A stretch of 64,000 bases of DNA from Embleya hyalina (GTDB taxonomy: Bacteria; Actinomycetota; Actinomycetes; Streptomycetales; Streptomycetaceae): positions 252,888 through 316,887 of the forward strand of contig NZ_BIFH01000015.1 of the NCBI RefSeq assembly GCF_003967355.1, read 5' to 3'. The notes under the pieces are model-generated. The model ran no database searches. It saw only the letters and a list, made by a program, of their open reading frames with translations, and was not told the origin of the DNA. Positions 1 through 64,000 of the stretch are shown here, one piece after another. The translations under genes were made by a program, and so were the position numbers. Each line of letters starts with the position of its first letter. Positions within the stretch are counted from its first letter, which is position 1.

Positions 1-1151
1 CGTCCACGGTTCGGCCTTGTAGCCGTCGTGCACGAGACCGAGCAGCGCGTATTCGAACGACGCGTCGGCGCCCTTGTGGTCCTTCAGATACGCGTTGACC
101 CCGTCGGCGTAGGCCTGGAGGAACTTCTGCGACTCCGGGGCGAGCGCCGCGTACTCCTGCTCGGCGACCTTGCGCCAGCCGAGCGTGCGCAGGAACTTGT
201 CGTTGTCCACCTGCCCGGAACCGAACATCTCGGACAACCGGCCGGCGGTCATGTGCCGGCGTACGTCCATCTCCCAGAACCGGTCCTGGGCGTGTACGTA
301 GCCCTGCCCCCGGAACAGGTCCTCGGACGTGTCCGCGTACACCTGCGGGATGCCCTCGGCGTCGCGGACCACGTCCACCTTGCCGGTCAGCCCCGCGATG
401 CGCGCGGTGCCACTGGTCTGCGGGAACGAGTCGCGGGACAACTGCCAGCCCCACCAGCCGAGTCCGCCGGCCGCGATGGCGAGCACCACGACGAAGACGA
501 TGGCGGTCAGCCGGAACCGGCGCCAGGCCTTGGACGGCCCCTTGGGGGTGTTCGAGCGTTCCTTGACCTTGCCGGTGCCGCCGGCGGCGGCCTCGGCGGC
601 CTCGGCCCCGGCGGCGGGCTCGGCGGGCGGGCCGGGCGCGGCGGAGGGCGCGGGCGCGGACGCGGGTGCCGGGATCGGTGCCGGCACGGCCGGCGGCGGC
701 TCCGCGGCGCGCGGGGCGGGCGGTACGGGCGCCGCGGCGGGCGGGGGGACCGATCCGGTGCCGGCCGGCTCCGCGTACGGCTCCAGGGGCGGGTAGGGCT
801 CCCCGAGGGGGGACGATTCCGGTGGGGCGTACGGCTCTTGCCCGGCGTAGGGCTCCCGCGCCGGATACGGGTCCTGCCGCGGCGCGCTCTCCTGCGGGAC
901 GCCGGGCCGGACGTAGGGTTCCTGCTCTGGCTCTTGCGGGGCGTACGGCTCGGGTTCGTCGTACGGCTCGGGCGCGGCCCGGCGCTCACGCTCCGCGCGT
1001 TCTTCCGCGCGCCGCTGGGCCGCGACCGGATCCGCCGCGGCCCACTGCGATGTGGGCCACTCGCCCGTGGGCCAGTCGTCCCACCCGGAGGATGAGGCGT
1101 CCTGGCCACCGGGGGGCTGCTCCGGGTCGGGCGTCTTCGAGGGAGGCATCA
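1..1151 (-). CDS. Penicillin acylase family protein (N-terminal part, runs off window)
   Basis: Reading the minus strand from ATG 1151 gives an open frame to the window edge; AAGGA lies 5 bases before the ATG. The first ~180 residues are Pro/Glu/Ala-rich with repeated EPY motifs, followed by one membrane segment (about residues 195-215, LTAIVFVVVLAIAAGG). After it comes a domain starting GLTGKVDVVRDAEGIPQV and then GQGYVHAQDRFWEMD, the hallmark opening of the penicillin acylase (peptidase S45, Ntn-hydrolase) alpha subunit. The precursor normally self-cleaves before a Ser of the beta subunit, which lies outside the window. A membrane-anchored, outward-facing amidase (acyl-homoserine-lactone or beta-lactam acylase type) is inferred. 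Substrate is unknown. The C-terminal half is missing because of the window edge, not because of damage. Confidence 0.85.
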
Positions 1152-1454
1152 AGGTCCTTATGCGGTCGGTGCGGCAAGGGACACCTTAAAAGCCGAGTGT
1201 CGTCGACAGCACAGCCACGGGTACGAGACGGGACCCCTGTGGGGTATGGATCCTTCGCTTTGGTAAAATATTTGCCAGGCGTAGGTAATTGATCGCCGGT
1301 TCGCCGGCGCGGCAGGGCCCCCCGTTCCAAGGCCCGCTGATTCCCTGCGCATTCGCGGCGCCGGCTTCGCCCGTCGTCGTCTGCCTTCATGTTCAAGCAC
1401 TCCGTGCGGCCGCCTGGGGGGTGGCCGGACCGACGACCGCCGGAGGTGACGCAC
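1152..1454. other. Intergenic region between divergent acylase and antiporter genes
   Basis: About 300 bases without a supported gene. It must hold both divergent promoters. An AT-rich patch at about 1259-1275 (tttggtaaaatatttgcc) stands out against the GC-rich background and is the best promoter candidate. No clear inverted repeat was seen. Confidence 0.4.
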
Positions 1455-2948
1455 GTGTCCGTGCCCGAGCTCAACCAGGTCCTGCTCCTGGGTGCCATCG
1501 TCATGCTGTCCGCCGTCATAGCGGTCCGCCTGGCGACCCGCACCGGGCTGCCGAGCCTGCTGCTCTACCTCGGACTCGGAATGGTGATCGGGGCCGACGG
1601 CCTCGGCATAGGTTTCGACAACGCCGAACTGACCCAGACGCTCGGCTACGCCGCGCTGATAGTGATCCTCGCGGAGGGCGGGATCGCCACCAGCTGGAAG
1701 GAGATCAAGCCGTCGGTGCCGGCGGCGGCGGTGTTGTCCACCGTCGGGGTCGGAGTGAGCGTCGCGGTCACCGCGTTGGCCACGAAGATCGTGCTGGACG
1801 TGGACTGGTCGACCGCGATCCTGATGGGCGCGATCGTCTCCTCCACGGACGCCGCCGCGGTCTTCTCGGTGTTGCGCAAGTTGCCGCTGCCGCACCGGTT
1901 GACCGGGTTGCTGGAGGCCGAATCCGGGTTCAACGACGCGCCGGTGGTGATCCTGGTGGTCACGTTCGCCCACACGGGCCACATCGAACCGTGGTACATG
2001 ATCCTCGCCGAGATCGCCCTGGAGCTGACGATAGGCGCGGCGGTCGGCCTCGCGGTCGGCAGGCTCGGCGCGTTCGGCCTGCGCCACGTCGCGCTGCCGG
2101 CCTCCGGCCTGTATCCGATCGCGGTGATGGCGCTGTGCGTGCTCGCCTACTCCGGCGGCGCGTTGGCGCACGGCAGCGGGTTCCTCGCGGTCTACCTGAC
2201 CGCGCTGGTCCTGGGCAATTCGCAACTTCCGCACGGCCCGGCCACGCGCGGCTTCGCCGAGGGGCTCGGCTGGATCGCCCAGATCGGGCTGTTCGTCCTG
2301 CTCGGACTGCTGGTCACCCCACACGAGTTGGGCAGCGCGGTGATCCCGGCGCTGGTGATCGGCACCATCCTGCTGCTGGTCGCCCGGCCGCTGTCGGTGA
2401 TCGTGACCACGTCGCCGTTCCGCATACCGTGGCGCGAGCAGTTGATCCTGTCCTGGGCGGGGCTGCGCGGGGCGGTGCCCATCGTGCTGGCGACCATCCC
2501 GATCGTGAAGGACATCCCCGACGCGCAGCGGCTGTTCAACATCACCTTCGTGCTGGTCGTCGTGTTCACCCTGGTCCAGGGGCCCACGCTGCCGTGGATA
2601 GCGCGCAAGGCCGGTTTCGCGGGTGCCGACGAGCCGACCGACCTCGGCGTGGAGTCCGCGCCGCTGGAGAAGCTGCACGGCCACCTGCTGTCGGTGAACG
2701 TGCCGACGGGTTCGCGGATGCACGGCGTGGAGGTCGGCGAGCTGCGCCTGCCGCGCGGGGCCGCGGTCACCCTGGTCGTGCGCGAGGACGGGAGCTTCGT
2801 ACCCGAGCCGACCACCGTGCTGCGGCGCGGCGACGACCTGCTCGTGGTGACCACCGACACGGTGCGCGACGAGACGGAGGACCGACTGCGCGCGGTCAGC
2901 CGGGGCGGCAAGCTCGCGAGCTGGTTCGGGGTCAAGGGCGACACCTGA
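1455..2948 (+). CDS. Potassium/proton antiporter, CPA1 (NhaP2-like) with C-terminal TrkA-C domain
   Basis: Predicted 497-residue membrane antiporter. I chose GTG 1455 because GGAGG lies 7-8 bases upstream (1442-1446); an in-frame upstream ATG at 1389 has no such site. About 12 hydrophobic segments span residues 1-385. Family features include GLPSLLLYLGLGMVIG near the N terminus, the SSTDAAAVFSVLR segment and the ESGFNDAPVVI segment that carries the ion-binding Asn-Asp of cation/proton antiporters. The last ~100 residues (VPTGSRMHGVEVGELRLPRG...DDLLVV) form an RCK_C/TrkA-C ligand-binding domain, so activity is probably gated by a nucleotide or ion. It stands alone, divergent from the acylase gene. 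Exact cation preference cannot be read from sequence. Confidence 0.9.
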   Translation: MSVPELNQVLLLGAIVMLSAVIAVRLATRTGLPSLLLYLGLGMVIGADGLGIGFDNAELTQTLGYAALIVILAEGGIATSWKEIKPSVPAAAVLSTVGVGVSVAVTALATKIVLDVDWSTAILMGAIVSSTDAAAVFSVLRKLPLPHRLTGLLEAESGFNDAPVVILVVTFAHTGHIEPWYMILAEIALELTIGAAVGLAVGRLGAFGLRHVALPASGLYPIAVMALCVLAYSGGALAHGSGFLAVYLTALVLGNSQLPHGPATRGFAEGLGWIAQIGLFVLLGLLVTPHELGSAVIPALVIGTILLLVARPLSVIVTTSPFRIPWREQLILSWAGLRGAVPIVLATIPIVKDIPDAQRLFNITFVLVVVFTLVQGPTLPWIARKAGFAGADEPTDLGVESAPLEKLHGHLLSVNVPTGSRMHGVEVGELRLPRGAAVTLVVREDGSFVPEPTTVLRRGDDLLVVTTDTVRDETEDRLRAVSRGGKLASWFGVKGDT

Positions 2949-3284
2949 GGCGTGGCGCCTCGCCGTCGATCCGGGCCGGGTACGCCTGGGATACCATCGG
3001 ATGGTCGATCGTCGGCGGGGCGCCCCAGGGGTGTCCCGAACGCCGATCCCACTGCACACAGACCGACCACTGCACACACACCGACTCTGCCTGACGCAGG
3101 GCTGGCGTCGTGACCGCACGGCGGCCGAGGCACAAGGCCTCGGTATCTACCCCGGTGGACGCTTTCGAGGACAGCTCTCGGCACACCGGGGTTTCCCCTG
3201 TGCGTCACCAGGTGGCAGGAAGCGACAACCCGCGATGCCCACGATGCCCACGCATCGGACCGCCGCACGCGCCCACCGGGGGCG
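2949..3284. other. Intergenic region with an 18-bp imperfect tandem repeat
   Basis: No convincing gene. CACTGCACACA occurs at 3050-3060 and again at 3068-3078; each copy continues into an (a)-ACCGAC tail, giving two tandem units of 18 bases. The function is unknown. It could be a regulator site for the MFS gene 200 bases downstream. Confidence 0.4.
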
Positions 3285-4562
3285 GTGCGCATGATCTCCA
3301 CGTACTCCACGCTGCTGCGGACCCCGTCCGCCTGGCGATTCCTGGCGCCCGCGCTGATCGCGCGGCTGCCCTACGCGATGCTCGGCCTGGGCATCGTGCT
3401 GCTGGTCAAACACACCACCGGCTCGTACGGCACGGCCGGCGCGGTCTCCGCCGCGGCCGCCGTGGCGCTGGCCTTCGTCGGCCCGCAGACGGGTCGGCTC
3501 GCCGACCGCTTCGGCCAGGCCGCGGTGGTCGTGCCCGGCGCGCTGCTGCACGGCGCGGCGGTGTCCGCGCTGATCGTGGCCGCGCTCGCCGAGGCGCCGC
3601 TGTGGCTGCTGTTCACGAGCGCGGTGCTGTCCGGCGCGACGGTGCCGCAGATCGGCTCGATGGTGCGCGCCCGCTGGGCGGCGCACCTGGAGCGGTCGCC
3701 GCTGCTGCCGACCGCGTTCGCGTTCGAGTCGGTGACCGACGAGTTCACCTTCGTGGTCGGCCCGGTGGTGGCCACGTTCCTGGCCACCGGCGTACACCCG
3801 GCGGCCGGCCTGGTGGTCGAGGCCGCGCTGACCGTGGTCGGGTCGTTGTTGTTCGCGACACAACGCGGCACCGCGCCCCGGCGGGTGGTCCGCACGGCCG
3901 GTGACACACCGCACACGTCCGCGCTGCGGATCGGCGGGGTGCGCCTGCTCGTGGTCGCGTTCGTCTGCATCGGCGGCGTCTTCGGCACCGTGCAGGTCTC
4001 GGTGACCGCGTTCGCCGAGGAGGCCGGCCGACCCGGCCTGGCGGGCGCGTTGTACGCGGTCTTCGCGGGTGGCAGCCTGATCGCCGGGGCCGTCTACGGC
4101 GCGATCGCCTGGCGACGGGCCGCGCACCGCCGGATGGTGGTGACGTTCGCGCTGCTCGCGCTCGGCACCGCGCCGCTGTGGGCCATCCCGTCGGTGGGAA
4201 TCATGGTGCCCGTCGCGTTGCTGTGCGGACTGGCGATCGCGCCCACGCTGATCACCGGCTTCACCCTCGTCGACACGCTGGTCCCGGCCGCGGCCAAGAC
4301 CGAGGCGTTCACCTGGTTGACCGGGGCGATCGGGCTGGGCCTCGCGCTGGGCTCGACGTTCTCCGGAATGCTCACCGACGCGCGCGGCTCGGGCGCCGGA
4401 TTCGCGCTCACCCTGGCCTCGGCCGGCATCGGCTTCCTGGTGGTGCTGGCGGGGCAACGGCTGCTGAAGCCGAACACGGATGTGACACCCATTACACCGA
4501 CGACCACGACCGTGGTGGACGGAACTCCGGTGGATGCTGCACCATTGGCACTCGACAGGTGA
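3285..4562 (+). CDS. MFS transporter, 12 membrane segments
   Basis: About 425 residues with two halves of six hydrophobic helices (MFS fold). The loop between helices 2 and 3 reads GPQTGRLADRFGQAAVVVPG, the family's G-x-L-x-D-R-x-G-R type motif A. The start is GTG 3285 or ATG 3291; a G-run at about 3278-3282 supports either. The C-terminal tail is Thr-rich. Its nearest relatives are the uncharacterised actinobacterial MFS proteins of about 400 residues; the substrate cannot be predicted. It is followed 46 bases later by the FmdB-type gene in the same direction, so they may be cotranscribed. Confidence 0.85.
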   Translation: MRMISTYSTLLRTPSAWRFLAPALIARLPYAMLGLGIVLLVKHTTGSYGTAGAVSAAAAVALAFVGPQTGRLADRFGQAAVVVPGALLHGAAVSALIVAALAEAPLWLLFTSAVLSGATVPQIGSMVRARWAAHLERSPLLPTAFAFESVTDEFTFVVGPVVATFLATGVHPAAGLVVEAALTVVGSLLFATQRGTAPRRVVRTAGDTPHTSALRIGGVRLLVVAFVCIGGVFGTVQVSVTAFAEEAGRPGLAGALYAVFAGGSLIAGAVYGAIAWRRAAHRRMVVTFALLALGTAPLWAIPSVGIMVPVALLCGLAIAPTLITGFTLVDTLVPAAAKTEAFTWLTGAIGLGLALGSTFSGMLTDARGSGAGFALTLASAGIGFLVVLAGQRLLKPNTDVTPITPTTTTVVDGTPVDAAPLALDR

Positions 4563-4608
4563 GAGTGCCAGTACCCAGCTGACCTGTCTGTCGAAGGAGG
4601 ACCAGACC

Positions 4609-4953
4609 GTGCCGACGTACCAGTACCAGTGCACCGCCTGTGGCGAGGGCCTCGAGGCCGTCCAGAAGTTCACGGACGACGCGCTGACCGTGTGCCCCGC
4701 CTGCCAGGGCAGGCTGCGCAAGGTCTTCTCGGCGGTGGGCGTGGTGTTCAAGGGCTCCGGCTTCTACCGGACCGACAGCCGCGGCTCGAGCACGTCGTCG
4801 ACGCCGGCCACGGCCGCGTCGTCCGGGTCGTCCTCGACGGGTTCGTCCTCCTCGTCCTCCTCGGAGGGCTCCTCGTCCTCGTCGTCGACGTCCTCGACGT
4901 CCTCGTCGTCGTCCTCCTCCGGCTCGTCCGGTACGACGTCGACGGCGGCCTGA
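4609..4953 (+). CDS. FmdB-type zinc-ribbon protein with Ser-rich tail
   Basis: The protein begins MPTYQYQCTACGEGLEAVQ with a second pair CPAC about 22 residues later, i.e. the CxxC...CxxC zinc ribbon of the FmdB/CxxC_CXXC_SSSS family. GTG 4609 is preceded by GAAGGAGG (4593-4600), 8 bases away, which fixes the start inside a longer open frame. After KGSGFYRTDSRG the remaining ~65 residues are almost only Ser, Thr and Gly, typical of the family name. The cellular role of this family is unsettled in actinomycetes. It is followed after three bases by the methylthioadenosine phosphorylase gene, so the two are an operon. Confidence 0.9.
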   Translation: MPTYQYQCTACGEGLEAVQKFTDDALTVCPACQGRLRKVFSAVGVVFKGSGFYRTDSRGSSTSSTPATAASSGSSSTGSSSSSSSEGSSSSSSTSSTSSSSSSSGSSGTTSTAA

Positions 4954-4956
4954 GCG

Positions 4957-5796
4957 ATGACGACCGGCGTGTTGCCGGCGGGGGTGGCCCCGGCCGAGAT
5001 CGGTGTGATCGGCGGTTCCGGGTTCTACGCGTTCCTGGACGACGTGGTCGAGGCGCGGGTGGACACGCCGTACGGCGCGCCCAGCGACGCGCTCTTCCTG
5101 GGCGAGGTGGCCGGCCGTCGGGTCGCGTTCCTGCCCCGGCACGGCCGCGACCACTCGATCCCGCCGCACCGGATCAACTACCGCGCCAACCTGTGGGCGC
5201 TGCGGGCCGTCGGGGTCACGCAGGTGCTCGCGCCGTGCGCGACGGGCGGTCTGCGGGCCGAACTGGGCCCGGGCACGCTGGTGGTCCCGGACCAGCTGAT
5301 CGACCGCACCTCCGGCCGCACCCAGACGTTCTTCGACGGACTGCCGCTCGCCGACGGCAGCGTGCCGCCGGTCGTGCACACCACGTTCGCCGACCCGTAC
5401 TGCGCCGACGGGCGCGCGGTGGCCGTCGCGGGCGCCCGCGCCTCGGGGTGGGAGCCGGTGGACGGCGGCACCCTCGTGGTGATCGAGGGTCCGCGCTTCT
5501 CCACCCGGGCCGAATCCAGGTGGTACTCGGCCCAGGGCTGGTCGATCATCGGGATGACCGGGCACCCCGAGGCGGTGCTCGCGCGCGAACTGGGGCTCTG
5601 CTGCACGGCCATCGCGCTGGTCACCGACCTCGACGCGGGTGTCGAGGCGGGCGAGGGGGTCACCCACGCCGAGGTGATGGAGGTCTTCGCGGCCAACGTC
5701 GACCGGCTGCGCACGCTGCTGTTCGACGTGGTGGCGGCGTTGCCGAAGACCCGTACGTGCGACTGTGGCACGGCGGAGGTCGAGCGGCCGGCGTAG
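4957..5796 (+). CDS. mtnP: S-methyl-5'-thioadenosine phosphorylase
   Basis: A 279-residue cytosolic purine-nucleoside-phosphorylase-family enzyme of the methionine salvage pathway. It splits methylthioadenosine with phosphate to adenine and methylthioribose-1-phosphate. Visible signatures are GGSGFY at the start (phosphate-binding loop), RHGRDHSIPPHRINYRAN, the CATGGLR segment, EGPRFSTRAE and IIGMTGHPEAVLAREL (purine site with Asp/Asn downstream in VTDLD). ATG follows the FmdB stop by three bases, indicating translational coupling. Length is normal for the family. Closely related enzymes can act on inosine (MTIP), so the base preference is the least certain part. Confidence 0.92.
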   Translation: MTTGVLPAGVAPAEIGVIGGSGFYAFLDDVVEARVDTPYGAPSDALFLGEVAGRRVAFLPRHGRDHSIPPHRINYRANLWALRAVGVTQVLAPCATGGLRAELGPGTLVVPDQLIDRTSGRTQTFFDGLPLADGSVPPVVHTTFADPYCADGRAVAVAGARASGWEPVDGGTLVVIEGPRFSTRAESRWYSAQGWSIIGMTGHPEAVLARELGLCCTAIALVTDLDAGVEAGEGVTHAEVMEVFAANVDRLRTLLFDVVAALPKTRTCDCGTAEVERPA

Positions 5797-6119
5797 GCGG
5801 TTCGCCCGCCGGTGAGTGATTCGTGGTCGGCCCGGCCGGCCGGGTGTGATGGATGGGTTCGAAGGCCGTCTCCCGATCGGGGGGCGGCCTTCGTGGTGTT
5901 CGGGGCGGGTCGCTCGGTCGGGGCGGTCGTGTCGCTCACGTGGGTGAATTCGTTGTCCACAGGCGGACGGTGATCCACAGGCGTCCGGGCGGATCGGCGC
6001 GGGTGGGTCGGCGGGCGGCACGGTGGGGGTGCGGCTCGGCCCTCGTTTTCCCGCCCCGGTTCCGACGGGGGTCGGGCCGCGTCTTCCCTACCGTGTGCGC
6101 CGCCCGCGTTGGAGGTGTG
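5797..6119. other. Intergenic region with terminator hairpin and two DnaA-box-like 9-mers
   Basis: No gene. A hairpin at 5861-5892 follows the mtnP operon. Downstream, TTGTCCACA (5953-5961) and TGATCCACA (5971-5979) resemble the actinobacterial DnaA box and sit 18 bases apart. Two boxes alone do not make an origin. Confidence 0.45.
5861..5892 (+). terminator. Hairpin after mtnP operon
   Basis: GAAGGCCG (5861-5868) pairs exactly with CGGCCTTC (5885-5892) around a 16-base loop. There is no T-tract, as is usual for actinomycete terminators. Confidence 0.6.
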
Positions 6120-6827
6120 ATGTCCGCTTCGGGATCGCTCGGATCGTCGTCCGGCCCGTCGTTCGGCCGGGCCGGCGGGCCCGCCCTTCGCGGGTCGCCG
6201 GGGGCGCCCGCCCGGCCGCCGTGGCGCCGCGGGTTGGCCCGGCACCGGCGCGGGTTGGCCGCGTTGTCGGCGGCGGTCGCCGCGCTCGCGGCGATCGTGG
6301 CGGTCCGGCCGGCGCCCGCGCCCACCACGCCGATCCTGGTGGCCGCGCGGGACCTGCCCGCGGGCAGCACACCCGGGGCCGCCGACCTGGTCCTGGTCCG
6401 GATGCCGACGGCGTTGCGCCCCGAGGGGGTCCTGCGCGCGGTCCGGCAGGCCGAGGGGGGCGCGTTGACCGGTCCGCTGCGGCGCGGCGAGCCGGTGACC
6501 GACGTGCGGTTGGCCCGCCCCGGCGGCCCGGCCGACGCGGGCACGGTCGCCCTGCCCGCGCGCTTCGCCGACGCCGACGCGGTGGCCGTGCTGCGTCCCG
6601 GCGACCGGATCGACGTCCTGGCCGCACCGCCGCCCGAACATCCGGGACCCGCCCGGCCGATCGCCGCCGGCGCCGTGGTGGTGGCCAAGCCGCCCCCGAC
6701 CGATTCCGGGTTCGGGGCTCCCGGGTCCGGAGCGCTCGTTATCCTCGAGGTTCCCCGCGCCGTGGCGAGCGAACTCGCGGGCGCGGCGACGGGCCCGGGG
6801 CTCACCTACACCATCCGCAGGTTCTGA
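6120..6827 (+). CDS. SAF-domain (CpaB/RcpC-like) membrane-anchored protein
   Basis: About 235 residues. ATG 6120 has GGAGG at 6111-6115. A proline/glycine-rich N terminus with WRRGLARHRRG precedes one membrane helix (LAALSAAVAALAAIVAV). A SAF domain follows: TPILVAARDLPAGSTPGAADLVLVRMP, then GPLRRGEPVTDVRL and a C-terminal part with LRPGDRIDVLA. This order (helix, SAF, RcpC-like) is that of the CpaB family of Flp-pilus assembly proteins. In Streptomyces such proteins often occur away from any pilus genes, as here, so a pilus role is not supported by the neighbourhood. Confidence 0.8.
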   Translation: MSASGSLGSSSGPSFGRAGGPALRGSPGAPARPPWRRGLARHRRGLAALSAAVAALAAIVAVRPAPAPTTPILVAARDLPAGSTPGAADLVLVRMPTALRPEGVLRAVRQAEGGALTGPLRRGEPVTDVRLARPGGPADAGTVALPARFADADAVAVLRPGDRIDVLAAPPPEHPGPARPIAAGAVVVAKPPPTDSGFGAPGSGALVILEVPRAVASELAGAATGPGLTYTIRRF

Positions 6828-6991
6828 GCGGCGTTGTTGCGACGGATCGCGAATGACACCAGACTCGTGCGAGTTGTCCGGCTTCATGGGCTATTCCGCA
6901 ATTACTACGATTATTACCGCCGTTGGTGATGATCGTTGATCGGATCGCCCGGTCGAGGCCTCGACCGATCAAGATCGATGGGAATCAACCA

Positions 6992-7480
6992 GTGGGCGGC
7001 TTCAAGAAGTTCCTCATGCGCGGAAACGTCGTCGACCTGGCCGTGGCCGTGGTCATCGGCGCCGCGTTCACGGCGGTCGTGAACGCGTTCGTGAAGGGGA
7101 TGATCAACCCGGTCGTGGGTGCGCTGGGCACCAAGAATCTGGACAGCTACACGACCTGCATCAAGGGCCCGTGCGGCGTCGACGCGAAGGGCGAGACGAC
7201 CGGCGTCCAGTTGTTGTGGGGGTCGGTGCTCGGCGCGGCACTGACGTTCGTGATCACCGCGGCGGTGGTCTACTTCCTGCTCGTGCTGCCCATGAACCAC
7301 ATGCTGGAGCGGCGCAAGCGGGCCCTCGGACACGCGGGCGAGAAGGAGTTGAGCGACGTCGAGATCCTGCGCGAGATCCGCGACCTGCTCGCCGAACGGC
7401 TCGAGCCGCAGCAGGACTCCGGCCGCGGCGGCGACACCGGGTCGTCGGGGTCCTCGGGGGCCTCGCGTTCGGACGCCTGA
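6992..7480 (+). CDS. mscL: Large-conductance mechanosensitive channel MscL
   Basis: A 162-residue osmotic-release channel of the cytoplasmic membrane, forming a homo-oligomer. It begins VGGFKKFLMRGNVVDLAVAVVIGAAF, the conserved N-terminal helix plus TM1 of MscL; TM2 is ALTFVITAAVVYFLLVLPMN. The periplasmic loop carries two Cys in TTCIKGPCGVD, a loop variant seen in actinomycetes. The C-terminal helix ends in the acidic/basic EILREIRDLLAERL bundle. Start GTG 6992 is chosen by homology because its ribosome site is weak; an earlier in-frame GTG-type start at 6923 would add 23 non-conserved residues. A strong hairpin terminates it. Confidence 0.93.
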   Translation: MGGFKKFLMRGNVVDLAVAVVIGAAFTAVVNAFVKGMINPVVGALGTKNLDSYTTCIKGPCGVDAKGETTGVQLLWGSVLGAALTFVITAAVVYFLLVLPMNHMLERRKRALGHAGEKELSDVEILREIRDLLAERLEPQQDSGRGGDTGSSGSSGASRSDA

Positions 7481-7486
7481 TCGGTC

Positions 7487-7532
7487 GAACGGCGGGCCCG
7501 CGCCCTCGTGGAAGGGTGCGGGCCCGCCGTTC
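7487..7532 (+). terminator. Strong terminator after mscL
   Basis: A 20-base inverted repeat (7487-7506 and 7513-7532) with one G-T pair and a 6-base loop is followed by a short T-containing run. It lies 6 bases after the mscL stop and could also serve the convergent small gene. Confidence 0.85.
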
Positions 7533-7582
7533 GTTTCGTGTGGCGCGCGTCGAGTGGCCGTGACGCTGCGGGCCGCGCCCGC

Positions 7583-7813
7583 TCAGAAGTGGTGCGGCGG
7601 CTTGTCGTCGAGGAATCGGCGGATGTCGGCCGGGTCGGCGCCGCTCCGATGCTCGCCCCAACCGGCGTCGGTCTCGTCCGAACTCGTCTCGGGCAGCAGA
7701 TCGTCCCAGCCGAAGCGGTCGTGCCGCCCCGGCTCGTGCGATCCGTTCGTCTCGCGCACTTCCGCCTCCGCCATCGCCCCAGTGTGCCGGCGCTCCGGCA
7801 CGGGCCGCGTCAC
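7583..7813 (-). CDS. Small conserved actinomycete protein of unknown function
   Basis: Up to 76 residues; an internal ATG (7774) would give 63. The segment WDDLLPETSSDETDAGWGE followed by a short acidic stretch and FLDDKPPHHF matches my memory of a small conserved Streptomyces hypothetical protein whose core is LLPETxSDExDxGWGE. The possible GTG start at 7813 overlaps the sigma factor stop as GTGA, so the two are probably translated as a coupled pair. It is highly charged, has no membrane segment and no Cys. The function is unknown. Confidence 0.7.
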   Translation of the reverse strand: MTRPVPERRHTGAMAEAEVRETNGSHEPGRHDRFGWDDLLPETSSDETDAGWGEHRSGADPADIRRFLDDKPPHHF

Positions 7814-8787
7814 GCGGCCTCGAGCCCCTGGGCCGCGGCCAACTCGCGCAGTTCGACCAGCGCCTGCTTCTCGATCTGCCGGATCCGCTCGCGGGTGAGC
7901 CCGAGTTGCCTGCCGACCTCGGTGAGCGTGTGCTCCTTGCCGTCGGCCATGCCGTAGCGCGCCCGCAGGATGGTGGCCGTGCGGCCGTCGAGCCGACCCA
8001 CCAGGTCCGCTATCTGCTCACGGCGCAGCGTCGCGAGGGTGATGTCCTCCGGGGTCAACGGGTCGGTCTCCTGGACCAGTTCGCCCAGTTCGGTCTCGCC
8101 GTCGTCACCCACGGGGGTGTCCAGGCTGATCGGGTCGCGCGCCCAGCCGATCACGTCCACCACCCGCTCGGGGGTGCTGCCCACGATCTCGGCGATCTCC
8201 GGGATCTCGGGGTCGCGCCCGTGATCACGGGCGAACTCGCGCTGCACGCGCCGGATCTTGCTGAGTTCCTCGACCAGGTGCACGGGCAGTCGCACGGTGC
8301 GGGCCTGGTCGGCCATCGCCCGGGTGATCGCCTGTCGGATCCACCACGTGGCGTAGGTGGAGAACTTGAAGCCCTTCGCGTAGTCGAACTTCTCGACCGC
8401 GCGGACCAGGCCCACGTTGCCCTCCTGGACCAGATCCAGGAACGGCATCCCGCTGCGCGGGTAGCGCCGCGCGACGGAGACCACCAGACGCAGGTTGGCC
8501 TGGATGAACAGCTCCTTCGCCGCCGCTCCGCGCGCGATCAACGCGTCGAGTTCGGCCCGGTCGACTCCCTCGGGGACGGCGTCCTCGTCGATCAGTTTCT
8601 GCGCGTAGAGTCCGGCCTCGATGTCCTTCGACATCTCCACCTCGCGCTCCGCGTCCAGGAGCTTCGTGCGGCTGATCTCGTCCAGGTACACACCGACCGT
8701 GTCGCGCTCGACGTCGGCGGCCTTCCGCGTGCGGGAAGCCGCCACTCGCTCGGCGCCCTGTCGGGCCACACCACGTGTAGTCGGCAT
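7810..8787 (-). CDS. RNA polymerase sigma-70 family factor, group 2 (Hrd-like)
   Basis: A 325-residue sigma factor. Region 1.2 is DTVGVYLDEISRTKLLDAEREVEMSK. Region 2 carries NLRLVVSVARRYPRSGMPFLDLVQEGNVGLVRAVEKFDYAKGFKFSTYATWWIRQAI-type motifs. Region 3 has VRLPVHLVEELSKI, and region 4 has the helix-turn-helix LTEVGRQLGLTRERIRQIE. It lacks the long N-terminal extension of the essential HrdB and has the size of the dispensable HrdA/HrdC/HrdD group, so it is probably an alternative primary-like sigma. Which one cannot be decided. The small gene downstream overlaps its stop. Confidence 0.93.
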   Translation of the reverse strand: MPTTRGVARQGAERVAASRTRKAADVERDTVGVYLDEISRTKLLDAEREVEMSKDIEAGLYAQKLIDEDAVPEGVDRAELDALIARGAAAKELFIQANLRLVVSVARRYPRSGMPFLDLVQEGNVGLVRAVEKFDYAKGFKFSTYATWWIRQAITRAMADQARTVRLPVHLVEELSKIRRVQREFARDHGRDPEIPEIAEIVGSTPERVVDVIGWARDPISLDTPVGDDGETELGELVQETDPLTPEDITLATLRREQIADLVGRLDGRTATILRARYGMADGKEHTLTEVGRQLGLTRERIRQIEKQALVELRELAAAQGLEAA

Positions 8788-9171
8788 GCTCTAGCCCTCG
8801 CTTTCATTCGCGTTCGTCAACATTTCGAACGAACGAGAAGCCTGTGGTATTCCATCCGGAGATGTACTGTTGAAAGGTTGGCCGATAGCGGCCTTTGTCA
8901 GCGCCTGCCCGGCCTCGGGCTCCGCATGCACGCTCCGGAGTGCCTACGCCCCGCTCAACGGCCGAGAAGCCCCGGATGTTCCTAAGGCCCGGGTGGGAGT
9001 GGGTGCGCGGACTCCGGGAGGGCCCCGCCCGGCGGCGCGGGTTGGGCCACCCACCGCCGGGCAATCCGGCGGGACGTGGCGCGCGGCTCCCCCGGCCGAC
9101 CGCTTTCGGCCGGCCGATGTCGGCCCGCCGCGCGCGACCGGCACCCGTCCCGGCCCGCCGTTCGGCCCGGG
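8788..9171. other. Intergenic region between sigma gene and MFS exporter
   Basis: About 380 bases with no supported gene; the open frames here are GC-driven shadows. Near the sigma start, GTTCG (about 8810) and CGAAC (about 8827) form a short inverted repeat around tcaacattt, a possible operator or promoter region for the sigma gene. Nothing else was recognised. Confidence 0.4.
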
Positions 9172-10701
9172 TCAGTGCGCGTCGGAGGCGGGTTCCAGGT
9201 CGCGGGGGATCAGCCGCCAGGCCAGTACCGCGGCGACCAGCGCGACCACGCCGCCGGCCAGGAAGGTGGGCGTCATGCCGGCCGTGAACGCGTCGCCGGC
9301 CCGGGTGAGCAGGCCGCCGGCGCCCAGCCGGTCCGCCACCACCGACGCGTCCCCGATCGACTCGCGCACCGCCGACAGGTCGGCCGCGCCGAGGTCGAGG
9401 TCGGGCAGATTGGCGCGGTAGAGCGCGGAGGCCAGGCTGCCGAGGATGGCGACGCCGAGAGCGGCGCCGAGTTCGTACGCGGTCTCGTCGACGGCGGCCG
9501 CGCCCCCGGCGTCCGCGGCCGGCGTCGAGGACATCAGCACCACCGAGGCGACGGTGGCCAACGTACCCACGCCGAGCCCGACCACCGCGAGCGAGACGGC
9601 GATCAGCGGGTAGTCCACGTCCCGGACGTGCTGCCCGAGCCACGGCAGCGCCAGACCGACACCCATCAGCGCGAGGCCGATCCCGAGCACGTTGCGCGGC
9701 GGGAAGCGGTGCATCAGCGGGGGCGCCACCATCGACGCCACGATCAGCGCGATCGGCGCGGGCAGCAGGTGCAGACCGGCGGACACAGGGCTGTACCCCC
9801 GGACGTACTGGAACCACTGGCTGAGCAGGAACAGCGCCGCGCCGAGGCCGAGCATGCCCAGGAAGATCGCGGTCGCCGCCATCGTGAACGCGCGGTTCGT
9901 GAACAGCCGGACCTGGAGCAGCGGGTGGGCGAGGCGCAGTTGGCGCCGAACGAACACGGTCAGCGTGACCACCGCGATCGCGAGCAGGATCCACGCCCCT
10001 GGGTCGCCCACGCCGCCCTTGCCGAGTTGTTTGACACCGCCCGCGAGCGTGGCCATGCCGACGACGGACAGCCCCACCCCGGGCCAGTCCCACGCGCCGG
10101 AGCGCGGCGAGCGGGACTCGGGCAGCAGCCACAGGCCGAATCCGATCACCGCGACGGCGATCGGCACGTTCAGCAGGAACGCCGACTGCCACCCGTGCGA
10201 CTGCACCAGCAGACCGCCGACCACCGGCCCGAGCGCCATGCCGCCGCCGAAGACGGCCGACCACACGGCGTAGGCGAAGGCCCGCTCCCGGGCGTCGGTG
10301 AACACCTGGCGCAGGATGCTCAGCGTGGAGGGCATGATCGCCGCGCCACCGACGCCGAGCAGCACCCGGGCGGCGATCACGTGCCAGGCCGCGGTGGCCG
10401 CCACCGCGAGCAGCGAGGCGATCGCGAAGATCGCGAAGCCCACCAGGAGCAGCCGCTTGCGCCCCCAGCGGTCGCCGAGCGCGCCGGCGGTGACCAGCAG
10501 ACCGGACAGCGCGAGGGCGTAGGAGTCGATGATCCACAACTGCTCGACCGAGCCGGGCCGCAGATCCGCGACCAGGGAGGGGAACGCGACGTTCAGGATC
10601 GTCGCGTCCATCGAGATGATCAGCAGGCTCCCCGACAGGATCGCGAGCACGGCCCAGCGCCGCGGGTCACGTGCGGGGCGAAGGGCGGTGGAGCCGACCA
10701 T
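9172..10701 (-). CDS. MFS drug exporter, EmrB/QacA (DHA2) type
   Basis: A 509-residue protein with about 14 hydrophobic segments, the size of the DHA2 drug:proton antiporters. It opens with RRWAVLAILSGSLLIISMDATILNVAFPSL, where the MDxTIxNVAxP motif (motif D1) is diagnostic. Motif A is GALGDRWGRKRLLLVGF, and motif C-like glycine-rich sequence (GGGMALGPVVGGLLV) lies in helix 5. Substrate is unknown. A perfect palindrome sits immediately upstream at 10721-10738, so it is probably repressor-controlled, but no TetR or MarR gene lies next to it. Confidence 0.9.
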   Translation of the reverse strand: MVGSTALRPARDPRRWAVLAILSGSLLIISMDATILNVAFPSLVADLRPGSVEQLWIIDSYALALSGLLVTAGALGDRWGRKRLLLVGFAIFAIASLLAVAATAAWHVIAARVLLGVGGAAIMPSTLSILRQVFTDARERAFAYAVWSAVFGGGMALGPVVGGLLVQSHGWQSAFLLNVPIAVAVIGFGLWLLPESRSPRSGAWDWPGVGLSVVGMATLAGGVKQLGKGGVGDPGAWILLAIAVVTLTVFVRRQLRLAHPLLQVRLFTNRAFTMAATAIFLGMLGLGAALFLLSQWFQYVRGYSPVSAGLHLLPAPIALIVASMVAPPLMHRFPPRNVLGIGLALMGVGLALPWLGQHVRDVDYPLIAVSLAVVGLGVGTLATVASVVLMSSTPAADAGGAAAVDETAYELGAALGVAILGSLASALYRANLPDLDLGAADLSAVRESIGDASVVADRLGAGGLLTRAGDAFTAGMTPTFLAGGVVALVAAVLAWRLIPRDLEPASDAH

Positions 10702-10720
10702 GAGACATCCTCAATTCTTG

Positions 10721-10738
10721 TGAGACACAAATGTCTCA
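10721..10738. promoter_or_regulatory. Perfect palindromic operator upstream of MFS exporter
   Basis: TGAGACA, four bases, TGTCTCA: a perfect 7-bp dyad 20 bases before the exporter ATG. A further TGAGACA half-site directly follows the start codon region (10701-10707). The TGAGACA half-site pair resembles TetR-family operators of drug pumps. The cognate regulator is not in this neighbourhood. Confidence 0.7.
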
Positions 10739-10755
10739 TCCCTCCATCGGCGTGT

Positions 10756-11517
10756 CTACCGTTCGCCTCCCGGTAGCACGACGTGCATGAACGACTCGCC
10801 GGGCCGGAATCCGAGCCGCTCGTACACCGTCCGGGCCGGATTGCCCTCGGTGACCGCGAGTCCGATCGAGGGCAGCCCGGCGCGTGCCGCGAGGCCGAGC
10901 GCGTGCCGCAACAGCCGGGCGCCCAGCCCGGCGTACGCGGGGTCGGGATCGCGGAAGACCTCGCTGATCCACGGCCCGAGCAGTTCGGCGTCGTTCACCA
11001 GCACCGCCGCGACCACCCGGTCGCGATCGAGCGCCACCACGCTCGCGTCGAGCAGGGGCCCGAGCACGCGTCCGTGGTATAGGACGTCCAGGTCCTCGGG
11101 ATTGGGGTGCGACGTGCCGTCGGGGTGTTCGGGCGGATAGGCGGCGATCCAGGAGTCGTACAGCGCCGAGGGTGGCACGGACGTCACCGGCCGCACCTCG
11201 ATTCGCGGATCCGCCCAGCCGTCGCCGTCGGCCTCGGGGTCCAACTCGCGGGCGTACCGGTGCAGATGCCGGACCAGGCGGCCGCCCGACGCGATCAGCA
11301 CGGCACCGGTGTCCGCGTGCGCCGACACCACCCATCCGGGGAGCGCGGTCAGGATGGCGGGGGCCGCCGCCTCGGCCGGCAGTCGGTGCAGCCGCAGATC
11401 GAGCGCGGCCGGCCGGCCCGAGCGGTTGCCGAGCCGGTAGTCGGCGACGAGCGTCCCGTCCCGATCGAAGACGGTTCCGCGTGTGCGCACGCTTTCGTCG
11501 GTGGTCATGAGGTTCAT
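10756..11517 (-). CDS. GNAT-family N-acetyltransferase
   Basis: About 253 residues. The C-terminal third reads PAYAGLGARLLRHALGLAARAGLPSIGLAVTEGNPARTVYERLGF. This is the acetyl-CoA-binding motif A (here G-L-G-A-R-L) followed by the N-x-x-A-x-x-x-Y-x-x-L-G-F motif B of Gcn5-related acetyltransferases. The N-terminal half is divergent. I place the start at ATG 11517; an upstream TTG (11535) is also possible. The acceptor is unknown. It lies downstream of nothing obvious and is divergent from the cupin gene. Confidence 0.8.
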   Translation of the reverse strand: MNLMTTDESVRTRGTVFDRDGTLVADYRLGNRSGRPAALDLRLHRLPAEAAAPAILTALPGWVVSAHADTGAVLIASGGRLVRHLHRYARELDPEADGDGWADPRIEVRPVTSVPPSALYDSWIAAYPPEHPDGTSHPNPEDLDVLYHGRVLGPLLDASVVALDRDRVVAAVLVNDAELLGPWISEVFRDPDPAYAGLGARLLRHALGLAARAGLPSIGLAVTEGNPARTVYERLGFRPGESFMHVVLPGGER

Positions 11518-11656
11518 TCTTCGATGCCCGAGCAAGTCGTTTACCTCCTCGGCCGCGGCCTCCGCCCCTCGCCAGGATCACTCGTCACACCGGTCACCGC
11601 ATTCCCGCGGACACCAGAACATGCGCGGAGAGTGATCGCCCCCGAAACTGGCATAC

Positions 11657-12010
11657 ATGGACAAAATCTCGCTCCGGACGGCCACGAAGGAGCAGCTCGC
11701 CTCGGCTCGCAGCACCTCGTCGGGCCGCAGTTCGGTCTCCATGCTCGGCGGCTCCCGCAGGCGGTTGCGGCAGACCCTGATCGCCCTCACGGCGGGCAAC
11801 TCGCTCGATCGACACGAGAGCCCGGGCGAGGCGTCCCTGATCGTGCTGACCGGCCACATCCGGCTGACCGCGGGCGACGACTCCGTCGAGGGCACCTCCG
11901 GCGACCTGCTGGTCGTCCCCGAGGAGCCCCACTCGCTGGAGGCCGTCGAGGACTCGGCCGTCATCCTGACCGTCGGCACATCCGATCCGACCGCGAGGGC
12001 GTCCGGTTAG
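11657..12010 (+). CDS. Small single-domain cupin protein
   Basis: A 117-residue cupin. The core shows SLDRHESPGEASLIVLTGHIRL (motif 1, with H, E and G positions) and GDLLVVPEEPHSLEAVEDS (motif 2, with P and H). These provide some of the usual metal ligands, here as DRHES...PHS. Such stand-alone small cupins bind a metal and either sense small molecules or act as isomerases or dioxygenases; no activity can be assigned. Its stop overlaps the convergent XRE-type gene by four bases. Confidence 0.8.
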   Translation: MDKISLRTATKEQLASARSTSSGRSSVSMLGGSRRRLRQTLIALTAGNSLDRHESPGEASLIVLTGHIRLTAGDDSVEGTSGDLLVVPEEPHSLEAVEDSAVILTVGTSDPTARASG

Positions 12011-13791
12011 GGCGCGCGCTTGATCCACTCGCCGCCGCCGAGCGGGTAGTCGTAGCCGGGGCGGGCCGAGCCGGCGCTGGTGCGGAACGGCTTGCCCTTG
12101 TTGTCGACCTTGACCGTGCCGCGGCGGCCGTCGGCGGTGGACCAGTCCAGGGTGAGATCCCAGCGCACGTCGTGGGCCCTGGTGTGCACCGTAACGTAGA
12201 AGACCTCGGGATCGGTGGCGCTGACCTTGTACGGGAAGTCGCGCTGTCCGTTCTTCGTGGTGACGGTGGGGCTGCCCCGGTCGAGGTCGATGTCGAAGGA
12301 CTTGGTGTCGACGTCGCCGCCGCAGCCGACGCCCATCGAGTAGTCGTTCCAGGCGAGAGGCGCGCCCTTGGCGACGACGCGGACGTGCAGCGCCTCCAGG
12401 ACGACCGTGTCCCGGTCTCGGCCCTGGACGGTGAGGGCGATCTGCTGCTCGTCCGAGGAGACCGCGCCGTACGCGCCGGACCAGCGCACCGCGTCCCCCT
12501 CGTTGGCGGGCGGGCCGACCTGCTCGGGGGCGCTGTCGACGAGGAAGTGTTGGCTGCACGGGTTGCTGTAGACGTAGGGGCGTACGGCGACGCCCAGCGG
12601 GTCGTTGCCCGAGGAGGCTCCCGTGCTCGGCGTGCCGCCCTTCGACGCGCCGGGCGCGACCTTGCCGGGCGGGGTGGTGTCGGTGGAGGCCGAGGCCGAT
12701 CCGGTGCCGGCGGTCGACGGGGAGGCGGAGGCGGGCCGGTCGCCGGCGGCCGGCGGGGCGGTGGGCGCGGGGCCGGAATCGGCCGCCTTGTGGGCGCCGG
12801 AATCGTCGCCGCCGTCGCCGGACAGCGGGTACGCGACGACCAGCGCGGCGCCGAGCACGGCCGCGGCCGCGGCGAGGCCGACTGCGGTACGGCGACGGCG
12901 CGCGGGGGTGGGTGCCGGATCGGGCGGCGGCCCGACGACCGTCACCCCGTCGTCGCGACCCGGGCCCGAGCCCGACTCCGGCACGGCGGCCCCGCCCGGC
13001 CGACCGGCCGAGTCCTTCACCGATCCGGCCTCGCCCCCCTCCGGCGCCCCGACCGACCGATCCGCCCGAACCGACCCGACACCCCGAGCCGAGCCCACCG
13101 CCGGCGCCGGCTCCGAAGACGAAGCCTCGGCCGCGTCCGGACCCGCAGCCGAGGTCCGGTTCGCGCTCGAAGCCTCGGCCGGCGTCGCGAACGCGGGCGA
13201 GGCCGGAGCCGGGGCCGCGGCGTCAATCGGCGACAGCGCCGGGGTTGAAGACTCGGCCGGAGCCGAGACGGGGGCCGCGGTCGGAGCCTCGGTCGACGTC
13301 GACGCCGACGCCGGAATCGGGGCGGATGCCTCGGTCGGAGCCGGAGCCGGAGACCCGGCAGCAGTCGGACGCCGGACCTCGGCGGCAGCCGAACCCGGGG
13401 CCCCGGCGGGAGTCGGAGACGCGCTCGGGCCCGAGGGCGACGCCCCGGCCGAAGGCGCGGTCGGGCCCGCAGGCGAAGTCCCGGCCGGCGTCGGCGGCCC
13501 CGTCGCGTCCGCCCGGCGCCCCCGCATCGCGTCCGCCAGGATCCAGTGCCGGTGCAGCTCCACCAGTTCCTGCGGCGTCGCCCGGCACACCCTCGCGAAG
13601 CGCTCCACCGGTGCGTACTCGTTCGGCACCGCGGTGCCGTTGCAGTAGCGGTGCAGTGTCGAGGTGCCCATGTGCAGCCGCTTGGCCAGCGCCCCGTAGC
13701 TCAGTCCCGAGCGGTCCTTCAGCCCCCGCAACAGACGCGCGAACGCCTCCGTTTCCGCTGCTCCCGCTGCGTCCGACACCCGTTCCTCCAT
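12007..13791 (-). CDS. XRE-type HTH protein with Pro/Ala/Ser-rich linker, one membrane helix and extracellular domain
   Basis: Predicted ~594 residues. A helix-turn-helix occupies about residues 20-75 (LSYGALAKRLHMGTSTLHRYCNG, then VERFARVCRATPQELVELHRHW). A ~230-residue low-complexity linker rich in Ala, Pro, Ser and Thr follows, then RRRRTAVGLAAAAAVLGAALVVAYPL as a membrane helix. A ~240-residue outer domain contains two Cys (SNPCSQHFLV, GVGCGGDVD). This build is common in Streptomyces and is thought to be a membrane-tethered DNA-binding protein, but its function is not established. ATG 13791 is preferred over 13830 because it directly precedes the HTH. The neighbouring DUF4232 lipoprotein gene is divergent. 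Confidence 0.8.
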   Translation of the reverse strand: MEERVSDAAGAAETEAFARLLRGLKDRSGLSYGALAKRLHMGTSTLHRYCNGTAVPNEYAPVERFARVCRATPQELVELHRHWILADAMRGRRADATGPPTPAGTSPAGPTAPSAGASPSGPSASPTPAGAPGSAAAEVRRPTAAGSPAPAPTEASAPIPASASTSTEAPTAAPVSAPAESSTPALSPIDAAAPAPASPAFATPAEASSANRTSAAGPDAAEASSSEPAPAVGSARGVGSVRADRSVGAPEGGEAGSVKDSAGRPGGAAVPESGSGPGRDDGVTVVGPPPDPAPTPARRRRTAVGLAAAAAVLGAALVVAYPLSGDGGDDSGAHKAADSGPAPTAPPAAGDRPASASPSTAGTGSASASTDTTPPGKVAPGASKGGTPSTGASSGNDPLGVAVRPYVYSNPCSQHFLVDSAPEQVGPPANEGDAVRWSGAYGAVSSDEQQIALTVQGRDRDTVVLEALHVRVVAKGAPLAWNDYSMGVGCGGDVDTKSFDIDLDRGSPTVTTKNGQRDFPYKVSATDPEVFYVTVHTRAHDVRWDLTLDWSTADGRRGTVKVDNKGKPFRTSAGSARPGYDYPLGGGEWIKRAP

Positions 13792-13965
13792 CGCCCCGTG
13801 TCCCAAGCCGGCGTTCCAGGGCCCCGGCATTCCCCCTGGTCAGACCCGGTTTCGCCGTTCCGGCGTCCCCAATCGACAGCTGTCCGTAGCGGCTGGGACG
13901 AACCCTGCCACAGGCTCGTGATCGTTCAAGCAGCGCATCACCCGAACTCCGAGGAGCCCGATCGC

Positions 13966-14676
13966 ATGTCCCGCCTCCACACGTCCCGCACCCGTCTCGC
14001 CGGTGTCACGACGCTCGCACTCGCCGCGCTCCTGCTGACCGCGTGCGACAACGACTCGGACAAGAACGGCAAGCCCGCCGCCGCCCCCGTCGTGACCACC
14101 ACGCCGAGCGCCCCCGCGGCCGCCGCACCGACCGCGGCGCCGACCACCTCGGCCCCCGCCGACACCCCCGCCTCCCGAGCCCCTTCCTCGAACACCAAGC
14201 CCGGCTCGGCCTCCGGCCAGGACTCGGGCGGGCGCACCGACTCCGGCAACTCGGTCACCTGTGAGGGCTCCAACACCAAGACCGTCGCGGCCCCGCTGAA
14301 CCGCCCGATCAACCACGTGCTCCTGACCGTCACCAACACCGGCGGCAAGACGTGCTATCTCTACGGCTACCCGGCCCTGCGCTTCGGCGCGGCCCAGTCC
14401 GTACCGCCGGCCATCGAGGAGTCGCACCCGCAGGCGGTCGTCACACTCAAGCCCGGCGAGTCCGGCTACGCGTCCGTCAACCTGTCCGCCGCGGACGGCA
14501 GCGGCGGCAGCGGCGACACCGAGAAGTCCCTCACCGTCTACTTCCACGGCCCCTCGGGCAACCAGAACGTCGGCAGCGGCGCCACCCCGTCGCTGCCCGC
14601 CCAGGGCCTGTACATCGACGAATCCCTCAAGACCACGTACTGGCAGCAGTCCATGGACGACGCCACCAGTTGGTAG
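13966..14676 (+). CDS. DUF4232-type lipoprotein
   Basis: A 236-residue exported lipoprotein. Residues 1-27 form a lipoprotein signal (RTRLAGVTTLALAALLLTAC) with the lipobox Cys at 27. A Thr/Ala/Pro-rich spacer leads to the DUF4232 domain, which has paired Cys (VTCEGSN and GKTCYLYGYPALRF). GAGGAG at 13951-13956 is 9 bases before ATG 13966. DUF4232 proteins are abundant in actinomycetes; no function is known. Divergent from the XRE-type membrane protein; the pairing of an outer-face lipoprotein with a membrane-tethered regulator is suggestive only. Confidence 0.85.
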   Translation: MSRLHTSRTRLAGVTTLALAALLLTACDNDSDKNGKPAAAPVVTTTPSAPAAAAPTAAPTTSAPADTPASRAPSSNTKPGSASGQDSGGRTDSGNSVTCEGSNTKTVAAPLNRPINHVLLTVTNTGGKTCYLYGYPALRFGAAQSVPPAIEESHPQAVVTLKPGESGYASVNLSAADGSGGSGDTEKSLTVYFHGPSGNQNVGSGATPSLPAQGLYIDESLKTTYWQQSMDDATSW

Positions 14677-14806
14677 CCCCCGGGGGAGCCGCGCCACAAC
14701 GGCCCGAAACGCCCCGACGTCCACCCGACCCCGTCCGCTATCCTGTGCGCGGGATCCGATCCCGGGGACCGAAAGCCCATCACCCCCGGACTCGGCTCCA
14801 CGCCCG

Positions 14807-14882
14807 GCCTCCATAGCTCAGGGGATAGAGCACCGCTCTCCTAAAGCGGGTGTCGCAGGTTCAAATCCTGCTGGGGGCACCA
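14807..14882 (+). tRNA. tRNA-Arg (anticodon CCU)
   Basis: A complete 76-base cloverleaf with encoded CCA. Acceptor stem GCCTCCA/TGGGGGC, D-stem GCTC/GAGC, anticodon stem CCGCT/AGCGG around loop CTCCTAA (anticodon CCT), T-stem GCAGG/CCTGC with loop TTCAAAT. It decodes AGG, a rare codon in high-GC actinomycetes. It marks the left border of the metabolite cluster; tRNA genes are common integration sites, but no integrase or att duplicate was seen. Confidence 0.95.
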
Positions 14883-14883
14883 T

Positions 14884-14913
14884 CGGTCGGGTCGGGGAAA
14901 CCCGGCCCGACCG
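14884..14913. terminator. Terminator downstream of tRNA-Arg, also facing the response-regulator gene
   Basis: A 13-base stem (14884-14896 with 14901-14913) carries one G-T pair around a GAAA-type tetraloop. It lies two bases after the tRNA and 14 bases from the stop of the convergent response-regulator gene, so it can terminate both. Confidence 0.8.
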
Positions 14914-14926
14914 GGTCGTGTGCGGG

Positions 14927-15571
14927 TCACTGGTCCAGATAGGCGAGGACCGCCAGCACGCGGCGGTTGTCGCCGTCGGCCGGCAGCAGGCCCAGCTTGG
15001 TGAAGATGCTGCTTATGTGCTTGGCGACGGCCTTCTCCGAGATGAACAGGGACTGGGCGATGCCCGCGTTGGAGCGGCCCTGCGCCACCCACACCAGGAC
15101 CTCGCGCTCGCGACCGGACAGGGTGCTCATGTTCTCGTCGCGCTCCTTGCGCACCAGGAGCTGGGAGATCACGTCGGGGTCCATCACGGTGCCGCCCTCG
15201 GCCACCCGCCGGATGGAGTCCAGGAACTGCGCTCCGTTGGTCACCCGGCCCTTGAGGATGTAGCCGATTCCGCAGCCGCCGCTGCTCAGCAACTCGCGCG
15301 CGTACAGCGGCTCGACGTACTGGGAGAGGAGCAGCACCGGCAGGTCGGGCGTCTCGCGCCGGGCGGCGAGGACCGCACGCAGGCCCTCGTCGGTGAAATT
15401 CGGCGGCAGCCGAACGTCGACGATCGCGACGTCGGGTTGCTTCTCGGTGAGCGACTCCAGCAGGTCCGCTCCGTTTTCCACCGCGGCCACGATCTCGTGG
15501 CCGTGTGCCTCCAGGAGGCGGATCAATCCGTCCCTAAGGAGGAAGTGGTCTTCGGCGAGGACAATTCGCAC
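14927..15571 (-). CDS. NarL/LuxR-type response regulator
   Basis: A 214-residue cytoplasmic DNA-binding regulator. The receiver spans about residues 1-120, with acidic pocket E7-D8 and phospho-acceptor D52 (VAIVDVRLPP); the conserved Lys lies in GYILKGRV. The LuxR helix-turn-helix is C-terminal (LSGREREVLVWVAQGRSNAGIAQSLFISEKAVAKHI). GTG 15571 has GGAG five bases upstream. Its first 49 bases overlap the end of the kinase gene in another frame, so the pair is translationally coupled. The pair lies at the edge of the NRPS/PKS cluster, on the same strand as the PKS genes; whether it controls the cluster is unknown. Confidence 0.93.
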   Translation of the reverse strand: MRIVLAEDHFLLRDGLIRLLEAHGHEIVAAVENGADLLESLTEKQPDVAIVDVRLPPNFTDEGLRAVLAARRETPDLPVLLLSQYVEPLYARELLSSGGCGIGYILKGRVTNGAQFLDSIRRVAEGGTVMDPDVISQLLVRKERDENMSTLSGREREVLVWVAQGRSNAGIAQSLFISEKAVAKHISSIFTKLGLLPADGDNRRVLAVLAYLDQ

Positions 15572-16854
15572 GGAAGCTCCATCGTCACCATCGTCGGGCC
15601 GTTGACGGGGCTGTTCACGGCCAGTACACCGTCGAAAGTGGCAAGGCGGCGCTCGACGCCTCGCAGGCCGGTGCCACGGGCGGCGTCCGCGCCGCCGTGT
15701 CCGGTGTCGGTGATGGTGACGCGCAGCATTCCGTGATCGTAACGGACGTCGATCCAGGCCCGGTCCGCGTTCGAGTGCTTGGCGACATTGGTGAGGATCT
15801 CCGAGATCGCGAAGTACGCGGCCGACTCGATCGGCATCTCGGGGCGGCCCGGCAGGTCGACGGTGACCTCGGTGGGGACCGGGCAGACCATGGCCAAGGA
15901 CCGGACCGCGTCGACGAGTCCGCGGTCGGCGAGAACCGGCGGGTGGATGCCGCGGACCAGATTGCGCAGTTCCTGCAACGCCTTGGCCGAGGACTGACGT
16001 GCCTCGATCAGCAGGGCGCGCACGGCCTCCGGGTTGGTCTCCAGGAGGCGTTCCGCGGTGTCCAGGTTCATGCCCATCGCCACCAGGCGTGCCTGGGCGC
16101 CGTCGTGCAGGTCGCGCTCGATCCGGCGGATCTCGGCCATCTGTGTGTCCGCCGCGTCCGAGCGGGTCGTGGCGAGGTGCTCGATGCGGCCGGCCATCAT
16201 CTCGTTCTCGCTCGGGGCGAGCATCGCGTGGGTGTACAGGGCGTGCTTGCGGACGGCGCGGGGCGCCACCCACAGGGCCAGCGGCAGGTGCAGTACGCCC
16301 AGGACGCCCGCGAACACCGCGGTGGCCGAACCCCCGATCGGGATGAAGTAGTACCACAGGCCGTCCCATTCCTCGGAGAGCGAGACGCCGAAGAAGGCGA
16401 GGAAGATGCCCCACGCGCTGCCGAGGAGCAGGGCGATCGGGAAGAAGGCCAGGAAGGCACCGGCGACCGGGTCGGAGAGAACCCAGACGAACTCCCGGCG
16501 CATCTGCGGGTCGTTCATGATCCAGCGGTAGCGGGCGACGACTCCCGAGGCGCCCGCGGGCACCGGCGGCCGGCGGCCGGCCGGGGCCGGGATCCGCACG
16601 CCGGACCAGCGCGCGGCCAGCGCGCGCCGGCGGTTGCTCAGCGCGCGTACGCCCTCCATGGCACGTGGCACCATGCCGAGGCCCGGACCCACCAGGGTGA
16701 TCGCGCCGGAGACGGCAAGGGAGCGGCCGAGGGCGGCGATCGACATCCAGCACAGGGCCAACGCCCGCCGCAGCCCGACGAACCCGGCAGGGACGGAGAA
16801 CCCCTTGATCTCGCCCGACGACGGGCTTTCCCCGGGTTGCGTCGTGCCGTCCAT
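15523..16854 (-). CDS. Sensor histidine kinase, NarL/DesK (HisKA_3) type, with TTA codon
   Basis: About 443 residues. Two hydrophobic regions (about 30-65 and 125-195) form the sensor part. The dimerisation box is RRIERDLHDGAQARLVAMGMNL with phospho-acceptor His250. A HATPase domain follows (ISEILTNVAKHSNA, DTGHGG, GTGLRGVERRLA). AGGAGTG stands 7 bases before ATG 16854. The fourth-last codon is TTA (15535-15537), inside the 49-base overlap with the response-regulator gene, so completing the kinase needs the rare Leu tRNA (BldA) in Streptomyces-like hosts. The signal is unknown. Confidence 0.92.
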   Translation of the reverse strand: MDGTTQPGESPSSGEIKGFSVPAGFVGLRRALALCWMSIAALGRSLAVSGAITLVGPGLGMVPRAMEGVRALSNRRRALAARWSGVRIPAPAGRRPPVPAGASGVVARYRWIMNDPQMRREFVWVLSDPVAGAFLAFFPIALLLGSAWGIFLAFFGVSLSEEWDGLWYYFIPIGGSATAVFAGVLGVLHLPLALWVAPRAVRKHALYTHAMLAPSENEMMAGRIEHLATTRSDAADTQMAEIRRIERDLHDGAQARLVAMGMNLDTAERLLETNPEAVRALLIEARQSSAKALQELRNLVRGIHPPVLADRGLVDAVRSLAMVCPVPTEVTVDLPGRPEMPIESAAYFAISEILTNVAKHSNADRAWIDVRYDHGMLRVTITDTGHGGADAARGTGLRGVERRLATFDGVLAVNSPVNGPTMVTMELPCELSSPKTTSSLGTD

Positions 16855-16956
16855 GTATTCACTCCTCTTGCCATTCGCAGTGTCCGGCCACAGTGGCCGT
16901 GTCGCTATTGTGGCGGAGTTCGGGCACCGAAATCGGTAGTATTTACTCCCCTCTTG

Positions 16957-16990
16957 GACGGCGGAGGGGGGTGTTTCTCCTACCGCCGTC
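16957..16990 (-). terminator. Hairpin after dehydratase gene
   Basis: GACGGCGG (16957-16964) pairs with CCGCCGTC (16983-16990), extended by GAGG/CCT pairs. The distal arm overlaps the dehydratase stop codon (16989-16991). It probably ends the PKS/dehydratase transcript before the kinase promoter. Confidence 0.6.
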
Positions 16991-17465
16991 AGGGCGCGGC
17001 CAGGGGCGTCCCGGGGGCGACGAAGAGCGACAGGGTGTCCGCCACGCAGGCCGCCTGTTGCCGGCCCTCGACCTCCACCGTCATGCGCACGGCGGTCAGG
17101 TGGCCCGAGGGCGTTTCGCGTACGCCGGTGAGTCTGGCGCCGCCGCGGACGCGGGCCCCGACCGGCACGGGACGGGGGAAACGCACCTTGTCCAGGCCGA
17201 AGTTGACGCCGAGCTCGACCTTTTCGATCGCGAAGATCGCCCGCATCATCGCGGGCAGCAGCGCGAGCGTCATGTAGCCGTGGACGATGGTCCCGCCGAA
17301 CGGTCCGGTCGCCGCCCGTTCGGGATCCACGTGAATCCACTGGAGGTCGCCGGTCGCACCGGCGAATTGGTCGACGCTTCCCTGGGTGACTTCGAGCCAT
17401 TCGCTGTAGCCGAGGTGTTCGCCGGCCGCGCCGGCGAATTCCTCCAGGCTGGAAAAGGATCTCAT
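16989..17465 (-). CDS. MaoC-like hot-dog dehydratase of the type II PKS
   Basis: A 158-residue single hot-dog protein. The hydratase motif reads FAGATGDLQWIHVDPERA, with catalytic Asp40 and His45, followed by FGGTIVHGYMTLAL. This is the R-specific hydratase/dehydratase (MaoC) pattern. In highly reducing type II PKSs a protein of this type removes water from the beta-hydroxyacyl-ACP to give each double bond. I start it at ATG 17465 rather than upstream, since the fold begins at MRSFSSLEEF. It is separated from the SbnB-like gene by about 140 bases that contain a SARP-like heptamer array, so it may have its own promoter. Confidence 0.88.
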   Translation of the reverse strand: MRSFSSLEEFAGAAGEHLGYSEWLEVTQGSVDQFAGATGDLQWIHVDPERAATGPFGGTIVHGYMTLALLPAMMRAIFAIEKVELGVNFGLDKVRFPRPVPVGARVRGGARLTGVRETPSGHLTAVRMTVEVEGRQQAACVADTLSLFVAPGTPLAAP

Positions 17466-17527
17466 GCGGCAGATTCTGTGTGGGCGTCGAGGACGCGGCA
17501 AGGTACTCCGGGGCCGGTTGTTCGTTC

Positions 17528-17556
17528 GGTCAGCGCGCCGTCAGCCGGCTGTCAGC
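17528..17556 (+). promoter_or_regulatory. SARP-type heptamer array (three repeats, 11-bp period), reversed orientation
   Basis: GGTCAGC (17528-17534), CGTCAGC (17539-17545) and TGTCAGC (17550-17556) are spaced by exactly four bases. They match the heptamers of the other arrays in this window, but GTCAG here reads on the plus strand although both neighbours are minus-strand genes. It lies 62 bases from the dehydratase start. Confidence 0.6.
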
Positions 17557-17609
17557 GGTCGCCGGGGATCGCCCCGTCGCGACGCGCTTACAGCCGGCCG
17601 GGCAAGGCG

Positions 17610-18641
17610 TCAGCCGTAGCGCTTGAGCTCGTGGAAGAAGTCCGGGACGGTGTGCAGTCCGTCCGTCTCGCGGACCCGGTCGTACACGTACTTCGCGACG
17701 GCCATGTCGAGGACGCCCAGGCCGAACGGCGAGAAGACCACCGGCCGGTCGGCCGGCGGGGTGATCGCCCCGGTGAGCACGTCGTACAGCGTGCCGGCGA
17801 CGAACTCGCGGTGGCCGACCAGCTGTTCGGCCAGGTGTGGCGAGGTGTTCGCCTTCATGCAGTGCTCGATGTCGTCGACGATGTTCCACGAGTCCAGGAC
17901 GATCTCGGGGGACAGGTCCCGCAGGGAGACGTGCAGCACCAGCGGGTTGTGCGCGAACCATCGCGGGTCGCTCACGTGCGGCTCCCCCGCGACGGTGGCG
18001 AAGACGACCAGATCGCTCGCGCGGATCAGGTCCTCGGCCTTGTCGTGGATGGTGATCTCGCGGTCCACGCCCTCGGCCCGGCGCAGATAGCCCGCGAAAC
18101 CCTCGGCGTACTCGGCCGACACGTCGTGCACGCCGATCGACTCGAAGGCGAAGCCGCTGCCCGCGAGGTACCGGTGCACGTAGCGGGCGATCAGGCCGAC
18201 TCCGAAGAAGCCCACCCGCGTCGGGCGCCGCCCGCGCGCCTCGCCCAGCCGCGCCGCCGCGAGGGCCGCGGAGGCGGCGGTGCGCGCCGCGCTGATGATG
18301 GAGCTCTCCAGACAGGCGAACGGGTAGCCGGTCTCGGCGTCGTTGAGGATGAGCACGGCCGAGGCGCGCGGGATGCCGGCGGCCACGTTCTCCGGGAAGC
18401 TGGAGATCCACTTGATGCCGTGCACCTCCACATCGCCCTTGATCGACGCGGGCAGCGCGATGATCCGGGACGACGGACGGTCGGGGAAGCGCAGGAAGTA
18501 CGAGTCGGGGTTGACCGTCTGCCCCTCGCCGTGCAGCCGGTAGGCGGCCTCGATCGTCGCGACGACCTCTTCCTCGCGCCCGCCGAGGACTTGGTGCACC
18601 TGAGCACCGGAGACCACGGCGAAGGAAGGTACCTGATTCAT
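17610..18641 (-). CDS. sbnB: SbnB-like enzyme, L-2,3-diaminopropionate biosynthesis
   Basis: A 343-residue member of the ornithine cyclodeaminase/mu-crystallin family. SbnB oxidises N-(1-amino-1-carboxy-2-ethyl)-glutamate with NAD to release L-2,3-diaminopropionate and 2-oxoglutarate. Sequence signs: SYFLRFPDRPSSRIIALPA (substrate region), HGIKWISSFPENVAAGIPRASAVLILND, the dinucleotide-binding GFFGVGLIARYVHRYL, and SLRDLSPEIVLDSWNIVDD. These features match the SbnB branch rather than a true cyclodeaminase, and the presence of the SbnA-like partner 23 kb away in the same cluster confirms the pathway. The stand-alone FAD oxidoreductase gene ends 75 bases upstream. The product feeds the NRPS. 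Confidence 0.92.
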   Translation of the reverse strand: MNQVPSFAVVSGAQVHQVLGGREEEVVATIEAAYRLHGEGQTVNPDSYFLRFPDRPSSRIIALPASIKGDVEVHGIKWISSFPENVAAGIPRASAVLILNDAETGYPFACLESSIISAARTAASAALAAARLGEARGRRPTRVGFFGVGLIARYVHRYLAGSGFAFESIGVHDVSAEYAEGFAGYLRRAEGVDREITIHDKAEDLIRASDLVVFATVAGEPHVSDPRWFAHNPLVLHVSLRDLSPEIVLDSWNIVDDIEHCMKANTSPHLAEQLVGHREFVAGTLYDVLTGAITPPADRPVVFSPFGLGVLDMAVAKYVYDRVRETDGLHTVPDFFHELKRYG

Positions 18642-18716
18642 GGGAACACTGCTCCTGGTCGGGACGGAAGGGCCTGGTCGGTAGGGGAAGGTGATCGGTC
18701 GCGGGCCGGGCGGCCC

Positions 18717-20429
18717 TCAGCCGATGCCGGCCAGGCCCTTCGCTCGTTGTCGCGCCTGTCCGCGCGAGACGGCCAGTGGGTCCCAGTCCGGTGCCCGTTC
18801 GGGCAGTCTGGAGGCGTCGCCGAGCACCGTGCCGGTGAACGCCTCGGCGAACAGCCTGCGGCCGAGGATGCGCGAGGCGGCGGCGATGCCGCAGGTCGCC
18901 ACGCCGCCCACGCCGCTGCCGTAGCGGACGTTCTGGCCGACCACGTACAAACCCTCGACCTCGGTCCGCACGTCGGGCCGCCGGGCCGTGCCGCCCCAGG
19001 TGGCCATGCCGTACGGCGTGCCGCCGCCGGCCCGGATGTAGCGCTCGTTGGTCAGCGGAGTCGCCGTTTCCACGTGTGTGATGCGGCTCCGGAACGGACC
19101 GAGGATCTTCTCGGCGGTGTCCAGCATCGCCTCGGTCAACTCCCGCTTGCGGGCGAGATAGGTGGGGTTGCGGCGGTACGGCTCGCCGTCCACCGGTCCG
19201 CCCGGCACCCCCCAGAAGTCGTAGCCGAACGGGCAGTTCATCATGAGCTGGAAGTTGCTGTGCCCGGGCGGGCACACGGCGTGCGCCCCCGGGTCCCTGA
19301 GGGAGGCGAAGAACAAGGCGAGCTGCGACACCGTGTCCATCGATCCGTCGCGCGCGTACCGCTCCAGCATCGCCGCGTGCGCGCCCTCCATGTCGTCGCT
19401 GCCGTGCCACCAGATGTTGGCGTTGGGCAGCGCCGGCAATTCGGTGTCGAGCGCGACGTACACCGAGACGATGGCATTGCGCATGGTCGCCTCGCGGGTC
19501 CGTGCCACGAGGCCGGCGGGGAAGGCCGCCTCGCCACCGCACAGGTCGAGGACCGTGCGCCGGTAGTCCGCGTTGGAGATGACCAGCGGCGCCGAGATCC
19601 GCTGCCCGTCGGTGAGTTCGACGCCGGTGGCACGTCCGTTCTCGATCAGGATGCGGCGCGCCTCGCACCGGGTGCGCAACTCGCCGCCGTACGCCTCGAG
19701 CGCCTCGACGAACGCGGCCACCAGGGCCTGGCCGCCGCCCTCGGGGTAGTACGCGCCGCGCAGGTAGTGGTCCGTGATGTTGACGTGCTCGGCGAAGCCG
19801 ACCCCGTCGGGCATCGAGCCGTAGTTGCCGGCCTGGGCCGCGATCAGGGTGCGGCCCTTGGCGGACAGGCCGCAGTGGTCCAGGGCCTGGCCCAGCGTAC
19901 GGCGGGTCCAGCGCATCGCCTCGGGGAACCTGCGGCACAACTCCGCCATCGAATCGCCCGTCAGACTGGCCCGGTTCACGGCGGCCATGGCCGTGGCGAG
20001 GTCGATGAACCGGTCGACGCGGTCGGCCTCCTCCGGCAACGCCTGTCGGAGCCGGTCGGCGTAGGCGTCCCACCCGGCCGGCACGTCCAGCGTCGCGGTG
20101 GGCGTCATGACCCGGTCGAAGCCGTGCTCGTTGTCCATGGGCAAAAAGCGCACCCGATCGCGGACACCGAGGCCGGACAGGATCGTGGGGATGAGCCCGT
20201 CGGGCCCACAGTCGCCGATGTAGTGCATGCCGACGTCGAACTCGTATTTGCGCCGCCTGCGGAAGGCGTGCGCGTTGCCGCCCGCCACGTCGTGCTGTTC
20301 GAGGATGAGCACGCGGCGCCCGTCGGCGGCCAGATAACCGCCGCTGACCAGGCCGCCGATGCCGCTGCCGACGACGATCGCGTCGTAGCTGTCACGAAGG
20401 CCCCGAGCCCCCTGCGTTCCCGTGCCCAT
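18717..20429 (-). CDS. CrtI/phytoene-desaturase-like FAD oxidoreductase
   Basis: A 570-residue flavoenzyme. The N-terminal Rossmann motif is DAIVVGSGIGGLVSGGYLA with EQHDVAGGNAHAF, the pattern of the carotenoid desaturase/isomerase (CrtI/CrtISO) family. The C terminus has EGLYVVGQNVRYGSGVGGVATCG, the closing FAD motif. Related oxidoreductases occur in gene clusters for cinnamoyl-capped peptides (skyllamycin, WS9326A type), where they are proposed to help convert a PKS polyene to an aromatic ring. The ATG overlaps the ketoreductase stop (TGATG), so it is cotranslated with the PKS genes. It may act on the ACP-bound polyene; isomerase and dehydrogenase roles cannot be told apart. Confidence 0.85.
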   Translation of the reverse strand: MGTGTQGARGLRDSYDAIVVGSGIGGLVSGGYLAADGRRVLILEQHDVAGGNAHAFRRRRKYEFDVGMHYIGDCGPDGLIPTILSGLGVRDRVRFLPMDNEHGFDRVMTPTATLDVPAGWDAYADRLRQALPEEADRVDRFIDLATAMAAVNRASLTGDSMAELCRRFPEAMRWTRRTLGQALDHCGLSAKGRTLIAAQAGNYGSMPDGVGFAEHVNITDHYLRGAYYPEGGGQALVAAFVEALEAYGGELRTRCEARRILIENGRATGVELTDGQRISAPLVISNADYRRTVLDLCGGEAAFPAGLVARTREATMRNAIVSVYVALDTELPALPNANIWWHGSDDMEGAHAAMLERYARDGSMDTVSQLALFFASLRDPGAHAVCPPGHSNFQLMMNCPFGYDFWGVPGGPVDGEPYRRNPTYLARKRELTEAMLDTAEKILGPFRSRITHVETATPLTNERYIRAGGGTPYGMATWGGTARRPDVRTEVEGLYVVGQNVRYGSGVGGVATCGIAAASRILGRRLFAEAFTGTVLGDASRLPERAPDWDPLAVSRGQARQRAKGLAGIG

Positions 20430-21157
20430 CAGAAGGTGCCACCACCGTGGATCTCGAAGACCGACCCCGTGATGTACGCGGCGCGGTCCGACGCCAGGAA
20501 CGACACCAGGTCCGCCACCTCCTCGGGGCGGCCGGCGCGGCCGAGCGCCACGTTCTTCAGCATCCGCTCCACCGCGGCCTCGGACATGTCGTCGACCATG
20601 TCGGTCGCGATCAGGCCCGGGGCGACCACGTTGGCGCGCACACCGCGTGGCCCGCACTCCTTGGCGAGCGACTTGGTGAAGCCGATGATCCCGGCCTTGG
20701 AGGCGGCGTAGTTGGCCTGCCCGAGGTTCCCGTGGATCCCGGACACCGAGGACAGATTGACGATCGCGCCGTTCCTGCGCTTGCTCATGGAGAACGCGGC
20801 GGCGCGGCACACGTGGTAGACGCCGTCCAGATTGGTCCGCAGGACCCGGCCCCAGTCCTCGTCGGGCATCAGGATCACCGGCCGGTCCCGGGTGATGCCG
20901 GCCGAGGTCACGGCGACGTCGACGGGGCCGAGTTCGCGCTCGGTCCGCGCGTACCAGTCGCGCACGTCCGCCGAGTCGGACACGTCGCAGCGCGCGGCCG
21001 TGACGCGGGTGCCGAACTCGCCTGCCTGCTTGACGAGTTGCTCGGCGGCTTCGTCGTTCGAGCGGTAGCAGAACGCGACGTCGTACCCGTCTTGGGCCAG
21101 GCGCAGCACGATGGCCTTGCCGATGCCCCGGGATCCGCCGCTGACCAGCGCGATCAT
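20429..21157 (-). CDS. FabG-like 3-ketoacyl-ACP reductase (PKS KR)
   Basis: A 242-residue classical short-chain dehydrogenase/reductase. NADPH motif SGGSRGIGKA at residues 6-15, NNAG-equivalent TSAG at about 85, catalytic Ser137, Tyr150 and Lys154 (YAASK). The end (ITGSVFEIHGGG) is typical of FabG. The start overlaps the chain-length-factor stop as ATGA. In the type II PKS it reduces each beta-keto group after elongation, supplying the substrate of the MaoC-like dehydratase. Confidence 0.92.
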   Translation of the reverse strand: MIALVSGGSRGIGKAIVLRLAQDGYDVAFCYRSNDEAAEQLVKQAGEFGTRVTAARCDVSDSADVRDWYARTERELGPVDVAVTSAGITRDRPVILMPDEDWGRVLRTNLDGVYHVCRAAAFSMSKRRNGAIVNLSSVSGIHGNLGQANYAASKAGIIGFTKSLAKECGPRGVRANVVAPGLIATDMVDDMSEAAVERMLKNVALGRAGRPEEVADLVSFLASDRAAYITGSVFEIHGGGTF

Positions 21158-22281
21158 GCGTGCTCCCCCAGCAGTCGCAGCACGGCACAGCCCACCGCGC
21201 CGTCCCGGTCGACGGCGGACACCAGCGCGATCCGGCCGGACGAGGTCGGGTCGGCCTCGGCGACCCCGAGCACCGCCTGGATCTGGAAGGAGGCGGAGGC
21301 CGCGCTGGTGTCGCCGAGCAGTTCCATGGACGGCACCCGGGACAGCGCGTCGGCGGGCACCAGCGCCGCCAGCGCCTCCGACTCGGCCCGACCGGCGGAG
21401 GTGGGTGCGGCACACGGGACGGCCGCCCACACCTCGTCGGCGGTGACGCCCGCGCGGTTCAGGGCGCGACGGACGCAGCCGGTGACGGCGGCCCGCGGGT
21501 CGTCGTCGATGTCGACGCCGGTCTCGATGCTCAACACCGCGGCCAGCGCGGGGCGTTCGGCGGCACCCGCGTGCTCGACCAGGAACAGCCCGCAGCCCTC
21601 GCCGAGCAGCGGCGAGGGGTCGCCGGCCGCGAGGGCGGTGTACTCGAACCAGGCGTGGATGGCGGAGAACTCCTCGACCGAACCCGCCAGGTACTTCGTC
21701 GCACGGCCCTGGCTCATCAGCCGCCGCGCGTAGTTGAGGGCGAGCAGCCCGCTGACGCGGCCGCCCGCGACCGTCGTGTTGGGGCCCTTGAGGTCGTGCC
21801 GGATCGCGCAGGCGCCCGCGGCGTGGTTGAGGCTGCCGAAGGGGATGCGGCCGGCGTCGACGTGGAAGGGGAGCGCGTTCGTGTAGGACTGACGAAGGAG
21901 GTCCGTCATGTTCTCCAGGCTGCCCATGGAGATACCGAGAACCACACCGGTGGCCTCGTCGGTCCGCACCGCCTTGTTGCCTTCGGCGTCGAGGAGCAGC
22001 CCGTCGGAGGCGACCAGGGTCAGCGCGGTGAGCCGGTCCATCTTGGCCGTGCCCTTCGCGCCGAGCAGGCCCGGGATGTCGAAGTCCGGGACCGTGCAGA
22101 CGTTGGGCGACGGCAGGGTGCCGAGTGCCACGTCCGCCTTCACGGCCGTCTTCGCGCCGCCGCGCACGCCCGCGGCGAAGGCCTGGCGGGTCACGCCGTG
22201 CGGGGATACGGCCGACCACCCGGTGATGACGAGCGTCTCCGGCGGCAGCGAGGCCGCCGGGGTGACTGCTGCGGTACTCAT
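21154..22281 (-). CDS. Chain-length factor (KS-beta) of a type II PKS
   Basis: About 375 residues of ketosynthase fold, but the active-site Cys is gone: GPNTTVAGGRVSGLLAL replaces the TACAAG loop of its partner. The catalytic His motifs are also altered (PCAAPTSAGRAE in place of AHGTGT). This is the pattern of a chain-length factor that heterodimerises with the KS. It sits 8 bases downstream of the KS and overlaps the ketoreductase as ATGA. CLFs of polyene-forming type II systems (ishigamide and cinnamoyl lipid types) fall in this group; assignment to one of them needs phylogeny. Confidence 0.9.
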   Translation of the reverse strand: MSTAAVTPAASLPPETLVITGWSAVSPHGVTRQAFAAGVRGGAKTAVKADVALGTLPSPNVCTVPDFDIPGLLGAKGTAKMDRLTALTLVASDGLLLDAEGNKAVRTDEATGVVLGISMGSLENMTDLLRQSYTNALPFHVDAGRIPFGSLNHAAGACAIRHDLKGPNTTVAGGRVSGLLALNYARRLMSQGRATKYLAGSVEEFSAIHAWFEYTALAAGDPSPLLGEGCGLFLVEHAGAAERPALAAVLSIETGVDIDDDPRAAVTGCVRRALNRAGVTADEVWAAVPCAAPTSAGRAESEALAALVPADALSRVPSMELLGDTSAASASFQIQAVLGVAEADPTSSGRIALVSAVDRDGAVGCAVLRLLGEHA

Positions 22282-22289
22282 GGCGGGAC

Positions 22290-23552
22290 TCACTCTCCGT
22301 ACGTCCCCAGAATCAGGATGGCGTTGTTGCCGGCGAAGGCGCTGGAGTTGTTCTGCACGAGCCGCACGTCCGCGTCGAGGGCGTTGTTGGGCACGACGTC
22401 GAGCGGGCAGGCCGGGTCCGTCTCCCGATGGTGGATCGTCGGCGGAATGAACCCGTGCTCGATGGCGAGGCTGCACGCGATGGCGCCGAGGGCGCTCGCC
22501 GCTCCCATCGCGTGGCCGAGCATCGACTTCAGGGCCACCGTGCGCGGCGGCGCGTCGCCGTACACGTCGAGGATGGCGGCCGACTCCGTGCGGTCGTTGG
22601 CCTTGGTGCCGGTGCCGTGCGCGGAAATGAAGTCGATCTCCTCCTTCTTGACCCCGGCGTCGTCCAGGGCGAGGCGAATGCCGCGCGCGATGCCGACGCG
22701 GTCCGGTGCGGTGGCGTGATTGGCGTCGCAGCTGAGGCCGTAGCCGAGCACCTCGGCGTAGATGTGCGCGCCGCGCGCCAGCGCCGATTCCAGGCTCTCC
22801 AGGACGAGGATGCCCGCGCCCTCGCTGGTGAGGATGCCCTGCCGGTTCTTGTCGAAGGGCCGTACCACGTCCGGGGTGAGCGCGCCGAACCGCTTGAAGG
22901 TGAGGTACGCCTTGCGGCACACCGCGTCGGCTCCGCCGCACAGCGCGATGTCGACCTCGCCGGAACGGATCGCGTCCAGGCCGTAGCCGATCGAGTAGTT
23001 GCCCGCCGCGCAGGCCGTCGTGATGGTGGTGGCCTCCACGTTCGGTATGCGCAGTTCGCGGGCGATCACGGTGCTCAGCCGACCCGCGTTGATGCGGCGG
23101 GACAGGACCGGATCCATGGCCTCCGGGTCCCCGGCGGCCAGTTCCTGTTCGACGAGCACCCCGATGTCGTGCGACTCGCCGTCGGTGGTGCCGACGCTGA
23201 TGAGCGCCTGCCGCTCACGCAGGTCGGCCTCGGTGAGTCCGGCGTCCACCACGGCCATCCGGGCGGCGGCGACGGCGAACTGCCCGGCGCGGCCCATGTC
23301 GTCGAGGGGTACGTTGCGAATCCAGCGCTCCGGCTCGAACTCGGAGACCTCGCATGCGGTGTTGTGGCCGAACCCCTCGGTGTCGAAGCGGGTGATCGGC
23401 CCCGCGCCGGAGCGGCCGGCCCGCAACGCCGCGGTGAACTCCTCGACACCCGTGCCGATGCTGGAGATCGCGCCGAGGCCGGTGAGGACGGCCCGGCGGC
23501 GATTCGCCGGTGCGCGGGCGGGCGGCGCCGGCGGTGACTGTGCGGTGGACAT
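22290..23552 (-). CDS. Ketosynthase (KS-alpha) of a type II PKS
   Basis: A 420-residue beta-ketoacyl-ACP synthase II fold with the full triad: Cys181 (TTACAAG), His312 (SAHGTGT) and His347 (KSMLGHAMG). The first 18 residues are Ala/Pro-rich. It condenses malonyl-ACP units with its CLF partner. AAGGAGT precedes ATG 23552. The set KS-CLF-ACP-KR-DH without aromatase or cyclase is what highly reducing type II PKSs contain, so the product is expected to be a polyene acyl chain rather than an aromatic polyketide. No malonyl-CoA:ACP acyltransferase is in the window; the fatty-acid enzyme probably serves. Confidence 0.93.
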   Translation of the reverse strand: MSTAQSPPAPPARAPANRRRAVLTGLGAISSIGTGVEEFTAALRAGRSGAGPITRFDTEGFGHNTACEVSEFEPERWIRNVPLDDMGRAGQFAVAAARMAVVDAGLTEADLRERQALISVGTTDGESHDIGVLVEQELAAGDPEAMDPVLSRRINAGRLSTVIARELRIPNVEATTITTACAAGNYSIGYGLDAIRSGEVDIALCGGADAVCRKAYLTFKRFGALTPDVVRPFDKNRQGILTSEGAGILVLESLESALARGAHIYAEVLGYGLSCDANHATAPDRVGIARGIRLALDDAGVKKEEIDFISAHGTGTKANDRTESAAILDVYGDAPPRTVALKSMLGHAMGAASALGAIACSLAIEHGFIPPTIHHRETDPACPLDVVPNNALDADVRLVQNNSSAFAGNNAILILGTYGE

Positions 23553-23612
23553 CGGACTCCTTAAGCAGTGGGATGCCTGTGGGCGGGGGTCCGGGACCGG
23601 ATCCCCCGCTGC

Positions 23613-23861
23613 TCACCAACCGGCAGCGGCGGCGGTCACCTGGTACGTGGTCTCCACGTTCACCATCTTCGGGAGTTCGTCCATGTCGATGACGATGGAG
23701 TACTCCATCTCGAGGGCGCTGAGCACGTCGATGAGTTTCAGGGAGTCGGCGCCCAGTTCGTCGATGAACAGTGTGCTGTCCGCGAACTCGATGTGTACAT
23801 CGATGTTCTCGGCAATGATTTCCCTGATGCGGGTAAGGCGCTCGGGCACAACAGTCGTCAT
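23613..23861 (-). CDS. Acyl carrier protein of the type II PKS
   Basis: An 82-residue acidic carrier protein. The phosphopantetheine site is Ser40 in DELGADSLKLIDVLSALE. GGAG lies 9 bases before ATG 23861. It leads the ACP-KS-CLF-KR-oxidase block and lies directly behind a four-repeat SARP-type operator. It carries the growing polyene and should hand it to the first condensation domain of NRPS-A. The DSL motif and length fit; the electrostatic character (many Asp/Glu around helix II) is normal. Confidence 0.93.
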   Translation of the reverse strand: MTTVVPERLTRIREIIAENIDVHIEFADSTLFIDELGADSLKLIDVLSALEMEYSIVIDMDELPKMVNVETTYQVTAAAAGW

Positions 23862-23922
23862 GTTTGTTTTCTCCGTTTCCCAGGTTCTCGAATTTGCCTT
23901 ACGGCAAAAATTAGTCAGCCTC

Positions 23923-23962
23923 GATGACGGGCCGATGACATTCAACTGACCGTTCACTGACG
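23923..23962 (-). promoter_or_regulatory. SARP-type operator and promoter of the PKS genes (four heptamers, 11-bp period)
   Basis: On the minus strand: CGTCAGT, GGTCAGT, TGTCATC, CGTCATC, each separated by four bases (plus-strand starts 23956, 23945, 23934, 23923). Nine bases beyond the last heptamer lies TAATTT (23913-23908), a good -10 box. This is the layout of SARP-activated promoters, where repeats replace the -35 element. The ACP start is 61 bases downstream. Confidence 0.85.
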
Positions 23963-23973
23963 GCGGTTGCCGC

Positions 23974-24885
23974 TCACCTTCCGATGGCCTTTTCGAAGCC
24001 CCGCACGCTGCCGGCGACCGCGATGACCAGGATCGCCGTCAGGGTGATGGCGGCGACCACGCCGGGGTGGTCGGCGGCGAACCCGCTGCCCGCCGCGCCC
24101 GACGGGTCGTTGCCCCACAGCCTGCGGCAGGTGGTGATGACGGCGGTGACCGGGTTCCATTGGGCTACCGGGCGCAACCATTCCGGCAGGCCGTTCACAC
24201 CGACGTACGCATTGGAAAGAAAGCTGAAGACGACCAGCACGAGCGCGCCCGTGCCGTCGATGGCCTCGACATTCTTCTGGGTGGTGCCGAGCAGAATTCC
24301 GAGCCACAGCATGGTGTAGATGAAGGCGAGCAGCACAGCGAATCCGGCGGCGGTGCGCAGCACGCCCTCGTGCGGCCGCCAGCCGACGGCCAGGCCGACC
24401 AGGGACACCGCCGTCAGACTGACCGCGCCGACGAACAGGTCGGCCAGCGTGCGGCCGATGAGCACCGCGCTCGGTGCGATCGGCAACGAGCGGAACCGGT
24501 CCACCAGGCCGTGGCGCAGGTCGAGGGCGACACCGATGGCCGTGGGGCCGACGCCGGACAGGCCGACCTGGACGGCGATGCCCGCCAGGATGAAGTCCTC
24601 GTACGGGACACCGCCGGGGACGTTCATCGAGTTGCGGAAGAGGTAGCCGACGGCGACGAGCATCACCAGCGGGGTCATCGTCACGAGCACGAGCCGGCCC
24701 GGGGAGCGGCGCAGATGTATCAGATGGCGTCCGGCCAGGGCGAGGGTGTCGCCGAGGTAGCCGAGCAGCGCGCCCCTGGACTCCGCGGACCGCGGCACCG
24801 GGGTCGAGGCCGCGGGGTCGGCCGCCGTCGACGCGGTCGCCTCCGCGGTCGTCGGCGACACCGCGGCGTCGGTCGTCGATGTCAT
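23974..24885 (-). CDS. ABC-2 type transporter permease (DrrB-like)
   Basis: About 303 residues. An Ala/Thr/Ser-rich N terminus leads to LRRSPGRLVLVTMTPLVMLVAVGYLF and six hydrophobic segments, ending SVRGFEKAIGR. This matches the ABC-2 family, including the membrane partner of daunorubicin-type exporters. ATG 24885 overlaps the ATPase stop (ATGA). With the ATPase it forms a complete exporter, likely for the peptide product or for self-resistance. The short hydrophilic loop SLPIAPSAVLIGRTLADL is typical of DrrB-like proteins. Confidence 0.9.
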   Translation of the reverse strand: MTSTTDAAVSPTTAEATASTAADPAASTPVPRSAESRGALLGYLGDTLALAGRHLIHLRRSPGRLVLVTMTPLVMLVAVGYLFRNSMNVPGGVPYEDFILAGIAVQVGLSGVGPTAIGVALDLRHGLVDRFRSLPIAPSAVLIGRTLADLFVGAVSLTAVSLVGLAVGWRPHEGVLRTAAGFAVLLAFIYTMLWLGILLGTTQKNVEAIDGTGALVLVVFSFLSNAYVGVNGLPEWLRPVAQWNPVTAVITTCRRLWGNDPSGAAGSGFAADHPGVVAAITLTAILVIAVAGSVRGFEKAIGR

Positions 24886-25859
24886 CGCCGGCTCTCCTTC
24901 TTCTGTCCCGTGCCCGTGAGCTGGAAGAACACGTCGTCGAGCGTGGGCTTGCACACCTCGAAGTCGACGGTGTCCACGCCCTTTTCGCGCAGCGCGACGG
25001 CGGCGCGCGCCACCTCGTCCAAGCCGCCCCGGTCGAGTTGCACCGATACCCGGAGGGTGGCCGGGTCGGCGACCGGTTCCTGGGCGCTGCCGAGCGTGGC
25101 GAGCGCGGCGACCGCGTCGGCCAGGCTCTCCGGGCGGGCCAAGGTCACCTCCAGGCGCTCGCTGCCCACCATGCGCTTGAGGGCCGCGGGGGTGTCCTCG
25201 GCGATGACGCGGCCCGCGTCGATGACGGCGATCCGATCGGCGAGCGCGTCCGCCTCCTCCAGGTACTGGGTGGTGAGCAGGATGGTGACGCCGTTGGCGA
25301 CCAGATCGCGCACCACGTCCCACAGGACGCTTCGGCTGGTGGGGTCCAGGCCCGTGCTGGGCTCGTCGAGGAACAGCACCTGCGGATCGCCGATGACACA
25401 GGTGGCCAGGTCGAGCCGGCGGCGCATGCCGCCCGAGTATGTGCCCACGGTGCGGTCGGCCGCGTCGGTCAGCTCGAACCGCTCGAGCAGTTCGGCCGCG
25501 CGCAGGGCCGCACCGCGTCGCCCGTAGCGCAGCAGCTTGGCCAGCAGGACCATGTTCTCGCGCCCGGTCAGGAGTTCGTCGACGGCCGCGTACTGTCCGG
25601 CGAGGCCGATGCGCCGCCGGACCTCCTTGCCCTCGCGCACCACGTCGTGCCCGGCGACGACGGCGCGGCCGGCGGACGGCTCGACCAGGGTGGCCAGGAT
25701 GCGGACGGTGGTCGTCTTGCCCGCGCCGTTGGGGCCGAGTACGCCCAGGACGGTGCCGGCGGGCACCGCCAGGTCGACGCGGTGCAGCGCCGTGTGGCCG
25801 CGGTACTGCTTCTGCAGCCCTTCGGCGAGGATGGCCGGGTCGGACGAGGCCACGGTCAT
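24882..25859 (-). CDS. ABC transporter ATP-binding protein (DrrA-like)
   Basis: A 325-residue ATPase. Walker [16 protein letters not shown]-loop near [21 protein letters not shown], signature [12 protein letters not shown], Walker [13 protein letters not shown], followed by the D-loop and TTQYLEEAD switch region. The Q-Y-A-A-V-D-E segment and the C-terminal DUF4162-like extension are features of the DrrA/daunorubicin-resistance subfamily. It overlaps MbtH upstream and the permease downstream by ATGA, so MbtH, ATPase and permease are one coupled unit. Confidence 0.93.
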
Positions 25860-26062
25860 CCCGCCCGACGCTGCAGGCTGAGCGGACGCATGTCCGTCCA
25901 GTCGCGCTCGATGTGGGCCACCGCCGTGGCGCGGTCGGTCGCCGCGAGCGTCACCCGCCAGCCGTCGGGCACGGCGGCGAAGGACGGCCACAGGGAGTAC
26001 TGCCCCTCGTCGTTGACGAGGACGAGGAACCGGCCGTCTTCGCGGTCAAAGGGGTTGGCCAT
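25856..26062 (-). CDS. MbtH-like protein
   Basis: 68 residues: [32 protein letters not shown] and [10 protein letters not shown] carry the invariant residues of the family (N, F, S-L-W-P, P-x-G-W, D-x-R-P). MbtH proteins bind and activate adenylation domains. GGAGA lies 6 bases before ATG 26062. It sits between NRPS-B and the transporter genes. Which of the six A domains depend on it cannot be told from sequence. Confidence 0.95.
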
Positions 26063-26130
26063 GGATGTTCTCCAGATCTCGGATGGTGCTCGAATGCGTC
26101 GGGTGCTCGGATGTGTCGAGTGGTCGGGGG

Positions 26131-29100
26131 TCAGCCGGGCGCGGGCGCGGCACGTGTCGCCGCCAGGGCGGCGAGCGTGTGCTCGACGGCCCGGCCGATG
26201 GCCGCCGCCGGGGCGGGTTGCATCATCTGCTGGTGGGTGCAGTCCACGTCGTACGCGTGCATGGCCCGGCCGACGTGCGGCTCCCAGCTCTTGAGCTTGA
26301 GGGCGCGCTCGTCCTGTGTGCCCCTGTCGCCGCCCCCGCTCGCCACGAAGAGCGTCATGGGGCAACCGTCGAAACGGCCGGGGGTGAAGCGCCGGAACAG
26401 CTCCAGGTTGTTGCGCATGACGCCCAACAGGCGCTCCAGGGTGCTCTGTTCGAACGCGGCGAGCGGGCCGCCGGCGCGGGCGAGGCGCGCGGCGACGCCC
26501 TGCGGGGTGAGCCGGTCGAACCCCGCCGGGTCGACACCGGCCTCGGTCAGGAAATCGGCGAGGAACTCCTCGTCGCTCGGCGAGGCGCCGTGTGCGTCGT
26601 CGGGGTAGGCGTCCAGGTTCGCCAGGTACGCCACTTCCTCGCCCGCCGCCCGCAGTCGCACGGCCATCTCGTGGGCGACGACACCGCCGTAGGACCAGCC
26701 GAGCAGGTGGTACGGGCCGGTCGGCTGGATGGCCCTGATCCGGGCCAGGTAGTCGTCGGCGACGTCCCCGATGTGCTCGGGCAGCGGGCCCGGCTCGGCG
26801 ATGCCGCGCGCCTGGAGACCGTAGACGGGCTGCTCCGGGTCCAGGTGCTCGGCGAGCGCGGCGAACGGGATGGCGAAGCCCAGGCCGCCGTGTACGCAGA
26901 ACAGCGGCGGCCTGGCGCCGGTCGGCCGGATCGGCAACACCGGCCCCAGCGGGTCGCCGGCCTCGCCCTCGGTGACCGCGCTCGCGGCGAGGGCCTCGAC
27001 GGTGCGATGCTCGAAGACCGCGCCGAGGCCGATCCGCAGCCCGAGGCGGGCGGCGGCGTCGACCAGCCTGATCACTTTCAGGCTGTCCCCGCCCAGTGCG
27101 AAGAACCCGTCGTCCGGGCCCACGTCACCGACGTCGAGCACCTCCTCGATCGCCGCGCACAACAACCTTTCCCGCTCGGTGCGGGGCCGCTGCGGGGCGC
27201 GGTCGGCGCCGGCCCGGGGGCGGTCGGGGGTGGGCAGGGACTTGACGTCGAGCTTCCCGTTGGCGTTCAGCGGCAGCTCGGACAGCGCCACGAAACCGTC
27301 CGGCACCATGTAGCCGGGCAGGAAGCGCGCCAAGTGCCGTTGCAGCTCCTCCGATTCCGGGTTCGGGCAGCCGGGGGCGGGCACCACGTAAGCGACCAGG
27401 CGGCGCTGGCCCGCGCGCTCGACGGGGGCCAGCACGACGGCCCGCGCAATGCCCTGATGGGCAGTCAGAACACGCTCGATCTCGCCGAGTTCGACGCGAT
27501 AGCCGCGGATCTTCACCTGCTGGTCGGCACGGCCGACGTAATCGATCCGGTCGTGCCTGTCCCAGCGCACCAGGTCGCCCGTCCGGTACATCCGCTCCCC
27601 CGGCGCCCCGAACGGGCAGGCCACGAAGCGCTCGGCGGTCGCACCGGGCCGGTCGAGATACCCGCGGGCAAGGCCCTCGCCCGCCACGTAGAGCTCGCCG
27701 ACCACGCCCCGCGGCACCAGTCCCAGTGCCTCGTCCAGGACATAGGCGCAGGTGTCCCCGATCGGCAGCCCGATGGGCACGGTGGCCCCGCCGCCGACCA
27801 GGGCGGTGTTCTGCCAGGTGGCGAAGGTGGTGGCCTCCGTCGGGCCGTACGCGTTGAAGAGGACGGTGTCCGGCATCGCGGCCCGCAGCCGCTCGATGTG
27901 GTCCGCGGACAGCGCCTCGCCGCCGGTGAACAGGGCCCGCACGGCGGCCATGGCGCGGGGCCGGGTGTCGGCGAGGGTGTTGACGAGCTGGGTGGTGAGG
28001 AAGGCGACCGTCACCCCCGCCCGGTCGACGAACGCCTCCAACGTCTCGGGGTCCGCGGGCCCCGGCGGGCAGACCGCCAGCCGGGCGCCGTGGGTGAGCG
28101 GCGTCCAGATCTCGAAGGTGGACGCGTCGAAGGCCACCGCCGCGAAGCACATGAAGGTGTCGTCCGGGCTCGGCGCCAACTCCGGTAGGCCCCGGACCAG
28201 ACGCACGGCGGCCCGGTGCGAGACGGCGACGCCCTTGGGCTTTCCGGTGGAGCCGGAGGTGTAGATGACGTAGAGCAGGTCGTCGGGTTCGACGACCACG
28301 GCGGGCGCCGGGGAAGCGGGCAGCGCGGCCGACGCGGCCAGCGTGTCGGGGGCGTCGAGGACCACGACCTCGACCCCGGCACGCTCGGCGCCGGGAGCGG
28401 CCCGGCTCGCCAGGGACTCCTGGGTCACGAGCAGGCGGGCACCGCTGTCGGTCAGCATGTCGTGGACCCGCTCGGCGGGGTACGACGGATCGAGGGGCAG
28501 ATAGGCCGCGCCCGCTTTGGCGATCGCCAGCACCGTGATCACCGTGGCCGGTCCACGCTCCAGGACAAGCGCCACCAGGTCGCCTCGGCGGGTGCCGCGG
28601 GCGGCCAGCAGGCGGGCCGAGCGGTTCGCCGCGGCGTCCAGTTCGGCGTACGTGACGTGGACCAACCGTTCCGGGGCACCCGGCTCGGCGTGGATCAGGG
28701 CCACGGAGTCCGGCGCGGCCGCGACCCGAGCCGCCACCAGCTCTGTGATCGTGGTGTTCGGGGTGCCGATGCGATGGGTGCCGAGGGCGAGCAGTTCGGC
28801 GTGTTCCACGGGGTCGACGATGTCCAGGCGGGACAACCGCCGACCGGGCTCGGCGAGCGCGGCGGCCAGCAGCCGCAGGTAGGCGTCGGTGACGCGGCGG
28901 GCCGTCGCGGGCTCGAAGAGGTCGGTGGCGTACTCGACGGCCAGCGACAACTTCGGCCCGGCCGCGTCCCCCGCCTCCTCGGTGAGCTGGAAGAGCAGGT
29001 CCCACTTGGCGGTCTCCCCCGGCACGGGCTCCCGCGTCACCGAGACCCCCGCGTCGGTGTCCGCGGGGGTCATCGCGTCCGGGCCCGGTGCCGCCTGCTG

Positions 29101-32100
29101 GAAGCCGAGCATCACCTGGACCAGCGGGTGTCGCGACATCGAGCGCTCGGGGTTGAGCACCTCCACCAGCTTCTCGAAGGGCACGTCCTGGTGCCGATAG
29201 GCGGCCAGGTCGCACTCCTTGACCCGCTCGACCAACTCCCGCAGGCTCGGGTCGCCCGAGGTGTCGGTGCGCAGCACCAGCGTGTTCACGAACATGCCGA
29301 CCATGTCGTCGAGGCGCTCGTCGGTGCGACCCGCCACGGGGCTGCCGAGCGCGATGTCGGTGCCCGCGCCGAACCGGGTGAGCAGCGCCGCGAGCCCGGC
29401 GTGCAGCACCATGAAGACGCTGACGCCCCACTCGGCCGCGAGCCGGTACAGGTCGCCGCGGAGCGCCTGCGGCACCGCGGTGTGCACGTGGCCACCGCGG
29501 AAGCCGGCCCGGGCGCCGCGCACGAAGTCGAAGGGAAGCGCCGGCTCCTCCGGGAGCCCGGCCAACGCATCGGTCCAGTAGGCGAGTTGGCGAGAGAGCT
29601 CGCTGCGCGGATCGTCCGCGTCGCCGATCACCTCGCGCTGCCACAGGGCGTAGTCCGCGTATTGCACCGGCAGCGGCGGAAGTTCCGGCGCTCGCCCGGT
29701 CCGCCGGGCCCGGTAGCACTCGGTCAGGTCGCGGGTGAGCGGGGCGAGGGACCACCAGTCGGCCGCGATGTGGTGCACCACCAGCAGCAGTACGTGCTCT
29801 TCGGGACCGAGCGCGAACAGGTTCGCCCGCACCGGGACGTGGGTCTCCAGGTCGAAGCCGCGCGCCGCCTCGGCGGCGAGCGCGGCGGGCAGGCGCTCCT
29901 CGGTCGTCTCGCTCACCGGCATCGGGACGAGGGCGTCGGTCGGCGCGAGCACCCGCTGCTCGGCCGGGCCCGCACCGTCGTCCGCGGCCGCGGCACGCGG
30001 CGGGAAGACGGTGCGCAGCGCCTCGTGTCGCGCGACGACGTCCCGCAGCGCCCCCCGGAGCGCCGTGACGTCCAGGGGTCCCGAGAGTCGGACCGCCAGC
30101 GGGATGTTGTAGAGGCCGTCGGGAGCGCCGAGGCGTTCGATGAACCACAGCCGCTGCTGCGCGTACGACAGGGGCAGGGACGCCGGGCGCGGGCCCGCGA
30201 CGAGCGGGGCCCTGCCGATTTCCGCCCCGGGCACCCGCTGCGCGAGGCGCGCCGGCGTCGAGGCCTCGAACAGGTCCCGTATCCGCAGTTCGGCGCCGAG
30301 TTCGGCGCGGACCCGGTTGACGATGCGGGTCGCCAGCAGCGAGTGGCCGCCGAGCGCGAAGAAGTCGTCCTCCACGCCGACGCGTTCGAGCCCGAGCACC
30401 TCGGCGAAGACGCCGCAGAGCAGTTCCTCCTCGCGGGTGCGCGGGGCGCTCGCCGACGTGGCGTACTCGGGCGCGGGCAGCGCGCGGCGGTCCAGCTTGC
30501 CGTTGGCGGTCAGCGGCAGCGCGGCCAGCCGGACCACGGCCGCCGGGACCATGTAGTCGGGCAGCCGGTCCCCGACGAACGCCCGCAGTTCCGCTCCCGG
30601 TTCGGCCACCGCCTCCGGGCCGTCGCCCGCGTCGTCGCGCAGCACCACGTACGCGACCAGGCGCTGGTCGCCGGGCCGGTCCTCGCGGGCGACCACGGCC
30701 GCCTCTGCGACGCTCGGGTGCCGGCCGAGCACGGTGGCGATCTCGCCCGGCTCGATCCGGAATCCGCGCAGTTGCACCTGCTCGTCGGCGCGCCCCAGGT
30801 ATTCGAGGGTGCCGTCGGATCGCCACCGGCCCAGGTCCCCGCTTCGGTACATGCGGGCGCCCTCGGCCTCGAACGGGCAGGCCACGAAGCGCGCCGCCGT
30901 CAGGTCGGGGCGCCCCAGATAACCGCGCGCCAGGCCGGGACCGGCGACGTACAGCTCACCGGGCACGCCCGCCGGTACGGGCTGGAGGGCGCCGTCGAGC
31001 AGGTACACCCGCAGGTCCGCGATGCCGCGCCCGATCACGCTGCCACCGTTGCCGGCCGCCGTCGAGGCCGCCAGCTCCTGGTAGCTGACGTGCACCGTCG
31101 TCTCGGTGATCCCGTACATGTTGACCAGGAGCGGCCGGTCGGAGGCGTGCCGGGCGTACCAGTCGGCGAGCTTGCCGACATCGAGCGCCTCGCCACCGAA
31201 CACCACACGACGCAGCGCCAGTTCGCGCGGGCGCTCCACGTCGGCGCGGATCAGCTGATAGAACGCGGACGGCGTCTGATTGAGGACGGTGACCCCCTCT
31301 TTGGCGAGCAGGTCCAAAAACGCGCCGGGGGAACGCGAGACGTCGTACGGCACGACGACCAGGCGCCCGCCGCGCAACAGCGCGCCCCACAGCTCCCACA
31401 CCGTGAAGTCGAAGGCGATGGAGTGGAAGAGGGTCCACACGTCGTCGGGCCCGAAGCCGAACCGGTCGTCGGTGGCGTCCAGCAACCGCACCACGTTGTG
31501 ATGCGGTACCACCACGCCCTTGGGACGGCCGGTGGAACCGGAGGTGTAGATGACGTACGCGGGGTGCTCCGGATCCGCGCGGACACCCGGGTCCGTGTCC
31601 GGGCAGGCGGCGAGCGCGGCCGAGGTCTCCTCGGCCCCGAGGTCGACGCACTCCACGGCCGGCGCGTCGGGCAGCTCCGGCAGCCCCGCGTCGGCGCCGG
31701 TCAGCAGGAGCGCCGGGCGCGCGTCGCGCAGTACGTAGGTGATCCGGTCCGCCGGGTGACCCGGTTCGAGGGGCAGATAGGCCGCACCGGCCTTGAGGAC
31801 GGCGAGGACCGCGACGATCAGCTCCGCGCCGCGCGGGAGCGCGAGGGCCACGAACGTCTCGGGCCCCGCGCCCCGCGCGGCGATCAGGTGGGCGAGTCGA
31901 TTCGCGCGGGCATCCAGCTCCCGGTAGGTGAGGGAGCCGCCGGGCCCCTCGGTCCCGGGCACGGTGACCGCGACGGCGTCGGGTGTGCGTGCGGCCTGCG
32001 CGGCGAAGAGCGCCGGGATGGTGGTGCGGCGCACGGGCTCTTGAGGAGCGGCCGACGCGCCGCTCCACTCGGTGAGAAGGCGCGCACGCTCGACGGGGCC

Positions 32101-33462
32101 CGGCGCACCGAGGCGGGCGAGGAGCGTCTCCGGTTCGTCCGCGACCTCCTCGAGGATACGGACGAAGCGGTCCAGGACCCCTCGCGCGGCAGCCCGGGCG
32201 GCCGCCTCGCCGCCCTGGCCCAACGTCGATTCCTTGTAGGCGAGTCGGAGATCAAGGCGCTCGCCGGGGAACACCGTCAGGCTCAACGGGTAGTGGGTGG
32301 CCGAGTGCATCTCGGCCGCGTTCACCGCACCGCCGAACTCGCGGCGCAGGGTCTCCCCGTCCAGCGGGTAGTTCTGGAAGGCGAGCACGGTGTCGAAGAG
32401 TTCGCCCTGGATGCCGGAGGCGGCCTGCGCCTCGGCGAGCGGCAGGTGCTCGTGCGGCATCATCTCGATCTGCTGCCGGGCCAGCGCCCGGAACAGCTCG
32501 CTCGCCCTCAGGTCCGGGCGCAGGTCGGCGCGCACGGGCAGGGTGTTGGCGAAGAGCCCGATCATCGACTCGACGTCCGGGACCTCGGCGGGGCGGCCGG
32601 AGGTCACGACGCCGAAGACGACGTCTTGGCGGCCGGTGAGCCGGCCGACCAGCAGCGCCCAGCAGCCCTGCACCACGCTGTTGAGGGTCAGGCCCTGCCC
32701 GCGTGCCCACCCGACGAGCGCCGCCGTGCACTCCGGTGACAGGACGTGCTCGACGGACGAGGGCGGTTCGAGTGCCCGGCCCGCGTCGGGAAGCACCCGA
32801 ACGGGTCCTTCGAGGCCGTCGAGCAGCCCGGTCCACGCCGCCCGCGCCGCGTCCCGGTCGCGGTCGTTCAGCCAGGTCAGGAAGGAACGGTACGGCACGG
32901 GCGCGGGCAGCGCCGCCCGGTCGCCCCGCGCGCCGAGGAGCAACAACTCGTGGACGGCGAGCGGGAAGGACCAGCCGTCCATGAGGATGTGGTGCACCGA
33001 CCACAGCAGCCGGTGGTGCCGCTCGCCGAGCCGGATCAGCGTGAACCGCATCAGCGGCGGACGCGCGAGGTCGAACCGGCGCAGCCGGTCCTCGTGCGCG
33101 AGCCGCCGCGCCTCGGCCTCCCGCGCGGCCTCGGGCAGCTCCGTCAGGTCCCGGAAGTGCCAGTCCGGTTCGACCTCGCTCTCCTTGAGCACGACCTGGA
33201 CGGGTTCGCCGCTTTTGCGATTGCGGAAGCAGGCCCGCAGGTTCGAATGTCGGCTCAGCAGCGTCGCCGACGCCGCACGCAGCCGAGTGGCGAGCCCAGG
33301 GCCGTCGTCCGCGTCCCGGCCGTCGATGTCCGCGACGAACTGGAGCGTGTAGAGGTCGGGTGCCGCCGGGTCGTACGAGGACAGGAACAGCAGCCCCTGT
33401 TGCAGCGGTGAGAGCGGCAGTACTTCGCTGATCTTCGACCCGGCTCCGGGAGCGGTCGTCAC
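26131..33462 (-). CDS. NRPS-B: C-A(Thr)-T-C-A(Ile/Val-like)-T-TE
   Basis: 2443 residues. C1 about 10-440 (HHILMDG 157-163). A1 480-990 with specificity residues D-F-W-N-V-G-M-V-H, nearly the canonical Thr code. T1 1010-1070 (GGHSL). C2 1090-1520, with HHIAADW at 1230-1236 where the usual last residue is Gly. A2 1560-2075, code D-A-F-F-F-G-A-T-F, closest to Ile/Val types. T2 2100-2160 (GGDSLKV). TE 2190-2435 (GWSYGG, Ser2257). Its ATG overlaps the NRPS-A stop by four bases, so the two are cotranslated. C1 begins like D-residue-accepting C domains ([10 protein letters not shown]) although the preceding module has no E domain. TE should release or cyclise, possibly through the Thr hydroxyl. Confidence 0.93.
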
Positions 33463-36400
33463 GACAATTCCTCATTCAACTCGAATTCGAGATCGGCCAG
33501 TTCCTCGTCGGAGAGGGAGATCAGGCTGCCCTCGGGCTCCACGGCGGCGCGTTCGGGACCGTCCTGTTCCTGTTCGGCGGCGATCTGTGCGAGGGCGGCG
33601 GCCGTCTTGTGGGTGAAGATGTCGCGGGTGGTCAGGGCGAGACCGGCTTTACGGGCGCGGCTGACGAGTTGGATCGAGCGGATGCTGTCGCCGCCCAGGG
33701 TGAAGAAGTCGTCGTCGATGCCGACATCGGCCAGGCCCAGGACATCGCCGAGGATGCCGCACAGCAGACGTTCGTTCTCGTTGCGCGGGCCGCGCGCGGT
33801 GTCCCGGTCGGCGGTGCCGGGCGAGGGCAGGGCCTTGCGGTCGAGCTTGCCGTTCGAGGTGAGCGGCATCGCGTCCAGCACCACCCAGGACGCGGGGATC
33901 ATGTACGCGGGCAACAGTTGCGCGAGTTCCCCGCGCACCCTCGCGGCGTCGACCCCGGGCCCGGTGAGATAACCCACCAGACGCGGATTGCCCGAGGCGT
34001 CGGGCAACACCGCGACGGCGGCGTCGGTCACCGTGTCCAGGGAGCGGATGGCGGCCTCGATCTCACCGGTCTCCACGCGCCGCCCGCGGATCTTGATCTG
34101 GTGGTCGCGGCGCTCGATGAACTCCAGTTGACCGTCCGCGCGTTGCACGACCCGGTCGCCGGTGCGATACATCCGGGCACCGGCACCCGCGAACGGATCG
34201 ACCACGAACGTGGCGGCGGTACGGGCCGAGTCGTGGAGGTATCCGCGCCCGACACCGGCACCGCCGACGTACAACTCGCCCGGCACACCGGCCGGAACCG
34301 GCCGCAGCTCGTCACCCAGCACGTACAGCCGGGTATTGCGCACGGCCGTACCGATCGGCACCCGCGACCCGAGGATGTCGGAGGCGGTGACCACGGCGTG
34401 CGTCACGTCGTCGGAGCACTCCGTCGGCCCGTACGCGTTCATCAACGGGACCTTGGGGTGACGGGCGTGCCAGCGGCGGCACAGATCGACCGGCAGGGCC
34501 TCCCCCGTGGTCATCAGCCAACGCAGATCCGGCAGTTCCGGAGCGGCACCTTCGACGTCCCACGCGTCCAGCGCCGCCCGCAGCAGGGAGGGGACGACCT
34601 CCAGCACGGCGACCCGTTCCTCGCGGGCCACCGCGAACAGGGCGGCCGGGTCGGCCGCCATGTCGGTGCCGCAGACCCGGACCCGACCACCGACGACCAG
34701 CGGCGCGAACATCTGCCACACCGACACGTCGAACGTCAACGGGGCGTTCTGCACGACGGTCTCACCGGCCGCGAGGTCGAGGTCGGCGACCTTGGCCCAC
34801 AGGTGGTTGAGCATGCCCGACCGCTGCACCATCGCCCCCTTGGGACGACCGGTGGACCCCGACGTGAACATCACGTACGCCAGATCCGACCCGACGCCGA
34901 CGCACGCCGGCAGATCGCCGGGGATCGGCGCGATCTCCAGGTCGACGACCGCGACGGGGACGGTGGTCACCGAGCCGGCGAGCTCGGCGCCCGACGCCTC
35001 GTATCCCGCGCCCACGAGCAGATGGCCGGCGCCGCTGTCCCCGAGCAGGGAGGTGTTGCGGGCGGCGGGCGCGTCCGGGTCGAGCGGCAGGTACGCGCCA
35101 CCCGCTCCCAACACACCCAGCACACCCACCACGAACGGCACCCCGGGATCGGCGAACATCGCCACCACTGAACCCGCCGACACCCCGACCTTCGCCAGCC
35201 GGACGGACAGTCCACCGGCCGCGGCGACCAGCTCCCCATAGGTGAGCGATGTGGTGCCGTCCGACACGGCGATCTCGTCGGGGATGCGGGCGGCCACCGC
35301 CCGCACCCGCTCGACGACCCCGAGGCTCTCCTCGGTGATCGACGGGTCCCACTCGCCGAGCAGCCCACCGAGCTCACCGGGCGTACCGGACCCGGCCGCG
35401 GTCGCCGGGGCGGTCACATCGACCCGGGCGAGCAGCAGTTCGGGCCGCTCCGCGACCGTGCGCAGCAGGTGTTGGAAGATCACCGCGATCCGCTCGACGT
35501 CGTCCGGGGTGAACCGGTCCGGCGCGTAGTCCAGGCGCAGGCTCAGGGCGTCGCCGGGGAAGACCACCATGCTCAGCGGATGGTGGCGGGCGTCCCTGGC
35601 CTCGGCGCGCACCACACGCGGGCCGTCGGCACCGGTGTCGAGGCCGTTCTCGTCCAGCGGGAAGTTCTCGAAGAGCACCACGGTGTCGAAGACCTCGCCG
35701 GCGAGACCGGCGGCCTTGTGGATCTCGGCGAGGCCGAGGTGTTCGTGCGGGAGCAGCGCGGTCTGCTGGTCCTGGAGAGCGTGCAGCAGTTCCGCGAGGG
35801 TGGCGCCGGGGTGCAGCCGGGCGCGGACCGGCACGGTGGTGAGGAACATGCCGATCATCGACTCGACGTCCGGGACCTCGGCGGGGCGGCCGGAGGTGAC
35901 GGCGCCGAAGACGACGTCCTGGCGGCCGGTGAGCCGGCCGAGCAACAGCGCCCAGCAACCCTGCACCACGATGTTGAGGGTCAGCCCCTGGTCGCGCGCC
36001 CACTCGGACAGGGCGGCCGTCAGCTCACGAGGCACCTCGGCCCGCACCGAGTCGGGCAACATCGGGGCGTGATCGCGATCGCCCGGGACGAGCAGGGTGG
36101 GTTCGGCCACGTCGGCGAGCACCGCGTGCCAGGCCGCCTTGGCCGCCTCCCGGTCCTGCGCGGTCAGCCAGGCGAGATAGGAGCGGTAGGGGGCCGGGTC
36201 GGTCGACAGCGCGACGTCCGCGCCGGTCGCGCACAGCGTGAACAGCTCCCGTACCAGCAGCGGCATCGACCAGCCGTCGACGAGGATGTGGTGGCTGGTC
36301 CAGATGAAGCGGTGCCGGTCCTCGCCGTGGGTGACCAGCGTGAAGCGCAGCAGCGGCGGGGCCGCGAGATCGAAGCGACGGGCGCGCTCGGCGTCGGCGA

Positions 36401-39400
36401 TCCGGTCCAGGGCGGCGGCCCTGGCGGACTCCGGAAGATCCGTCAGGTCGATTTCCTGCCAGGGCAGTTCGGCGTGCCGCGGGATGAGCTGTACGGGTTC
36501 GCCGGCGGCGCGGGCCCGGAACGAGGCGCGTAGATTCGGATGCCGATCGAGCAGCGCCTGGCCCGCGGCCCGCAGCACGGCGGGGTCGAGGTAGCCCTCG
36601 ATGTCCGCGACGATCTGCAGCGTGTAGACGTCCACCGCGTCCGCGTCGTCCTCGGCCTCCGTCCCGCCCGCGGTGTCGTAGTCGGCGTGGAAGAGCATGC
36701 CCTGCTGCAGCGGGGTGAGCGGCAGGACGTCCGCGAGGACCGTGCCGGTCCGCGCGAACTCGGCCTCGTACTCCTCGATCTCGTCCTGCGCCGGCTCCAC
36801 CAGCGGCAGGTCGGACGGGGTGAGGCCGCCCGCGCCCGGGGCGCCGGCGTGTCGGGCGAGCAGTTCCAGGGCGCGGAACCAGGTCTGCGCGATGTCCTGG
36901 GCGTCCTCCTCGGACACGGTCCGGCCCGCCCACGCCCAGTTGGCGATCAGGTGCGGTCCGTCGTGGCGGTCCTCGGTCGCCGGGGTGACGTCGAGCAGGT
37001 GCGGCAGCGGCATGCCCGGGTGCGCGCCGGTGCCGACGACGCCGTTGCCGCCGATGGGCTCCCACAGCCGGGACTCCCCGGCGTCGAAGCGGCCCATGTA
37101 GTTGAAGCCGATCTGCGGCCGGTTCCGGCCGACGAGGGTGCGGGCGGCGTGCGGGTTGAGGTAGCGCAACAGGCCGTAGCCGACGCCGCGGTCGGGCAGC
37201 GCGCGCAGTTGCTCCTTGATCCGCTTGAGGACCGTGGACAGGGCGGGACCGCCCACCCACACCTCGTCCCAGTCGAGCGCGCCGGCGTCCAGGCGCACCG
37301 GGAAGGCGCTGGTGAACCAGCCGACGGTGCGGGACAGGTCGAGGTCGTCGCCGAGCTGCTCGCGGCCGTGGCCCTCCAGTTCGATGAGGGTCTGCGCGTA
37401 CTGGGCGTGGCCGTGCCGCCGGCGCCAGTCGGCGACGGCGAGCGCGAGACCGGTCAGCAGGACGTCGTTGACCTCCGCGTGGAAGGCCGCGGGGACGTCC
37501 GTGAGCAGCGGCCCGGTGACCTCGGGGCCCAGTTCGAGGCGGAGGGTGCGCCGGGTGCCGTACACATCCGTGGCGGGATCGAGCCGGTGGGTGCCGACCA
37601 GCGGGTCGGGTCCGGCCAGGATGCCCTGCCACAGAGCGAGTTCGGGCCCACGCACCTGGGTGCGGGCCTGCTCGGCGAGCCGTTTCGACCAGCCGCGGTA
37701 CGAGGTGCCGACGGGGTCGAGGGCCGGGGCGCGGCCGGCGTCGAGCGCCTCGTAGGCGGCGGCCAGGTCGGGCAGCAGGATGCGCCACGACACGCCGTCG
37801 ATGACGAGGTGGTGGGCGCAGAGCACCAGCCAGGCGGTGTCGGCGTCGGGCCCGGCGTCGATCAGCACCGCCTGGACCATGACGGCGCCGGCGGGGTCGA
37901 GCCGGGCGCGGGCCGCGGCCGCCTGCCGCTCGGTGTACCCGAGGACGTCCTCGGCGTCCGCACCGCCGTCGAGGCCCTGGACGGCGATGACCAGGCGTTC
38001 GCCGGAGAGCGCGCCCGGCTCCAGGATCTCCGTCCGCCACAGCCCCGGGGCCGGTTCGGTGGCCCGGGTGCGCAGCGCGTCGTGGTGGTCGACCAGCGCG
38101 TGCAGGGCCGCGTCGAGCCGGTCGGTGTCGAGGTCTGCGGGAACGCGCACCACCACGTGCTGGCTGTACTTGACGACCGGCCCGGTGAGGCTGCCGGTGT
38201 CGTCGTGCAACTGGGCCATGATCGGCGTGAGTTCGTACGGGCCGCTGCCCGACTCGCCCGCATCCGCGCCGGCGGTGCTCGCGGCCTCGGTGTCGACCCG
38301 GCCCGCCGCCTGTGCGAGGGCGGCGGCCGTCTTGTGGGTGAAGATGTCGCGGGTGGTGAGGGCGAGACCGGCCTTGCGGGCGCGGCTGACGAGTTGGATC
38401 GAGCGGATGCTGTCGCCGCCCAGGGTGAAGAAGTCGTCGTCGATACCGACGTGGGTGAGGCCCAGGACGTCGCCGAAGATGGTGCACAGCAGACGTTCGT
38501 TCTCGTTGCGCGGGCCGCGCGCGGTGTCCCGGTCGGCGGTGGTGGGCGAGGGCAGGGCCTTGCGGTCGAGCTTGCCGTTCGAGGTGAGCGGCATCGCGTC
38601 CAGCACCACCCAGGACGCGGGAATCATGTACGCGGGCAGGAGTTGGGCCAGCTCGGCCCGAATCCGGCCGGCGTCCACACCGGGCCCGGTGAGGTAGCCG
38701 ACCAGGCGGGGGTTGCCGGACGCGTCGGGCAACACCGCGACGGCGGCGTCGGCGACCGTGTCCAGGGAGCGGATGGCGGCCTCGATCTCACCGGTCTCCA
38801 CGCGCCGCCCGCGGATCTTGATCTGGTGGTCGCGGCGCTCGATGAACTCCAGCTGCCCGTCCGCGCGTTGCACGACCCGGTCGCCGGTGCGATACATCCG
38901 GGCACCGGCACCCGCGAACGGATCGACCACGAACGTGGCGGCGGTACGGGCGGGATCGTGGAGGTATCCGCGTCCCACACCGGCGCCGCCGACGTACAAC
39001 TCGCCCGGGACGCCGGCGGGAACCGGCCGCAGCTCGTCACCCAGCACGTACAGCCGGGTGTTGCGCACCGCCGTGCCGATCGGCACCCGTAGGTCGAGGG
39101 TGTCGGTGGCGGTGACCACGGCGTGCGTCACGTCGTCGGAGCACTCCGTGGGCCCGTACGCGTTCATCAGCGGGATGTGCGGGTGGCGGGCGTGCCAGCG
39201 GCGGCACAGATCGACCGGCAGGGCCTCCCCCGTGGTCATCAGCCAACGCAGATCCGGCAGTTCGGGGACGGCGCCCTCGATGTCCCAGGCATCCAGGGCC
39301 GCGCGCAACAGCGAGGGGACGACCTCGAGGACCGCGACCCGTTCGTCGCGGACCAGGGCGAACAGGGCGGTGGGGTCGGCCGCCATGTCGGTGCCGCAGA

Positions 39401-41465
39401 CCCGGACCCGACCGCCGACGACCAGCGGCGCGAACATCTGCCACACCGACACGTCGAAGGTGAGGGGCGCGTTCTGCACGACGGTCTCACCGGCGCCGAG
39501 GTCGAGGTCGGCGACCTTGGCCCACAGGTGGTTGAGCATGCCCGACCGCTGCACCATGGCGCCCTTGGGGCGACCGGTGGAGCCCGACGTGAACATCACG
39601 TACGCCAGATCCGACCCGACGCCGACGCACGCCGGCAGATCGCGGGGAGTCGGCGCGTCCTCCGGGCCCACGACCGTGATCGGGGCGGTGGTCACCGAGC
39701 CGGCGAGCTCGGCGCCCGACGCCTCGTATCCGGCGCCCACGAGCAGATGGCCGGCGCCGCTGTCCCGCAGCAGCGCGCCGTTGCGGGCGGCGGGCGCCGC
39801 CGGGTCGAGCGGCAGATACGCGCCACCCGCCCCCAACACACCCAGCACACCCACCACGAACGGCACCCCGGGATCGGCGAACATCGCCACCACCGAACCC
39901 GCCGACACCCCGGTCTCCGCCAGCCGGACGGAGACGCCCGCGACGCGCGTAACCAACTCGCGATAAGTGACGCTCTCCGCGCCGTCGGACACGGCCACGG
40001 CATCGGGCGTTTCCGCCGCCACGGCACGTATTCGTTCGACGAGGCCTTCGTCCGCCTCCCCTTCGCCGGCGGGGTCCCACTCGCCGAGCAGGCCGAGCAG
40101 CTCACCGGACGCGCCCAGGCCGACCCGGCCGAGCGGCTGGTCGGCGGGCATGGCGGCGAGGGCGGCCAGGAAGGTCTCGAAACGGGCGAGATGGGTGGCG
40201 AGTTCCGTGGAGCCGTACAGCTCGGGGTTGCCGTCGAGGTGGATCTCCATCGTGCCGTCGGCCGTGTTGAGGACCGTCATGATGAGGTCCTTGACGATGC
40301 CGGTGGACAGATTGACCACCAGGCCGCTGCAGTCGTCGGAGAAGGCGAGCTCCGGGTCCTGGTTGAGAACGTTGATGAACGGCCCGAAAGCGCGCTGGTC
40401 GTCGGTGCGCAGGCCGATGTCGCGGCGGATGCGGTCGCCGCGGTAGCGCTGGTGTTTGAGGGCGCTCGCCACCTCCACCCAGGCCCGGCGCAGCAGCTGG
40501 GTACGGGTCATCTCCGGGCTCACCCGCACGGCGAGCGGCAGGTAGTTGGCGAGCATGCCGGGAATCCGGCGGCTGATGGCGCCGACGCGACCGGTCACCG
40601 GCAGGGTGAGCAGCGGCCCGGCGACACCGGTGACCCGCTGGGTGTAGGCGGCCATCGCGGCGACCATCAGGACCGGCATGGTGACCTTGCCGTCCTGGGC
40701 CAGGGCACGCAGCGCGTCGGTGGCCTCGCGGGAGAGGCGCGAGGTGTGGCGCAGCGCACCGCGTCCGGGGGCGGGCTCCTCCTCGGAGAGGGAGACGAGC
40801 TCGGGCGCCGGCCCGTGCGCGCCGGAGGTGAGGCGCTGCGTCCAGTAGGTACGGTCCCGCTCGACCAGCGCCGAATCGCGGTATTCGCGCTCGGCGTCCA
40901 GGAGGCGGTGGAACGCCGGGATGGCGCCGGGGTCCTCCGTCGAATCGGCTGTGCCGGCGGCGAGCCGGGTGTAGAGCTCGGCGAGCCTCGGGTAGAGGAG
41001 CACGCGGCTGTAGCCGTCGATGAGGATGTGGTGCATGCACAGGTAGAGCAGGTGGTGCTCGGGTCCCAGCTTGATCAGCGCGCCCCGGTACAGCGGGAAG
41101 TCGGTGACCTTCAGGGGCTCGGCGTGGTCGGCGCGCATCCACCGCTCGGCGGCGGCCAGCGGCTCGGTCCTGCCGCTGAAGTCGAAGATCTTGAGCGGGA
41201 GTTGCGCGAGTGGACGAATGATCTGCCCTGGCACGCCGTCCTCTTCGAGGAATTGCGCGCGCACTCCCTCGGCCTCGTCGGCGAGGCGGTGCATCGCCTG
41301 TACGAGCAACTCGACGTCGAGTGGCCCGCGCAGTTCGATGTAGTCCGCCATGTTGTAGGCCAGCGGGCCGGTGGCGAACCGCTCGTCGAACCAGATCTCG
41401 GCCTGCGCCGCGGTGAGCGGAAGGACAGTGCCCCGGTTTTTTGCCATCGCTTTGCTCTCCGTCAT
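33459..41465 (-). CDS. NRPS-A: C(starter)-A-T-E-C-A-T
   Basis: 2668 residues. C1 12-440 (HHILIDG 145-151) with a [11 protein letters not shown] opening like EntF-type first C domains, so it likely takes the polyenoyl chain from the PKS ACP. A1 475-985, T1 990-1055 (GGDSI), E 1075-1540 (HHLVIDG 1218-1224, NYMGRFD about 1455), C2 1575-2040 (HHILVDG 1725-1731), A2 2075-2570, T2 2575-2640. Both A domains give the same code, D-V-W-E-M-T-A-D-D, with [12 protein letters not shown] cannot assign it firmly, and Dap is a candidate only because Dap genes are in the cluster. The tail [18 protein letters not shown] resembles a docking motif. ATG 41447 is an alternative start. Confidence 0.93.
33580..40060 (-). 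repeat. Duplicated A-T didomain inside NRPS-A (about 1.7 kb, two copies)
   Basis: The A-T units at about 33590-35330 and 38310-40050 are nearly identical at DNA level over long stretches (for example 33607-33720 and 38337-38450). They share the C-A linker [11 protein letters not shown] and diverge only after KTAAALAQ. The offset is about 4.73 kb. Proteins differ mostly at the first ~60 residues of the A domain. Confidence 0.9.
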
Positions 41466-41520
41466 CCTCAGCCTCAGCCCCGAATCGACTCTCGATCCTT
41501 CGATACCGCTCGGTCCGCGG

Positions 41521-42558
41521 TCAGCCGGAAATCGTTTCGAGTCCGGCGGTGAATCCGGACCCGATGTCCGCGTATTCGACGCCTGCCATGAGACCGTCCG
41601 GGCCGATCGAATCGCGCACCCAATCGTCGCGGTAGACGGTCTCCATATAGCGCTCGCCCAGGTCCGGCGAAATGGTCACGGCGGTCACCTGGTCGGGGCC
41701 GCCGGCGGTGCCGTCGCCGTAATGCTCGTCGAGCCAGTGGAGCGCTCCGCTCACGGCGGTTCCGGTCGAGCCGCCGAAGAGGAACCCGTGGCGCATCAAC
41801 TCGCGGCAGGTGCGGACGGTATCCGCCTCCTCGACATGGATCGCGGCATCCACCAGGGACTCGTCGAGCAGCGGCGGGCGCACGCTGGTGCCCAGGCCCG
41901 GGATGTGCCGGGTGGCCGCGGGACGCCCGAAGGTGACGGAGCCGACGCTGTCGACGGCGACCACACGCACCGACGGGCGCCGCTCCCGGAAGTAGCGCGC
42001 GCAGCCCATCAGGGTGCCGGTGGTGCCGGCGCCGATGAACAGCACGTTCAGATCGGGGAACTGGCGGGCGATGGCCGGCGCGGTGGTCCGGTAGTGGGCC
42101 ATCCAGTTGCCCGGGCTCAGGTACTGGTTGAGCCAGACCTTCTTGTCGTCGGCGGCGAGCAGCGCCTCGACGTACCGGATCCGCGCGCCGAGGAAGCCCT
42201 CGGTCTCGTGCGGCTCGGTGACGACGTGGACCTCGGCGCCGAAGGACTCCATGGTGCGCCGAGTCACCTCGTTGCACCGGGAGTCGGTCACGCACAGGAA
42301 CCTGAAGCCCCTGTTCGCGGCGAGCACGCTCAGGGCGACACCCATGTTCCCGGACGAGGACTCCACCAGGGTCGAGCCGGGGCCGAGCACACCCGCGGCC
42401 TCCGCCTGCGCGACCATCTCACGGGCCGCTTTCAGCTTGATGGATCCGGCGAAGTTGAATCCTTCGACCTTCAGAAAGAGACGACGCCCGAAGAGCGGCT
42501 GTAAATTCACGAAGAGGTCGCTGACCTCGAATTCATGCGACGCGGAAATAACCGGCAC
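41521..42558 (-). CDS. sbnA: SbnA-like synthase, first step of L-2,3-diaminopropionate biosynthesis
   Basis: About 345 residues of the PLP-dependent cysteine-synthase fold. SbnA joins O-phosphoserine and glutamate to N-(1-amino-1-carboxy-2-ethyl)-glutamate, the substrate of SbnB. Signs: GFNFAGSIKLKAA with PLP-binding Lys41, ESSSGNMGVALS, GAGTTGTLMGCARYFRE (phosphate loop) and FGGSTGTAVSGAL. Start GTG 42558 has CAGGAG 6 bases upstream; a TTG at 42585 would overlap the promoter. Codon 19 is TTA (42502-42504), so translation should depend on the rare Leu tRNA. It lies 55 bases upstream of NRPS-A and shares its transcript. Confidence 0.93.
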   Translation of the reverse strand: MPVISASHEFEVSDLFVNLQPLFGRRLFLKVEGFNFAGSIKLKAAREMVAQAEAAGVLGPGSTLVESSSGNMGVALSVLAANRGFRFLCVTDSRCNEVTRRTMESFGAEVHVVTEPHETEGFLGARIRYVEALLAADDKKVWLNQYLSPGNWMAHYRTTAPAIARQFPDLNVLFIGAGTTGTLMGCARYFRERRPSVRVVAVDSVGSVTFGRPAATRHIPGLGTSVRPPLLDESLVDAAIHVEEADTVRTCRELMRHGFLFGGSTGTAVSGALHWLDEHYGDGTAGGPDQVTAVTISPDLGERYMETVYRDDWVRDSIGPDGLMAGVEYADIGSGFTAGLETISG

Positions 42559-42615
42559 TGGCGACTCCTGGCCCTCGGCAACCAATTAGCCTGGACGGCC
42601 AGCCTCTCGCCGCGC

Positions 42616-42644
42616 GCTGACGAGGGGCTGACGGACTGCTGACG
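42616..42644 (-). promoter_or_regulatory. SARP-type operator upstream of sbnA/NRPS-A (three perfect repeats)
   Basis: Three identical GCTGACG heptamers on the plus strand (42616, 42627, 42638), i.e. CGTCAGC reading toward sbnA, with four-base spacers. The nearest AT-rich -10 candidate (TAATTG, 42588-42583) is 27 bases away, further than in the other arrays, so the promoter geometry is less ideal. Confidence 0.8.
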
Positions 42645-42683
42645 AGGGCGGCATCACGCGCGGCACGCCCACCTCGCAAGATG

Positions 42684-42723
42684 CGTCAGTGGCCCGTCAG
42701 TTATCGGTCACTTGAGTGTCAGT
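42684..42723 (+). promoter_or_regulatory. SARP-type operator and promoter of NRPS-C (four repeats)
   Basis: CGTCAGT (42684), CGTCAGT (42695), GGTCACT (42706) and TGTCAGT (42717) with exact 11-base period. Ten bases later lies TATGTT (42734-42739) as -10. This position makes in-frame starts at 42681 and 42735 unlikely and supports TTG 42780 as the NRPS-C start. Confidence 0.85.
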
Positions 42724-42779
42724 GCGATCCGCCTATGTTTGTCATTCCGCCTGTCCAGCTCTTCCGCGAGGAGTCCGGT

Positions 42780-45700
42780 TTGAATCGGCCGTCCGCGATC
42801 AGCGAAGTCCTCTCGCTCTCGCCGCTGCAACAGGGACTGCTCTTTCTTTCGGAGTACGACCGCGAGGGAACGGATGTCTACACCATCCAGCTGGTGCTCG
42901 ATTTCCGGGAGATGACCGACGCCGACGCCACGGCGCTGCGCGCCGCGGCGGGCGCGCTGCTGGAGCGGCACTCGAATCTGAGGGCATGCTTCCGGCACCG
43001 CAAGAACGGCGAGGCGATCCAGATGATCCCCAAGTCGGTGGCGCTGCCGTGGCACGAGGTGGAGGTGGTCGGCACCGGGAGCGGACCGGCCGCGTCGGTG
43101 GAGGCCGAGTTCGACCGGGTGGCCGAGGAGGACCGGCTGCGCCGCTTCGACCTGGCCCGGCCGCCGCTGCACCGGTTCACCCTGATCCGGGCGGGCGGCG
43201 GGCGTTGCCGCCTGGTGTGGACGGTGCACCACATCCTGGTGGACGGCTGGTCGATGGTCTCGCTGATCGGTGAACTGAACGCGCTGGTCGAGGAGTCGAA
43301 GTCGGGATCGGCCCACCCGGCGCCGGCGGGGGCCGCCTCGGCCTCGTACCACGCCTACCTGGCCTGGCTCGGCGCGCAGGACAAGCCCGCCGCGCGACGG
43401 GCCTGGACGCAGGCGCTGGCCGGTGTCACCGAGCCGACGCGGCTCGTCCCGGTGGCTCACACCGGCGCCGAGGACCGGGGCGCGCTGCCCGAGTCGGTTC
43501 CGCTCGACCTCTCCCCCGAGGTCTCCGCCGACCTCGTCCGGTTCGCCCGCTCGCGCGGCCTGACCGTCAACGCGGTGGTACAGGGCTGCTGGGCGCTGCT
43601 CCTGTCCAGGTCGACCGGCCAGGACACGGTGCTGTTCGGCGCCGTGACGTCGGGCAGACCGGCCCAGATCCCCGATGTCGAGCACATGGTGGGCCTGTTC
43701 GCCAACACGCTGCCGGTCCGCGTGGACGTCGACCCGTCCCGCACCCCGGCCGAGCTCTTCGCCGCGGTGCAGCGGGCCCAGGCCGACCTGCTGCCCCACG
43801 AGCACCTGCCTTTGGCGGAGGTGCAACAGCTCACCTCCGTGCGCGGTGAACTCTTCGACACGGCGCTGATGTTCCAGAACTATCCGATGGGGCCGATGCC
43901 GCACGCCACGACCGCGAACTCCCTGGTGACCGGCGTCGACATCCGCTCCGCCACGCACTACCCGATCACCCTCACGGTGTTTCCCGGCACCCCGCTCGGC
44001 CTCGCGGTCAACCATCGCCCCGGGGTGGTCACGCGCGCCGAGGCCCAGCGTGTGGGGCGGCGCTTCGCGCGGCTCCTGGAGTCCGCCGTCGCCCGGCCCG
44101 ACGTGCCGTGCGGCCGACTCGACATCCTGGACCGGGCGGAGCGGGCGCGCATCGTCGACGGGCGCAACGACACCGGGGTACCCCTTCCCGGCCACTGGCT
44201 GGCGCCGCTTTTCGACGCCCGGGCCGAACACACCCCGCACGCGCCCGCCGTCCGCTGCGGCGACGAGCGGCTCGACTATCACGAACTACTGACCAGGGCC
44301 GACGAGTTGGCCCATGCGCTGCGCGCGGCGGGCGCGGGCCCGGAGCGCACGGTGGCCATCGCGCTCGACCGGTCCTGCGCCCTCGTCGTGGCCGCACTGG
44401 CCGTGCTCAAGTCCGGCGCGGCCTACCTGCCGCTCGACCCCGACTACCCCGCCGACCGGCTGCGCTACATGCTGGCGGACGCCGCCCCCGTGGTGACGCT
44501 CACCGACCGACGGGTGCGCGAACTCCTCGTGGGCGATGGCGAGACGGGCACGGGACAGTGGTGGGTCCTCGACGAGCCGGGGTCCGTGCCCATCGCGCCC
44601 GTCCCTCGGGAGGACTCCCTTCCGGCTCCGCACGCCGACCATCCGGCGTACGTGATCTACACCTCGGGCTCGACCGGCCGCCCCAAGGGCGTCGTCGTGC
44701 CGCACGGCGCGCTGACCAACCTGGTCCACGACATGGTCGGGCGCTTCCGAGTGACCGCCGAGGACCGGTTCCTGGCGGTCACCACCTTCGGCTTCGACAT
44801 CGCCAATCTGGAGCTGTTCGTCCCGCTCGTGGCCGGCGCCGAACTGCTCGTCGCGGCCCGCGAGACCGTGCGCGACCCGGCCGCCCTGGCCGCCGCCGTC
44901 ACCGACCTCGGCGCCACCCTGATGCAGGCCACCCCCAGCCTGTGGGAGTCCCTCGCCGCCGACCACGCCCCCCGGCTGGCGGGTCTGCGGGCCCTGGTGG
45001 GCGGCGAGGCGCTGCCCGAACCACTCGCGCGCACGCTCACCGCGCACTGCGCGTCCGTGACCAATGTGTACGGCCCGACGGAGACGACGATCTGGTCGAC
45101 GGCCGCGTCCCTCACGGCGGACACCCCGGCCGATCCCGGCCCGCCGCCCATCGGCGGCCCCCTCGCCAACACGCGCGTGTACGTCCTCGACGGCGCCCTG
45201 CGCCCGGTGCCCGACGGCACCTTCGGCGAGTTGTACATCGCCGGATCCGGGCTCGCCCGCGGCTACCTCGACCGGCCGGGCCTGACCGCGGAGCGGTTCG
45301 TCGCCGACCCGTTCGCGCCGCACGGCGCGCGCATGTACCGCACCGGGGACGTGGTCCGCTGGGACGGCGCCGGCGGCGCCCTGGAGTACTCGGGGCGCAG
45401 CGACCACCAGGTCAAGATCCGCGGCCACCGCGTCGAACTCGGCGAGATCGAGTCCGTGCTCGCCGCGCAACCCGGGGTCCGGCAGGCCGCCGTCACGGCC
45501 GCCGCCGACCGGGCGGGGCACACCCGCCTGGTCGCCTATGTCGTACCGGCGGGGACCGACACCGACCAGCTGCGGGAGCGGGTCGCCTCGGTGCTGCCCA
45601 CGCACATGGTCCCCGCCGTGTACGTTCCCCTGGACGCGCTGCCGCTGACCCCGAACGGCAAGACCGACCGCAAGGCCCTGCCCGCGCCGCCCGACGAGCG

Positions 45701-48700
45701 GGCGGGCACGGGACGGGCGCCCGTGGGGGAGCACGAGGAACTGCTGTGCGCGGTCTTCGCGGCGGCGCTCGGACTCGAACGCGTCGGCGCCGACGACGAC
45801 TTCTTCGCCCTGGGCGGCCATTCGCTGTCCGCGACCACGGTCGCCAACCGGCTGCGCGCGGCCCTGGGCGTGGACGTCCCGGTGCGGTCCCTGTTCGACG
45901 CCCGCACGGCCGAGGCCCTGGCCCGCACGTTGTCCCCGGCCCTCGCCGGCGCCGACGCCGGGCCGGCCGCCGGCGACGCGCGCTCCGCGACGGTGTCCCG
46001 TACCCGTCGCCCCGTGCTGCGCGTCGTCCCGGGCCGCCCGTCCTCGGTGCTCCTGTCGTACGCCCAGGAGCGCCTGTGGTTTCTGGACAAGATGGACGGC
46101 CCTTCGGGCACGTACAACATCCCGCTGGCCGTGCGCCTCACCGGCCCGCTCGACGTCGGGGCGATGACCGCCGCCGTACGTGACGTGGTGGCCCGACACG
46201 AGAGCCTGCGCACCGTGTTCGCGGAGGCCGACGGGCTGCCCTCGCAGCTGATCCTGTCCGCCGACGAGGCGGATCGGGCGGGCGCGCGACTGGTCCACGT
46301 CGGCCTGCCGGGCTCGGAACCGGCCGGCCCGACCGCGGCCGGCGAGGCCGCGCTCGCCGCCGCGCTCGCCGCCGAGGCCGCCCACCCCTTCGAGCTGTCC
46401 GCCCAGGTTCCCCTGCGGGTCCGGCTGTTCACGATCGGGCCCGACTGCCACGTGCTCGCACTGACCGTGCATCACATCGCGGCCGACGGTTGGTCGCTCG
46501 GCCCGCTCACGCGCGATCTCGCCGACGCCTACGCGGCGCGGCTCGCGGGCGGCGCCCCGCGGTGGGAGCCGCTGCCCGCGCAGTACGCCGACTACGCCTT
46601 GTGGCAACGCGAACTGCTCGGCGCCAAGACCGACGCGGACAGCCTGGTCGCCGCCGAACTGGCCCACTGGCGCCGGACGTTGGCGGGCATCCCGGAGGAA
46701 CTGGACCTGCCCACCGACTTCCCGCGACCGGCGCGGGCCGGTCACCGCGGCTCGGAGGTCGCGTGCACGGTGCCCGCCGAGGTGCACGCGCGTCTCGCGG
46801 AACTGGCGCACCGCGGCGGCGCCAGCCTCTTCATGGCGGTCCAGGCCGGACTCGCCGCGCTGCTCACCCGACTGGGCGCGGGCACCGACATCCCCCTGGG
46901 CAGTGCGGTCGCGGGACGCAGCGACGACGCCGTCCGCGATCTCGTCGGCTTCTTCGTCAACACACTCGTGCTGCGCACCGACACCGGAGGCGATCCCACC
47001 TTCGCCGCTCTGCTCGCGCGGGTACGGGAGACCGATCTGACCGCCTACGCGCACGCCGAGTTGCCCTTCGAGCATCTCGTCGAGGAACTCAACCCGGTGC
47101 GCTCGATGGCCCGCCAACCGCTCTTCCAGGTGATGCTGGCGTTCGACAACGCGGACCCGCTGCCCGGAATGTCGGGGATTTCGGCCGCGGTCGAGCCGGT
47201 CGGCACGGTGACGGCGAAATTCGACCTCTCCTTCCACGTGACGGAGCAAACGACCGCGGACGGCGCGCCGGGCGGCCTCGACCTCCGCCTGCACTACCGC
47301 GAGGACCTGTTCACCGAGGCGACGGCGGATCGCCTCGCGCGGGCCCTCGCCACCCTCCTCGGCTCCGCCGCACGCAGCCCCCGCTCCCGGATCGGCGCCC
47401 TGGACCTGCTCACCGCCGAAGAGCGCCGCACGCTCTTGTCGGACCGGAGCGGACGCCTCGTCCCGCGGCCCCCGGTCACGCTCCCGGCCCTCTTCGAGGC
47501 GTACGCGGCCCAGGCCCCGGACCACCCGGCACTGGTCACCCCCGACGGCGTACCCGCCGGTTCCGGCTCCGTCCGTCTCACCTACGCGGAACTCGACACC
47601 CGGGCGAACCGTCTCGCCCACCTCCTGCTGGCGCGCGGGGTCGGCCCCGGGGACGTGGTCGCGCTGGCCCTGCCCCGGTCCGCGCACATGGTCGTCGCGC
47701 TGCTCGCCGTCCTCAAGACCGGCGCGGCCTATCTGCCCGTCGACCCCGAATATCCCGCCGAGCGCATCGTGTACATGCTCCGGGACGCGGCGCCGGCCGG
47801 GGTGTTGACCGTCGCGGCGGTCGCCGACCGGCTCCCCGAACCACCCGGGGGCACCGTCCCGCTCGTCCTGGATGCCCCCGCCGTCCTGGCCGAGTTGCGC
47901 GACCGGCCCGGCACCGACCCCACCGACGCCGACCGCACCCGGGCGCTGACCCCGCAGGACACCGCGTACGTCATCTACACCTCGGGCTCGACCGGTCGCC
48001 CCAAGGGTGTCGCCGTACCGCACTCGGGAGCGGCCAACCTGGCCGCCAACCTGCGTACGGACCTGGGCGCGGGGCCCGACACACGGGTGCTGCAGTTCGC
48101 CTCGTTCAGCTTCGACGCCACCGTGTGGGAACTGTGCGCCTCGCTGTTCTCCGGCGGCACCCTCGTCTTCGCCACCGACGACAGCCGGCTGTCCGGCGAA
48201 CTGCTGGCCGACCTGATCGCGGAGCACGGCGTCAACCACACGATCCTGCCGCCCACCGTCGTCGCCGGCATCCCCGACGCCGCGGTGTTGCCCGAGGGCA
48301 TGTGTCTGGCGGTCGGCGGCGAGGCCTGCCCGCCCGCCGTAAGCAATCGTTTCTGCCGGCACGTCGCCCTGCGCAACGCCTACGGCCCGACCGAGGCTTC
48401 GGTCTGCGCCACCTGGAGCGACCCGCTGACTCCGGAGGGCAGGCCGCCGATCGGACGGCCCCTGGACAACTTCCGGATGTACGTCCTCGACACCGGCCTG
48501 TCTTTGTCGCCCATCGGAGTCACCGGCGAGCTCTACATCGCCGGGGCCGGCCTGGCCCACGGCTACCTGGGCCGCCCCGTCACCACCGCCGAGCGTTTCG
48601 TCGCGGACCCGTTCGGGCCGGCCGGCACCCGCATGTACCGCACCGGCGACCTCGTGCGGTGGCGACCCGACGGCACCCTGGACTACGTCGGCCGCTCCGA

Positions 48701-50009
48701 CCACCAGGTCAAGCTGCGTGGTTTCCGTATCGAGTTGGGGGAGATCGAGGCCACCCTCGTCCGCCACCCGGTGATCACCCAGGCCGTCGTCGCCGTCGTC
48801 CCCACGCCCACCGGGGAACCCCAACTGATCGGGTACGTCGTGCCCGTGCCCGGCGTCGCCGCCGTCGACGTGCCGGTGCTGCGCGCGCACGCCGCCGAGT
48901 CGCTGCCCGCGCACATGGTGCCCGTGTCCCTGGTCACGTTGCCCGCGCTGCCGTTGACGGCGAACGGCAAGCTCGACACCCGCGCCCTGGCGGCGGCCGG
49001 AACGGGCACCGCCGCCGCCCCGGTTCCGGTGCGTGCGCCGGGCACGGCCGCCGAGAAGGTGGTCGCCGGGGTCTTCGGCGAGATCCTCGGCCTCGAACAG
49101 GTCGGCGTCGACGGGGACTTCTTCGCCCTGGGCGGCGACAGCCTGCGCTCGGTGCAGGTCGTGAGCCGGGCCGCCAAGGCCGGGCTCACGCTCTCGCTGG
49201 CCGATGTCTTCACCCACAAGACGGTGGCGGCCCTCGCCGCGGCGGCCCGGCCCACCACCGTGCGGGCGCCCGCCACACTCCCGTCCGCCATGACCGCGCC
49301 GGTCCTGCCCATCCGCCCGGCCGGCACCGCGGAGCCCCTCTTCTGCGTGCACGGCGGTGTCGGCTTCGGGCTGCCGTACGCGGAACTGGCCCCGCACATC
49401 GACGCGGCCCGGCCCGTGTACGCGCTGCAGTCCGACGGCATCGCGACGCACGGGGACGACCGCGAGCAACCTCGGGACGTACCGGCGCTCGCGGCCACGT
49501 ATCTGGCACGCGTCCGGCAGGTGCAGCCACAGGGTCCCTACCACCTCATGGGCTGGTCCTTCGGCGGCCTGGTCGCGCACGAGATGGCCGTGCAGCTCCA
49601 GGCGGCGGGTGAGCGTGTCGCCTTCCTGGCGGCGTTGGACATCTACCCCGTCGCTCCGCACGACCCGAACCCCTCCGACGAAGAGGTCCGCACCGCCTTC
49701 CTGGAACACCACGCCGCGGGGGCCGCGATCACCGAGGAGGAGCTACGCCGTCTGACCGCGATCATGCGCCGGCACATCGACATGGCAAGGGAGTTCACGC
49801 CGGGCCGCTTCACCGGACCGCTGACCCTGTTCGTCGCCGCCGGCGAGCACCGGGACACCCCGGTCGCCGAACTCGTGGATCGCTGGCGCCCACACCTGGA
49901 CGGACCACTCACGGTGCACGAAGTGCCTTGCGACCACGAGGAGATGCTTTCCCCCGAGGCCGCCCGTCGAATCGGCGCGTTCACCGACGCGGCCCTGAAC
50001 AGGGCCTGA
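42780..50009 (+). CDS. NRPS-C: C-A(Gly)-T-C-A-T-TE
   Basis: 2409 residues from TTG 42780, which has GAGGAG (42768-42773) 6 bases upstream. C1 1-435 (HHILVDG 150-156) opening [12 protein letters not shown]1 470-975 with code D-I-L-Q-L-G-V-I-W, a Gly code. T1 985-1052 (GGHSL, Ser1015). C2 1080-1500 with canonical HHIAADG. A2 1540-2045, code D-A-W-I-A-G-A-V-C, which I cannot assign; the D-A-W...V-C frame resembles hydrophobic/aromatic codes. T2 2065-2130 (GGDSL). TE 2150-2409 (GWSFGG, Ser2260). It is the only plus-strand NRPS, divergent from sbnA. A second TE-terminated synthetase in one cluster is unusual. Confidence 0.92.
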
Positions 50010-50075
50010 ACGCGCGAGTGGCAGCTCCGCGCGGAGCCGCCGATATTCATCAGTGGCGAGTCGCCGTCCCGGCGC

Positions 50076-50834
50076 TCACAACGAGGGATCCTGCATCAGG
50101 ATCGCCTGGTAGAGGTGGTGAAGGCGACTGTTCGGCTTGAGCCCCAACTCCTGGTCGAGCCACTTGCGCGTGCGGTGGAAGACGTCGACGGCCTCGGACT
50201 GCCGTCCGCAGCGGTACAGGGCGATCATCAACTGCTCGCTGAACCGCTCGCGTTCGGGGTACTGCGCGAGCAGCTGCTTCAGTTCGGCGACGACGGTGCC
50301 CGCCTCGCCGAGTTGGAGCTGGGCCGCGATGAGGTCTTCGCGCGCGGTCTTGCGCTGTTCGTCGAGACGCAGCGCCACGGCCCGGCACCAGGGTCCGTCA
50401 CTCGTGTCGAGCAGGGCCGGCCCACGCCACATGGCCAGCGCCTCACGCAGCAGATCCATGGCCTCGTGCGGCCGGTCGCCGACCAGGCCCGCGCCCTTGC
50501 CCGCCGTTTGCAGAAAGCGATACGCGTCCACGGCGTCGGCGGGGATGTTCAGCGTGTAGCCGTTGTCCACCGTACGAATGAGCTCGTGGCCGGGCCCTCC
50601 GAGCCCTAACTCGGCCAGCGACCTGCGCACCCGCTTGACGTTCGCCTGTAACGCGTTGCGCGTGTTCTTGAGCGGAGCCTCACCCCACAGTTCGTCGATC
50701 AGCTCGTCGAAGGTGACCACCTGACCGATGTTGAGGGCCAGCATGGTGAGCATCACCCGGTTCTTCTTCGCGCGTATACCGACGGTTCTCTGACCGTCTC
50801 CTATCAGCAGCGGACCCAATATGGAGATGTACAC
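50076..50834 (-). CDS. SARP-family pathway activator with TTA codon
   Basis: A 252-residue Streptomyces antibiotic regulatory protein. Winged-helix (OmpR-like) DNA-binding domain at residues 1-90 (ISILGPLLIGDG, VVTFDELIDELWGEAPLKNTRNALQANVKRVRRSL), then a bacterial transcriptional activation domain (AYRFLQTAGKG, ALAMWRGPALLD, REDLIAAQLQLGE, ALYRCGRQSEAVDVFHRTR). The size is that of small SARPs such as ActII-ORF4 and RedD. GTG 50834 follows a GGGGGA site. The Leu codon in AELGLGG is TTA (50607-50609), placing the activator under bldA control. It is the obvious binder of the heptamer arrays in this window. Confidence 0.93.
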   Translation of the reverse strand: MYISILGPLLIGDGQRTVGIRAKKNRVMLTMLALNIGQVVTFDELIDELWGEAPLKNTRNALQANVKRVRRSLAELGLGGPGHELIRTVDNGYTLNIPADAVDAYRFLQTAGKGAGLVGDRPHEAMDLLREALAMWRGPALLDTSDGPWCRAVALRLDEQRKTAREDLIAAQLQLGEAGTVVAELKQLLAQYPERERFSEQLMIALYRCGRQSEAVDVFHRTRKWLDQELGLKPNSRLHHLYQAILMQDPSL

Positions 50835-50969
50835 CAAAATCCCCCGTCTACCGTTGAATTCGAGTCACAAGCTGTTCTCTTGGAACCTCAGGCCTGCCAC
50901 ATGGAACAACGGTCGACTCGTTCCGGGCGACCCGAAGGAGGGTAAGAATCCAGGTGGTATTCACGATGG

Positions 50970-51260
50970 TCAATTATCGGATACGCTAGTCGGCTCCGAT
51001 ACTGTACCTTCGTACATGCTTTCGTAGACTTGCGCAACCAGGCCCGCCTGAAGGCGGGATTCCACTTGTAGCTTGACCAGGATGTTTGCCACATGCGCCT
51101 TTACGGTTCGTTCCGTGACGTCGAGTCGGGTGGCAATGCCGCGGTTGGAATGCCCGGCCCCGAGGAGCGCGAAAACCTGTTTCTCGCGCCCGGAGAGCGC
51201 CCCGACCCGGGCAAGTTCGGTCTGCCAGCGCACCGAAGCAGGGCCGCTGTCGCTGTGCAT
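50970..51260 (-). CDS. Orphan LuxR-type HTH protein without receiver domain
   Basis: A 96-residue protein made of almost nothing but the LuxR helix-turn-helix: ALSGREKQVFALLGAGHSNRGIATRLDVTERTVKAHVANILVKLQV. ATG 51260 follows GGGGGTGA. It has no phospho-acceptor domain and no ligand domain. It sits directly upstream of the SARP gene on the same strand with 130 bases between, so it could control SARP or act with it. Such stand-alone HTH proteins are common in metabolite clusters; the target is unknown. Confidence 0.85.
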   Translation of the reverse strand: MHSDSGPASVRWQTELARVGALSGREKQVFALLGAGHSNRGIATRLDVTERTVKAHVANILVKLQVESRLQAGLVAQVYESMYEGTVSEPTSVSDN

Positions 51261-51523
51261 GAGTCACCCCCGTGATCGCCCCGCTTCCCGGTTGTGCGCA
51301 CGTCGGAAGGCGCGGACCCCCACCACGAGGCAGTTGATCATGCGCCGCCGAACACGCATGCGATTCTATGTTTCCCGTCGGAATCCCCACACGGTTTACG
51401 GAACCCCCGGCCCGGCGGTTCAACCCGGGCCTGCGGCTTTTTCCCGCCCGGGACGCACGAAAAAGTGGCCGGGGCGGGCCGAAGCCCATCCCCCGGCCAC
51501 CCGGAGTCCGCCGCAGAGAGCGG

Positions 51524-53719
51524 TTACGGGACCGACGTCCCCTCCGCCACCACCGCGGGCATCCGCGGCCTGCGGGTACAGCGCTGGTGCGCGAGCCTCG
51601 AGGGCCACCAGGTGTTCCAGCCGACCAGCATGACCACCGCCGGCAGGGCGACGATCCGGATGAGCGTGGCGTCGAGCAGCACCGCACCCGCCATACCCAC
51701 GCCCAACTGCTTGAACTCGATGAAGTTCAGCGACGCGAGCAGGGCGAACACGGAGACCATCACCATCGCGGCGCCCGTCACGACGCCCGCCGTCCGGGTG
51801 ATGCCCTGTTCGACGGCGTCCCGGATGCCGAGTCCGCCGCGCGCCGCCTCCCTGATCCGGCTGACGACGAAGACGTGGTAGTCCATCGACAGGCCGAGCA
51901 GGATCACGAAGAGCATCAGGGGCAGCCAGGCCACCACTCGGCCGGTGGACTGGAAGTGCAGGATGCCCTCCGCCCAGGTCCGCTGGAAGATGAGCGCAAG
52001 CAGACCGAAAGACGCCACCGCGGACAGGACGTTGAGGACCACCGTGATCAGCGCGAGCACCAGGGATCGGAAGGCGACGGCCATGACCAGGAAGGTCATG
52101 GCCAGCGCCACTCCGAGTACCCACGGCATCTTGGCGACGACGTTCGCCCGGTAGTCCACGTCGTACGCCACATCGCTGCCGCCGACCGCGAACTCGGCGC
52201 CCTGGACACCGCCGAGGGCATTCGGGGCGATGTCCTCGCGCAGCTTCATCAGGGACTCGCGCGCCTTGCCGGAGCTGCTCTTGAAGCGCGTGCCGACGGC
52301 AATGGTGCTGACCGTGCCGTCCGCCGACGTCCGTACCAGGGGCTGCGGAATCTGGACGAAGAGGTCGTCGTGCCGTGTGCGGTCGACCAGCGCGGCCACC
52401 GCCGTGCGCAGCTCCGCTGCCCGGTCGGCGGACACCTTCACGGCGATGGTGTGCGTGTCGGCCGGGCTGGGGAACGACTTCGTCAGGCGCTCGTTGGCCT
52501 GCATCGCGGGGATCGACTTGGGCAGGTCGTCGATACCGGTGGCCTTGAGCCGCAGACCGAGTGCGGGCAGCGCGAGGGCGAGGAGCACGCCGACGGAGAG
52601 CACGAGCGCGAGAACCGGGTGGCGCAGCGACGGCTTGAGCATCGCCGACCACAGGCGGGGCTTGACGCCGCCGTTCTGGGTGAGCCGCCACACCAGGGGA
52701 ACGCGTGGTTTGTCCAGGTAGCGACCGAATTTGGAAAGCATGGCCGGCAGTACGGTCAGCGAGGCGCCGATCGCGATGGCGACGACCAGGATCGCGCCCG
52801 TGGCCATCGCCTGGAAGGCGATGTGCCCGGCGAAGTACAGCGCGCACATGGAGACCATCACCACCAGACCGGAGACCAGCACGGCGTGGCCGGAAGTGGC
52901 CGCCGCGACCTCGATGGCGTCGACCTCGTTGGCGCCGAGCGCCCGTTCCTCGCGCTGCCGCTTGAGGTAGAAGAGCGAGTAGTCGACGCCGATGGCCATG
53001 CCCACCAGGACGATGATGTGGGTCACCGGGCCCGGATCCGGCACGAGCTGGGAGGCCGCTCCCCACAGGCCGAGTCCGGTCAGCACCGAGGAGAGGCCCA
53101 GGACGACGGGGACGCTCGCGGCGACCATCGCGCCGAAGACGAACACCATCACGAGCAGCGTCACCGGCAGGCTCAGCACGGTCGCCCTGCGCCGGCCGTC
53201 GTCCAGCAGATCGTTGAGCCCGGCCCTGATGGAACCTTCGCCGACGAGCTCCACATGTACGTCGGAGTGCGCCTCTTGGGTCTTCTCCACGCTGTCGAGC
53301 AGCGGTCGCACCCGGCTGTCGGCGGTCTCGGGGTCTCCGTTGAGCGTCACCGGGACCAGCAGGGCCGAGCCGTCCGAGGCGAGGATCGGCTCGCCGATCG
53401 ACGCGATGCCCTTGTCGCCCTTCAGGCCGGACACGGTCTCCTCGGCCGCGGCCCGCGCCTTGGCCACATCGAGCTTGCCGACGTACGGCGTGACCAGGAT
53501 GTTCTCCACCGCGCGGACCTGTAGGCCGCCGCTCTTGGCAATGGCGGCCGCCCGACCGGACTGGCCGATGGACAGGTCCGAGCTGGTGGCCTGCCGGGTA
53601 CCCGTGGCGGCGCCGACCGTCAGTGCCCCCAGGACGACCACAAGCCAGAGCGCGAGTGCCCACCAGGGGTGGACAGCGCTCCACCGCGCGGCCTTGGTGA
53701 TCACGTTCCTGCCTTCCAC
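51524..53719 (-). CDS. MMPL/RND-family transporter
   Basis: About 731 residues. Topology is typical of MMPL proteins: one N-terminal helix, a ~110-residue outer domain, six helices (THIIVLVGMAIGVDYSLFYLKRQREE), a second outer domain and again six helices (LLGLSMDYHVFVVSRIREAA). The two GxxxDYxLF/MDYHVFV motifs carry the proton-relay Asp-Tyr pairs. GTG 53719 has GGGGGAGG five bases upstream; a TTG at 53776 lacks one. MMPL proteins export lipids and lipopeptides in actinomycetes, so this is a second candidate exporter for the acylated peptide. Confidence 0.9.
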   Translation of the reverse strand: MEGRNVITKAARWSAVHPWWALALWLVVVLGALTVGAATGTRQATSSDLSIGQSGRAAAIAKSGGLQVRAVENILVTPYVGKLDVAKARAAAEETVSGLKGDKGIASIGEPILASDGSALLVPVTLNGDPETADSRVRPLLDSVEKTQEAHSDVHVELVGEGSIRAGLNDLLDDGRRRATVLSLPVTLLVMVFVFGAMVAASVPVVLGLSSVLTGLGLWGAASQLVPDPGPVTHIIVLVGMAIGVDYSLFYLKRQREERALGANEVDAIEVAAATSGHAVLVSGLVVMVSMCALYFAGHIAFQAMATGAILVVAIAIGASLTVLPAMLSKFGRYLDKPRVPLVWRLTQNGGVKPRLWSAMLKPSLRHPVLALVLSVGVLLALALPALGLRLKATGIDDLPKSIPAMQANERLTKSFPSPADTHTIAVKVSADRAAELRTAVAALVDRTRHDDLFVQIPQPLVRTSADGTVSTIAVGTRFKSSSGKARESLMKLREDIAPNALGGVQGAEFAVGGSDVAYDVDYRANVVAKMPWVLGVALAMTFLVMAVAFRSLVLALITVVLNVLSAVASFGLLALIFQRTWAEGILHFQSTGRVVAWLPLMLFVILLGLSMDYHVFVVSRIREAARGGLGIRDAVEQGITRTAGVVTGAAMVMVSVFALLASLNFIEFKQLGVGMAGAVLLDATLIRIVALPAVVMLVGWNTWWPSRLAHQRCTRRPRMPAVVAEGTSVP

Positions 53720-53880
53720 GATTACCTCCCCCTCCTCGAAAGGAATACCCGGCACCAAAACGCGGTCCTGGCTCAAGAATCCGGCCGGTGCTTTACCATC
53801 GTGCTCTCGCGTTCTTAAATCTAGCGACGCTCCGGCACACGACCACGGGTACGACTACGCCTTTTTGAGGGGAGTTTCTT

Positions 53881-54588
53881 CTACTTGACACCCGGCCTGT
53901 GTCGCATGTCGCCGGTTTCCGTGGGTGACATTGGGTACCACATCCTCGGTGAAACGTAAAAGGGTCCGTCACCGAGCAGCGCGACGGACCCCACATATCC
54001 TTCGGGAAGCGGCAGGTCGGCAACTCTCCACGGTCTCGCGAACGGACCCGAACGGGAGTGCACGGTGGCCTGCCGCGCGGTGTGGGCGACGGGAATCGCC
54101 ATGCTCTCGGTGAGCCTGCCGCCCACCGCCTTCACACACGCCTCCTTCCTCGTCCACAGCCGAGTGAAGGCGCCGTGCCCGTCGCGCGCCACCAACTCCC
54201 GCTCCTCGTCGCGGAAGAAGCGCCGGGCCAACCGCTCGATGTCCAGGTTCGGGCGGGCCAGTTCCACGTCCACCCCGACCGGCCGCGATGCCAGGGCGAG
54301 CAGGGCGATCCCACCCGAGTGCGACAGGCTGAAGTGCAGCCCCGACCCCTCGACGACCGGCTTGCCCCACCGGCCGCGGGTGAAGCACAGGGAGGCCGGC
54401 GGGCGGCCCAGACGCTCGCCGACGACGATCCGGGTCGCGGCGTGCGCGATCACGAAACGACGCCGCATTCCCGGCACCAGGCCACGCCCGGCGCGGGCCT
54501 TCTCGTCCTCGTCGAGGAGATCTTCGAGGGGGGCCGGACAGTGGTCCGGGTCGCCCTCACCGTCGAGCGCAATCCGCCAGACCTCCAC
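53881..54588 (-). CDS. Sfp-type 4'-phosphopantetheinyl transferase
   Basis: About 235 residues. Core motifs: LHFSLSHSGGIALLALA, VGVDVELAR (magnesium-binding Asp/Glu) and FTRLWTRKEACVKAVGG (W-x-x-K-E-x-x-x-K). These define the Sfp group that activates NRPS T domains and PKS ACPs by adding phosphopantetheine from CoA. GTG 54588 with GGGAAAGA just upstream gives the usual family opening VEVWRI; the frame stays open further upstream to 54858 but that start would lie inside an operator. Its promoter carries a SARP array, so activation of the carrier proteins appears to be switched on with the cluster. Confidence 0.9.
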   Translation of the reverse strand: MEVWRIALDGEGDPDHCPAPLEDLLDEDEKARAGRGLVPGMRRRFVIAHAATRIVVGERLGRPPASLCFTRGRWGKPVVEGSGLHFSLSHSGGIALLALASRPVGVDVELARPNLDIERLARRFFRDEERELVARDGHGAFTRLWTRKEACVKAVGGRLTESMAIPVAHTARQATVHSRSGPFARPWRVADLPLPEGYVGSVALLGDGPFYVSPRMWYPMSPTETGDMRHRPGVK

Positions 54589-55074
54589 TCTTTCCCGACC
54601 GTTCTCCCGCTCGACGGCCGGCCGGCCGGGGTCACCGCGGTCCGCGCTCACCGGGAAGGCGACCGTGGCACGTCCACGACGACCGGCCCGAAGGCGCGAG
54701 CGTGGTGCGAGACGAAGCGCCGGTACCGCCTCGACCGGACATCCGGCGGCTGAAGTCCCTGCCGAGAAAAGGCAATGTGGATAGTGTCGGGAAGGCAGCC
54801 GGAAACCGCCGGGATAGACGTCATGCCAACTACATTGGCGGAGAGCGCTGACGCCCAACTGACGGTGGACTGACTACAGTCCCGGTGGTGTCGCCGCTTT
54901 CACGAGAGAGCACGCCCCGGATGGCCCGGGGCGCGTCGGGTAAACATCCGCCCGGCGCACGCATTTGCGCCCGCGGCGCGCCCGCGGCGCGTGCGCGGTC
55001 GTTCCGACACCCGCCGACATTCGGCGGTATCGGCGCCCGATTTCGTGATGCTTCGGTGACCTTTCCGTCACCCT
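54589..55074. other. Right cluster border: PPTase leader and protease 3' region
   Basis: About 490 bases. It holds the SARP-type array (54847-54875) and the presumed leader of the PPTase mRNA (about 240 bases, long). At 55055-55072 GGTGAC/GTCACC forms a small 6-bp hairpin just after the protease stop. No further gene was supported. Confidence 0.5.
54847..54875 (-). promoter_or_regulatory. SARP-type operator upstream of the PPTase gene (three repeats)
   Basis: On the minus strand AGTCAGT, CGTCAGT, CGTCAGC with four-base spacers (plus-strand starts 54869, 54858, 54847). Nine bases later CAATGT may act as a weak -10. It matches the arrays of the ACP and NRPS-C promoters. Confidence 0.8.
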
Positions 55075-56055
55075 TCAGGTCGTCGGGGTCTGTGTGGGGT
55101 CCGCGGTGCCGGCTCGGTTGTAGAGGGCGGCGATGTCGGGGCCGAAACGGCTGCTGTACGAGGTGAGGTCGTCGCCGCCTTCCTGGTAGCCGCCGATGAC
55201 GCCGATCACCGTGCCCCGGCCGTTCGCGGGATCGATGTCGGTGAGCATCGGGCCACCGCTGGTGCCGTCGGGGAAATCCGCGCAGTCGAAGCGCACCTGG
55301 GTGTCGGACAGGGCCGTGGTGGTGTTCTGGCAGCCGATCGGCTGCTCCTCGTCGTCCGGGTAGCCGATCAGGCGGGCCGCGCGGTCGACCGGGGAGTCGA
55401 AGGACACCTGTTCGGCGCCGGTGACCTCCTCGATCCGGTCGTCGGTGCCGGGGCGCCGCACCTGGAGGAACGCGACGTCGTAGGCCGGATCCCGGTCCGA
55501 GATCCAGCGCGGGTCCACGTCGATCCGGGACGGGACCCACACCCCGTACGGCATGAGCCCGTCGTGATAGCCCGGGGCGAAGGCGATGTCGGACGCGAAC
55601 CCCTCGCCGTAGACGCAGTGCGCGGCGGTGATCGCCAGGTTCCGGTTCGGCGAGCGCACCACCGTCGCCGTGCAGAAGTGCTCCGGCTCGGCGCCGTCGT
55701 CCACGTGCAGGAGCGCGCCGATCGCCGGCGTCGGCGCGATGGTGCCGGCCCGCAGCGGCTCGGACACCGGCAGCGGCTCGACCGCCTCCGAGCTGATCGT
55801 CGGTACGGGTGTCCCCGACGGGGCCGCGGGCGCCCCGCCCAGCAGGCTCGCCGCGATGCGATCGCCCTCGGCCGGATCCGGCAGGTGATAACCCCGGGCC
55901 GCGTCGCCGCCCGCCCGCGACCTCGGATGTCCGGAGATCCGGCCCATCGAGGCCAGTCCGGCCACCACCAGCACGGCGGCCACACAGAAGGCGGTGCCGA
56001 CCAGCAGCCGACGCCTTCCGGGGGTCGCTTCGGAATCCGCGGTTCGTCGCGACAC
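55075..56055 (-). CDS. Secreted/membrane-anchored trypsin-like serine protease
   Basis: About 326 residues. An N-terminal helix (LLVGTAFCVAAVLVVAGLA) after SRRTADSEATPGRRR acts as signal anchor. The peptidase S1 triad is visible: His in LAITAAHCVYG, Asp in DPAYDVAFLQV and Ser in GTSGGPML; a Cys pair flanks the His region (HFCTATVV and AHCVYG). GTG 56055 was chosen as the first start after stops in the frame; its ribosome site is weak. The family includes glutamyl endopeptidase-like enzymes. It is divergent from the sensor kinase; no evidence links it to the NRPS cluster. Confidence 0.85.
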   Translation of the reverse strand: MSRRTADSEATPGRRRLLVGTAFCVAAVLVVAGLASMGRISGHPRSRAGGDAARGYHLPDPAEGDRIAASLLGGAPAAPSGTPVPTISSEAVEPLPVSEPLRAGTIAPTPAIGALLHVDDGAEPEHFCTATVVRSPNRNLAITAAHCVYGEGFASDIAFAPGYHDGLMPYGVWVPSRIDVDPRWISDRDPAYDVAFLQVRRPGTDDRIEEVTGAEQVSFDSPVDRAARLIGYPDDEEQPIGCQNTTTALSDTQVRFDCADFPDGTSGGPMLTDIDPANGRGTVIGVIGGYQEGGDDLTSYSSRFGPDIAALYNRAGTADPTQTPTT

Positions 56056-56502
56056 TCGATCACCAATCTCGGCGTAATTCGGCCTCGGCCCTCGGACGCT
56101 ACCGGGTGCATCGGTACCCGGGTGAGGACGAATCAGACCGCCGACCGCACGGTCACACGCTCGTGACGAAGTGTTCTTGCGACCGTCGCCCCAACAGGTG
56201 GGAGGGGGGCGACGGTCGCAGGAAACCCCCGTTATCGCACGCCGGCTCGACGCCGTCTCTCCAAACCGCCCGACCGGCCCTTCGACCGTATCCCGGGGCT
56301 CGTCGCCGACGGCACCCCGGTATGGGTGATTTATGACTGCCTTAAGGAACCTCCGAGGCACGAGCCGGCGCCCCTCGGCGGCGGGCGGCCGGATCATGCC
56401 CTCGTGCCGAGGGGGCCGGCGCTGCCACACTTTCCTTGTGCCGCGGGGGTTGTCGGCGGGGTGTCGGCGGGGCGACGGCGGGCCGGAGAGGGCGGGGTAC
56501 CG
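56056..56502. other. Divergent promoter region with a perfect 15-bp hairpin
   Basis: About 447 bases between the protease and kinase genes with no supported coding frame. It contains the perfect inverted repeat described separately at 56178-56220. The rest is typical GC-rich spacer, with both promoters unresolved. Confidence 0.5.
56178..56220. repeat. Perfect 15-bp inverted repeat in a divergent promoter region
   Basis: TGCGACCGTCGCCCC (56178-56192) and its exact complement (56206-56220) flank a 13-base loop. A terminator is not expected between divergent starts unless a small RNA ends here; an operator is the alternative. Confidence 0.75.
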
Positions 56503-58095
56503 ATGGCGGGTTCCGACGACTCGTGGTGGACGGTCCGCGCCCGACTGCGACTGATCTGGGTGCCGTGCGCGGCGGTGATGCTGGCCACGGTCGCGGCGCT
56601 GGTGGTCGGGCTGACCCTGGACGGCGACGCACGCTCGCGCGGGCTGCTCCTGGTGCTCGGGGGCGACCTGCTGCTCGTGGTCGGGCTGACCGTGCTGATC
56701 GAGGCCGCGCTGCGGCGCACGGTGGAGCGGCCGCTGACCCGGCTGGCCGATCCGAGCGAGCCGCCGAGCCGGGCCGCGCGCTACGACAGCCGCGAGTTCG
56801 GCGCGATCGCCGGCGCGATGGCGAGCCTGCGCACCAGGGCCCGCGCCGGGGAGGACCGGGCCCGCCGGGAACGCGAGCACGTCGCCACGCTGACCGCCGT
56901 GGTCGCCGAGCGGGACCGGGAGTCGGCCGCCGAGCGCGAGCGGGCCCGGGAATCGGCGCGGGAGCGGGACGAACTGCGCGCCCGGCTCGACGAACAGGAC
57001 CGGCGGGCCCGACTCGCCCAGGCCGATCTCGACCAGTTCGCCCACGCCGCGACGCACGACATGCAGGATCCGCTGCGCCGGATCGTGTCCTTCGGGCGCA
57101 TGCTCCAGGAGCGCTACGAGGACGTGTTGGACCGGCGCGGCCGGCAGTACATCGACTTCACCATCGACAACGCGCGCCGACTCCAGGTGCTCATCGACGA
57201 GATGGTCACCCTGACCGAGGTGGGCCGTTCGCGCGCGGAGAGCGTCGCGGTGGATCTGGACGAGGTGGTCCGGCAGACGTGGCTGGACATGGCGGATCGG
57301 GTCGAGGACACCGGCGCCGAGTTGGCGCACGCCGAACTGCCGGTGGTGGACGCCGATCCGGTGCTGCTGGCCACGTTGATCCGGCATCTGCTCGGCAACG
57401 CGGTCAAGTTCACCCGCCCGTACGAGCGCCCGCTGGTCCGGGTCGACGCCGAACCGGCCGCCGAGGGATGGCGCGTCACCGTCTCCGACAACGGGATCGG
57501 CATCCCGGCCGAGTCGGCGGAACGGGTGTTCGCGGCCTTCCGCCGACTGCACCCGCGCGAGACGTACACGGGCAGCGGGATCGGCCTGGCGATGGCCAAG
57601 CGCATCGTCGAACAACACGGCGGCCGGATCGCGGTGGACACCGAGTACACGGCGGGCACGCGGATCGTGTTCACGCTGCCGGAGCGCTCGGCGGAGGACG
57701 CGGAGCCGGCGGGCGTGGCGCCGGAGGGCACGAAACCGGAGGACGGACGGCCGGAGCCGACGATCCCCACCCTCGGGGACGGCCCCACCACCTCGACCGA
57801 GCCGCCGCAACCGACCGCGGACACCGAGCACACCGACCCCGACGCACCCCACGAGCCCGCCGGAAGCCCCGCCTCCCCCACCCCCGATCGGCCCTTCACC
57901 GACGAACCGGAGCCGATTGAACCCGTTCGCTTCACGGATCCGTCGAACCACGAACCGCTCGCGTACGTTTCCGTTGCGTCGGCGCCGCGTGAACGACCGG
58001 CGCCGGGAACGACGACGGAGGCAGCGCATGCGAGCGACGGACCCGAGCACCGACCCGACGACCGTCGACCCGACGGGCACCCCGTCGACGAGTAG
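56503..58095 (+). CDS. Membrane sensor histidine kinase (phytochrome-like HisKA group)
   Basis: About 530 residues. Two membrane helices (about 15-40 and 48-70) bracket a very short outer loop, followed by a HAMP-like stretch and a long charged coiled coil (residues 110-180, rich in Arg/Glu). The His box is FAHAATHDMQDPLRRIVSFGRML with His185, of the (S/T)HD(L/M)Q(E/D)PLR type found in kinases that act on stand-alone response regulators. N-box HLLGNAVKFTR, G-boxes DNGIGIP and GSGIGLAMAKRIVEQHGG. A ~130-residue Pro/Thr/Glu-rich tail follows the ATPase domain. No response regulator is adjacent. Confidence 0.9.
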   Translation: MAGSDDSWWTVRARLRLIWVPCAAVMLATVAALVVGLTLDGDARSRGLLLVLGGDLLLVVGLTVLIEAALRRTVERPLTRLADPSEPPSRAARYDSREFGAIAGAMASLRTRARAGEDRARREREHVATLTAVVAERDRESAAERERARESARERDELRARLDEQDRRARLAQADLDQFAHAATHDMQDPLRRIVSFGRMLQERYEDVLDRRGRQYIDFTIDNARRLQVLIDEMVTLTEVGRSRAESVAVDLDEVVRQTWLDMADRVEDTGAELAHAELPVVDADPVLLATLIRHLLGNAVKFTRPYERPLVRVDAEPAAEGWRVTVSDNGIGIPAESAERVFAAFRRLHPRETYTGSGIGLAMAKRIVEQHGGRIAVDTEYTAGTRIVFTLPERSAEDAEPAGVAPEGTKPEDGRPEPTIPTLGDGPTTSTEPPQPTADTEHTDPDAPHEPAGSPASPTPDRPFTDEPEPIEPVRFTDPSNHEPLAYVSVASAPRERPAPGTTTEAAHASDGPEHRPDDRRPDGHPVDE

Positions 58096-58501
58096 TGCCG
58101 AACCCACTCGGCGGATCCTGCTCTGCGGCGCCCTCGTCGCGGCCGGCGGCGCCGGTCTGGTGGCCTGCGGCGACGGCGGCGGCTCCAAGGACAAGGCCCC
58201 CGCCGGCGACAAGGTGCTGGGCCCGGTCGGCGACGTACCGGTCGGCGGCGGCAAGATCTACGACGACGCCAAGGTGGTGGTCACCCAGCCCACCGCCGGC
58301 GACTTCAAGGCGTTCACCGCCGTGTGCACCCACCAGCAGTGCCTGGTCGGCAGCGTCGCCGGCGGGCAGATCCACTGCCCCTGCCACAACAGCAACTACG
58401 ACGCGAACACCGGCGCGGTGCTCGGCGGCCCCGCGCCGCGCCCGCTCGCGGCCAAGCCCATCGTGGTCACGAACGGTCAGATCGTGCTCAAGCCCGCGTA
58501 A
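58028..58501 (+). CDS. Rieske [2Fe-2S] lipoprotein
   Basis: 157 residues. Twin-arginine signal TRRILLCGALVAAGGAGLVAC with lipobox Cys47, so it is likely exported folded and lipid-anchored. Cluster ligands are Cys100 and His102 (CTHQQC) and Cys117 and His120 (CPCH), with Cys105 and Cys119 as the structural disulfide, i.e. a complete Rieske site. GGAGG precedes ATG 58028. Its first 68 bases overlap the kinase reading frame, so the kinase tail and Rieske signal share DNA. Such small secreted Rieske proteins are frequent in Streptomyces; the redox partner is unknown. Confidence 0.9.
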   Translation: MRATDPSTDPTTVDPTGTPSTSSAEPTRRILLCGALVAAGGAGLVACGDGGGSKDKAPAGDKVLGPVGDVPVGGGKIYDDAKVVVTQPTAGDFKAFTAVCTHQQCLVGSVAGGQIHCPCHNSNYDANTGAVLGGPAPRPLAAKPIVVTNGQIVLKPA

Positions 58502-58615
58502 CCGACCGACCTCGCCCGCGCCCGTGCCGACGATCTCGAACCGGTACTTCCCGGCGAATCCGGGAAAGGGGATCAAGTAGGAGTCATCACGCACACCGGA
58601 TGTTGGGAGGCGGCC

Positions 58616-59191
58616 ATGACAGGCTTGGACGAGGCGCTGCCGGTCGACCATCGACTCGGGCAGGTCTACCGGTACGGCGGCGGCTTCATGGGCGTCGCAC
58701 TGATCGTGTTCGGCGTCCTGGGCTTCACGAACAACGTCGGCTTCTTCTCCACCACCGGACGCCAGGTCGCGGGCATGTCGACCAACGGCGCGCTCAGCCT
58801 GATCTCGGTCGTGGTCGGCGCGATCCTGATCATCGGCGCGATCATCGGCGGCAACACCGCCTCGACGGTGAACATCGTGGTCGGCGCGCTGTTCGTGATC
58901 AGCGGCTTCGTGAACCTGGGCCTGATCGGCACGCCCGACATCAACTACCTGTCCTTCAAGATGCCGAACGTCATCTTCAGCTTCGTGGTCGGTCTGCTGG
59001 TGATGACCTTCGGCCTGTACGGGCGGGTCAGCGGCCATCTGCCGCACGACAACCCGTACTGGCGCGCACGCCACCCGGACGAGGCGGCCCGCGAGGACGC
59101 CTTCCGCAGCCGGGCCTCGGTGCTCGCCCGCGACGGCGCTTCCGCGGTCGGGACGAGCCCGTCCCGACCCGGCATCGCCGGCGGCCACTGA
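58616..59191 (+). CDS. DUF4383-type membrane protein
   Basis: 191 residues with four hydrophobic helices: GGGFMGVALIVFGVLGF, ALSLISVVVGAILIIGAII, ASTVNIVVGALFVISGFVNL and VIFSFVVGLLVMTFGLYG. Features typical of DUF4383 include the glycine-rich helices and the HLPHDNPYWRA tail region. GGGAGG lies six bases before ATG 58616. It has no assigned function. Confidence 0.85.
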   Translation: MTGLDEALPVDHRLGQVYRYGGGFMGVALIVFGVLGFTNNVGFFSTTGRQVAGMSTNGALSLISVVVGAILIIGAIIGGNTASTVNIVVGALFVISGFVNLGLIGTPDINYLSFKMPNVIFSFVVGLLVMTFGLYGRVSGHLPHDNPYWRARHPDEAAREDAFRSRASVLARDGASAVGTSPSRPGIAGGH

Positions 59192-59218
59192 GCCGCCCGG
59201 CGGGCGATCACCGTACGC

Positions 59219-59258
59219 GAAGGCGCCGGAACGCAGACCATCCCGTTCCGGCGCCTTC
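59219..59258. terminator. Bidirectional terminator between DUF4383 gene and MFS exporter
   Basis: A perfect 15-base stem, GAAGGCGCCGGAACG (59219-59233) with its complement (59244-59258), closes a 10-base loop; flanking bases nearly extend it. It lies between convergent stops, 28 and 31 bases away. Confidence 0.88.
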
Positions 59259-59288
59259 CCGCGTACTCGCCCCCGCGGCCCCGCACGC

Positions 59289-60806
59289 TCAGTGCCCGGC
59301 CGCCCCCTCCGCGCCGGGCGGGCGCTCGAAACGCGGCATCAGGAAGGCCAGGCCCCACGCGATGGCCAGCGCGGCGGCGCTGCCGAGGGCGCCGACCGTG
59401 AACGCGTCGTCGAATACCCCGCGCACCGCGTCCAGGGTGTGTGCGGCGGGCACGTTGTCCTCCACATGGGTGAAGAACAGCGTCCCGAACAGGGCCACCC
59501 CCAGCGCCCCCGCGAGTTGCTGCACCGCGTTGAGCACGCCGGAGGCCGAGCCGACCTCGTGATCGGCCACCCCGGCCAGCGCGATCCCGAAGAACGGCGC
59601 CATCAGCAGCCCGAACCCGAAACCCGCGACGGCGGTCGCCGGCAGCAGGATCCAGGTGTTCACCGGGCCGTCGTGCATCGTGATGGTGGCCGCGGTCCCG
59701 AGCACCCCGAGCAGCCCGACCACCAGGCCCGCGTGCAGCACCCGACGGCCGTACTTCGCGGCGAGCACGGCCCCCGCCAGGCCCGCGCCGACCGTCGAGC
59801 CCAGCGACCACGGGATCAACGCGAGCGCCGCGTGCGTCGCCGACCAGTCCAGGCCGATCTGGAGATAGACGCCGAGCACGAGCATCAGGCCGATCATCGA
59901 GGCGAACATCATCAGCCCGACCGCCAGGGCTCCGGTGAACGCACGATTGGCGAACAGGCTGACCTCGACCAGCGCGTCGCGGCCCGCGCGGGTGGTGCGC
60001 ACCTCGTACCAGGCGAACAGCGCGAGCACTGGCAACGAGGCCGCCAGGCAGACGAACGTCCAAGCGGGCCAGCCCTCTTCGCGGCCCTGGACGAGCGGGT
60101 AGACGAGCAGCATCATCGCCGCGGTGACCAGGACGACGCCGACGAGGTCGAGGCCGGGTCGACGGGTGGTCGTGCTCGGCTCGGGCCGGGGCACCACGCG
60201 GGCGCCGGCGGCCAGGGCGAACAGGCCCAGCGGCACGTTCACCATGAACACCGCGCGCCAACCGAGGCCGAACAGGTCGGCGTCCATGACCACGCCGCCC
60301 AGGATCGGGCCGAGCACCGCGGCCAGCCCCATCGAGGGGCCGAACACCGCGAACGCGGCGCCGACCTCGCTCTCGTCGAACATGTCCCGGATCAGGCCGA
60401 GCGCCTGCGGCACCATCATCGCCGCGGCCAACCCCTGCAGGCCGCGGGCCCCGATCAGCATCTCCGGCGACTGCGCCAGCCCGCACAGCGCGGAGGTGAC
60501 GGTGAACGCGGTCACCCCCATCAGGAACATCCGCCGCCGGCCCAGGATGTCGCCCAGGCGGGCGCCGGTGATCAGGAACATCGCGAACGCGAGCGTGTAC
60601 GCGGCGGAGAACCACTGGAGGTGGGTGGAATTGCCGCCGAGCGCGTCCCGGATGCCGGGACCGGCGACGTTGACGATCGTCGCGTCGAGCAGGTCCATGA
60701 TGTCGGCGCCCATGACCACCGCGAGGCCGATCCAGCGCAATCGGTAGGACGCGCGTTTGCCCGTCTCGGCCGCGACCGGCGCGGCGTTGGTGACGTCGGT
60801 GTCCAT
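59289..60806 (-). CDS. MFS drug exporter, EmrB/QacA (DHA2) type
   Basis: 505 residues and about 14 hydrophobic segments. Motif D1 is MDLLDATIVNVAGPGI, motif A is GARLGDILGRRRMFLMG, and motif C-like FGPSMGLAAVLGPILGG is in helix 5. GGGGGAG precedes ATG 60806. It is divergent from a TetR regulator across an operator-rich 177-base gap, the common drug-pump/repressor arrangement. A second DHA2 pump of the same type sits at the left end of the window, but the two do not look like recent duplicates. Confidence 0.92.
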   Translation of the reverse strand: MDTDVTNAAPVAAETGKRASYRLRWIGLAVVMGADIMDLLDATIVNVAGPGIRDALGGNSTHLQWFSAAYTLAFAMFLITGARLGDILGRRRMFLMGVTAFTVTSALCGLAQSPEMLIGARGLQGLAAAMMVPQALGLIRDMFDESEVGAAFAVFGPSMGLAAVLGPILGGVVMDADLFGLGWRAVFMVNVPLGLFALAAGARVVPRPEPSTTTRRPGLDLVGVVLVTAAMMLLVYPLVQGREEGWPAWTFVCLAASLPVLALFAWYEVRTTRAGRDALVEVSLFANRAFTGALAVGLMMFASMIGLMLVLGVYLQIGLDWSATHAALALIPWSLGSTVGAGLAGAVLAAKYGRRVLHAGLVVGLLGVLGTAATITMHDGPVNTWILLPATAVAGFGFGLLMAPFFGIALAGVADHEVGSASGVLNAVQQLAGALGVALFGTLFFTHVEDNVPAAHTLDAVRGVFDDAFTVGALGSAAALAIAWGLAFLMPRFERPPGAEGAAGH

Positions 60807-60854
60807 CGTCTCCCCCGTCTCCCCTTCTGCTGTGCATGACTGTGACCCGGTATT

Positions 60855-60940
60855 CGAACACCGTTCGTGAATCGAACAGTGTTTCCGTCTTCGAACACTG
60901 TTTTAGATGCGAACACTGTTCGAGTCAAGTACAGTGTTCG
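60855..60940. promoter_or_regulatory. Run of five TetR-type operators between exporter and regulator
   Basis: Five sites related to CGAACACTGTTCG: 60855-60867, 60873-60884, 60892-60904, 60910-60922 (perfect dyad) and about 60929-60940 (complementary orientation of the half-site). Spacing is 18 or 19 bases. The exporter start is at 60806 and the TetR GTG at 60984. Confidence 0.85.
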
Positions 60941-60983
60941 TAAAGTCGCAGGATCCGTGAGACCTGGTCGAGGAGGTGGCGCC

Positions 60984-61706
60984 GTGTCCGAGGCTCCCGA
61001 AGTACCCCTGCCGCCGTGGCGCACGACGCCCAAGGCCCGGGGAGCGCGCAAACCGGCGATGTCGCAGGAGGCGATCGTCACCGCTGCGCTGGAGATCATC
61101 GACGCGGAGGGCATGGACGCGCTGAGCATGCGTCGAGTGGCCCAGCGCTTCGAGACGGGGGCGGCGTCGCTGTACGCCTACGTCGCCAACAAGGACGAAC
61201 TCGTCGAACTCGTGGTGGACCGGGTCAACGGGGAGGTGCAGGTCCCGGTCGCGGATCCCGAGCGCTGGCGCGAGCAGCTGCGCGAGACGATGTTCGCGAT
61301 CCGCGACGTCTACGCGGCACATCGCGACCTGGGCCGGGCCCTGATCGGCACGGTGCCGATGGGACCCAACTCGCTCCACTCGTCGGAGCGGCTGCTGGCC
61401 ATCCTGCGCGCGGGCGGACTGTCCAAGCGGGTCTGCGCGTTCGCCGTCGACGTGTTGTCCATGTACACCGTGATGTCCGGCCTCGAACTGGGCGGCCCGG
61501 ACGCCGGGCACGGCTCGACCGACGCCGAGCGCGGCGCCTACTACGCGCGGATCCAGGAATACTTCCTGTCCCTGCCCGCGGCCCGCTTCCCCACGCTGGC
61601 CTCGCTGGGCGCCGAGTTGACCAGCGGCGACGGCGACGAGCGCTTCGCGTTCGGGATCGACGTGCTGCTGCTCGGCCTGATCGCGTACTCCGAACGGGAG
61701 TCCTGA
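60984..61706 (+). CDS. TetR-family repressor
   Basis: About 240 residues. The N-terminal HTH reads MSQEAIVTAALEIIDAEGMDALSMRRVAQRFETGAASLYAYVANKDEL, followed by a TetR_C (tetracycline-repressor-like) ligand domain. GTG 60984 has AGGAGGTGG six bases upstream. The long Pro-rich N terminus before the HTH is ordinary in actinomycetes. It is divergent from the DHA2 exporter and very likely binds the repeated dyads between them; the inducer is unknown. Confidence 0.92.
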   Translation: MSEAPEVPLPPWRTTPKARGARKPAMSQEAIVTAALEIIDAEGMDALSMRRVAQRFETGAASLYAYVANKDELVELVVDRVNGEVQVPVADPERWREQLRETMFAIRDVYAAHRDLGRALIGTVPMGPNSLHSSERLLAILRAGGLSKRVCAFAVDVLSMYTVMSGLELGGPDAGHGSTDAERGAYYARIQEYFLSLPAARFPTLASLGAELTSGDGDERFAFGIDVLLLGLIAYSERES

Positions 61707-61803
61707 CCGGCGTCGGGACCGTCGCGCCGGCTCCCCGCCGATAGGGGTGGAGCAGCATGGGGAACAGGGACCACGGCACGGTCCGACGTTCTCGGGAGGC
61801 TTC

Positions 61804-62901
61804 ATGTTCGACATCGGGGAATTCAAGGCCGGACCGCGCAACGCCATCACCGACGTGGCCGGGCTGCGGGTCGGGCACGCGGCGTACACCGACGCGGGCG
61901 CGATGACCGGGACCACCGTCCTGCTCGGTCCGGTCGGCGGCTTCGTGGCGGGAGTGGACGTGCGCGGCGGCGCGCCGGGCACACGCGAGTTGGACGCGCT
62001 CGACCCTCGCAACCTGGTGCCGCGGATCGAGGCGATCGTGCTCAGCGGGGGCAGCGCGTTCGGGCTCGACGCGGCGGGCGGGGCGGTGGCGTGGCTGGCC
62101 GAGCGCGGGCGGGGGTTCCCGGTCGGCGCCGAGCCGTACCAGGTGGTGCCGGTGGTGCCCGCGGCCTCGCTGTTCGACCTCGGGCGCGGCGGCGACTGGC
62201 GGCGCCGACCCGACGCGGCGCTCGGGCGGGCGGCGATCGCGGCGGCGGACGCCGAGCCGGAGCACGCGCCCGTGCCGACGGGCAGCGTGGGCGCGGGCAC
62301 GGGGGCGATGGTCGGCGGGCTGCGCGGTGGGGTGGGTACGGCGAGCGTGGTGCTGCCCGGCGGGGTCACCGTCGCCGCGCTCGCGGTGGTCAACGCGGCC
62401 GGGTCGCCGGTCGACCCGATCGGCGGGCTGCCCTACGCGGTCGGCCTGGGCCTGCCGGGCGAGTTCCCGCTCTCCCCGCCCGAACACGCCGAGCACGCCG
62501 CCGCGTTGACCCGCGCGGCCGCCGCGGCGCAGACCCCGCCCTCGCTCAACACCACGATCGGGATCGTCGCCACCGACGCGACGCTGACCAGGTCCCAGGC
62601 GCAGAAGGTGGCGGGCGTCGCGCACGACGGGCTGGCCCGGGCGATCCGTCCCGTGCACACCCTCTACGACGGCGACACGATCTTCGCGGTGTCCACGGCC
62701 CGTGTCCCGCTGCCCGCGCCCGACCCGACCACGCCCTACGGGGTCAACGAGGAGGCCGCCGCGCTGACCCTGCTGCACGCCGCAGCGGCGGACGTGTTCG
62801 GCCGCGCCGTCCTGCACGGGGTGCTCGCGGCGAAGCGCGGCGGGTCGGTGCCGGCGTACCGCGATCTTTATCCGAATTCCACCTGTCGATACGACGGGTG
62901 A
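61804..62901 (+). CDS. P1-family (S58) self-processing peptidase
   Basis: 365 residues of the DmpA/BapA-type Ntn-like fold: KAGPRNAITDVAGLRVGHA at the start, the glycine-rich SGGSAFGLDAAGGAVAWLAERG, VGAGTGAMVGG and ALAVVNAAGSPVD. The likely processing site is SLNTTIGIVATDA, where cleavage before Thr would expose the nucleophile of the beta subunit. These enzymes are aminopeptidases or cyclise peptides. GGGAGG lies about five bases before ATG 61804. It starts 97 bases after the TetR gene. Confidence 0.88.
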   Translation: MFDIGEFKAGPRNAITDVAGLRVGHAAYTDAGAMTGTTVLLGPVGGFVAGVDVRGGAPGTRELDALDPRNLVPRIEAIVLSGGSAFGLDAAGGAVAWLAERGRGFPVGAEPYQVVPVVPAASLFDLGRGGDWRRRPDAALGRAAIAAADAEPEHAPVPTGSVGAGTGAMVGGLRGGVGTASVVLPGGVTVAALAVVNAAGSPVDPIGGLPYAVGLGLPGEFPLSPPEHAEHAAALTRAAAAAQTPPSLNTTIGIVATDATLTRSQAQKVAGVAHDGLARAIRPVHTLYDGDTIFAVSTARVPLPAPDPTTPYGVNEEAAALTLLHAAAADVFGRAVLHGVLAAKRGGSVPAYRDLYPNSTCRYDG

Positions 62902-63024
62902 CGCTTCGGCGAATTCCCAAACCCGGTCGCGGCCCGGCGTCGGAGCCGGCCTATCATCTTCGATTCGAGGACGAGTTTTCCCGTTTCCGAAGGGGCTCGA
63001 AAAACCGACGGAGCGGTTGCCGAC

Positions 63025-63903
63025 ATGGGTCACGTGGACCATTTCCAGTACGGGGCGCTGACCCCGGTCATCGCCTACCTCATGTCGTGTCTCGGATCGG
63101 CGCTCGGGTTGTTGTGCACGACGCGGGCCCGCGCGGTGCGCGGTTGGGTTCGGGCGCGCTGGCTGGTCCTGGGCGCGGCGTCGATCGGCGGTACCGGAAT
63201 CTGGGTCATGCATTTCATCGGCATGCTCGGTTTCTCGGTGCGCGGCACGCCGATCCGCTACGACGTGTCCAAGACGATCGCCTCGCTCGTGCTCGCGGTG
63301 ATCGTGGTCGGCGTCGGCATGGCCATCGCGGGTCGGCGCAACGCGGGATGGACCGGCCTGGTGCTGGGCGGCGTGGTCACCGGCGGCGGCGTGGCGAGCA
63401 TGCACTACATGGGCATGGCCGCGCTGAGCCTGGACGGCAGGATCCACTACGACACGCTGCGGGTGACGTTGTCGATCTTGATCGCGGTGGTCGCGGCCAC
63501 CGCCGCGTTGTGGGCCGCGCTGCACGTGAGCGGATTCGCGGCGACCGGGGGCGCCGCGTTGATCATGGGCGTGGCGGTCAGCGGAATGCACTACACGGGA
63601 ATGTCGGCGATGAGTGTGCGTACCGAGGGTGCGCACGGGTTGGCACACGGTGTGGAGGCGACGCAATTCCTCGCGCCGTTGATCACCGGCATCAGCCTTT
63701 TCACGGTGATCACGTTGTTCATGGTGGCCCTGTCGCCGTCCGCCGACGAGATCCGGGAAGAAGCCGAACTCAGCGCCCGGCTGGCCCGGTTGGAAGACAA
63801 TCGGGGGACCTCGTTCGCGTCCGGGAATGCCGAAGGCGGGCGCGTATCGCATCGGCGGCGCGGCGAAAACGATCCCCGGGATTACTTCCGCAGCGGACGC
63901 TGA
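63025..63903 (+). CDS. MHYT-domain membrane sensor protein
   Basis: 292 residues with about seven hydrophobic helices. Three copies of the MHYT motif are present: WVMHFIGMLGF, SMHYMGMAALS and GMHYTGMSAMS. These His and Met residues lie at membrane faces and are thought to bind copper and sense a diatomic gas or redox change. The C-terminal cytoplasmic tail (EIREEAELSARLARLEDN...) is short, charged and has no GGDEF or kinase domain, so it must act through a partner. The stand-alone form is frequent in Streptomyces. Confidence 0.9.
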   Translation: MGHVDHFQYGALTPVIAYLMSCLGSALGLLCTTRARAVRGWVRARWLVLGAASIGGTGIWVMHFIGMLGFSVRGTPIRYDVSKTIASLVLAVIVVGVGMAIAGRRNAGWTGLVLGGVVTGGGVASMHYMGMAALSLDGRIHYDTLRVTLSILIAVVAATAALWAALHVSGFAATGGAALIMGVAVSGMHYTGMSAMSVRTEGAHGLAHGVEATQFLAPLITGISLFTVITLFMVALSPSADEIREEAELSARLARLEDNRGTSFASGNAEGGRVSHRRRGENDPRDYFRSGR

Positions 63904-64000
63904 TCCGCGCTTCGGTATTCCGGTCGTCCGGTTGTCGCGCGGGGTCCCCGGAGCGGGTGCGGGCCGGGGCGGGGCGGTCGGGACGGCCCGGGATAACGCT
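63904..64000. other. Window end, no gene seen
   Basis: About 100 GC-rich bases after the MHYT-domain gene without a recognisable coding start, RNA gene or repeat. Confidence 0.3.

Follow-up and report, generated by a model that had tools for sequence, protein, structure and literature searches.

The 64,000 nucleotides of Embleya hyalina DNA analysed here (the window) contain, between sbnA and the gene of the NRPS named NRPS-C, two back-to-back arrays of short direct repeats that very probably form two independent, SARP-dependent divergent promoters. They are likely served by the small SARP encoded at 50076-50837, which would also read three more arrays of the same cluster, one of them, at maoC, in a class I-like manner; binding, activation, the extents of the operons and the class I mode are what we infer from the sequence. 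The feature at the divergent promoter is real and ordinary in kind. The array at maoC, which lies further upstream and points back to front, is unusual for SARP sites.

Two divergent arrays between sbnA and NRPS-C

The array facing sbnA (42616-42644, minus strand) is composed of three CGTCAGC heptamers, at 42644-42638, 42633-42627 and 42622-42616. The array facing NRPS-C (42684-42723, plus strand) has four heptamers of the pattern NGTCANT, with first bases at 42684 (CGTCAGT), 42695 (CGTCAGT), 42706 (GGTCACT) and 42717 (TGTCAGT), and in both arrays all heptamers follow one another at exactly 11 bp. The original prediction, made by reading the letters of this stretch, had given the same three and four repeats with the same period, and all were found in place. 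Its statement that every heptamer is built on GTCAG holds for six of the seven, since the third NRPS-side repeat (plus strand, 42706) is imperfect and carries GTCAC. The aligned relatives have GTCAG at this repeat, the exception being the same-genus genome.

The arrays had also been assigned the architecture of SARP operators, and this assignment is supported by the published geometry, which both display and which is kept in the orthologous clusters. The heptamers are direct repeats at 11 bp (11 or 22 bp in SARP operators generally), the 3' repeat lies about 8 bp from a -10 element (18/18 sbnA and 17/17 NRPS promoters), and by position the repeats cover the -35 region, the stretch 16-19 nt before the -10 being inside the array. 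A TTG at this distance occurs in five of the 35 sbnA and NRPS promoters, always within the array. Regarding structured RNA, Rfam at the gathering threshold identified zero known families in 42400-43000, and neither divergent array folds clearly better than its shuffled versions.

The divergent promoter was compared in 18 loci (the window, the same-genus genome, the 14 genomes L015-L028 and two further genomes), which are related and not independent. The sbnA-facing array is present in 18/18 of these orthologous loci and the NRPS-facing array in 17/18, L020 being the one without it. Column conservation is 0.99 for the core GTCAG versus 0.67-0.72 for the 4-nt spacers. Three more loci (L029-L031, sbnA 72-75 percent), left out of the 18-locus alignment, have sbnA-facing arrays as well. 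Among the relatives the gap between the starts of the two arrays varies from 14 to 100 nt, and because of this variation we consider that the arrays act separately, as two promoters and not as one coupled structure. In Saccharothrix (L037, L041 and L065), GTCAGC/T arrays with an ordinarily spaced -10 precede the sbnA homologs by about 1.2 kb.

Predicted promoters and gene starts

The predicted -10 of the sbnA promoter is GAGGCT (42601-42606, minus strand), 9 nt after the last heptamer, and that of the NRPS-C promoter is TATGTT (42734-42739, plus strand), 10 nt after it. A hexamer NAnnnT is found at gap 9 in 18/18 sbnA promoters, while among the 17 NRPS promoters it is at gap 9 in 12 and only at gap 10 in five, including TATGTT of the window. 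The distance reported between 3' repeat and -10 is 8 bp, and in the AfsR structure 8 bp of each repeat are contacted (PMC10936776, as far as its available text describes); a gap of 9 counted from a heptamer therefore corresponds to the published distance, and gaps of 9-10 to 8-9 bp beyond the contacted bases. From the conserved -10 elements, transcription is predicted to begin near 42594 (sbnA, minus strand) and near 42746 (NRPS, plus strand). These predicted positions are 22-23 nt from the last repeat and correct the distance of 40-50 bases beyond the repeats that had been proposed for both genes.

A second NAnnnT is present at gap 22 in 12/18 sbnA promoters (CAGGCT, 42593-42588, in the window), because of which the sbnA transcript could alternatively start 13 nt further down, at 42581, if this hexamer is used; it is less conserved than the hexamer at gap 9 (18/18). 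Another candidate, TAATTG (42588-42583, minus strand), looks better as a -10 than GAGGCT, but TAATT is there in only 7/18 loci against 18/18 for NAnnnT at gap 9, and it was rejected.

The gene sbnA (41521-42558, minus strand; TIGR03945 above cut-off), for 2,3-diaminopropionate biosynthesis, is predicted from frame and ribosome-binding site to start at GTG 42558 with AGGAG. NRPS-C occupies 42780-50009 on the plus strand, with start codon TTG 42780 and the ribosome site GAGGAG, both kept in 17/18 loci; in the eighteenth (L020) another stretch was matched. Two ATGs in the same frame, one at 42681 immediately ahead of the array and one at 42735 inside the -10, are both upstream of the predicted transcript start. 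The claim that the repeats and the -10 settle the start codon of NRPS-C thus stands, in favour of TTG 42780.

Distribution of the arrays in the genome

The genome-wide motif search proposed along with the original prediction was run as a fixed pattern, and it brought the number of arrays in the cluster from two to five, one of the new ones being inverted. The strict pattern GTCAG-N6-GTCAG-N6-GTCA, which is independent of any matrix yet was chosen after seeing the window, has five matches in the 12.05 Mb genome, all five inside the window; read backwards as a control, it has one. The sites are the two divergent arrays and those at the ACP/ketosynthase genes, the PPTase gene and the maoC gene. 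A looser pattern gave nine matches (backward control, one), of which seven fall on the same five sites of the window; the other two, GTCA triples at 11 bp, lie outside the cluster (C25:291721 and C26:215964). Two same-genus genomes (L006/G001 and L012/G002) share a GTCAGG-type triple of identical matched sequence, also outside this cluster.

Arrays were further scanned with a matrix made from the 17 heptamers of the window; the divergent-promoter, maoC and 74-array counts used a slightly different one. In the 64 kb, five arrays score far above 20 order-3 Markov sequences of window length. The three-repeat score reaches 31.2 and 30.0 versus a best of 19.1 in these sequences, and the four-repeat score 41.2 versus 15.4, a comparison that flatters the window because the matrix was built from its own repeats. 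None of the top-scoring arrays of the window is at the SARP gene or at the MMPL exporter. Taken singly, the heptamer CGTCAGC shows no enrichment in the window (14 copies against 21 expected), so it is the tandem order at 11 bp that carries the signal.

The array on the ACP side (23923-23962, minus strand) has the four heptamers CGTCAGT, GGTCAGT, TGTCATC and CGTCATC, faces the ACP/KS/CLF/KR/oxidoreductase/sbnB genes and is followed at gap 9 by the -10 TAATTT (23913-23908, minus strand), which places the predicted start at 23901. It is at the same place in 6/6 clusters with this region examined, and degenerate in G388. Upstream of the PPTase gene there are three heptamers, AGTCAGT, CGTCAGT and CGTCAGC (54847-54875, minus strand), with the -10 CAATGT (54837-54832, minus strand) at gap 9; this array is found in 2/7 clusters with the region examined, namely the window and the same-genus genome. 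About 240 nt separate the predicted start (54825, minus strand) from the PPTase GTG at 54588 (region 54588-54831, minus strand). A leaderless reading frame from ATG 54824 before the PPTase gene was discarded, as it shows many amino-acid changes relative to the same-genus genome in an alignment judged by eye. From positions and strands, we infer that the four arrays of ordinary orientation serve the sbnA-to-ABC genes, NRPS-C, the ACP-to-sbnB genes and the PPTase gene, and that the fifth belongs to maoC.

The cluster (16989-50009) combines diaminopropionate genes with three NRPSs, two of them with a thioesterase, and two ketosynthase-like genes. SbnA and SbnB are above the NCBIfam cut-offs. NRPS-C has two condensation, two adenylation and two carrier domains and one thioesterase, and each of the two NRPSs on the opposite strand has two adenylation domains, with a thioesterase in addition in one of the pair. 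Further genes encode an MbtH protein, an ACP, a ketosynthase, a second ketosynthase-like protein, a ketoreductase, an FAD oxidoreductase, a MaoC dehydratase, an ABC exporter and the PPTase. An enamidonin/autucedine identity of the cluster is a weak lead: on the level of descriptions, its two ketosynthase-like genes and the six adenylation domains of its three NRPSs stand against the four-residue backbone that the accessible part of PMC11204786 gives for olenamidonin.

Among the loci examined, the matrix by itself found 74 distinct arrays, many of which are orthologous to one another and not independent events. All array types were pooled here (a first test of the ACP -10 spacing concerned 4 of 6 clusters). 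A -10 at gap 9 or 10 is present in 61, against a background of 3.5 percent, and the inverted maoC arrays account for all of the other 13.

The inverted array of maoC

The fifth array of the window, with the heptamers GGTCAGC, CGTCAGC and TGTCAGC (17528-17556, plus strand), is situated between sbnB and the gene of a MaoC-like dehydratase (16989-17465, minus strand; ATG 17465; Pfam MaoC_dehydratas) and points away from the latter. At 26 nt from it is the predicted -35 of the maoC promoter, TTGCCG (17496-17501, minus strand), followed by a predicted -10, CAGAAT (17473-17478, minus strand). The maoC transcript is accordingly predicted to start at 17466/17465, that is, leaderless. The window also has a strong hairpin behind sbnB (17528-17612, minus strand; z -5.0), perhaps a terminator, and for this reason maoC may be a unit of its own.

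The sbnB loci come from 19 distinct genomes, and in 16 of them maoC adjoins sbnB; S. alfalfae, S. lilacinus and S. triticagri, with no maoC beside sbnB, are left out of the maoC counts. The array is inverted in 13 of the 16. These 13 promoters share one layout, consisting of three repeats, 26 nt, TTG(T/C)C(C/G), N17-18, NANAAT, 7 nt and ATG, where the -35-like hexamer reads TTGTCC except in the window and the same-genus genome, which have TTGCCG. Array and TTG are 26 nt apart in 12 and 27 nt apart in one, and a TTG is found 16-19 nt before the -10 in 13/13. Mean identity is 63 percent in the 26-nt stretch versus 89 percent in the heptamers. In the remaining three genomes (FH025, SUK 42 and CBMA123) the maoC array has the ordinary orientation and ends 10 nt short of GAGAAT, which is itself 6 nt from the ATG. 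In the SbnB tree (a single gene with midpoint root and 21 rows, five of them without label) these three form one clade (support 100/99) nested within the inverted type, a nesting most simply read as one change from the inverted to the ordinary layout.

In a canonical SARP operator the array points towards its gene, and about 8 bp separate the 3' repeat from the -10. As this is the case in 0/13 inverted maoC arrays, the array was not filed in that class. It has the heptamer consensus and the 11-bp period of the same regulon and, as expected of a class I site, keeps a fixed distance upstream of a promoter with -35 and -10 (both of them sequence predictions), which makes it a candidate class I-like SARP operator. 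On balance we favour a reading in which SARPs can also be class I activators, with the inverted array located some 63-92 nt ahead of the start and about 26 nt left for the alpha-CTD before a genuine -35; the inverted layout would be ancestral at maoC, one clade would have swapped it for an ordinary array, and one regulator would use two interchangeable geometries.

The cluster-situated SARP

The SARP that had been located at 50.1-50.8 kb proved to be a genuine one. Its gene (50076-50837, minus strand) encodes an OmpR-type DNA-binding domain followed by a BTAD, with PF00486 (Trans_reg_C) and PF03704 (BTAD) above cut-off, and its best solved match is AfsR, whose structures are matched at about 1e-30. 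It is the likely activator of the arrays. The genome has 21 BTAD matches, this protein included, and the recognition helix can be aligned in 20; the helix NALQANVKRVRRSL is found only in the window SARP, and the nearest of the others share 9/14 residues. The protein has an Arg at the position of AfsR Arg92, the residue by which AfsR recognises the T of the repeat, and an Ala at that of Thr88. Several other BTAD proteins of the genome also have Arg at the Arg92 position, so this residue does not single out the window SARP.

Orthologs of the SARP (E 1e-70 or better) are present in 20/394 genomes of the family. The median number of strict matches per genome is 5.5 with an ortholog (n=20) versus 1 without (n=374), an association that is weak evidence for binding and partly trivial because both sit in one cluster. 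At least one GTCAG array is present in 264/394 genomes, and as 244 of these lack this SARP at the E-value applied, the core is probably recognised by other SARPs too.

Two TTA codons lie in the SARP gene, at codon 63 (inside the recognition helix) and codon 77, and one or two are present at differing places in 9/14 homologs examined (63-98 percent identical), which suggests bldA control. A second BTAD protein, a short reading frame of 355 aa with a different recognition helix, is located about 20 kb beyond the window (C15:336562).

Proposed mechanism and alternative explanations

We propose that SARP protomers bind next to one another at the tandem GTCAG heptamers, all on the same DNA face. 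The bound SARP would replace the missing -35, make contacts with both sigma region 4 and the alpha C-terminal domains, and open the weak -10 located 9-10 nt past the last repeat; the four ordinary arrays are thus taken to follow the AfsR model, with a SARP dimer in place of the -35. In this manner sbnA and the genes behind it would be switched on in one direction and NRPS-C in the other. The same regulator would read the three further arrays of the cluster, so that most biosynthetic genes would be co-induced. At maoC the promoter would keep its own -35, and activation by the SARP would be class I-like, coming from the side of the alpha-CTD, with the 26-nt gap leaving room for an alpha C-terminal domain. 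Use of one protein both for class I activation and for sigma adaptation would fit the presence of a TTG -35 where the array is upstream and the replacement of TTG by the array where it is close.

It is hardly conceivable that the repeats arose as a random succession of GTCAG words in DNA of high GC content: this explanation agrees with the lack of enrichment of the single heptamer, but is strongly disfavoured by the genome-wide confinement, the conservation and the -10 spacing of the arrays. The arrays could instead be SARP operators whose main reader is encoded elsewhere in the genome, either a different SARP or a global protein of the AfsR type. The twenty further BTAD matches of the genome, the frequency of GTCAG arrays in the family and the Arg shared at the Arg92 position would all agree with such a reader. 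We nevertheless regard it as unlikely, given that strict arrays are found genome-wide only in this cluster, that the in-cluster SARP is conserved along with the cluster, and that none of the other aligned helices of the genome matches beyond 9/14 residues.

For the maoC array two more explanations were weighed. It could be the operator of an opposite transcript running into the 3' end of sbnB, as the heptamers do point that way in 13 of the 16 genomes where maoC adjoins sbnB. However, in that direction 0/13 show a -10 at gap 9 or 10, so such an antisense promoter was rejected, and the array start floats from -5 to +117 nt relative to the sbnB stop, whereas the array end is fixed at 62-64 nt from the maoC ATG in 13/13; this origin is quite improbable. 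Slightly more doubtful still is that the repeats are part of a terminator behind sbnB. The 3' region of sbnB in the window, including the first repeat, folds strongly (z -5.0, one sequence folded); yet in MAA19 a G+C-rich inverted repeat, seen by eye, precedes the array, and the triple at 11 bp with 26-27 nt to the TTG is kept in 13/13.

Comparison with known SARP systems

The closest known system is AfsR at the afs box of afsS in Streptomyces coelicolor (PMC10936776, in its available text). It has 11-bp direct repeats that cover the -35 to -10 spacer and a weak -10 of the NAnnnT type (CACTGT), and differs in having two repeats instead of three or four. AfsR resembles the window SARP in its DNA-binding and BTA domains and in the Arg that reads the T of the repeat, and differs at Thr88, which is Ala here. 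OtcR, at the oxy/ctc promoters, is likewise a SARP of the cluster itself and has several operators of 11-bp repeats, some of them at divergent promoters, and a 3' repeat 8 bp from the -10, whereas its repeat sequence is another (CGGTCGAAG in oxyI), according to the accessible text of PMC4393881. SanG, PolR and VlmI also have sites between or upstream of cluster genes, those of VlmI with three heptamers (excerpts of PMC10972967), while SanG and PolR differ in using two heptamers of consensus CGGCAAG (excerpts of PMC3367932).

As described in the available literature, SARP arrays lie over the -35 region next to the -10, the exception being PimR. At pimM this protein binds upstream of the -35 (PMC3367932; PMC5930380), and a class I mode is favoured for it (PMC5930380). 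PimR is a SARP-LAL with CGGCAAG repeats, and the accessible parts of both reports do not describe an inverted orientation at a fixed distance. Our literature search, which covered mainly sources outside subscription, found no inverted SARP array, and a prior description is possible.

Significance

The arrays are where a cluster-specific activator would be expected to dock in order to turn on, in both directions, a cluster of peptide-antibiotic type, and the divergent promoter provides a regulon described to the base, a settled start codon and predicted starts of transcription. Of greater weight would be the maoC arrangement, whose inverted upstream array is a conserved variant within the regulon. 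Together, the 61 arrays that obey the spacing rule and the 13 orthologous arrays that consistently deviate from it would offer natural promoter pairs of the same gene for the rules of SARP position and orientation.
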